From positions 1 through 40,327 of the forward strand of contig JAHEJC010000013.1 in assembly GCA_024639065.1 (NCBI GenBank): a DNA stretch of 40,327 bases. Direction: 5' to 3'. The notes beneath the pieces are model-generated. The model worked only from the letters and a program-made list of their open reading frames with translations, was not told the origin of the DNA and searched no databases. A program made the position numbers and the translations under genes. Shown piece by piece: positions 1 to 40,327 of this stretch. The stretch comes from Lewinellaceae bacterium (lineage in GTDB: Bacteria; Bacteroidota; Bacteroidia; Chitinophagales; Saprospiraceae). Each line of letters starts with the position of its first letter. Position 1 is the stretch's first letter.

Positions 1-882
1 TTCACCCGAATGCGTACCGTAGGACAACCAGGGGCCATTATCAGAAGTAAAAATGATCAGCGTGTTATTCGTTAAGTCATTTTGTTCCAACGCTTTCACG
101 ATTTCACCAACACTCCAATCTATCTCTTCGATCACATCTCCATACAATCCTCTTTCCGATTTGCCTTTGAACTTATCGGATACAAATAAGGGGACATGAG
201 GCATACTATGAGGTACGTAAAGGAAAAACGGATTTTCTTTGTTTCGATTGATAAAATCGACTGCACGTTGGGTATACTGAGTGGTGATTTGACTTTGATC
301 TTCCAGGGTATCTATGACCTTTTCATTTTCCATTAATCGAAGCGGAGGAAAATCAAATACGGTTCCCTGCCAGGGATGATAAGGCCACATATCATTAGAA
401 TAAGGGATCCCATAATATTCATCAAATCCTTGTTTGGTGGGTAAGAAAGGAGTCTCCGTCCCCAAATGCCACTTGCCATATATCGCTGTTGCATAACCTA
501 AGGGTTTTAAGATCTCCGCAATGGTTTCTTCCTGGGGATTCAACCCTTTCTTGGAATCGGGTCCATATGCTCCATAGATTCCTAATCGATTTGCATAACA
601 TCCGGTGAGCAGAGCAGCTCTGGAAGCAGAACAAATCGGATGGGCCACATGGAAATTGGTAAATTTGATTCCCTCATTGGCCAATTGATCGATATTGGGT
701 GTTTTAATATCCGGTGAACCAAAACATCCCAGGTCTTCATAACCTTGGTCATCCGTAAATACGATGACGATATTTGGTGGGTGTTGCTTTTCTATTGCTT
801 TCTCTGGTTGTGCGCAATTCCATTGAATTGTAGTAAGTATGATCAGGAATAAAAACAAAAAGGTTGATTTTTTCACCATCAT
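1..882 (-). CDS. Sulfatase (alkaline phosphatase superfamily), C-terminus cut by window edge; possible lipoprotein
   Basis: Own translation (missing from ORF track because it has no stop in the window): MMVKKSTFLFLFLIILTTIQWNCAQPEK...PPNIVIVFTDDQGYEDLGCFGS...ICSASRAALLTGCYANRLGIYG...GKWHLG. C-S-A-S-R sulfatase signature at 619-633; N-terminal signal peptide with Cys. Confidence 0.93.
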   Translation of the reverse strand, partial: MMVKKSTFLFLFLIILTTIQWNCAQPEKAIEKQHPPNIVIVFTDDQGYEDLGCFGSPDIKTPNIDQLANEGIKFTNFHVAHPICSASRAALLTGCYANRLGIYGAYGPDSKKGLNPQEETIAEILKPLGYATAIYGKWHLGTETPFLPTKQGFDEYYGIPYSNDMWPYHPWQGTVFDFPPLRLMENEKVIDTLEDQSQITTQYTQRAVDFINRNKENPFFLYVPHSMPHVPLFVSDKFKGKSERGLYGDVIEEIDWSVGEIVKALEQNDLTNNTLIIFTSDNGPWLSYGTHSGE

Positions 883-1016
883 AATCTTGATTTCTATTAT
901 TGGATTTGTACTTATACTAATTTCATTAAATATGGAGCATTCCCCTGCTATTTGAGCGGTGATGATTCATCAAAAATATTGACTCGCCATAATGTTGCTT
1001 TGATCTAATCCACTTT

Positions 1017-2588
1017 TTACCACAACCAATACAATATAGTAAATATCAGTCCAGCCAATACCACCATCATATACTTGTAGTTAAGATACCAAGGCATGCC
1101 TTCGGTACCCTCACTAATATATACTTTCTTGAAAGTCAATTGATCCAGTTGCTCGCCTGTTGGTTGAGGAGTTAGATTACTAACCACAATAAAAATGATC
1201 GTGCTGAGGAAAAACATGACCCCAACATTAATGGTATAGTGTAAGGTCCAGATACCCATTTCACCTAAAATGAATGCAAGAACACCGGCTGCCGTACCAA
1301 TCACTAAGGTCCAAAACGCACCATGTCCATTGCCGCGTTTGTAGAAAACACCGATCAAGAAAATGACAGCAATGGGAGGTACTAATATCGAAAACATTTG
1401 CTGCAGGTAATCCCAAAGTCCGGTAAAGTGTTGGATTTGAGGCGCCCACAATGCGGCTACAAACATCAATATAATAGTGGTAATTCGACCATACCGGGCA
1501 ATATCGGTTTCAGTTAATTCGGGTTTTTTAGGCGCAATAAAATCAATGACTAATAGAGTAGAAGAAGAATTTAATGCGGAATCCACACTAGACATAATGG
1601 CGGAGATCAGCCCTGCCAACACCAACCCGATTAGTCCTACTGGCAATACTTCGGTCACCAATTTGGGGAATACTTCATCCCCATTAGCCAGACCAGGATA
1701 CAAACTTATAGCCATAGCTCCAGGAATAACCATAATAAACAAAGGGAGTATTTTCAGAAAACCAGCGAGTATGACACCCCAACGTGCTTGGTTGAGATCC
1801 CGGGCACCCAGGACCCGTTGGATGATGTACTGATTGGTTGACCAGTACCAGAATCCCATCAATGGCACACCGAGGATCAACCCCGGCCAGGGTATTCCAG
1901 GATCATCTAAGGGCCTGACGACCGAAAAATGGCCTTCTGGTGCGGCATTGATAACATTACTCCATGAATAGTCCATTTTGCCAAATAAGATCCAGGTCAT
2001 AATCGAACATCCGACAATTAAGATTATCGCCTGAATAGAATCCGTATAAACCACCGCCTTTAGTCCACCAAATGCGGTGTAAATACCGGCTACAAAGGCT
2101 AGCAAAAAAGCCGTTTGCCACATGATTATATCCGGGAAAAAAGCCTTCAATACTAATGTGCCAGCATATAATGCACCCGCCGTTTCAATTAGGATAGTAC
2201 TAAATATACTGACCGCAGAAAAGAACAATTGGCTTCGACGATCAAATCGTTTTTCCAGATATTCCGGAATCGTAGTTACTCGATTCTTTAAATAAAGCGG
2301 AACAAATATTAAGGCGGCCACAATTAGAGGTAGGCCGGACATCCATTCGTAGACTGAATTAACAATACCGGTCGTATAGGCTGCACCTGTTAAGCCAATA
2401 ATGGTAGAGCTTGAAATATTAGAAGCAAATAAAGACAATCCAATCAAGCCCCATCCAAAACTTCTGCCACCCAAAAATAAGTCTTCCCCAGTTTTAGTAG
2501 ATCGAGCAAAATAAAACCCCAGGCCTAACACTAATGCGAAGTATCCTACTATAATGATGAGATCCGTATTCGATATTATGGTATTCAT
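1017..2588 (-). CDS. Sodium/solute symporter (SSS family, SglT-like)
   Basis: 523 aa, multiple TM segments; 'TGEDLFLGGRSFGWGLIGLSLFASNISSSTIIGLTGAAY' and 'YWSTNQYIIQRVLGARDLNQARWGVILAGFLKILPLFIMVIPG' are typical of SSS/SglT. Confidence 0.93.
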   Translation of the reverse strand: MNTIISNTDLIIIVGYFALVLGLGFYFARSTKTGEDLFLGGRSFGWGLIGLSLFASNISSSTIIGLTGAAYTTGIVNSVYEWMSGLPLIVAALIFVPLYLKNRVTTIPEYLEKRFDRRSQLFFSAVSIFSTILIETAGALYAGTLVLKAFFPDIIMWQTAFLLAFVAGIYTAFGGLKAVVYTDSIQAIILIVGCSIMTWILFGKMDYSWSNVINAAPEGHFSVVRPLDDPGIPWPGLILGVPLMGFWYWSTNQYIIQRVLGARDLNQARWGVILAGFLKILPLFIMVIPGAMAISLYPGLANGDEVFPKLVTEVLPVGLIGLVLAGLISAIMSSVDSALNSSSTLLVIDFIAPKKPELTETDIARYGRITTIILMFVAALWAPQIQHFTGLWDYLQQMFSILVPPIAVIFLIGVFYKRGNGHGAFWTLVIGTAAGVLAFILGEMGIWTLHYTINVGVMFFLSTIIFIVVSNLTPQPTGEQLDQLTFKKVYISEGTEGMPWYLNYKYMMVVLAGLIFTILYWLW

Positions 2589-2604
2589 CTAAAAAGCCTT
2601 AAAA

Positions 2605-7472
<4,868 letters not shown>

Positions 7473-7505
7473 AAATCAAATTTGGTTGTTATTAAGATGA
7501 TTGAT

Positions 7506-10097
7506 TTATTCCGGAATGGTAGGTATACGAATGTGGTTACCCAGGAAGATTGCATTTAAGAACAATCGATTGGTTCCGTACCAAGCTCCTCGAAAGTTAG
7601 GATTTTCAGCAAATAAAATCGCTCTTCCACTTCCAATTTTACTCACGAGGACACTTGCTGACTTTTTTAAATAAGTATCCATATTTCGTTTGGTTATGAA
7701 TCCATCGATATGGGGGTCTTTACTATAAGCAGCTACATTGCAATATGGATTTTTACTTGGCTTAATCCAAACTTCGCTGTTGCGGTATACAGGTAATCCC
7801 GGCCTTGAGTATCCGAAGGCAAGTGGATGTGTCAGATCCAGTTCGACTTTAAAAATTGTGCCGCCTACTTCTTCTCGTCCGGTTTGTTCAGGTGCATCCA
7901 TGTAGTTCAGCCTTTCAGTTGATTGATCTGAGCTGTCCTTTTTAATTTCATTTTTGACCAGGTTTTCTTTGATTAATTTTTTTTCAATTGCCCATTTTGA
8001 TCCCTCGCGTAAAGTAATTATGGTATTTCCCTCTGAAGCCCAAGTTTTTAATCTCTTGATCTGGCTAGAATCCAGCTGGCTGTAATTTCCGGAAACTAGA
8101 ACTAATGTGTTGTATTCATGGAGTTTGATTCTTTTCAATTGTAATTGAGTTATTTTAGTTATTGGAAGGTGTACCCGCTGGTCCAGTAAATGCCATACTT
8201 CTCCCGCTTCATAACTGGATACACCATCACCGACGATTAACAGTATTTTAGGCTTTTGGAGGGTTTGTGCATATCGACTTCCCAAATCAACACCGCTTAT
8301 ACTGTATCCAGATTGAATGCCATAAGCATGCAGGTTTAATTTGTTTGTACCTTCTAAAACGATTTTATATACTGAATCGGAAGTCATTTCTTGTTTAGCT
8401 ACTGGGATCATAATCGATCCATAACCGAATGCTTTAGGTCCATCGGAAGTCTCAATTGTTAACGGTTTAAATATGGAAGTGATGCGTAATTTATGATTAA
8501 GACAGAATTGAATAAAGGCTGGGATATTGTAATCGTCAGCTGGAAGCATATAAGCATAATTAGTTTCTTTTAGCGACTGATTTAATGTGAATATATCGGC
8601 TGATGTTACCTGATCACCAACATTTATTTTTTTGGTTGATGGGGCATATTTCAAATTGAAAAAGTTTGCTAAAGACCAGGCTGAAGCATCGTAAAACACA
8701 CTATCATGATATTCGTCATACGTTTCAAAAGCGGATTGCACCATACGATATTGCACCTGATTGGTAGGGACCAAAAATGCTTTGCCCGGGTGATAAGTAT
8801 GGCCATTTAAAGTTATTGGATTGGGTAAGGAATAAACATCAACTCGATGTAATAGCAATTTTTCCATAAATGCCTTTAGCCGATTGTTGTCATAATTATC
8901 TCCAAAAATATAAGCTTCAATCCCACTATCTGACGCATTGGTTAGTGCACTTTTGAAAAAGTCTCTCTGATAATTGTGGAGTAAATCTTTATTTTCCAGG
9001 GAAGCTTTTACCGTGGCCATCGATGATACGTATTGGTTGCGTATGGTAAATGCAAAGGAGAGATCACCCATTTCTGTTTTTTGTACATGTCCCCGGGAGC
9101 TTGCTTGTTCGAATAAAAGCCCCAAGCCTCCCTGTAGGTCCGGATAGGAGGAGCCATATCCTGGATAGGTGCCATCAAATACTTCCTTAGTGAAATATAG
9201 GGATCCAATTTCGTCTAAACCCTCAGCGAAATATTTTGCAAATGTTTCATTCAGAGTCGTGTAGTTTTCAACGGGCATGATAGGATCTTTTGAACCATTG
9301 GTTTTCATGGGTTCGAAGAAATGGGTGCTATTGGTACCCATCTCATGAAAGTCAGTAACTACATTTGGATACCATTGATGATACCAGTTAAGTTTGCCTT
9401 GACTCTCCGGATGTACACCCAACCACCAGTCCCGATTCAAGTCAAACCAATAATGATTGGTTCTTCCTCGGGGCCACCCTTCATTGTGCTCTATATCGTT
9501 GGGATCCGCTACCAATGGGTTCCCTTTATGCATATTCACCCAATGGGTATGACGATCCCTTCCATCCGGATTAATGACTGGATCGATGAATAGGATCGAG
9601 TTTTGCAAATATTCAAGTATTTCCGGATTTTCTGATGCTACCAGGGTATAGGCTGTGAGTAAGGCCGCTTCTGCGCCTGATGGTTCATTGCCATGTACAT
9701 TATAACCCAATTGGATAAATACAGGCAAGTCCTCAATGGTTTGGTCAGGTGCTTTTGGATCACATAGAGTCAGATGATTCTTTTGAATCGATTCAATATT
9801 ATTGAGATGCTCCGGGGTGGTCACGGTGAGCATGATCAAATCTCGATGTCCATAAGTACGACCATAGGTATAAATAGTAGCACGATTCGAAAGTTCAGCT
9901 AATCGCTCAAAATAGGCCACGATTTTATCATGCCGGGTATGATGGGTACCGATTGCATAGCCTAAAAATTCTTCCGGAGAAGGAATATTGGAGTTGAAGG
10001 GGCCACGATCTTTTAGAAAATAATCTTGACCAAAAGAAGTTGAATTAACAAGTATGCAAAATGTGATCAGGAATAAGAATTTATGCACGATTTTCAT
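7506..10097 (-). CDS. Exported M14 family zinc carboxypeptidase
   Basis: 863 aa with signal peptide (MKIVHKFLFLITFCILVNSTSFGQ); Zn ligand motif 'YNVHGNEPSGAEAALL', 'INPDGRDRHTHWVN', 'TDFHEMGTNS'. Confidence 0.9.
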   Translation of the reverse strand: MKIVHKFLFLITFCILVNSTSFGQDYFLKDRGPFNSNIPSPEEFLGYAIGTHHTRHDKIVAYFERLAELSNRATIYTYGRTYGHRDLIMLTVTTPEHLNNIESIQKNHLTLCDPKAPDQTIEDLPVFIQLGYNVHGNEPSGAEAALLTAYTLVASENPEILEYLQNSILFIDPVINPDGRDRHTHWVNMHKGNPLVADPNDIEHNEGWPRGRTNHYWFDLNRDWWLGVHPESQGKLNWYHQWYPNVVTDFHEMGTNSTHFFEPMKTNGSKDPIMPVENYTTLNETFAKYFAEGLDEIGSLYFTKEVFDGTYPGYGSSYPDLQGGLGLLFEQASSRGHVQKTEMGDLSFAFTIRNQYVSSMATVKASLENKDLLHNYQRDFFKSALTNASDSGIEAYIFGDNYDNNRLKAFMEKLLLHRVDVYSLPNPITLNGHTYHPGKAFLVPTNQVQYRMVQSAFETYDEYHDSVFYDASAWSLANFFNLKYAPSTKKINVGDQVTSADIFTLNQSLKETNYAYMLPADDYNIPAFIQFCLNHKLRITSIFKPLTIETSDGPKAFGYGSIMIPVAKQEMTSDSVYKIVLEGTNKLNLHAYGIQSGYSISGVDLGSRYAQTLQKPKILLIVGDGVSSYEAGEVWHLLDQRVHLPITKITQLQLKRIKLHEYNTLVLVSGNYSQLDSSQIKRLKTWASEGNTIITLREGSKWAIEKKLIKENLVKNEIKKDSSDQSTERLNYMDAPEQTGREEVGGTIFKVELDLTHPLAFGYSRPGLPVYRNSEVWIKPSKNPYCNVAAYSKDPHIDGFITKRNMDTYLKKSASVLVSKIGSGRAILFAENPNFRGAWYGTNRLFLNAIFLGNHIRIPTIPE

Positions 10098-10570
10098 CTG
10101 TTTTGTTGATTGGACTCAAAGTAAATAAAAAATGGTTAAACCTGGATTATTCATTAGAAAATCTATTTCGACTTAATAATTCTGTAAAATCTAGCTACTA
10201 AGCTTAATTTTTTTAGTCATCTCCATTAAAAAAGGGTAGAGTGTCTCAATGTAGCTTTTAACATGGTTATGAAGGATTCTTTATTGTTCTTTTGCTTCGA
10301 AGTCCTGGCGAAGACCGGGGATGCCAGGTTAGTGGAGTAGATATTTTCCGCATTGTTTACTGCATTCATGTCAGCAAGTCAGGCAATTTTGGTTTATTTT
10401 TCATCAATGGAGGCGTTACAAGAACACCAAAAGTAAGAGCCATTGAATTCTTTATTAATCATTACGCAAAATTATTAACACAAAAAATAAATCTCAAAAC
10501 ACCTTTACACACTCGTTATTCTTCCTAAACTAATTTTAAATTTATGGTCTTCTAACCAATTCAGCTTCAA

Positions 10571-13500
10571 ATGAAAATAGATATTTTAACTTTCGCTTCT
10601 CTACTCCTATTAATCGGATGGCAGTCCTCATTTTGTCAGGTCGATCCACAGAATTTTAGTCAATTGGAATTTCGATTTATCGGACCGGAAGGCAACCGCG
10701 CTATTGCCATTGCCGGGGTACCTGGTGATCCGATGATCAATTATATTGGAGCTGCTTCAGGCGGATTATGGAAGACAGAAGATGGAGGTATTTCCTGGAA
10801 ATCTATTTTCGATACCCTGGATGTATCCTCTATAGGATCTATAGCCATCACACCGAGTAACCCTGATATTGTTTGGGTAGGAACGGGAGAGACTTTTGTA
10901 ATACGACCGGCTCATGCAATGGGTGATGGAATTTATAAATCTGAAGATGCTGGAAAAACCTGGCAACACATGGGATTAGAAAAGACTGGACGAATAGGGC
11001 AGGTAGTCGTGCATCCAACCAATCCGGATATTGTCTATGTTGCGGCCCTTGGCCATACCTATGGTCCTCAACAAGACCGGGGTGTATATAAAACCATTGA
11101 CGGTGGTAAAAACTGGGAGCGAATTTTATTCATTGATGACGGTACCGGTGCTGCCGATATTGCTCTAGATACCAAAAATCCGAATCGACTTCTAGTCGGC
11201 ATGTGGTCGATCCATATTAATACCTGGGGATTAAATAGTGGAGGGCCTGGTGGAGGGATCTATCGTTCCTTGGATGGTGGTGACACCTGGAAGGCATTGA
11301 AAGAGAATGGATTACCTGGTGGCTTAGATAATCCGGTGGGTAAGACGGCCGTGGCCATTGCACCGTCGGATCCTGATATTGTTTATGCATTGTTTGAGAT
11401 AGAAAGTCCCGCTTTTTACCGGTCAGAAGATTTTGGAGAATCCTGGACATTAATGACCAGGAATCATTCCATCAATGAAAGAGCTCCTTATTACACCAGG
11501 ATGCGCGTTTCTTCAGCAGACCCCAATGAAGTCTATTTTGCCTGTGTGAAGTTTAGCATTTCCAAAGATGGGGGTAAGACTATTCAAAGTGGTTACAAAG
11601 CTGGTGGAGACAACCATGATATCTGGGTGGATCCAACGAATGCGGACCGTATCTTGGTAGCTCATGATGGATGTGCCAGTATAAGTTTAAACCACGGCAA
11701 ATCATTCCAACGGATTGTCCTACCTATTGCCCAAATGTATCATGTCTCAGTTGATGATCAAATACCTTACAATGTATATGGAAATCGTCAGGATGGCTAC
11801 TCTTATAAAGGACCCAGTAATAGTTTGCAAGGATATATTCCAGTAGGACTGTGGCATAGTGTGGGTGGGTGTGAAAGTGGTTTTGCACAGCCTGATCCGC
11901 TTGATCCAAACATTGTTTGGTCGGGCTGCTATGATGGAGGATTGGAACGTTACGATGCTCGGACTGGTCATGCAAGGGATGTGCGCGTGTGGCCGGAAGC
12001 TGGATATGGTTGGGCACCAGCAGAAATGAAATTTAGATGGCATTGGAATTTTCCAATGAGCTTTTCTCCACATGTCGAACACCGGGTGTACGTTGGCAGT
12101 CAATATGTACATAAAAGTGACGATAATGGTCAAAGTTGGCAAGTCATCAGTCCGGATCTAACCACTAATGACAAATCACATCAACAAAGTTCTGGAGGTG
12201 TAGCTACTGACAATTTAATGACTTTTGATGGATGCGTTTTATTTGCCGTTCAAGAATCTTCTCTGGAAGCTGGGGTAATATGGACAGGCAGTAACGATGG
12301 CCAGGTAAATATTACCCGAAACTATGGAAAGGATTGGTTGAATGTTACAGGAAATATACCTGACCTTCCTCAATGGGGAACGATAGCCAATATAGAAGTT
12401 TCACGCTTTCAAAAAGGAGCTGCTTATATTACGGTAGACTTACATCAAATGGGTGACTTCGATCCTTATGTTTATAAGACTGAAAACTATGGTAACACTT
12501 GGAAAAAGATCAGTAACTCAGTTCCAAAATCGGTGCACAGCTTCGCTCATGTAATTAGAGAAGATCCGAAAAAAGAAGACATGCTTTATTTGGGTGTGGA
12601 TAATGGCATTTACATTAGCTGGGATGATGGTGACCATTGGATGCGACTAAAAAATAATTTACCACCTGCACCGGTATATTGGTTGACCATACAGGAACGA
12701 TTTGATGATCTGGTGGTAGGTACCTATGGAAGAGGTTATTATATCCTGGATGACCTGACCGCCTTAAGAGCATTTTCTGCGGAAATTGAGCAAACCACCG
12801 ATGCTTACTTATTTGATCCGAGACCAGCATTTCGTTTTCATAATAAGGAAGGTATCAAGACGGATGGCCCTAGTCATAGTAGTGGAAATAATCCTGCGTA
12901 TGGGGCCAGTATTAATTATTATTTAAAGGATACTGCTGAGCAGGAAATAGAGATTCAAGTTATTTCACAAGATGGTTCATTGATTCGGAGCTTGAAAGGA
13001 AAAAACCAGCCTGGGATTAATCGAGTGCTTTGGGATCTACGTTACGAGCCTACTTTCAAACCTAGGTTACAAGTTGCACCTCCAGGCAGACCTTGGGTTC
13101 AATTAGGTGGGGAGGGATGGAGACCTTTGGTCACCTGGGATTTGGATTTAATGCGGGGGCAATTTGGTCCAAAAGTCGTTCCGGCTAATTATACGATTAA
13201 ATTGAAAATTGGTGACCTAGAATTGACCGAAGCTGTCGAGGTGATTAAAGATCCTACGGCTGAAGGAAGTTTGGAAGATATTAGAAAACAGGTAACATTT
13301 TCCCTGGAACTTCGAGATGCCATGAACCTGGCGGTAAATATGATCAATACGGTAGAAGAAATTCGAGCTGAGCTGGATTCCATTTTACCCCAATTGCATC
13401 GCGAAAAGGATCTGATGCTGGCAAAAAAATTAAAGCAGCAAGCGGAGTCTATAGCCGGTACGTTATATGATATTCACTTGACCGGAGCCAGAGAAGATGC

Positions 13501-13744
13501 CTTCCGCTCACCAATGAAATTATATGGCCGGCTCAGCTCACTGGCTAGTGACATCACTGGAAATGGAATTGATTTTATACCGACTGCTCAGCAAGCTGAA
13601 GTACAAACCATATTCAACAATCGACTGGAAAAAGTAAACAGTCGATTCACTAATATGATTAATTTGGATGTTGAAGCCTTGAATAAGCAACTCAAAAAAA
13701 GTGGGTTGAAAATCGAGTTAGAGCAGAAGAAGGGGAGAGCGTAA
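10571..13744 (+). CDS. VPS10/sortilin-type BNR-repeat beta-propeller protein, exported
   Basis: 1057 aa, signal peptide; repeated 'GGLWKTEDGGISWKSI', 'GIYKSEDAGKTWQHM', 'GVYKTIDGGKNWERI', 'GIYRSLDGGDTWKAL', 'FYRSEDFGESWTLM' BNR/Asp-box units. Confidence 0.88.
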   Translation: MKIDILTFASLLLLIGWQSSFCQVDPQNFSQLEFRFIGPEGNRAIAIAGVPGDPMINYIGAASGGLWKTEDGGISWKSIFDTLDVSSIGSIAITPSNPDIVWVGTGETFVIRPAHAMGDGIYKSEDAGKTWQHMGLEKTGRIGQVVVHPTNPDIVYVAALGHTYGPQQDRGVYKTIDGGKNWERILFIDDGTGAADIALDTKNPNRLLVGMWSIHINTWGLNSGGPGGGIYRSLDGGDTWKALKENGLPGGLDNPVGKTAVAIAPSDPDIVYALFEIESPAFYRSEDFGESWTLMTRNHSINERAPYYTRMRVSSADPNEVYFACVKFSISKDGGKTIQSGYKAGGDNHDIWVDPTNADRILVAHDGCASISLNHGKSFQRIVLPIAQMYHVSVDDQIPYNVYGNRQDGYSYKGPSNSLQGYIPVGLWHSVGGCESGFAQPDPLDPNIVWSGCYDGGLERYDARTGHARDVRVWPEAGYGWAPAEMKFRWHWNFPMSFSPHVEHRVYVGSQYVHKSDDNGQSWQVISPDLTTNDKSHQQSSGGVATDNLMTFDGCVLFAVQESSLEAGVIWTGSNDGQVNITRNYGKDWLNVTGNIPDLPQWGTIANIEVSRFQKGAAYITVDLHQMGDFDPYVYKTENYGNTWKKISNSVPKSVHSFAHVIREDPKKEDMLYLGVDNGIYISWDDGDHWMRLKNNLPPAPVYWLTIQERFDDLVVGTYGRGYYILDDLTALRAFSAEIEQTTDAYLFDPRPAFRFHNKEGIKTDGPSHSSGNNPAYGASINYYLKDTAEQEIEIQVISQDGSLIRSLKGKNQPGINRVLWDLRYEPTFKPRLQVAPPGRPWVQLGGEGWRPLVTWDLDLMRGQFGPKVVPANYTIKLKIGDLELTEAVEVIKDPTAEGSLEDIRKQVTFSLELRDAMNLAVNMINTVEEIRAELDSILPQLHREKDLMLAKKLKQQAESIAGTLYDIHLTGAREDAFRSPMKLYGRLSSLASDITGNGIDFIPTAQQAEVQTIFNNRLEKVNSRFTNMINLDVEALNKQLKKSGLKIELEQKKGRA

Positions 13745-13970
13745 GCGGAGTGCAGAGGTTTAAGAGTTTATGAATTAATAGGTCTAATCAATTGTAGATG
13801 GAGTTCCTTAAAAAGTGGAGCGTGAGATAAGTTTATTATATTAAATTACCAAGAAGATTTGTGTGAACGTCGACAAAAAATTAGTTTAGAATAGATAGCA
13901 CATCAATTTTGCTCCCGGCGTTACTTTAGGATCGGTGAAAAGTCTATCTTGAATTAAGTGGGTCAATTTT

Positions 13971-14648
13971 TTAAGAGGTTATTTTAGCTCTGACAATATA
14001 TTGGTATTTCAGGAGCTCAACATTCGTTTCAACATTGGTAAACCCTGCCTCCTTTAATTCTTCCAGAACTTTGACCAGGGCAATTTTATGATCGGGGGGT
14101 GGACCGATGGATTGACTCTTTTTGAAAAAATCAATAATAACCAATTCCCCATCCTCAGCAAGTCCACTCATTACTTTTTTCAGGTAATCTACTCTATTTT
14201 CAATGTGATGATAGGTATTGGCCATAAATACCATCTCTACTTCACCAGGTTGTAATTTGGGACTGTCATAAGGTAACTTTCTGAGTTCTATTTCAAGTTG
14301 ATCCATGCCATCCAATTTCATTTTATCCTGAATAGATTTTTGAAAATCATCGTCAACATCCGCTGCTATAACGTTAGCCCCAGCCTGAGCTAATCTGAAA
14401 CTAAAATAGCCTGATCCTGCACCAATATCCATTATCTTTTTATTCTGGAGATCTCCTAAATACTCCAGAACAAGTTCGGGTTTTTGGTAGGCATCTCGCT
14501 CCGGAGATTCAAAATGGCGAATCAGATCTTCCGTTGGAGTTTGGTGCATATAAGCATTGGCATCGCCATGATCCTGACTTACTGCAGACCCTCTATTACA
14601 GCCAATCTGAATAATAATTAGCATGAATAAAGTGAATTTAAGCAACAT
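13971..14648 (-). CDS. Class I SAM-dependent methyltransferase domain protein with lipoprotein-type signal
   Basis: 225 aa; lipobox-like MLLKFTLFMLIIIQIGC; motif I 'KIMDIGAGSGYFSFRLAQAGANVIAADVDD'. Confidence 0.87.
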   Translation of the reverse strand: MLLKFTLFMLIIIQIGCNRGSAVSQDHGDANAYMHQTPTEDLIRHFESPERDAYQKPELVLEYLGDLQNKKIMDIGAGSGYFSFRLAQAGANVIAADVDDDFQKSIQDKMKLDGMDQLEIELRKLPYDSPKLQPGEVEMVFMANTYHHIENRVDYLKKVMSGLAEDGELVIIDFFKKSQSIGPPPDHKIALVKVLEELKEAGFTNVETNVELLKYQYIVRAKITS

Positions 14649-15936
14649 GGGTTTCTATTTTATGATTAATTAAATACGTCCCAATTCCTAATAATATATT
14701 GATAAATCCTATTAGGGTTTCTAAAGGTTTATTTGTTATGGCAAAAATAATCATCCAAACACTTAGGAGCAAAAATATTATTTGCCAAACTGGATAACCG
14801 GGACTACGGTAACTTAATTGGTGAAACGAATGCCGACGTATGACAAACACAGCAACCACCACCAGGGCACTGGATAAATTTAACAAAATCCCACAGTAGA
14901 TCAAAATTTGTTCAAATGTACCGGATAGGATTAGCACTAAGCTGACAATGGCCTGAAACCAAATTGCTTTAACCGGTATTCCGGAAGGTGATAACTTCAG
15001 AAATGACCAAATTCTATAATCCTCGGCCATTTTGGCAACTACCCTAGGTCCAACCCAAATCATGGCACTTATACTTGAAATCAATAAAAGCGAAATCATA
15101 CCGCTAAATAAACCTGCAATACGAGGAGTGAACATATGGTTGGCAGCTATTGACCCTACTTCTATCTGATTTACCAACTCATCATATGGAGCATGTCTAA
15201 GAAATACTATTTGCAACAAAGTATACAAAATGGTAACCACAATGGTCCCGGTTATCAGTGCCTTGGGCAAATCTTTAATTGGGGATTTGAACTCCTCCAC
15301 AATGTAGGCTGCAGCATTCCATCCCGAATAAGAATAAGTGACATAGATCAAGGAAATAGCAAAAGCTGCCGACCAGATCTCCTGACTAAAAGAAGTGGTA
15401 AAACTAATTGCATTTTCTCCAGTGGAAGTAATCAAAAAGCCACTAACCACAAAAAGGATTATAAATATGATTTTTATAGAAGTGCTGATATTTTGGAAGA
15501 GAGCACTAATTTTCAAATTGAAAGAATGAACCAAGGAAATAATCAGAATTATGGCTATGCTTAAATAGGTGATCTTAAAACCATTTATAGGAACGTATTC
15601 TGAAATAGCTATAGAAGCCAGCGCTACGGGTGCTGCGAATCCCACCGAAATGGAAATCCAACCGGAAAGATATCCGACAAAAGGATGAATTATCTTAGAT
15701 AAAAAGACATATTCTCCACCGGATTCATTAATGAATGTCCCAACTTCTGCATAACTAAAGGCTCCAGCCAAGGCAAAAATACCACCTAGAACCCAAAGGA
15801 ATATAATCGTATAGGTATTTTGAATTTCCGGAATTTGGAAACCTAAACTGGTAAATACCCCGGTTCCTATCATATTGGCTATAACTATAGCAACCCCTGT
15901 ATACCAGGTTATTTTATATTTTGGAGACAATTTCAT
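14638..15936 (-). CDS. APC-family amino acid permease
   Basis: 432 aa, ~12 TM segments; 'TGVAIVIANMIGTGVFTSLGFQ', 'FALAGAFSYAEVGTFINESGGEYVFLSKI'. Confidence 0.92.
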   Translation of the reverse strand: MKLSPKYKITWYTGVAIVIANMIGTGVFTSLGFQIPEIQNTYTIIFLWVLGGIFALAGAFSYAEVGTFINESGGEYVFLSKIIHPFVGYLSGWISISVGFAAPVALASIAISEYVPINGFKITYLSIAIILIISLVHSFNLKISALFQNISTSIKIIFIILFVVSGFLITSTGENAISFTTSFSQEIWSAAFAISLIYVTYSYSGWNAAAYIVEEFKSPIKDLPKALITGTIVVTILYTLLQIVFLRHAPYDELVNQIEVGSIAANHMFTPRIAGLFSGMISLLLISSISAMIWVGPRVVAKMAEDYRIWSFLKLSPSGIPVKAIWFQAIVSLVLILSGTFEQILIYCGILLNLSSALVVVAVFVIRRHSFHQLSYRSPGYPVWQIIFLLLSVWMIIFAITNKPLETLIGFINILLGIGTYLINHKIETHVA

Positions 15937-16233
15937 GAAACTCCTTCAATTGCAACTTTAAAATCAATTATATTTAATCATTCTTATAACGGTTAAACTA
16001 CTTTATTCCCAGGTCTTATTGTATAATTATTTAGATATTATTCACTTGATAATTTCAATGCTGGGTATACATGACAATGCATGTTTGTCTTATGGAATTT
16101 AATAAACAAAGAACTATCCGTTTCTCGTTAATAAACTTGACAAAACAAATGATTGAGTTTAGCAAACTATTTATTTACTGATGAGCATAATATTGAGATT
16201 CAGAAAAAGATATAAAACCCGCTTAAATCCTTT

Positions 16234-17535
16234 CTATTTAATTGCTGCGATTTTTGGATTGATTGGATAAATCCACTCCACGCCCCGGGACGTAACAATG
16301 GCATCATCCTCGAGGGGAATTCTCAGTTTCTTACCTGCCCATTCAGGCACTTTAGTATAGGCAAAAAGTTCAATAGACAAAAGGTTGGTCGGTTTAAGTT
16401 CATAATTTAATCGGACCGGGTTAAAAAAAGCAATAGATGGTCCTACGCCATGCCCCCAGTTACCTACTGAATGACAACCAATGATCACATCGGTTTGGTC
16501 AGAATCGGTAGATTGGTTGAATCCTTTCATTTTATTAAAGCCCACCTTGATCAGCGCTTCATAAACGTTATCTTCGTTCTCTTGAGCCGTCAGGCCCGGC
16601 ATTATCGTTTGCTTAATAATATCTCTGACTTTTACTCCTTGCTCAAAGGCATGCTGGATACCTTCTGGAACGGCTGTTTCTCCTTCTCTTAGTACATAGG
16701 CTATCCGCTTCATATCAGTATACATATTCATTAATCCCACACCATAATCCAACATGATTACGTCGCCTCGTTCAATAATTTTATCGGTAGAAGTAGCAAT
16801 AATACCTCGAGGGCCAGTTATGTATACTGATGGCATCCCAAAAGAAGATTCTAAGTTATGCTTAAATTGTTGTTCTTTAATCCACCAGGCCACATCTTCT
16901 AAAGTGGTGATCCCAGGCGTTATTACTTCATTAGACAGTGCTCTTTCAGCGATGGTATAGGACAATTCACAAGCTTCACCATAAACAGCAATCTCACTAG
17001 CTACTCGTCTAGAACGAAAATCGGAAACTAGTTTTTCGGCAGATACGAAACGGTCTGAATATTTATCTCCAAGGACTTCTCTCAATTCTTTATATCCGGA
17101 ATAAGAAAGTCCATCTGCACCACCAATAGATTTGGAGATATTGAGACCAATTCTTTGAGGATCTCTTTCAGTTACATAGTCCTTGAGTTCCAACTCTGAA
17201 CCAAAATGATCATACGCGCCTCCCTCTTTTAATAAATAACCACCGATTCCTAATGCAGCCCTTTCGATTCGCTCACTACCGTTGTCTGTAAAAATGTAAT
17301 ATCCGGTCAATCCTACATAACCTTCGCCCATATCCGGGTACAACGGATCAAAATTGCCTTCCCGATTCATAATAATCCACATATCAATATTATTTTCCCG
17401 CATCACCTCAGGGAGGATTAAATCAAATTTATCATTACGAATTTGGTTCATTTTACGCCATCTGCGAAAAGCTTCCTGCCCATAGGAAACTTGTCCTAAA
17501 ATCAACAAAACAATTAGCGCTGAAAAATACCTCAT
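16234..17535 (-). CDS. Exported M24 family metallopeptidase (Xaa-Pro aminopeptidase-like)
   Basis: 433 aa with signal peptide; metal-ligand motifs 'VIMLDYGVGLMNMYTDMKR', 'GHGVGPSI', 'LLSIELFAY', 'PLEDDAIVT'. Confidence 0.9.
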   Translation of the reverse strand: MRYFSALIVLLILGQVSYGQEAFRRWRKMNQIRNDKFDLILPEVMRENNIDMWIIMNREGNFDPLYPDMGEGYVGLTGYYIFTDNGSERIERAALGIGGYLLKEGGAYDHFGSELELKDYVTERDPQRIGLNISKSIGGADGLSYSGYKELREVLGDKYSDRFVSAEKLVSDFRSRRVASEIAVYGEACELSYTIAERALSNEVITPGITTLEDVAWWIKEQQFKHNLESSFGMPSVYITGPRGIIATSTDKIIERGDVIMLDYGVGLMNMYTDMKRIAYVLREGETAVPEGIQHAFEQGVKVRDIIKQTIMPGLTAQENEDNVYEALIKVGFNKMKGFNQSTDSDQTDVIIGCHSVGNWGHGVGPSIAFFNPVRLNYELKPTNLLSIELFAYTKVPEWAGKKLRIPLEDDAIVTSRGVEWIYPINPKIAAIK

Positions 17536-17725
17536 AGGTTTTATTTTAGTGAATTTTTTTTGAACATAGTTTAAGCCAAAATACTAATAAATGTTTTAAA
17601 TTAAATTTAGTATCTAACCAACTACAAAAAAATCGGGAAAAGGAAAATTTTATGGTACGAAATCAAAGTGAGCAAACGCGCTGAGTTTTAAATAATTAAT
17701 ATATTTTTAAACCAAAATTTAAAAT

Positions 17726-18949
17726 TTGAAACATACAATCTATATCATTTTTGGAATCTTACTATCCATTGGTTGTTCATATCAGCCTACCTCAAACATC
17801 ACAAAGTTGGAATTTGGTCCAGGAGATGAAGACGACATAAGATTAGCCTTCATAAATTTAGTGGATAGTACTGAAGTTAATTTAGCTGAGGGTATTTACA
17901 ATTTTGAAAAACTTTCAATAATTGGTAAACTGGCTAATATTTCGTTGAAAGGTGCCGGTCCGGATAAAACAATTATTGACTTTTCTTCACAGGCCTCAGG
18001 TGGTGAAGGATTGAGGATTGACAATATTAATCAACTTACTATTTCGGACCTCCAATTAAGGGAGTCCAAGGGTGATTTGTTGAAAGTAAAAGATTGTGAT
18101 GGTGTTGAATTGATCAATGTTCACACCATTTGGGAAAGTGAAGCAAATAAAGAAAATGGAGGTTACGGACTTTATCCAGTTTCGTGTGAAAATGTTTTGA
18201 TCGATGGATGTTATGCCAAAGGGGCTTCTGATGCTGGAATATACGTTGGACAATCAAATAAAGTAATTGTCCGGAATAGTAAGGCAGAATTGAATGTGGC
18301 TGGTATTGAAATTGAAAATACCACCGATGCTGAGGTATTCAATAATGAATCTACCAATAATACCGGAGGCCTTTTGGTTTTTGATCTACCGGGATTATCT
18401 CAGGCAGGAGGTAATGTTAAAGTATACAAAAACAGGGTATACAATAATAACTACAGAAATTGGGCCCCAGCTGCGAATAGTGCCACTGGTGTCGGTAATG
18501 TCCCTCCGGGAACCGGAATTATGATTTTATGTACATCCGATGTAGAGGTGTACGATAATCGAGTAGAGAATAACAACACTATGCCGATTGGCATACTTAG
18601 TTTCTTAACGGTGGATCCGAATATTATCAAAAACGATCCAACATTCAAGCCAATCCCATATAATATTTATTTACATGATAACGAGATTTCCAAGAAGGAT
18701 GAGTTTCCTGAGCATGTACGAACACATGAATTATCCATGGTTTTAGTGTCTCTTGATTCTAAGTTGAAAGAATCAGGATTTCCGGGGATACCGCCCATTT
18801 TATTTGATGGAATTACTTTACAAGAAGGAGACAATCCGACCAACATTTGTATTAAGGAAAAAGTGAGTTATTTAAATATGGACGTGGGCAATGAATTTGC
18901 TTCACCTAGTTACGATAATGAATCCTTTAATTGTGAAATCAGTCTGTAG
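17726..18949 (+). CDS. Parallel beta-helix repeat lipoprotein (TIGR03805-like)
   Basis: 407 aa, TTG start; lipobox 'LLSIGCSYQ'; right-handed beta-helix pattern 'NKVIVRNSKAELNVAGIEIENTTDAEVFNNESTNNTGGLLVFDLPG...VKVYKNRVYNNN...VEVYDNRVENNN'; followed by a TIGR03806-like gene. Confidence 0.86.
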   Translation: MKHTIYIIFGILLSIGCSYQPTSNITKLEFGPGDEDDIRLAFINLVDSTEVNLAEGIYNFEKLSIIGKLANISLKGAGPDKTIIDFSSQASGGEGLRIDNINQLTISDLQLRESKGDLLKVKDCDGVELINVHTIWESEANKENGGYGLYPVSCENVLIDGCYAKGASDAGIYVGQSNKVIVRNSKAELNVAGIEIENTTDAEVFNNESTNNTGGLLVFDLPGLSQAGGNVKVYKNRVYNNNYRNWAPAANSATGVGNVPPGTGIMILCTSDVEVYDNRVENNNTMPIGILSFLTVDPNIIKNDPTFKPIPYNIYLHDNEISKKDEFPEHVRTHELSMVLVSLDSKLKESGFPGIPPILFDGITLQEGDNPTNICIKEKVSYLNMDVGNEFASPSYDNESFNCEISL

Positions 18950-18952
18950 TGT

Positions 18953-20008
18953 ATGATGAGCCGTAGTAAATATTTACCTTGTTTCTCGACGATCGTAATA
19001 ATTACTATCCTAGCAGGAGCTTGCTATAGGGATCAGCAAAAAGTAAGCACTGAGCATGCTCATTTTCCAACACGCTTATCCGAATTGGATTTGTTTGAAG
19101 AACCCATTTCAAATTTGATTTCCACATCTGGTGTTACTCCATACGAATTGAATACGCAGCTTTTTACAGATTATGCCCAGAAATCTAGATTCATTAAGCT
19201 ACCTATTGGACACAACTTAAAAGTTCTGGAAGGGGATTTAGAATTTCCAACAGGTACTTTGCTGATAAAGAACTTTTTTTATAATAAGGATGAGCGGGCG
19301 CCAGCTGAAGGAAGAACGATCATCGAAACCCGTTTACTTATCAAAGATATTGATGGTTGGCAAGTGGGCGTATATGAGTGGAATGACCAACAAACAGATG
19401 CGAAATTCTTACAGCTTGGTAGGAAAAAAGAAGTATCCTGGATAGCGGATAATGGCAGTCTTCAAAACATAAAATACGTAATACCAGATATCAATGATTG
19501 TAAGGGGTGCCATATTAATGACGGCGAAATATTGCCTATCGGGCCAAAATTGCGAAATCTAAATTATGTTAATAATGAAGGCAATTGGCAGTTAGATTCT
19601 TGGCTTGAGAAAGGAATATTAGTTGGCTTGAATTCACATGCCGATGCAGACAGATTACCCGTTGCGACTGACCATGAATTTAATTTGAATGAGCGAGCCA
19701 GAGCGTATCTTGATGTAAACTGTGCTCATTGCCATACCGCTCAAGGACCAGCAGATAATACCGGTCTTTTTTTAGAATATGAGCAGAAGGATCCTTTTAA
19801 AATAGGAATCGGTAAAGGACCTGTTTCAGCTGGAATTGGATCCGCGGACTTGATCTACGACATTGTTCCGGGAAGTGCAGATTCTTCAATTGTCTATTAT
19901 CGCATGCAGTCAACAGAAACCGGGATCGCCATGCCTGAACTGGGCCGAACTATAAATCATATTGAAGGTCTCGAATTAATCAAAGATTGGATAAATCTTA
20001 TGGATTAA
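18953..20008 (+). CDS. Diheme c-type cytochrome lipoprotein (TIGR03806 / SO2930-like family)
   Basis: 351 aa; lipobox 'LAGACYRD'; two CXXCH motifs, 'DCKGCHIN' and 'NCAHCHTA'; 'LSELDLFEEPISNL...GVTPYELNTQLFTDYAQKSRFIKLP' characteristic N-terminus. Confidence 0.87.
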   Translation: MMSRSKYLPCFSTIVIITILAGACYRDQQKVSTEHAHFPTRLSELDLFEEPISNLISTSGVTPYELNTQLFTDYAQKSRFIKLPIGHNLKVLEGDLEFPTGTLLIKNFFYNKDERAPAEGRTIIETRLLIKDIDGWQVGVYEWNDQQTDAKFLQLGRKKEVSWIADNGSLQNIKYVIPDINDCKGCHINDGEILPIGPKLRNLNYVNNEGNWQLDSWLEKGILVGLNSHADADRLPVATDHEFNLNERARAYLDVNCAHCHTAQGPADNTGLFLEYEQKDPFKIGIGKGPVSAGIGSADLIYDIVPGSADSSIVYYRMQSTETGIAMPELGRTINHIEGLELIKDWINLMD

Positions 20009-20014
20009 GTTATA

Positions 20015-22759
20015 ATGGGGTATTCAAAGAATATAATAATTATCTTACTGGTCAGCTTAAGTCTAATACCTATAAGTGCACTTGCCCAAGAATTTCAAGG
20101 AACTATTGTTGATGGCGAATCAGGTGAACCGTTGGTAGGTGCCTGCTTTTCAGTGCTCGGTTATACGATTGGGACATGTACAAATGTGGATGGATATTTT
20201 ACTTTAATGAATACACCTAAAGATTCGTTTAGTATCGCTTTGTCCTACCTGGGGTATCAGTCGGATACCATGCTCATAACGGACCCATCTACAGAAATTA
20301 AGATTGAGATGCTTCAGGAGCATTTGGTATTATCTGAAGTTGAGGTGGTTTCAGATTATTCCAAGATTAAACAAGAAGTGGCCTTGACGGTAGAGTCAAT
20401 GGGGCTTCAAGAAATAGAGAGCAACTCAGAATCCAGTTTTTACGATATCCTGGCAAGTATGCGTGAAGCAGATATGATGACCGTAAGTTTCGGGGTTAAG
20501 GTGGTCAATACCCGAGGCTTTAATTCCAGTACGCCAGTAAGGTCTTTACAGCTGATTGATGGAGTAGATAATGCATCGCCGGGATTGAATTTTCCACTGG
20601 GTAATTTTATGGGTCTGCCGGATCTGGATGTTGAAGGAGTTGACTTAGTGATCGGTGCAAGTTCAGCTTACTTTGGTCCTGGAGCGTTTAACGGAGTCGT
20701 CAACATGCGCACCAAGGATCCTTTTAAATATCAAGGAATTGATATTCAGCTGAAAGGAGGTATGCGTAATTATTTTGAAGGAGCCATTCGTGCAGCCAAA
20801 GCTTTTAAGAATAAAAAAGGCGATGAAAAATTTGCTGCTAAATTAACTATGTCTTATCAAACTGTCCGGGACTGGGAAGCCAATGATCAATCTCCTTCTT
20901 TTGAAAATTTAAGGGATAGTATTTATGCGGACAATCCAGGAGGATATGATGCTATCAACAAATATGGAGATGAACCGTCTGCTATTTATACATCTCCATT
21001 TGAACAATTCAGACATCCTGGTTTAGGCACTTTTTTTAGAACGGGTTATTGGGAAACAGATTTGGCTAGTTATGATAGTTATAATATTAAATCTTCGGTG
21101 GGCATCCATTATAAACCCAGGAAAGATTGGGAAATAATTGCTACCACAAATTTTGGGATTGGCACTACAGTTATGCAACTAGATAACCGGTTGAGTCTAA
21201 ACGATGTTTGGGCGATGAATAATAAACTAGAGGTAAAGAAGAAGGATAAATTCTTCATCCGATTTTATACCACTAAAGAAGATGCAGGAGACACTTATGA
21301 TATTATCACCACAGGACAAATATTACAATCAAGGTGGAAAAGCGACGGTAGTTGGCTGAACGAGTACAAAAATTATTGGTTCAGGAATATCAATCCATTA
21401 GTCAAAGAATTGCCCGGGTTTCCTAGTATTGGACCAGCCCCTGATTTCTATTACGACTTCGATCAAGCAAACAAAGTCTTGGAAGACAATGCTGATATGC
21501 TCACTTTATGGCATGCCCAGGCCAGAGCTGCTCAGGATGGAGCCTATTTAATCCCTGGTTCTGACGAATTTAACCATGTTTTTAATAACATTGTCAGCAC
21601 AAAAGTTTCTGAAGGCGGAACCAAATACGTTGACAAATCTCGCCTATTTCATGGTCATGCTGAATATAAATTTAAGCCTCGATTCGTCGATGAATTTATT
21701 ATCGGTGGCAATTTTAGATTATATGCACCCTACTCAGAAGGGACCATATTTGTGGACACTTCTGGCACATCATTTACTACTTATGAGTTTGGCGGTTATT
21801 TGGGGTTTGAAAAATTTATGGCGGACGATCGATTAAAACTCAATTTTGCTACCAGGATAGACAAACATGAAAACTATGATTATCTCATTAGTCCGGCATT
21901 GTCACTGCAGTACATTCTTTCTCCATTAAGTTCAATTAGACTCTCTGTATCATCAGCTTTGAGAAATCCAACCCTCATAGAACAGTATTTTTATTTTAGA
22001 GTAGGATCAGCGATACTCTTGGGTAATATAAATGGATATGAAAACCTGGTCACCTTAAATTCTTTTGAGAATTATTTGAAGACGGACCTAAATCAGGATT
22101 CATTGGTATATTTTGATGAACCTCCCGTGGTACCCGAAAAGGCTACCGCCATGGAGCTGGCTTTTTCAACCGTTTTGTTTGAAGATAAACTGGACGTGAA
22201 ATCCACTTTGTATTTAAACCGGTATAGGGATTTTTTAGGTAACAAGATTGGACTTCAATTACCTTTTATTCAGGGTTTTCCTGGGCAGCCTATTATATAT
22301 AGGTTCGCTGCGAATGCAAAAGATATTACCTATACAGTTGGGTTTTCGACCGGATTAACATATGTCCTTTCCAGGAATATACGGGTAACAGGAAATTACT
22401 CCTGGAATAAGATCTTTATTGATTCTGATGATCCGCTGATACCTTCTTATAATACACCTGAACATAAGTTTAATTTAGGATTTAATATTGATCGTTTTAA
22501 ACTTGGAACAATTAATGACTTTGGATTTGGGACTAATTTTAGATGGGTGGAAGGTTATAAGTTTGAAAGCTCTCCTCAGTTCTCCGGTGAAATTCCAGCT
22601 CAGATTCACCTTAATGCTCAAATAAGTAAAAGAATTCCTAAATTGGGTACCACAATTAAATTGAGTGGATCTAATTTACTCAACAGACAACAGAATGGAC
22701 TTTATGGAGGTCCCAAAGTGGGACGATTTATATTTTTATCATGGCATCTTTCTTTATAA
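20015..22759 (+). CDS. TonB-dependent outer-membrane receptor with N-terminal CarboxypepD_reg-like domain
   Basis: 914 aa; signal peptide; 'FQGTIVDGESGEPLVGACFSVLGYTIGTCTNVDGYFTL'; plug 'VNTRGFNSSTPVRSLQLIDGVDNASPGLNFPLGNFMGLPDLDVEGVDLVIGASSAYFGPGAFNGVVNMRTK'; C-terminal beta-barrel ending 'FIFLSWHLSL'. Confidence 0.93.
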   Translation: MGYSKNIIIILLVSLSLIPISALAQEFQGTIVDGESGEPLVGACFSVLGYTIGTCTNVDGYFTLMNTPKDSFSIALSYLGYQSDTMLITDPSTEIKIEMLQEHLVLSEVEVVSDYSKIKQEVALTVESMGLQEIESNSESSFYDILASMREADMMTVSFGVKVVNTRGFNSSTPVRSLQLIDGVDNASPGLNFPLGNFMGLPDLDVEGVDLVIGASSAYFGPGAFNGVVNMRTKDPFKYQGIDIQLKGGMRNYFEGAIRAAKAFKNKKGDEKFAAKLTMSYQTVRDWEANDQSPSFENLRDSIYADNPGGYDAINKYGDEPSAIYTSPFEQFRHPGLGTFFRTGYWETDLASYDSYNIKSSVGIHYKPRKDWEIIATTNFGIGTTVMQLDNRLSLNDVWAMNNKLEVKKKDKFFIRFYTTKEDAGDTYDIITTGQILQSRWKSDGSWLNEYKNYWFRNINPLVKELPGFPSIGPAPDFYYDFDQANKVLEDNADMLTLWHAQARAAQDGAYLIPGSDEFNHVFNNIVSTKVSEGGTKYVDKSRLFHGHAEYKFKPRFVDEFIIGGNFRLYAPYSEGTIFVDTSGTSFTTYEFGGYLGFEKFMADDRLKLNFATRIDKHENYDYLISPALSLQYILSPLSSIRLSVSSALRNPTLIEQYFYFRVGSAILLGNINGYENLVTLNSFENYLKTDLNQDSLVYFDEPPVVPEKATAMELAFSTVLFEDKLDVKSTLYLNRYRDFLGNKIGLQLPFIQGFPGQPIIYRFAANAKDITYTVGFSTGLTYVLSRNIRVTGNYSWNKIFIDSDDPLIPSYNTPEHKFNLGFNIDRFKLGTINDFGFGTNFRWVEGYKFESSPQFSGEIPAQIHLNAQISKRIPKLGTTIKLSGSNLLNRQQNGLYGGPKVGRFIFLSWHLSL

Positions 22760-22778
22760 TTAATAAAAACTATCAATT

Positions 22779-24362
22779 GTGAAAAGAAATTTACGAAGCA
22801 CCTGTTTGATTTTATTGCTTGCGAGCTTAACTAACTTAGTCGCTCAAACCAGATACAATGATCCAATTTTCGAAAAGGTAATCGTAACTTCCGATGAGAT
22901 TTTCGGAATAAATGTCAGCATTGAACCGGCATTGACCGGTGGTGACCCAGCTCCGGTGGAGCTGAAAATGGATATTTATGAACCTGAGGGCGATTCTGCT
23001 ATTGCCAGACCGGTTGTTATTTTTGCGCACCTGGGAGACTTTTTACCGCCCATTGTTAATACATCACCTTATGGTTTTAAGACAGACAGTGCACTGGTAG
23101 AGATTTGTACGCGATTAGCAAAAAGAGGATTTGTGGCCGTATCCATTGACTATAGGTTGGGATGGAATCCTTTTGGATCGGGTATTGAAATTAAATCCTC
23201 TGTATTACAGGCTGTATATCGTATTACTCAGGACATGCGAACAGCTGTAAGATTTTTCAGAATGGACGCCAATGAACAAGGAAATAGATTTAGAATAGAT
23301 ACAGGAAGAATTGCGGTTGGTGGATTTGATGCAGCTGGATGGGGAGCCCAAAACTGCGCAAATCTGAAAAACTCTGAACAAACATTACTTGAAAAATTTG
23401 TTGATTTATCTACCCAACCTGCTACCCCTTTCATTTATGAACCAGTGTTTGGAGATCCATATGGAATTGTTGCCGGAGATATTAATATTCCGAATCATCC
23501 ATCTTATTCTTCAGAGGTCAATGTGGTTATAAACATTGAAGGTGGATTGGGCGATTTTTCCTGGCTGGAAGCTGGAGATGCACCGGTGATTGCCTTTGTA
23601 AGAGATGGGAAACAGAATCAAAACGCAATACGCGATGTCACGATAGCAGTAGGTGGTGCCATTATCATTGCCAGTGGCGCTTTCCCCGATACGATCGTTC
23701 ATCGATCTCAGGAATTAGGTAATCAGGATGTTTTCCTCAATGCAGGATTTGAAGACACAATCACTCAGATTGCCATGGAGAGATCCGGAGGCTTAGAAGG
23801 TATTTTCTATTACCGGCCTTACACGGATACCGGTTCCGTTCAGTGCGATCAGACTGCTGGGGTTCCAGCAGTGGGGTATGGTGGAAATACCTATGCTTGG
23901 GACTGGTACAATGAAGATTGGTTTGCAGCAGTTTGGGATGGTTCCATGCTAAATCCTCCGTCTGGAATTAAAATTTGCGAATACAATACCAGCCAAGGGA
24001 ATCCAAATGATCCGGTAATTTCCAGGATGATGATCGATACGTTTGAATGGTTTATGGTTCCCCGATTGATGGCTGCTTTTGGATTGGGAAATACTACTTC
24101 AAGTGTTTTTAAAGTTAACACTGATGATGTAGGATTTAAAGCTTTTCCAAATCCAACATCACAGCGTATACAATTTTACGCCAAGGAAAGAATCAAAGGT
24201 TATCAGCTTTATGATTTAACCGGAAAATTAGTTTCTAGAATAGATAATCTGGATAATTATGAAGCCAATGTGAATTTACATGCTTTGCCAGCAGGATCTT
24301 ATTTTGCTAAAATTAGATTTGAAAAAGGAGTGCTCGTTGAAAAGATCATCGTAGAGAAGTAA
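22779..24362 (+). CDS. Alpha/beta-hydrolase (esterase/lipase-like) protein with T9SS type A C-terminal sorting domain; Ser->Asp at nucleophile elbow
   Basis: 527 aa, GTG start; signal peptide; 'RPVVIFAHLGDFLPP', 'LAKRGFVAVSIDYRLGWNPFG', elbow 'RIAVGGFDAAGWGAQ'; C-term 'FKAFPNPTSQRIQFYAKERIKGYQLYDLTGKLV...LPAGSYFAKIRFEKGVLVEKIIVEK'. Confidence 0.82.
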   Translation: MKRNLRSTCLILLLASLTNLVAQTRYNDPIFEKVIVTSDEIFGINVSIEPALTGGDPAPVELKMDIYEPEGDSAIARPVVIFAHLGDFLPPIVNTSPYGFKTDSALVEICTRLAKRGFVAVSIDYRLGWNPFGSGIEIKSSVLQAVYRITQDMRTAVRFFRMDANEQGNRFRIDTGRIAVGGFDAAGWGAQNCANLKNSEQTLLEKFVDLSTQPATPFIYEPVFGDPYGIVAGDINIPNHPSYSSEVNVVINIEGGLGDFSWLEAGDAPVIAFVRDGKQNQNAIRDVTIAVGGAIIIASGAFPDTIVHRSQELGNQDVFLNAGFEDTITQIAMERSGGLEGIFYYRPYTDTGSVQCDQTAGVPAVGYGGNTYAWDWYNEDWFAAVWDGSMLNPPSGIKICEYNTSQGNPNDPVISRMMIDTFEWFMVPRLMAAFGLGNTTSSVFKVNTDDVGFKAFPNPTSQRIQFYAKERIKGYQLYDLTGKLVSRIDNLDNYEANVNLHALPAGSYFAKIRFEKGVLVEKIIVEK

Positions 24363-24364
24363 TA

Positions 24365-24552
24365 CTAGTGCATCAAGAACGAAGTAATTACGGTATAAAA
24401 CGATGAAGATTTTTTCCAAGATCAAGGCGAAAAACGTAGGCATAGCCAAGATACGGCGAGGCTTTTCAACCTGCCTTTGCCGCAGGCAGGCGAAGATATT
24501 GGGAAAAAGATCGAGTTTTAAATGTAACTTTATTTTGTTCTTGATGCACTAG
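24365..24552. repeat. MITE-like palindromic element with 16-bp perfect terminal inverted repeats
   Basis: ctagtgcatcaagaac (24365-24380) versus gttcttgatgcactag (24537-24552); partial inward continuation of the palindrome (gttttaaa, ggaaaaa); internal hairpin cctgcc-tttgccgca-ggcagg (24470-24490); internal direct repeat ccaagat (24416-24422, 24446-24452); flanking ATA/ATA. Confidence 0.75.
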
Positions 24553-24673
24553 ATAATCTAAAGGATTAACGGAGGAATGCATTTCAATGTGTTCCTCTAT
24601 TTTTTTGGTATTTAGAGAAACTATCGATGGATTCCGGGTACCATGTAGCTTGAAACAAATTCTTTGGATGCTG

Positions 24674-25726
24674 TTATTCAGCTGCTTTATCGACTACCTT
24701 CATAAAGTCAATCAATCCATTAAAGTATGTTTTTTGGTCATCGTATTGTGAAAGATGACTTCCGTTTGGACAATAGAGATAATTACCATTGGGTAATTGC
24801 TTGGACATCCATTCCATATGGTTGGGATCCATAGAATCATATTTTGCCCCAATCACTAAAGTTGGTACAGTGATATCTTTCAATTCATCTTTGCGGTCCC
24901 AACCTTTAAGGGTGGCATCGCCGGTAATTCCAAATTCACTGTATCCCTGCATATATACATAGACATTGGGATTGAGGTGTTTGAATGTTCGATTGATGGA
25001 CTCGGGCCATTCGTCTAAAGGCATACGCAAAATATGCTCAGTATAGTGGTATTCAAAAAGCAGCTCATTATACCTGGGATTACTAAAATCGTTATTGGCT
25101 TCGATTTCCTTAATTTCAGAAAACACTTCAGCTGGCATTTGGGGACCTAAAACCTCTTGAGCATAGGCATTATATTCATCAATACTTGACATCATATTGG
25201 AAATTATCAAACCTTTAAGATGCTCCTGATATTTTAAAGCATATTCAATAGCTAGGATCCCACCCCAGGATTGGCCTAGTAGATAGAAGTTGGAGTTATC
25301 CAACCCCAATGCTTTCCTTACTTGCTCTACCTCCTCTACAAATCGCTCATTAGTCCATAAATCATTGTCATCCGGCTGATCACTATAATAAGAACCTAGC
25401 TGATCATAATATATATATTCGATGCCTTCCTGTGGGAAATAACCATCAAAGCATTCATACAGCTCATGGGTAGCCCCCGGACCTCCATGAAGCAGTAAGA
25501 GCTTCATCGTTGGATTGTTTCCAACCCGTTTCGTCCATACTTTAAATTCACCTTTTGGTGTAGTAATTGGTATCATTTTGATACCTCCTGTAAATTGATC
25601 ATCCCGATCGGAAAAATCCCAATAGGTGTTGGAATTATTTTCTTTTTCAGCAATTGGCGTTTGGTCACTCGAACAGCCTACAGAAATGAAAATAAAGGGG
25701 ATAAATAAGTATAATAATCGTTTCAT
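24674..25726 (-). CDS. Proline iminopeptidase-like alpha/beta hydrolase, lipoprotein
   Basis: 'MKLLLLHGGPGATHELYECF', 'FYLLGQSWGGILAIEYALKYQEHLKGLIISNM'; lipobox 'FISVGCSSD'. Start at internal ATG 25726 (MKRLLYLFIPF) gives the cleaner signal peptide than the 25756 start in the track. Confidence 0.88.
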   Translation of the reverse strand: MKRLLYLFIPFIFISVGCSSDQTPIAEKENNSNTYWDFSDRDDQFTGGIKMIPITTPKGEFKVWTKRVGNNPTMKLLLLHGGPGATHELYECFDGYFPQEGIEYIYYDQLGSYYSDQPDDNDLWTNERFVEEVEQVRKALGLDNSNFYLLGQSWGGILAIEYALKYQEHLKGLIISNMMSSIDEYNAYAQEVLGPQMPAEVFSEIKEIEANNDFSNPRYNELLFEYHYTEHILRMPLDEWPESINRTFKHLNPNVYVYMQGYSEFGITGDATLKGWDRKDELKDITVPTLVIGAKYDSMDPNHMEWMSKQLPNGNYLYCPNGSHLSQYDDQKTYFNGLIDFMKVVDKAAE

Positions 25727-26094
25727 GGTTATTAAGTTAGAATTTATTCTTCTCATTTAAAGAGATTCTGAACAAAATAAATTTCGATTGTTGTACAAAG
25801 ATCCTATTTTGTTTTAGCCTCATTCAAATATCTTAAGTAAAAAGCAAGCTAAAAAAAACGGTGTCAGGAGTCGTAGAACAGCCTTATCGAAATTGCGATA
25901 ATAGCCGGAAGAACTTTATCTTAGTGCCAAATGTTCTAATTGATGAAGAATAGTGAGCATCCTTCACCGAATTGTTTTCTGTTCTAAATCAGTTAGGATA
26001 TTAGTAGAAATAGAGTTTTACAACTTTAAATAAGGTTTTGAATAAGGTATGTTTAACAACCATTTATCTTGAAACCTTTTCAAAACTAGTCGTT

Positions 26095-27123
26095 ATGCAA
26101 GACCATAAAATCAAAGAGAGCTTAAAGAATTGGAAGTCAATTGTAATTAAATACCAGAAGCCCAATCAGAAAAAAGCAATTTCTCAAATATTGACTTCCT
26201 ACTTACCTTTTCTGGCATTATGGGTACTCATGTATTTTAGTACAAGTTGGTCCTATTTTATTACGCTTGGTTTAGCAGCCATAGCGGCTTTCTTTTTAGT
26301 CCGGATTTTTATTATTCAGCATGATTGTGGTCATCAATCCTTTTTTAAATCCAAAAAATTAAATAATGTAATTGGAGTGGTTTCCAGTTTTTTTAGTGCA
26401 ATTCCTTATAAATATTGGAGCCGAACGCATACAGAACATCATGCCCGAAATGGTCAACTGGAGCATAGGGGAATCGGAGATATTGATTTTCTGACCACCG
26501 AAGAATATGATCAATTATCTAAGTGGGGTAAGCTTAAATATCGATTTATGCGGAGTCCAATTATTCAATTTTTAGTGGTACCGGTGACTTATTTTGCCAT
26601 CATGTTAAGATTGCCCTTTATACGTTTGACTGGTTGGAATAAAATTCGATGGCATTATTTATTAAATAATCTAATGATTTTAGCGGTTTATGCCACTATG
26701 ATCTTGATGCTAGGCTGGAAAAAATTTATCATGGTCCATATTCCTGTATTACTACTTTTTTCCATAATTGCATTTTGGTTCTTTTATGTTCAACATCAAC
26801 ATGAGAATAATTACAAAGAAGTAGAGAGTAAATGGGACCATTTATTGGCCTCTATTCGTGGGAGTACGTTTTATAAACTGCCCAGATTGTTTCAGTGGTT
26901 AACCGGAAATATTGGTTTTCATCACATTCATCATCTGAATTCTCGCATTCCTAATTATAATCTGGCTCGATGTGCAAAAGAAAATCCTCAATTCAATAAG
27001 TTTGTTCCTACATTATCCTTTCGCCAGAGTTTAAAAACCATCCATCATAAACTTTGGGATGGGAAAACCCAACGAATGATAACCTTTAAGGAATATGCCA
27101 AATCTTTTAAGCGAAAGCAATAG
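26095..27123 (+). CDS. Membrane fatty acid desaturase
   Basis: Three His boxes 'HDCGHQ', 'HTEHH', 'HHIHH'; hydrophobic segments. ATG at 26095 (MQDHKIKES) preferred to TTG at 26038. Confidence 0.9.
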   Translation: MQDHKIKESLKNWKSIVIKYQKPNQKKAISQILTSYLPFLALWVLMYFSTSWSYFITLGLAAIAAFFLVRIFIIQHDCGHQSFFKSKKLNNVIGVVSSFFSAIPYKYWSRTHTEHHARNGQLEHRGIGDIDFLTTEEYDQLSKWGKLKYRFMRSPIIQFLVVPVTYFAIMLRLPFIRLTGWNKIRWHYLLNNLMILAVYATMILMLGWKKFIMVHIPVLLLFSIIAFWFFYVQHQHENNYKEVESKWDHLLASIRGSTFYKLPRLFQWLTGNIGFHHIHHLNSRIPNYNLARCAKENPQFNKFVPTLSFRQSLKTIHHKLWDGKTQRMITFKEYAKSFKRKQ

Positions 27124-27536
27124 GAACAATTATTAGAATACTCCTTCCTTTCTTCCCACTTCTTATCCAAAGAATTGATCTGGATATTATAATTAAGATT
27201 CATCCGCATAATGAGTACAATGAATATACTGATGTCAAATAATTATTATTGATCATATCATAAAAAATGTCCAACTGTTAAGGTTTCGATGAATATGGAA
27301 TTAATATTCCGCATTAGTGAAATGGCGTTAAGAATTGATTTACTATTGGCGTTAAGAAATCAAAACTGTCTGAAGACCTTAATGCGACTAAGGGAAAAGA
27401 ACAAAACCGAATAAGGCCTACGACACTTGGTAGGCAATGATTAAAAGGATATGCAGGCGCATTATAGGTTGAGTTTTTTGATTTTAGCGAATGGTAAATC
27501 AATTTAGCCAATTTCACTACAGCGGAGATTTTTTTG

Positions 27537-27567
27537 CTTACTTTTTTCATGGTTGGAAAAAAGTAAG
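27537..27567. repeat. Perfect 12-bp hairpin cttacttttttc-atggttg-gaaaaaagtaag, probably part of a degenerate interspersed repeat
   Basis: Arms 27537-27548 and 27556-27567 are exact reverse complements with a 7-nt loop. Confidence 0.7.
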
Positions 27568-27935
27568 TGCCCAGCCGGCATAAGGCGATCATAAGAGTTG
27601 TAAATACCAATCAATCATTTGTAAGATGCTTGAAGATAAGTTTCTCTCAATAGAGGAATTAGAACCTAATAGGTATTACTCCTTTGTTTACATTTTACCA
27701 TTTGTGCATTTTAAAAAAAGAAAAGCTTAAGTTTATTGATAGAAAGAATTCTCTAAACAAAAATCTATAATATTCACAAAAAAGTATCTAAGTATCCATT
27801 GTGCGGATGAACCATAATTAATTGGTTAGAGGATATACGATTATTATTTCCGATGAGAATTTGAAATACAATTGACCCGCCATACAGAATTAATCTTGAA
27901 TTGTTTATTTTGCACGGATCAATCATAAAATCGCT

Positions 27936-29963
27936 ATGAAACATTCAATTCTTTCAATTTCTATCTTATTGATCTTCTTTGCACACACGGTTGAATCACA
28001 ACTACGTCCGATGACGGTTGATGACGGGTTGAATATGGTTCAATTACGCGGTGCGAAAATAGCGCCCAACGGATCAAATATTGTTTTTACAAAATCTACT
28101 TTGGATTGGAAAAAGAACAAGCGTAAATCTACTCATCACCATATTCTTCCTGACGGATCGGATGAGTACAAATTTTTGGGAGGCGAGAATGACAGCGATA
28201 TTAGATTTTCGCCTGATGGGAAATACATTAGTTTTAAAAGGTCGGTAGATAAAAAATCTCAAATTCATTTTATGCGTGTGCATGGTGGAGAGGCACAACA
28301 ATTGACGAAACACGAAAACAGTGTGAGTAACTATCGATGGGCTCCAGATAGTAAATCAATTTATTTTACGGCGAATGAAGTATTAAGTAAGGATGCTCAA
28401 AAAGAAAAGAAAGATGGTTATGATCACGTGTTGGTGGATGAAGGGCCAAATGGACAGAGAAAGGCAGAATGGACGCACCTCTTCCATATTGCATTGGATT
28501 CTATGAAAGAAGAGTCGCTGCTTAAAAAAGATTTGCGAATTAATCAGTTTGAAATAAGACCAAATGGAGCTCAAATTGCTTACACCAGCCGGAAAGAGAA
28601 TCGTCGTAATCAATTAAACCAATCCGAAATATTTCTTTTCAATATAGCAGATTCAACCATTACCCAGCTTACGGACAATGCTGCTCCAGAGGGAAGTATA
28701 CAGTGGTCCCCGGATGGTAAGCTGATCAGTTTCATGGCTGCAGATAATCAAAACTGGGAACTAAAGAATAGCAAGCTATGGCTACTGGATGTTACTACAA
28801 AAAAAATACGATTAGCATCAGGTGAATTTCAGGGAAATATCAGAGGGTATTATTGGAGTAAGAATGGGGACCGAATCTATTTTAACGGCTTGCATAAGAC
28901 CGATACAAATATATATGATTTAAATATTCAAAGTGGGTTGGTCAGGAATTTAAGTAACAGGGTTGGAACCTGGAGGATATTGGACATGAATAAAGATCGC
29001 AGTATTTGTGTCCTGAGCTTTAGTGATTTTGATACACCTACTGATTTATTTTATACAGAATTGGCTTCTTTTAATCCGGTTAAACTTTCAAATCTTAACC
29101 CAACAATTGAAAAGGATTTGCAGCTTGCAGAAATGGAGGTAGTTCAATGGAAATCTTCAGACGGGTTGGATGTTGAAGGACTAGCCTATTTACCTGCAGG
29201 CTTTAAGGCAGATGCGACCGATCCGTTTTTATTACATATTCATGGTGGCCCTGCAGGCGTGTTTACCAATTCATTTAATTATCGATACCATGTTTGGGCA
29301 GGATTGGGTTATGTACAACTTGCACCTAATGTTCGGGGCAGCAGTGGGTATTCAGATGACTTGCTTAGAGGAAATATGAATGATATTGGAGGTGGAGATT
29401 ATGAAGACCTAATGAGCGGTGTTGATTTTTTGTTGGATAAAAAATATATGGATCCCAGTAAATTAGCGGTCAGAGGATGGAGTTATGGCGGTATTTTAGG
29501 AGGAACTACCGTTACCAAAACTTCCAGGTTTAAGTCAGCCTCATTAGGCGCGATGGTTTCTGATTGGACATCTGAATATGGTATCGGATTCAATTATGAT
29601 GTGCGATTATGGTATATTGGTGGAACCCCTTGGGAAAATGCTGAAGACTATAGAGACAAAAGTGCTTTGACCCATATAAAAAAGGTTAACACACCGGTTT
29701 TACTTATGCACGGCGAAAAAGATTTTACCGATACTGAAGCACAAAGCATGATGTTTTTTGCTGCTCTAAAAGACCAGGGAAAAGAAGTAAAATATATTAA
29801 ATTTCCGAGAGAGCCTCATGGATTTCGGGAACCTCGGCATATACGAACCAGAGATATTGAAGAAATTAAATGGGTGCAAAAATACACCATAGGGAAAGAA
29901 TGGACTCCTTGGGAAAGAGAAGAAGATAAGAAAAAGGATAAAAAAGAAGTTGATAAAACCTAA
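27936..29963 (+). CDS. S9 family peptidase (prolyl oligopeptidase / acylaminoacyl-peptidase type)
   Basis: 675 aa with signal peptide; TolB/WD40-like 'SDIRFSPDGKYISF', 'YRWAPDSKSIYF'; catalytic 'LAVRGWSYGGILGG', 'VLLMHGEKDFTD', 'EPHGF'. Confidence 0.94.
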   Translation: MKHSILSISILLIFFAHTVESQLRPMTVDDGLNMVQLRGAKIAPNGSNIVFTKSTLDWKKNKRKSTHHHILPDGSDEYKFLGGENDSDIRFSPDGKYISFKRSVDKKSQIHFMRVHGGEAQQLTKHENSVSNYRWAPDSKSIYFTANEVLSKDAQKEKKDGYDHVLVDEGPNGQRKAEWTHLFHIALDSMKEESLLKKDLRINQFEIRPNGAQIAYTSRKENRRNQLNQSEIFLFNIADSTITQLTDNAAPEGSIQWSPDGKLISFMAADNQNWELKNSKLWLLDVTTKKIRLASGEFQGNIRGYYWSKNGDRIYFNGLHKTDTNIYDLNIQSGLVRNLSNRVGTWRILDMNKDRSICVLSFSDFDTPTDLFYTELASFNPVKLSNLNPTIEKDLQLAEMEVVQWKSSDGLDVEGLAYLPAGFKADATDPFLLHIHGGPAGVFTNSFNYRYHVWAGLGYVQLAPNVRGSSGYSDDLLRGNMNDIGGGDYEDLMSGVDFLLDKKYMDPSKLAVRGWSYGGILGGTTVTKTSRFKSASLGAMVSDWTSEYGIGFNYDVRLWYIGGTPWENAEDYRDKSALTHIKKVNTPVLLMHGEKDFTDTEAQSMMFFAALKDQGKEVKYIKFPREPHGFREPRHIRTRDIEEIKWVQKYTIGKEWTPWEREEDKKKDKKEVDKT

Positions 29964-29981
29964 TAACTCCGGTAGCACATT

Positions 29982-31382
29982 TTGAGTATAAAAAAGAAAA
30001 AGTGGTACGAACGCATTCCACATCCGGTAGTCATGCTGTTCGGTATGATTGTTTTTGCAACCCTACTTAGTTATATACTGCCTGCTGGAAGCTTTGAACG
30101 GGTTCTTGCAGATGGAAGACAACGTGTGGTTCCTGGATCTTTCCAATATATTGATCAAAACCCGGTAAGTTTTAAAAACATGTTTGTGGCACTTCCACTT
30201 GGTTTTAAGACAGCTTCTGATATAATTTTTATCGTCTTAGCTAGTGGAATCATGTTTGGCATTCTGGAAAAATCCGGAATGATAGAAAACGCTATTGGAT
30301 CCCTGGTCAGAAAAATGGGCTTGGAACGCAGAATGCTATTGGTGGTTTTTATGACCTACCTATTCGGGATGTTAGGTGTGGCCGTTGGTTACGAAAATAA
30401 CATTGCCATGATACCTATTGCTGCGATTTTGGCTTTAGCAATTGGAGGCGATTTGATTGTTGCAGCTGGTATATCAGTGGCGGCTATAACCGTTGGGTTT
30501 GGATTATCTCCAATCAATCCATACACGGTCGGTACGGGACATACGATCGCGGAAATGCCTTTGTTCTCTGGAGCATTATATAGAAGTATCATGTGTTTTG
30601 GAGGCCTATCCATTTTGGCAGTTTTTAATGTCACCTACTTTAAACGACTCATCAAAAATCCTGAAAAGAGTTTAGGACTTGGATTGGATACCGAGGGATT
30701 TTCTTTGTCGAAGCCTGTTGAAGAATATGTGATGAGCCCTAATAATTGGAGCATATTGGCAATTTTTATTGGAGGGTTAAGTGTGATGCTATATGGTATT
30801 TTTGCCCACTCTTGGTACATAAATGATATTACAGCTGTCTTTTTAATGATAGCTATTGCGGCGGGCATAGCGTCTAGAATGAATGCCACCAGGATAAGCG
30901 AGATAGCGCTAAAATCGATTAGCGTAGTAGCACCAGGTGCCTTTATGGTAGGCTATGCAACCACCATTAAAGTGATTCTTGAGCTGGGCAATGTAAGTGA
31001 TACGATAGCTTTTAATTTGTCTAACATGCTTACGACTGTACCAATTTATGGATCGGCTATTTTAATGTCGATCTCTCAATGTGTAATGAATTTTATGATT
31101 CCATCGGGTAGTGGACAGGCATTGGCAACACTCCCGATTATGATTCCTGTGGGTGAGTTAGTAGGTCTTACCAGACAAACTTCTATATTAGCTTACCAGA
31201 TAGGAGATGGCGTAACTAATTTGATTAATCCTACTCTTGGAGGCTTAATCGCGATGTTGGCTTTATGCAGAGTGCCATTTGATCGATGGTTACGCTTTAT
31301 ATTTCCATTGATGTTAATTCTTTTGATTTTTTCTTGGCTGTTTTTGATAGGAGCGGTAGCCATGAATTGGGGACCGGTGTAG
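29982..31382 (+). CDS. YfcC-family / C4-dicarboxylate-carrier-like membrane transporter
   Basis: 466 aa, TTG start; 'IPHPVVMLFGMIVFATLLSYILPAGSFERV', 'GVAVGYENNIAMIPIAAILALAIGGD', 'GFGLSPINPYTVGTGHTIAEMPLFSG', 'PSGSGQALATLPIMIPVGELVGLTRQ'. Confidence 0.87.
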   Translation: MSIKKKKWYERIPHPVVMLFGMIVFATLLSYILPAGSFERVLADGRQRVVPGSFQYIDQNPVSFKNMFVALPLGFKTASDIIFIVLASGIMFGILEKSGMIENAIGSLVRKMGLERRMLLVVFMTYLFGMLGVAVGYENNIAMIPIAAILALAIGGDLIVAAGISVAAITVGFGLSPINPYTVGTGHTIAEMPLFSGALYRSIMCFGGLSILAVFNVTYFKRLIKNPEKSLGLGLDTEGFSLSKPVEEYVMSPNNWSILAIFIGGLSVMLYGIFAHSWYINDITAVFLMIAIAAGIASRMNATRISEIALKSISVVAPGAFMVGYATTIKVILELGNVSDTIAFNLSNMLTTVPIYGSAILMSISQCVMNFMIPSGSGQALATLPIMIPVGELVGLTRQTSILAYQIGDGVTNLINPTLGGLIAMLALCRVPFDRWLRFIFPLMLILLIFSWLFLIGAVAMNWGPV

Positions 31383-31400
31383 CCGGATTATAAATCCGGC
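31382..31400. repeat. Short hairpin gccggat-tataa-atccggc at the YfcC-like stop codon (possible attenuator/processing stem; no U-tract)
   Basis: 7-bp perfect arms 31382-31388 / 31394-31400, starting at the last base of the TAG stop. Confidence 0.5.
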
Positions 31401-31513
31401 AATGAAGGAATTAAAAATAAATAATTAAAACAAGCCGATTCAGGAAAAATGGTTGCAGGAAAAAAGAGAATATGGTATGTTTAATAATTCAAAAAATTTC
31501 GAGTAAGAAATAC

Positions 31514-32668
31514 ATGCGAGCTGAAGAAATTTTAGAGCACCTGGTATCTTTTCCGGTGTTTGGAGGTCAAAGTAATTTATCAATTGCTATGTGGATAGAA
31601 GAATATCTGGCCGAACAGGGATTGACATTTACCAATGTGCCAAACGAGGATGGAACCAAGCGTTCAATTCATTGTCGGATAGGTCCTGCTGTTGATGGAG
31701 GGGTGATTTTATCCGGGCACACGGATGTAGTGCCTGTGGAAGGTCAATCCTGGAGTCACGATCCATTTACTTTGACAGATGGGGGGGATGGTAAACTATA
31801 CGGAAGAGGGTCTTGCGATATGAAAGGTTTTATTGCATGTTGTCTCGCCGTCCTGCCAGATATGCTCAAGGCCAATCTAAAGAAACCGATCTATTTTGCC
31901 TTCTCATATGACGAGGAAGTAGGGTGCCTGGCAGGCGATGCTTTGGCTGCAAGTATTAATGATACTTATGCTGAAAAGCCCAAGTATGCAATTATCGGAG
32001 AACCTTCGATGTTACAACCGGTAGTTGGTCAGAAAGGGATCGTCGTCTATAAGACTACGTTAAATGGCTCCGCCGGTCACAGCAGTGGTATACGCAAAGA
32101 AGTGAGTGCCATTCACGAGGCAGCGAGACTTATATTATGGTTAGAGCGTAAAATGGATCGATTGATCGAATCCGGCCAAACCGATGACCGCTTCGTACCT
32201 AATCATACCTCTATTCATTGTGGTGTATTTAAACAGAGCGGTGCTGCTCATAATATCGTATCAGATCACGCCTGTTTTTTGTGGGATGTACGTGTAATCC
32301 CCAAAGATAATGCAGGGGACATCCTGCATGAATTTGAAGAACATTGCAGACAGGTTACCATATCCTGTCGGGAACGATTTCCAGATTTCCAGATCACTAC
32401 CGAATTGTATCATCCGAATGTTGTGGCATTGGACACCCCAGAACACTTATCAATTGTTCCATTTATAAAGGAACTTTCAGGGAGGAATGATTTGGGCGCT
32501 GTGTCGTATGCAGCCGAAGCCGGGCAGTTCGCAGAGGCAGGCTTTGAATCCGTGATTTGTGGACCGGGCGATATTGCTCAAGCGCATAGAGCCGATGAGT
32601 TTATCTCAAAAGAACAGTTGGATAAGGGTGTAGATATGATAAGACAATTAGTACGGAAACTATCGTGA
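31514..32668 (+). CDS. argE: M20 family deacetylase, acetylornithine deacetylase (ArgE)-like
   Basis: 'GGVILSGHTDVVPVEGQSWSHDPFTLTDGGDGKLYGRGSCDMKGFIACCLAVL', 'YDEEVGCLAGD', 'AIIGEPSMLQPVVGQKG', 'AEAGQFAEAGFESVICGPGDIAQAHRADEFI'. Start at internal ATG 31514 preferred over 31472. Confidence 0.88.
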   Translation: MRAEEILEHLVSFPVFGGQSNLSIAMWIEEYLAEQGLTFTNVPNEDGTKRSIHCRIGPAVDGGVILSGHTDVVPVEGQSWSHDPFTLTDGGDGKLYGRGSCDMKGFIACCLAVLPDMLKANLKKPIYFAFSYDEEVGCLAGDALAASINDTYAEKPKYAIIGEPSMLQPVVGQKGIVVYKTTLNGSAGHSSGIRKEVSAIHEAARLILWLERKMDRLIESGQTDDRFVPNHTSIHCGVFKQSGAAHNIVSDHACFLWDVRVIPKDNAGDILHEFEEHCRQVTISCRERFPDFQITTELYHPNVVALDTPEHLSIVPFIKELSGRNDLGAVSYAAEAGQFAEAGFESVICGPGDIAQAHRADEFISKEQLDKGVDMIRQLVRKLS

Positions 32669-33198
32669 AGTGCAGATGTCAAATCTTGATCATTATTGGG
32701 AAGACTGCACTACATTCACTACTACCAGTATAATATGTCCTTAATAAGTATAGAATCAGATATCTCAGCATGGTCATATATTTGGAAATCCAAATATGGA
32801 TTTCACGATCCGAAATAACATTAAGTAATTATTACCGTCGTCTGGGGTAGATCTTACCTGCTTTTATTAAGCTCGGATTATGCAACAGAAAAACTATTTT
32901 CTTCTATGGCAGCCTCCGCCCGGCAGGCATCTTGAAATCCCAACAAATAAGTCGTTTCACTACTGCTTTCGGGTCCACTATAAAATGGTAACTATGCCGA
33001 ACTCTTCAAACAGGTTTATTTTATTGAGCTTTCAACGCTCATTACGATTCCCTAATGCTAAGCGTAGGCAAGCTATAATCAAATTTTTGATACTACGTAA
33101 ATATAGTCGGTATTTGAATTTCATTTACTACAAAACACCTAAGATCTGTGATATATGTATATAGGTGTGATAAAGCATTTCTAATTAATGTTTTCTTG

Positions 33199-33314
33199 TT
33201 ACTTTTCCATTGCTGACAAGTAACCAAAAAGCTAGGCGGAATAATACCTGCTCACAGACCTGGCTCCCCTGCCCGACTGCGTCATTCAGGCGGGCACATC
33301 CCACTATTCCGCCT
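33199..33314. repeat. Degenerate interspersed repeat with nested inverted repeats
   Basis: ttactt...aagtaa (33199-33204/33218-33223); aggcggaata (33234-33243) versus tattccgcct (33305-33314), perfect 10 bp; internal gcccg...cgggc. No coding potential. Confidence 0.55.
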
Positions 33315-34020
33315 GGGCTCACCCGCACTCAGTGCTTGACTTACTTTAAATCCTTATGATATTCCTCATGAATTGATTATGAAAATTTCTGTTATAAACC
33401 ATGCACCAAAATTTAGAGCATTTATGTTAATTACAAAACTTAATAAGACTTGTGGGTATCGGGTTACCAAGACAGGAGAAAAATTGATAGCCAGAATCTT
33501 ATTTTTCTATAAATTGGAATTGAAAACTTGCTAAAAAAACAATTTTTTGAAAATGATAGTGTAGTATAAGTAGGATTAAACCTAATATGGTAAGATTACC
33601 ACTTTCGTTATATGCAAACTAGGATTTTTTTCGATAATGTTAACCCTTATTTACATCATGACATACCATAATACCACATCTTATATTAACCTTCCGCTTA
33701 AATATAACACAGGTCCGTGAGGGTCTCGAAGGCCCGGTTTTTAGCTAGATAAAAGCTAGTTGAAATGAAATTCATTTCCGATTATAATCTATTAAAGAAT
33801 AATGGCATTTCTAAAGAATTTCCTGTAAATTGTAACTGAGGTTATGATCTCCGGTCCAAGTACTGTTGAAGAGATACAGTGCCAGGGCGTCAGGACAAGC
33901 TTATAATAGCATTAATTCTGGTTTCAGAAGCGCCATCTCCTTTGAGACATGGCCTCATTTTATCATTCCACCCTCTTTCTCTATTTATAATCGGGTTATG
34001 TAGTTGACTATTAACTGATC

Positions 34021-35433
34021 TCACAATCTTTCTTCCCAGTAAGGCATCTTTTCAAAAATTCCTCCACTGTGTTTGAAAAATGATTCGCCTGTATTGTAAA
34101 GGCCATTTTTACTCTTCACCCACTCGTGATTTCCCATGGGATGATTTTCTAATAATCTGTCCCAATCCTGATAATTCTGCCAGCCATTCGTTTCTTGCAT
34201 GCCCATGTTCCAACCGGGGAAAGCAGGTAGCCTGGCGGCAACCACTTTATTCCATTCTACTAAAATAGGGCTCACCGTCAAATCAGCACAAAAACAAGGC
34301 ACATGATGTTCATAAGCTGCTTGGGCAATCTTAATAGTCATACTCATGGTTTTGGCAACCGACTTTACTGCAATGGCATTATAGCCCTGTTCTATGCGAG
34401 CCAACGTTTCTTCTACCGCATGGGCGCTTTCATCTGCAGCTACTCGGGGTCCCCTTGCTGCAATCTCACTCACGTCTTCCTGATTGCGATCGCCAAAGGG
34501 TTCCTCTAAAACTGCAATTTGATCCAGTGCGTCAATTTTTTCAGCATAATCCAGGAATTCCAATATATACTCGTGTTTATCGTATCTTCCGTTTGCATCG
34601 AAATAGTACGGTATCTTTCCATTTGGAGCATGTGCAACCTCATAGTGCCCAATGGTGTCATGGATTCCTTTCAAAAAAGCTTTGTCTTTTTCAAGCATTT
34701 CTTGCTGACTTCCGGGTGCACCTATTTTAATTTTCATTATGAAATAACCTTCGTCCGCTAACTTCTTAATGGTATCAAGGGAGGTCCCATAGGACAATGC
34801 GGGAATACTCACTACATGTTTATGTTTGGCTGAAAGGCCCATCCGATAATCTGATGGAATTAATTGGTCAAAATTATTATACTCATTAGCTTTTGCATAC
34901 AATAGCCAGGCTGCATTGTCAACTGGGACTAATGAATTCAAAGCGAAGGTTTTCTTTAAATCGGACACTCCGGTTATTTTCTTACCATATTCCAATAAGG
35001 CTGGTAAGATTTCATCGACCATGTTTATTGGCGATAAGAATTGTTGACCCTTTATCATTTGAAGTGCGCGTTCGGTCATCGCATACATGATTGCGTTTCC
35101 CCCTCCCTCAGAAGTTTGTCCTGCGACTCGAGCATCACACCACAATGGGCTTTGTACGCCTAAGCCGATGGCCGTATCACCAGTTGGACTAATAAGTTTA
35201 GTAGCAACTTGCCATAAATCAGAGACAGAGCTTCCCTTAAATCCAAACGGCTTAGCCAATTTCTCACGTTCAAATGTACTGTTGTAACTAGCTATTTCAA
35301 GAGCATTAGAGTGTCCTGTATTCATTTTTGATTTAGATTTATTGATCCATGGAGCAAGCGGAAAAGTTGCAATTGCTGATGACGACTGTTTTATGAAATC
35401 ACGCCGAGACCAAAGATAATTTTTGTTTTCCAT
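34021..35433 (-). CDS. Enolase-superfamily protein (MLE / dipeptide epimerase-like) with Tat-type signal
   Basis: 470 aa; twin-arginine 'WSRRDFIKQSSSAIATFPLAPW'; KxK 'FIMKIKIGAP', metal ligands in 'YYFDANGRYD', 'AVLEEPFGD', 'RVAADESAHAVEE', 'AIAVKSVAKTMS'. Confidence 0.88.
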   Translation of the reverse strand: MENKNYLWSRRDFIKQSSSAIATFPLAPWINKSKSKMNTGHSNALEIASYNSTFEREKLAKPFGFKGSSVSDLWQVATKLISPTGDTAIGLGVQSPLWCDARVAGQTSEGGGNAIMYAMTERALQMIKGQQFLSPINMVDEILPALLEYGKKITGVSDLKKTFALNSLVPVDNAAWLLYAKANEYNNFDQLIPSDYRMGLSAKHKHVVSIPALSYGTSLDTIKKLADEGYFIMKIKIGAPGSQQEMLEKDKAFLKGIHDTIGHYEVAHAPNGKIPYYFDANGRYDKHEYILEFLDYAEKIDALDQIAVLEEPFGDRNQEDVSEIAARGPRVAADESAHAVEETLARIEQGYNAIAVKSVAKTMSMTIKIAQAAYEHHVPCFCADLTVSPILVEWNKVVAARLPAFPGWNMGMQETNGWQNYQDWDRLLENHPMGNHEWVKSKNGLYNTGESFFKHSGGIFEKMPYWEERL

Positions 35434-35806
35434 CTTATAATTTAGATCAAATTAATTTAATCCACTTAAAAGAGAGAGACAAAAAGTAAATGATTATTGA
35501 TATTTATGTGCATTGAAAGAATAAGTAAGTACTATCCTGAATTGATTTGAAGGGGATTATTTATTTTGATTTGGCCAGTCTCACAATCATTAGCTCTTTA
35601 TTACTACTACCCTTACTCTATATAATGTGGTGGTCTTCAATTTTGTCGCTGTTTATTTGGTATAGAATTATTTCTGATTATTCATTACTTTGGAGAAGTA
35701 ACCGCTAACAAATACTATTTTTCAAGCAGGTTCAATAAGTAAAACGCCGGCAGCACTAAACAGGTATGGTGCGATAACGGTATGTTAAAATCACTAAAAG
35801 TAAAAC

Positions 35807-36652
35807 ATGGAAGTCATCAATAAGATTTTGGAATTTGAGCTGATTAGCGTTGGACAATATAAATTAAGAATTATTTCGTTGTTGATTGTCCTCATAATTG
35901 TTATCGTAACGAAGATAATTTTATTTCTAATTAAAAAATCATTGTTTCGTAAGCGAAAATTAAAAGAATTTGATGAGGGCAATACTTACGCGTTATACCA
36001 GATTATAAAATATGTAATATGGGTAGTTGCTTTTGGTTTTATGCTGGAATCAATCGGGGTTAAGGTTACTATATTAATCGCAGGTTCTGCAGCCTTGCTG
36101 GTTGGTATTGGCTTAGGTTTGCAACAAACATTCAACGATGTTCTTTCCGGAATAATCTTGCTTTCTGAGAGGTCGATAAAAATTGAAGATATACTTGAAA
36201 TAGACGGGGAGGTCGTGAAAATTCAGGAAATTGGTTTACGTACTTCTAAAGGACTGACCACAGATGACATCTCTATTATTATTCCCAACTCTCTAATTAC
36301 AACGAACAAAGTGATAAACTGGAGTCATCAATCCAAGAAAACTCGTTTTAGAATTGAAGTTGGTGTTTCATATGGCAGCGATGTGGAGTTTGTCATTAAA
36401 ATTCTTGAAGAAAGTGCAATAGAACATCCTGATAATACCAAGAAGGAACTAACAGAAGCGAGGCTAGTGAATTTTGGAAATTCATCATTAGATTTTCAAA
36501 TCCTATTTTATAGTAACAACATTTTTAGCTCCAATAGAGTTAAAAGCGATATTCGAAGAATTATTAACCAAAAGTTTATTGAGAACAATATTACCATTCC
36601 TTTTCCTCAAATGGATGTGCATTTAAAACCCAATACGGAAAAGGGCAATTAA
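35807..36652 (+). CDS. Small-conductance mechanosensitive channel (MscS family)
   Basis: 281 aa; 'ITILIAGSAALLVGIGLGLQQTFNDVLSGIILLSERSIKIEDILEIDGEVVKIQEIGLRTSKGLTTDDISIIIPNSLITTNKVINWS'-type TM3 and beta domain. Confidence 0.93.
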   Translation: MEVINKILEFELISVGQYKLRIISLLIVLIIVIVTKIILFLIKKSLFRKRKLKEFDEGNTYALYQIIKYVIWVVAFGFMLESIGVKVTILIAGSAALLVGIGLGLQQTFNDVLSGIILLSERSIKIEDILEIDGEVVKIQEIGLRTSKGLTTDDISIIIPNSLITTNKVINWSHQSKKTRFRIEVGVSYGSDVEFVIKILEESAIEHPDNTKKELTEARLVNFGNSSLDFQILFYSNNIFSSNRVKSDIRRIINQKFIENNITIPFPQMDVHLKPNTEKGN

Positions 36653-36776
36653 AAAATGCCACATAAAAAAGGGAATAGGGTTCCTCTATTATATTTAACT
36701 GGATTAATTGCCATATCACGCAACGAAACCATACACAAACACGTTGGCGTTTATTGTGTGCCCACCACTACCACTT

Positions 36777-36989
36777 CTAAGAATCTCTGCAAGGTGGAGG
36801 TCTAATATTAAATCTACCCCAACCAACATTTTCTGTCCAAACTTCGGTATTGGACTGTGATGCTGGAACGTATCTTCCAAAGTAAAAATAATTGTATATA
36901 AAAAACCCCGAACCCATCCTGCTTGTGGATCTACCCGTTAATTGATCTCCGCAGTTCGAACAAAACTGCGCGGGACTTGGAAAGGGCAT
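36777..36989 (-). CDS. Small hypothetical protein or decayed gene fragment (70 aa, CxxC near N-terminus)
   Basis: ORF only: MPFPSPAQFCSNCGDQLTGRSTSRMGSGFFIYNYFYFGRYVPASQSNTEVWTENVGWGRFNIRPPPCRDS; no recognised family. Confidence 0.25.
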   Translation of the reverse strand: MPFPSPAQFCSNCGDQLTGRSTSRMGSGFFIYNYFYFGRYVPASQSNTEVWTENVGWGRFNIRPPPCRDS

Positions 36990-37289
36990 AATTTCATTAA
37001 GTGGGGGTTCATAGGTTACTATAAATTAGTGAGTTATAAAAATAACGGTTGTAGGCGTTTATAACGGTTAACAACAGATGATATAAAAAATAGAATATAA
37101 TCCTCTAATTATCAACGATTACTGAAATAGCGATTTCAAACGTTTATAACGGTACGACGGTTAATTCAAAAATTGAAGCGATGACCTTATCGCTTTAACC
37201 AATCGCCAGCGCATAGCCAACAGCAAATAATACAGTGTTTAGAATCCTTTTATTAGAATACAAGCCTGGACTTAGAACTAAATAAGTGG

Positions 37290-37297
37290 TAAATTTG
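37290..37297 (+). promoter_or_regulatory. Candidate Bacteroidetes -7 promoter element (TAnnTTTG)
   Basis: taaatttg 25 nt upstream of the ATG at 37322; matches the TAnnTTTG consensus, but no clear -33 TTTG. Confidence 0.35.
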
Positions 37298-37321
37298 TAA
37301 AGGCAACAAAATTGTACCGAA

Positions 37322-38803
37322 ATGACCAGATCAACAGCTGTTGCAATCATTACCATGTTGTTTTTACCTGTAGTTAACGCCCAAAATGAGCAATGGGGCA
37401 AATTAGCTAATCCTGGTTATATTGATCAACCCATTAAGAGTGCTTATTTCTTTACTGGTAATTGGCGAAATGGAGTCCAATTTTATGATTACAATCCATC
37501 CAATAACACAGGACTTTATACTGTGCACCCTGCAGATTCGAGACATTTAGGCTGGTCAGAGAATGTTGCTTTCAGGGATTTTGCTATTCAGGCGATGGTT
37601 GATGCAGGCGTCAATGTGGTCAATATGTCATATTGGGGATTACCTGGTTCTGACAACTGGGCTTTCTGGTCTCCCATGCAGACTTCAACCACTTCGCATG
37701 ATGAGTTGTTCGACGCTACTTTGGGAAAGAATATTCTAATTGCACCTTATATTGAGTCTTTTGCTCCGACAGACGCCTTTAGCGGATTTTCATTTGTTGA
37801 CGACTTCCCGGGATCAGCTTCCCAGCCAGCTCCTGTATTGAGCTCGTTAATTGAAGATTTGGTGGATAGATATCTATTAAACCCGGCCAATGCTAAATGG
37901 CCTTCAAAGTGGGCCAAAGTATATGATCAGAATGGGCAGGAACGTTACCTTATTTCTATTATTCATGTGGCATCCAACCAGGCTTTGGTGACCGATCAGA
38001 TTTTTGCTGATGGATTTGATCGGGTTGCAGATGCCGTATGGAATAAAACAGGGATTCGCATTGGATTTGCACTCGATATTTTACCTGGCAATAGCTTTGC
38101 GCCTGGTATATTCAAAGCCACCCCCACCAATACGGGCCCTCGGCTTGCACAACAATTATCAGTGATCGCTACCCAATGTTTTATTCCGGAGATTTGGACA
38201 GGTATGAATGATGAACATGATTTAACTACATGGAAAAAGGCATACCAAAACTCATGGATTAATACAGGGATTCCATTTGTGCACGATATTTCATCAGGAT
38301 ATGATGCACACATTGTTTTTCCTTCTTCACCCCAATATGGCAATAACGATTTATGGCGAAATTTACAATCACAGGCTATCCAAGATTTTGGTAGCCAATC
38401 GTTTACAATTAATACCTGGAATGGATATACTGAAGGCTTTACCGGTGTGCCTACATTACAATATGGCGATGTGACCTACAGTTGGATTTGTGCTCTTTTG
38501 GGTGGCAATTGTGGTAATAGTACCTATCATATTCCTGTGCAGTCAGATCAATTGGTTGAGGTATTTCCTAATCCTGTTTCGGATTATTTATCTATCCAAC
38601 TTAAAGATCCAGGTGGGCATCTTATCTCTACCAAAATAGCGGACATAAATGGGCGGACAATTAAATTATGGCAAGAGGATCTGTCTAACAATCTAATTAT
38701 GCCTACCGAACTCAAAACAGGCAATATTCCTGACGGAATTTATTTTTTATTTATTCAGACAGAGAAGTCCAGTTACGTAAAAAAGATAGTGAAGGCAAAA
38801 TAA
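37322..38803 (+). CDS. Exported DUF5010/glycoside-hydrolase-like (GH71/GH99-type appearance) protein with T9SS type A sorting domain
   Basis: 493 aa; signal peptide 'MTRSTAVAIITMLFLPVVNAQ'; 'IKSAYFFTGNWRNG', 'MVDAGVNVVNMSYWG', 'FTINTWNGYTEG'; C-term 'VEVFPNPVSDYLSIQL...DIPDGIYFLFIQTEKSSYVKKIVKAK'-type sorting domain. Confidence 0.7.
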   Translation: MTRSTAVAIITMLFLPVVNAQNEQWGKLANPGYIDQPIKSAYFFTGNWRNGVQFYDYNPSNNTGLYTVHPADSRHLGWSENVAFRDFAIQAMVDAGVNVVNMSYWGLPGSDNWAFWSPMQTSTTSHDELFDATLGKNILIAPYIESFAPTDAFSGFSFVDDFPGSASQPAPVLSSLIEDLVDRYLLNPANAKWPSKWAKVYDQNGQERYLISIIHVASNQALVTDQIFADGFDRVADAVWNKTGIRIGFALDILPGNSFAPGIFKATPTNTGPRLAQQLSVIATQCFIPEIWTGMNDEHDLTTWKKAYQNSWINTGIPFVHDISSGYDAHIVFPSSPQYGNNDLWRNLQSQAIQDFGSQSFTINTWNGYTEGFTGVPTLQYGDVTYSWICALLGGNCGNSTYHIPVQSDQLVEVFPNPVSDYLSIQLKDPGGHLISTKIADINGRTIKLWQEDLSNNLIMPTELKTGNIPDGIYFLFIQTEKSSYVKKIVKAK

Positions 38804-38870
38804 TATCGATTCAATTTTAGACTAGCTAGAACTTACTTTTGGAATGCTCAAACAATAGAGTATTACCTTT

Positions 38871-39644
38871 TCAAATTCGCCTAAAAGCTTGAATGGTATG
38901 TTTAATTAATTCAAGCGATTTTTTACTGCCATTTAGTTCTCCTTTCTCAAAATCGCCAGCAGTTTGCGCCATTGTATTAGTGGCATGCGCATAACACAAC
39001 ACATTTTTCTTTCGGAATTCTGCAAAAGCGTACAGTGCAGCTGCTTCCATTTCGACAACATTAATATTTTGTGCTCGGGCATACTGGATTGCCGTTGGCG
39101 TTTCCCGATACGGTGCATCTGTTGTCCAGCTCGCGCCGTATGAAACATTTGAAAAAGCACTATCTACAACAGACTCAGTCAGGGTAACGATTTTTTCGGA
39201 TAAATGTGCAAATTCTGAAGGAGGTAGATAATGGACGCTAGTACCTTCATCCCTCAGCGCTTTTGTAATTAGAATATATTCAGGATTGTCTTCAGGTAAT
39301 TTTATTATGCCTGCTGAAGTAATGCTTATGAGTAATTCACAACCAGAGACAAACATTTGCTCAGCCAATAATACCGCAAAAGAAGCACCAACTGCATTGG
39401 CAATGATACCTAATTTTGTACCCTCAATTTCAAATTCATACATGGTGGAATGGTAACCCGCCCAACATTTATTCGGGCTTGCCTGTTTTGATTCAACTAA
39501 GTAATCCAAAATATCTCCATCAGGATCCAGTAAACAAATTTTTGGTATGTTGCAAACATTAATTGATTTTTGCCTTCGCGCTTCTCGAAGTAAATTCTTT
39601 GGTTTGAATATTGATTCTTGTTTATATGATTTGTTGTTTATCAT
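38871..39644 (-). CDS. Nucleoside phosphorylase (PNP/UDP phosphorylase family, uridine phosphorylase-like)
   Basis: 257 aa; 'LGIIANAVGASFAVLLAEQMFVSGCELLISITSAGII', 'NVVEMEAAALYAFAEFRKKNVLCYAHATNTMAQ'. Confidence 0.9.
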   Translation of the reverse strand: MINNKSYKQESIFKPKNLLREARRQKSINVCNIPKICLLDPDGDILDYLVESKQASPNKCWAGYHSTMYEFEIEGTKLGIIANAVGASFAVLLAEQMFVSGCELLISITSAGIIKLPEDNPEYILITKALRDEGTSVHYLPPSEFAHLSEKIVTLTESVVDSAFSNVSYGASWTTDAPYRETPTAIQYARAQNINVVEMEAAALYAFAEFRKKNVLCYAHATNTMAQTAGDFEKGELNGSKKSLELIKHTIQAFRRI

Positions 39645-40088
39645 AAATCAATCGTGCTCCAATTGGTTGGGAACATGCGATCTGTCTTTATCTCTTAAAA
39701 TTTCGACCTTTGGCTAGATCTCTTTCTCGGTTAAACAAGGTTTATAGATTTAGGTCAAAGATACAGACTTATCAACTTAATCATGAGTAAAGTAAGATTT
39801 AGGAGGTTGTATTCGATCGAAAATGTCCATAAACTTCTTCAGTAGGCGCTTGATATCCTACTTACTATCCAAATTAACCCGGTATGATATCTGAATGATT
39901 TCCTTCATGTCGGCGATCCAATTAATTTATTTTATTTAACCAGTGGTTTCAAGATAAAGATCGCATGTCTAAGCCCCATTTCAATTTTTGATAATTGGTT
40001 CATTGGATTCGGTAGGAGGGATAGATACCAAATTTTTTTTTCAACAAATGATGAAAAAAGTTGTTAATAATTGTTAAAAAAATCGGAC

Positions 40089-40327
40089 ATGAAAATTATA
40101 TTTATCTTTTTATTATTTACAATTAGCTCTATTTCATTTGGCCAAAATTATGGCTGGGAAAGCGATGACATTAGCACGTTATTCGATATGACATTCAACA
40201 TATCCATTGCGGAAGGTGAATTTGCACAGAACACGCATTCGACTGGATTTGGAATAAATGCTGGATATTACTTTCCATTTTCGAAAACCGTACCGGTTTT
40301 TCTTGGGATCGAAGGGGCCTGGACCGT
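40089..40327 (+). CDS. Outer-membrane beta-barrel/secreted protein, truncated by window edge
   Basis: Own translation: MKIIFIFLLFTISSISFGQNYGWESDDISTLFDMTFNISIAEGEFAQNTHSTGFGINAGYYFPFSKTVPVFLGIEGAW; signal peptide and alternating beta-strand pattern. Not in ORF track because it runs off the edge. Confidence 0.6.
   Translation, partial: MKIIFIFLLFTISSISFGQNYGWESDDISTLFDMTFNISIAEGEFAQNTHSTGFGINAGYYFPFSKTVPVFLGIEGAWT

Follow-up and report, generated by a model that had tools for sequence, protein, structure and literature searches.

TonB importers with surface partners determine which nutrients Bacteroidota can take up. In the SusCD importers and utilisomes, a TonB-dependent barrel with a CarboxypepD_reg_2 extension is encoded immediately upstream of its surface partner (PMC7618045), and in the Bacteroides vitamin B12 importer BtuB-BtuG, BtuG is a surface lipoprotein with a fold other than that of SusD (PMC10404256). 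For the gene pair formed by the families TIGR03805 and TIGR03806, our literature search returned no described function, with Shewanella cytochromes mentioned in passing only.

The window analysed here (the whole 40,327-nucleotide stretch of Lewinellaceae DNA) contains a block at 17726-24362 of four open-reading frames, all on the + strand and separated by gaps of 3, 6 and 19 bp; the coordinates agree with the co-directional four-gene block of a preliminary description of this DNA. The features of the block and of its downstream flank are:

17726..18949, + strand: P1, right-handed parallel beta-helix lipoprotein of the TIGR03805 family, TTG start
18953..20008, + strand: P2, SO2930-family diheme c-type cytochrome lipoprotein (TIGR03806)
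19499..19513, + strand: heme-binding motif CKGCH of P2, residues 183-187, read from sequence
19721..19735, + strand: heme-binding motif CAHCH of P2, residues 257-261, read from sequence
20015..22759, + strand: P3, TonB-dependent outer-membrane receptor, subfamily A (PF13715, PF07715)
22779..24362, + strand: P4, T9SS-sorted alpha/beta-hydrolase-fold protein without catalytic Ser/His, GTG start
23328..23330, + strand: Asp184 codon of P4 at the nucleophile-serine position, where GGFDAAG replaces GxSxG (alignments)
24144..24353, + strand: sorting domain at the C-terminus of P4 (T9SS type A), residues 456-525 (TIGR04183, PF18962)
24571..24598, + strand: terminator-like stem of 12 pairs with a T-run, from a consensus scan only

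The stem lies 209 bp 3' of P4 and is a possible transcript end, of a kind for which comparable scans yield about equal numbers of sites in shuffled DNA. Export signals were present in all four proteins, as previously described: lipoboxes in P1 (SIGC) and P2 (LAGAC), signal peptides ending in AQ in P3 and P4, and the T9SS tail of P4.

P3 consists of an N-terminal CarboxypepD_reg_2 domain (PF13715) and a Plug domain (PF07715) ahead of a barrel for which a PDB sequence search found no relative. Its best-scoring model was SusC/RagA, at 90 bits over residues 27-250 (the N-terminal domain and plug only) against a cut-off of 368 bits. The gene downstream of P3 is P4, and SusD models matched neither P4 nor the other scanned neighbours, which bears out the missing SusD partner remarked on earlier. 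Over 580 relatives of P3 occur across Bacteroidota genomes, and P3 itself falls, with 100% support in the tree, in receptor clade A. We surveyed 80 named loci with P3-type receptors, from Saprospirales, Flavobacteriales, Chitinophagales and others: a T9SS-tailed P4 homologue lies immediately downstream of the receptor in 66 of them and is its only constant neighbour, the best candidates for a third conserved partner reaching 8/80 loci (a ZIP-type transporter-like gene) and 7/80 (a PAP2-like gene). Both of these genes, identified by eye, sit upstream of P3-P4 and are probably local synteny. P3-P4 is an old, conserved and far more widespread unit, usually found without P1-P2, which stood beside it at 0/78 loci outside clade A. 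The block joins two units, P3-P4 and P1-P2, and was wrongly divided in the preliminary description, in which the pair was "extended" by a dedicated receptor and hydrolase.

The sorting domain of P4 scored 42.1 bits with TIGR04183 (cut-off 23) and 40.6 bits with PF18962 (cut-off 27). Its match to BD-FAE (PF20434) is weak, at 30.9 bits just above the gathering score of 26.8, and its structural model, with an only moderate pLDDT of 75.4, has an alpha/beta hydrolase fold that matches Est2. The nucleophile serine is replaced by Asp184 (GGFDAAG), at a site which a PDB profile alignment pairs with GDSSGG of Lip_vut4; the serine is present in 0/91 distinct P4 proteins, and no conserved His was found downstream of the nucleophile elbow among these 91, so that both the Ser of GxSxG and the catalytic His of a catalytic BD-FAE hydrolase are lacking. 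Lower-scoring P4 relatives near some receptors still have GxSAG. The residues needed for cleavage are absent from P4, and neither the earlier naming of P4 as a hydrolase nor the step in which it cleaves a ligand is therefore supported.

Asp nucleophiles occur in alpha/beta hydrolases, for example in haloalkane dehalogenases, and clade A P4 could on this ground be an active, dehalogenase- or epoxide-hydrolase-like enzyme which trims the ligand before import. The Asp is invariant in clade A, the position being mostly Gly in other clades, and it is clade A alone that adjoins the redox pair. We nevertheless consider an active enzyme very unlikely, as clade A has no conserved His base past the elbow (its sole invariant His, H84, lies ahead of it), the acid Asp kept in other clades (position 278) is missing from clade A, and the nucleophile is wholly lost in the sister group (78 sequences). 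With the serine absent in 91/91 relatives and no downstream conserved His, P4 is probably not an enzyme, and most likely would be a surface ligand-binding partner of P3, its gene occupying the place that belongs to SusD in SusCD loci. Neuroligins and GID1 are non-catalytic members of the alpha/beta-hydrolase fold, and neuroligin-4 was among the P4 matches (E 0.0034).

The earlier assignment of P1 and P2 to TIGR03805 and TIGR03806 held in our HMM search, with 329.9 bits for P1 (curated cut-off 141.5) and 342.7 bits for P2 (curated cut-off 313.3), the latter with two CxxCH motifs whose residues (C183/C186/H187 and C257/C260/H261) are invariant in 29 relatives. The two genes are co-directional and 3 bp apart, and P1 adjoins P2 in 42 of 53 pair loci. 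P1 also matches PF13229 (55.0 bits), and a PDB sequence search with its beta-helix returned preneck appendage proteins and one lyase only. In P2 (AlphaFold model, pLDDT 86.6), heme 1 is probably carried by an N-terminal beta domain of the cytochrome P460 / c'-beta type and heme 2 by a C-terminal class I cytochrome c domain. A profile comparison of the N-terminal domain with cytochrome P460 gave 86% probability (shuffles <0.5%) and PF16694 (cytochrome P460) matched 9/29 P2 relatives with E-values no higher than 1 (the lowest 0.0026), all of these P460 matches being sub-threshold, below the PF16694 gathering score and over a short aligned stretch; the window's P2 itself was unmatched in the Pfam comparison. 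A Foldseek search of P2 gave no significant match (best E 0.054), with P460 at rank 3. Together these suggest a distant relationship of the domain to cytochrome P460. TIGR03806-like domains also occur fused to PQQ-type GSDH dehydrogenases and, P2 being a cytochrome, the oxidation step of the preliminary description would be plausible.

The pair joins receptor clade A alone, and does so in two gene orders: P1-P2-P3-P4 in three species of two genera (window counted, one split by a contig end) and P3-P4-P1-P2 in three species of a third genus, with P1-P3-P4 in a fourth genus. P1 stands beside the clade A receptor unit in 7 of 8 judgeable genomes; P3-P4 stands without an adjoining pair in one clade A genome (G045), and in another (G332) P2 is located elsewhere in the genome. 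TonB receptors are enriched next to the pair (7/102 neighbour slots vs 2/361, p = 0.0005), and a pair on a Novosphingobium plasmid also lies beside such receptors. The preliminary description expected the receptor and hydrolase to be conserved beside the pair; in our neighbourhood survey they recur there in related genera, but at only 3 of the 53 pair loci of the taxonomic order (window counted), and any TonB receptor directly adjoins the pair at 7 of the 53, plus one with P4 in between. Since most pairs occur without a receptor, P1-P2 must also function alone.

Alternatively, two unrelated units might have come to lie together by chance or through regional clustering alone: the pair and the receptor-partner unit mostly occur apart, few independent lineages are involved, and as clade A species within one genus are not independent, only a small number of events underlies the linkage counts. 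Such a neighbourhood is quite unlikely given that two gene orders and two different pair lineages are linked, that the gaps in the P1-P2-P3 order are <10 bp, and that both TIGR families score above cut-off in 8/8 other clade A genomes (TIGR03806 in 47/101 relatives). The receptor-attached pairs fall on two separate branches, and a tree uniting them in one clade was rejected (p-AU 0.0004). This favours a functional link between P1-P2 and the clade A receptor that arose or was renewed at least twice.

With confidence a little short of even, we read the block as two modules in one operon-like arrangement, an importer with its partner (P3-P4) and a periplasmic redox pair (P1-P2). P4 would be exported via the T9SS and anchored on the cell surface, where its catalytically stripped alpha/beta-hydrolase fold may capture the ligand, or lid the barrel, for P3, much as SusD does for SusC and BtuG for BtuB; P3 would then import the ligand in a TonB-dependent manner. 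P1 and P2 would be periplasm-facing lipoproteins, the beta-helix of P1 holding or presenting the imported ligand whilst P2 exchanges electrons with it, via heme 1 in the P460-like domain and heme 2 in the class I cytochrome c domain, and presumably hands electrons on to the respiratory chain.

The same parts could instead serve metal or metallophore acquisition, with P3-P4 importing a metal chelate and a NosD-like P1 together with P2 freeing the metal by periplasmic reduction. P1 exceeds the gathering score of the copper-delivery family NosD (PF05048; 33.5 bits, gathering 23.6), though it falls far under TIGR04247 NosD (26.2 vs 300 bits) and its likeness to NosD may merely mirror the beta-helix repeats. 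At two loci (L063 and L068) receptor genes precede the pair, that of L063 scoring best to a TonB-siderophore model, and of the receptors beside the pair on the Novosphingobium plasmid, one has a siderophore-transport annotation; P3, however, scores best to SusC/RagA (by its N-terminal domain and plug only), and the related cytochrome domains are fused to a PQQ-type dehydrogenase, not to a metal protein. We consider metal acquisition unlikely on balance, but release of the metal by reduction must be taken seriously as an alternative to ligand oxidation. The broader form of the two-module reading is possible but rather doubtful: a new and widespread class of TonB importer with a pseudo-hydrolase surface subunit delivered via the T9SS, which in one clade became linked, on more than one occasion, with a periplasmic diheme pair to form an import-redox pathway acting on one ligand.

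The P4-type partner is found in hundreds of genomes, so if this reading is true many "T9SS hydrolases" would become binding proteins on re-annotation. The repeated coupling to clade A gives a concrete handle on the function of TIGR03805/TIGR03806, a pair whose expected substrate is the ligand taken up by clade A receptors.

Compared with known systems, the window's P1-P2 has the usual order and spacing of the TIGR03805/TIGR03806 pair and passes both curated cut-offs, and differs from most such pairs in being joined to a P3-P4 receptor unit. P2 resembles cytochrome P460 and cytochrome c'-beta in its antiparallel beta domain followed by CxxCH, and departs from them in its extra second cytochrome c domain. 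P4 is like BD-FAE and esterase-type hydrolases (PF20434; Thermogutta Est2, 5ao9; Lip_vut4, 6nkf) in fold and motif context, but has lost the nucleophile Ser and the catalytic His, as in neuroligins and GID1. P3-P4 shares with BtuB-BtuG a TonB receptor and, if the binding role of P4 is correct, a surface binding protein of non-SusD fold; its partner differs in having a hydrolase fold and a T9SS tail, and nothing points to B12. With SusCD (PMC7618045) it shares a CarboxypepD_reg_2-bearing receptor with the (here presumed) surface-partner gene directly downstream, whereas the block has no glycoside hydrolases, P3 is far under the SusC/RagA cut-off, and the partner is a T9SS-sorted hydrolase-fold protein rather than a SusD lipoprotein. 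A T9SS-sorted partner whose hydrolase fold has been inactivated would, if true, be a design distinct from SusD, BtuG and similar lipoproteins.

The four open-reading frames of the block were recovered at the positions first assigned to them, on a single strand and separated by gaps of 3, 6 and 19 bp. The window takes up the whole of contig G000:C118, from a draft genome totalling 6.77 Mb. The first two proteins, a beta-helix lipoprotein (P1) and a diheme cytochrome c lipoprotein (P2), scored above the cut-offs of TIGR03805 and TIGR03806 respectively, as the preliminary description had proposed. Domain profiles show P3 to be a TonB receptor carrying a CarboxypepD_reg_2 extension; P4 matches BD-FAE weakly and carries a sorting tail of T9SS type A.

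Features of the window
1017-7472, minus strand: three co-directional genes (sodium:solute symporter, GH2 beta-galactosidase, melibiase/GH31-like protein), likely to be a routine sugar-utilisation cluster
17726-24362, plus strand: P1-P2-P3-P4
24360-24556, between P4 and the next gene: ~190 bp flanked by inverted repeats CTAGTGCATCAAGAAC / GTTCTTGATGCACTAG, with a second copy (81% identity) and a partial copy in contig C507; looks like a small, MITE-like mobile element
37322-38803: further T9SS-tailed protein, 493 aa, in which no other Pfam domain was found

The conserved unit is the receptor plus P4. Scanning the P3 alignment against 84,980 species genomes returned at least 586 relatives, and among the best 80 of these (from Saprospiraceae, Flavobacteriales, Chitinophagales, Crocinitomicaceae and others) P4 lies immediately downstream in 66 and is absent beside ~10, with no constant third gene beside P3-P4 in these 80 neighbourhoods. 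In almost every neighbourhood examined, the P3-type receptor gene is followed immediately by a full-length P4 homologue. Within the family, 295 of 298 genomes have a P4 match, an upper bound because hits to the T9SS tail alone are included. The window's P3 belongs to a receptor clade with full support in the receptor tree (clade A), its nearest named relatives there, among the matches listed, being an uncultured Lewinella and an uncultured Saprospiraceae bacterium.

P4 appears to have lost its active site. In the alignments, P4 of the window's clade has G-G-F-D-A/S-A-G in place of the nucleophile elbow GxSxG, and most others have G-Q/E-G-T-G-G-Y. The HMMER alignment, which sets GDSSGG of the lipase Lip_vut4 opposite GqGtGG, confirms this register. 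The 91 distinct P4 sequences readable at the nucleophile position carry Gly (79), Asp (7), Asn (3), Tyr (1) or Glu (1), and none carries Ser. The sole conserved His, H84, precedes the elbow, the acid Asp of other P4 clades is absent from clade A, and the predicted structure (pLDDT 75.4) is still an alpha/beta hydrolase, best matched in the PDB by the esterase Est2 (E 3e-8). Lower-scoring P4 relatives near some P3-type receptors keep GxSAG (L147, L156, L158, L207, L216, L155), and the loss is therefore specific to the receptor-linked P4 family. Taken with the missing Ser and the pre-elbow His, this leads us to read P4, from its sequence, as a putative pseudoenzyme that binds. At the same six loci, an apparently active esterase adjoins the receptor or an inactive P4 copy. 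Elsewhere in the window's genome, L135 (G000:C369:126-4624) is another receptor/pseudo-hydrolase unit, this one with the Gly-type elbow and not visibly beside the pair.

The P1-P2 pair was also surveyed by itself. TIGR03806 was above cut-off in 47 of 101 relatives, whose loci were retrieved and the surrounding genes called; P1 and P2 are mostly adjacent, in many cases forming a bicistron, whereas the genes further out are variable. TonB receptors are enriched directly beside the pair (7/102 neighbour slots vs. a background of 2/361, Fisher p = 0.0005) and are of at least three types. At L054, L067 and L084, the gene after P1-P2 encodes a protein of ~795 aa that contains CarboxypepD_reg_2 and matches Plug weakly; this is a second type of receptor adjoining the pair. 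A Novosphingobium megaplasmid has the same receptor-pair neighbourhood, an IS-disrupted receptor followed by beta-helix and diheme genes, near which are another receptor, aldehyde and alcohol dehydrogenases and a PQQ-dependent dehydrogenase.

Both TIGR families are above cut-off in all eight other clade A genomes, and the pair meets the receptor unit in several arrangements.

Gene orders in clade A genomes
P1-P2-P3-P4: window, G038, G178 (contig ends after P3, P4 on another contig)
P3-P4-P1-P2: G014, G235, G284, a single genus (G160 consistent, split over contigs)
P1-P3-P4: G332 (P2 elsewhere in the genome)
Pair unlinked: G045

No pair was found at the 78 non-A receptor loci of the named set. 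The P1+P2 tree groups the window's pair with that of G038 and puts the G014, G235 and G332 genes on a separate branch, amid unlinked pairs. A tree forcing these five, a group picked by gene context rather than from the tree and representing few independent events, into one clade was rejected (p-AU 0.0004), so clade A receptors gained pairs twice or one pair replaced another. Either points to a functional link between the pair and clade A receptors, though the events are small in number.

The predicted structure of P2 (pLDDT 86.6) begins with an antiparallel beta domain whose end is formed by the helix of the first CxxCH; a helical cytochrome c domain follows. A relation of the beta domain to cytochrome P460/c'-beta is suggested by three weak lines: Foldseek ranked P460 third and returned several hits to c'-beta structures, none of them significant; 9 of 29 P2 relatives matched PF16694 with E values no higher than 1, the best being 0.0026; and profile comparison with P460/c'-beta gave 86% probability over a short stretch (ten shuffles <0.5%). 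TIGR03806-like domains also occur, below cut-off (195-239 bits), inside large proteins of G014, G045 (eight TIGR03806 matches in all), G284 and G332 and at L088 and L087. Two of these proteins were scanned: each joins the TIGR03806-like diheme domain to a PQQ-type GSDH (glucose/sorbosone dehydrogenase, PF07995) domain, and one has legume-lectin, PA14 and PKD domains as well. Such fusions suggest that P2 may exchange electrons with an oxidoreductase. An acidic run after the lipoprotein Cys is a surface-export signal of Bacteroidota lipoproteins; none was read in P1 or P2, so both are tentatively placed on the periplasmic side.

The gene arrangement is observed, the roles and direction are inferred: most likely, P4 would capture a ligand at the cell surface, P3 would import it, and P1-P2 would act on it via a redox step. 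The chief rival, metal release by reduction, draws on the NosD-like match of P1 and on siderophore-type receptors beside other P1-P2 pairs. Capture, import and redox handling differ from the binding, cleavage, import and oxidation of one organic ligand originally envisaged in that cleavage drops out, as far as sequence tells, the catalytic residues of P4 being missing. The four-gene observation thus holds, and its interpretation, partly supported, should be recast as two units: an old, widespread receptor/pseudo-hydrolase unit, joined in one clade to a known, uncharacterised redox pair. To our knowledge the former is undescribed; inactive alpha/beta hydrolases serve as binding proteins elsewhere, as in neuroligins and GID1.
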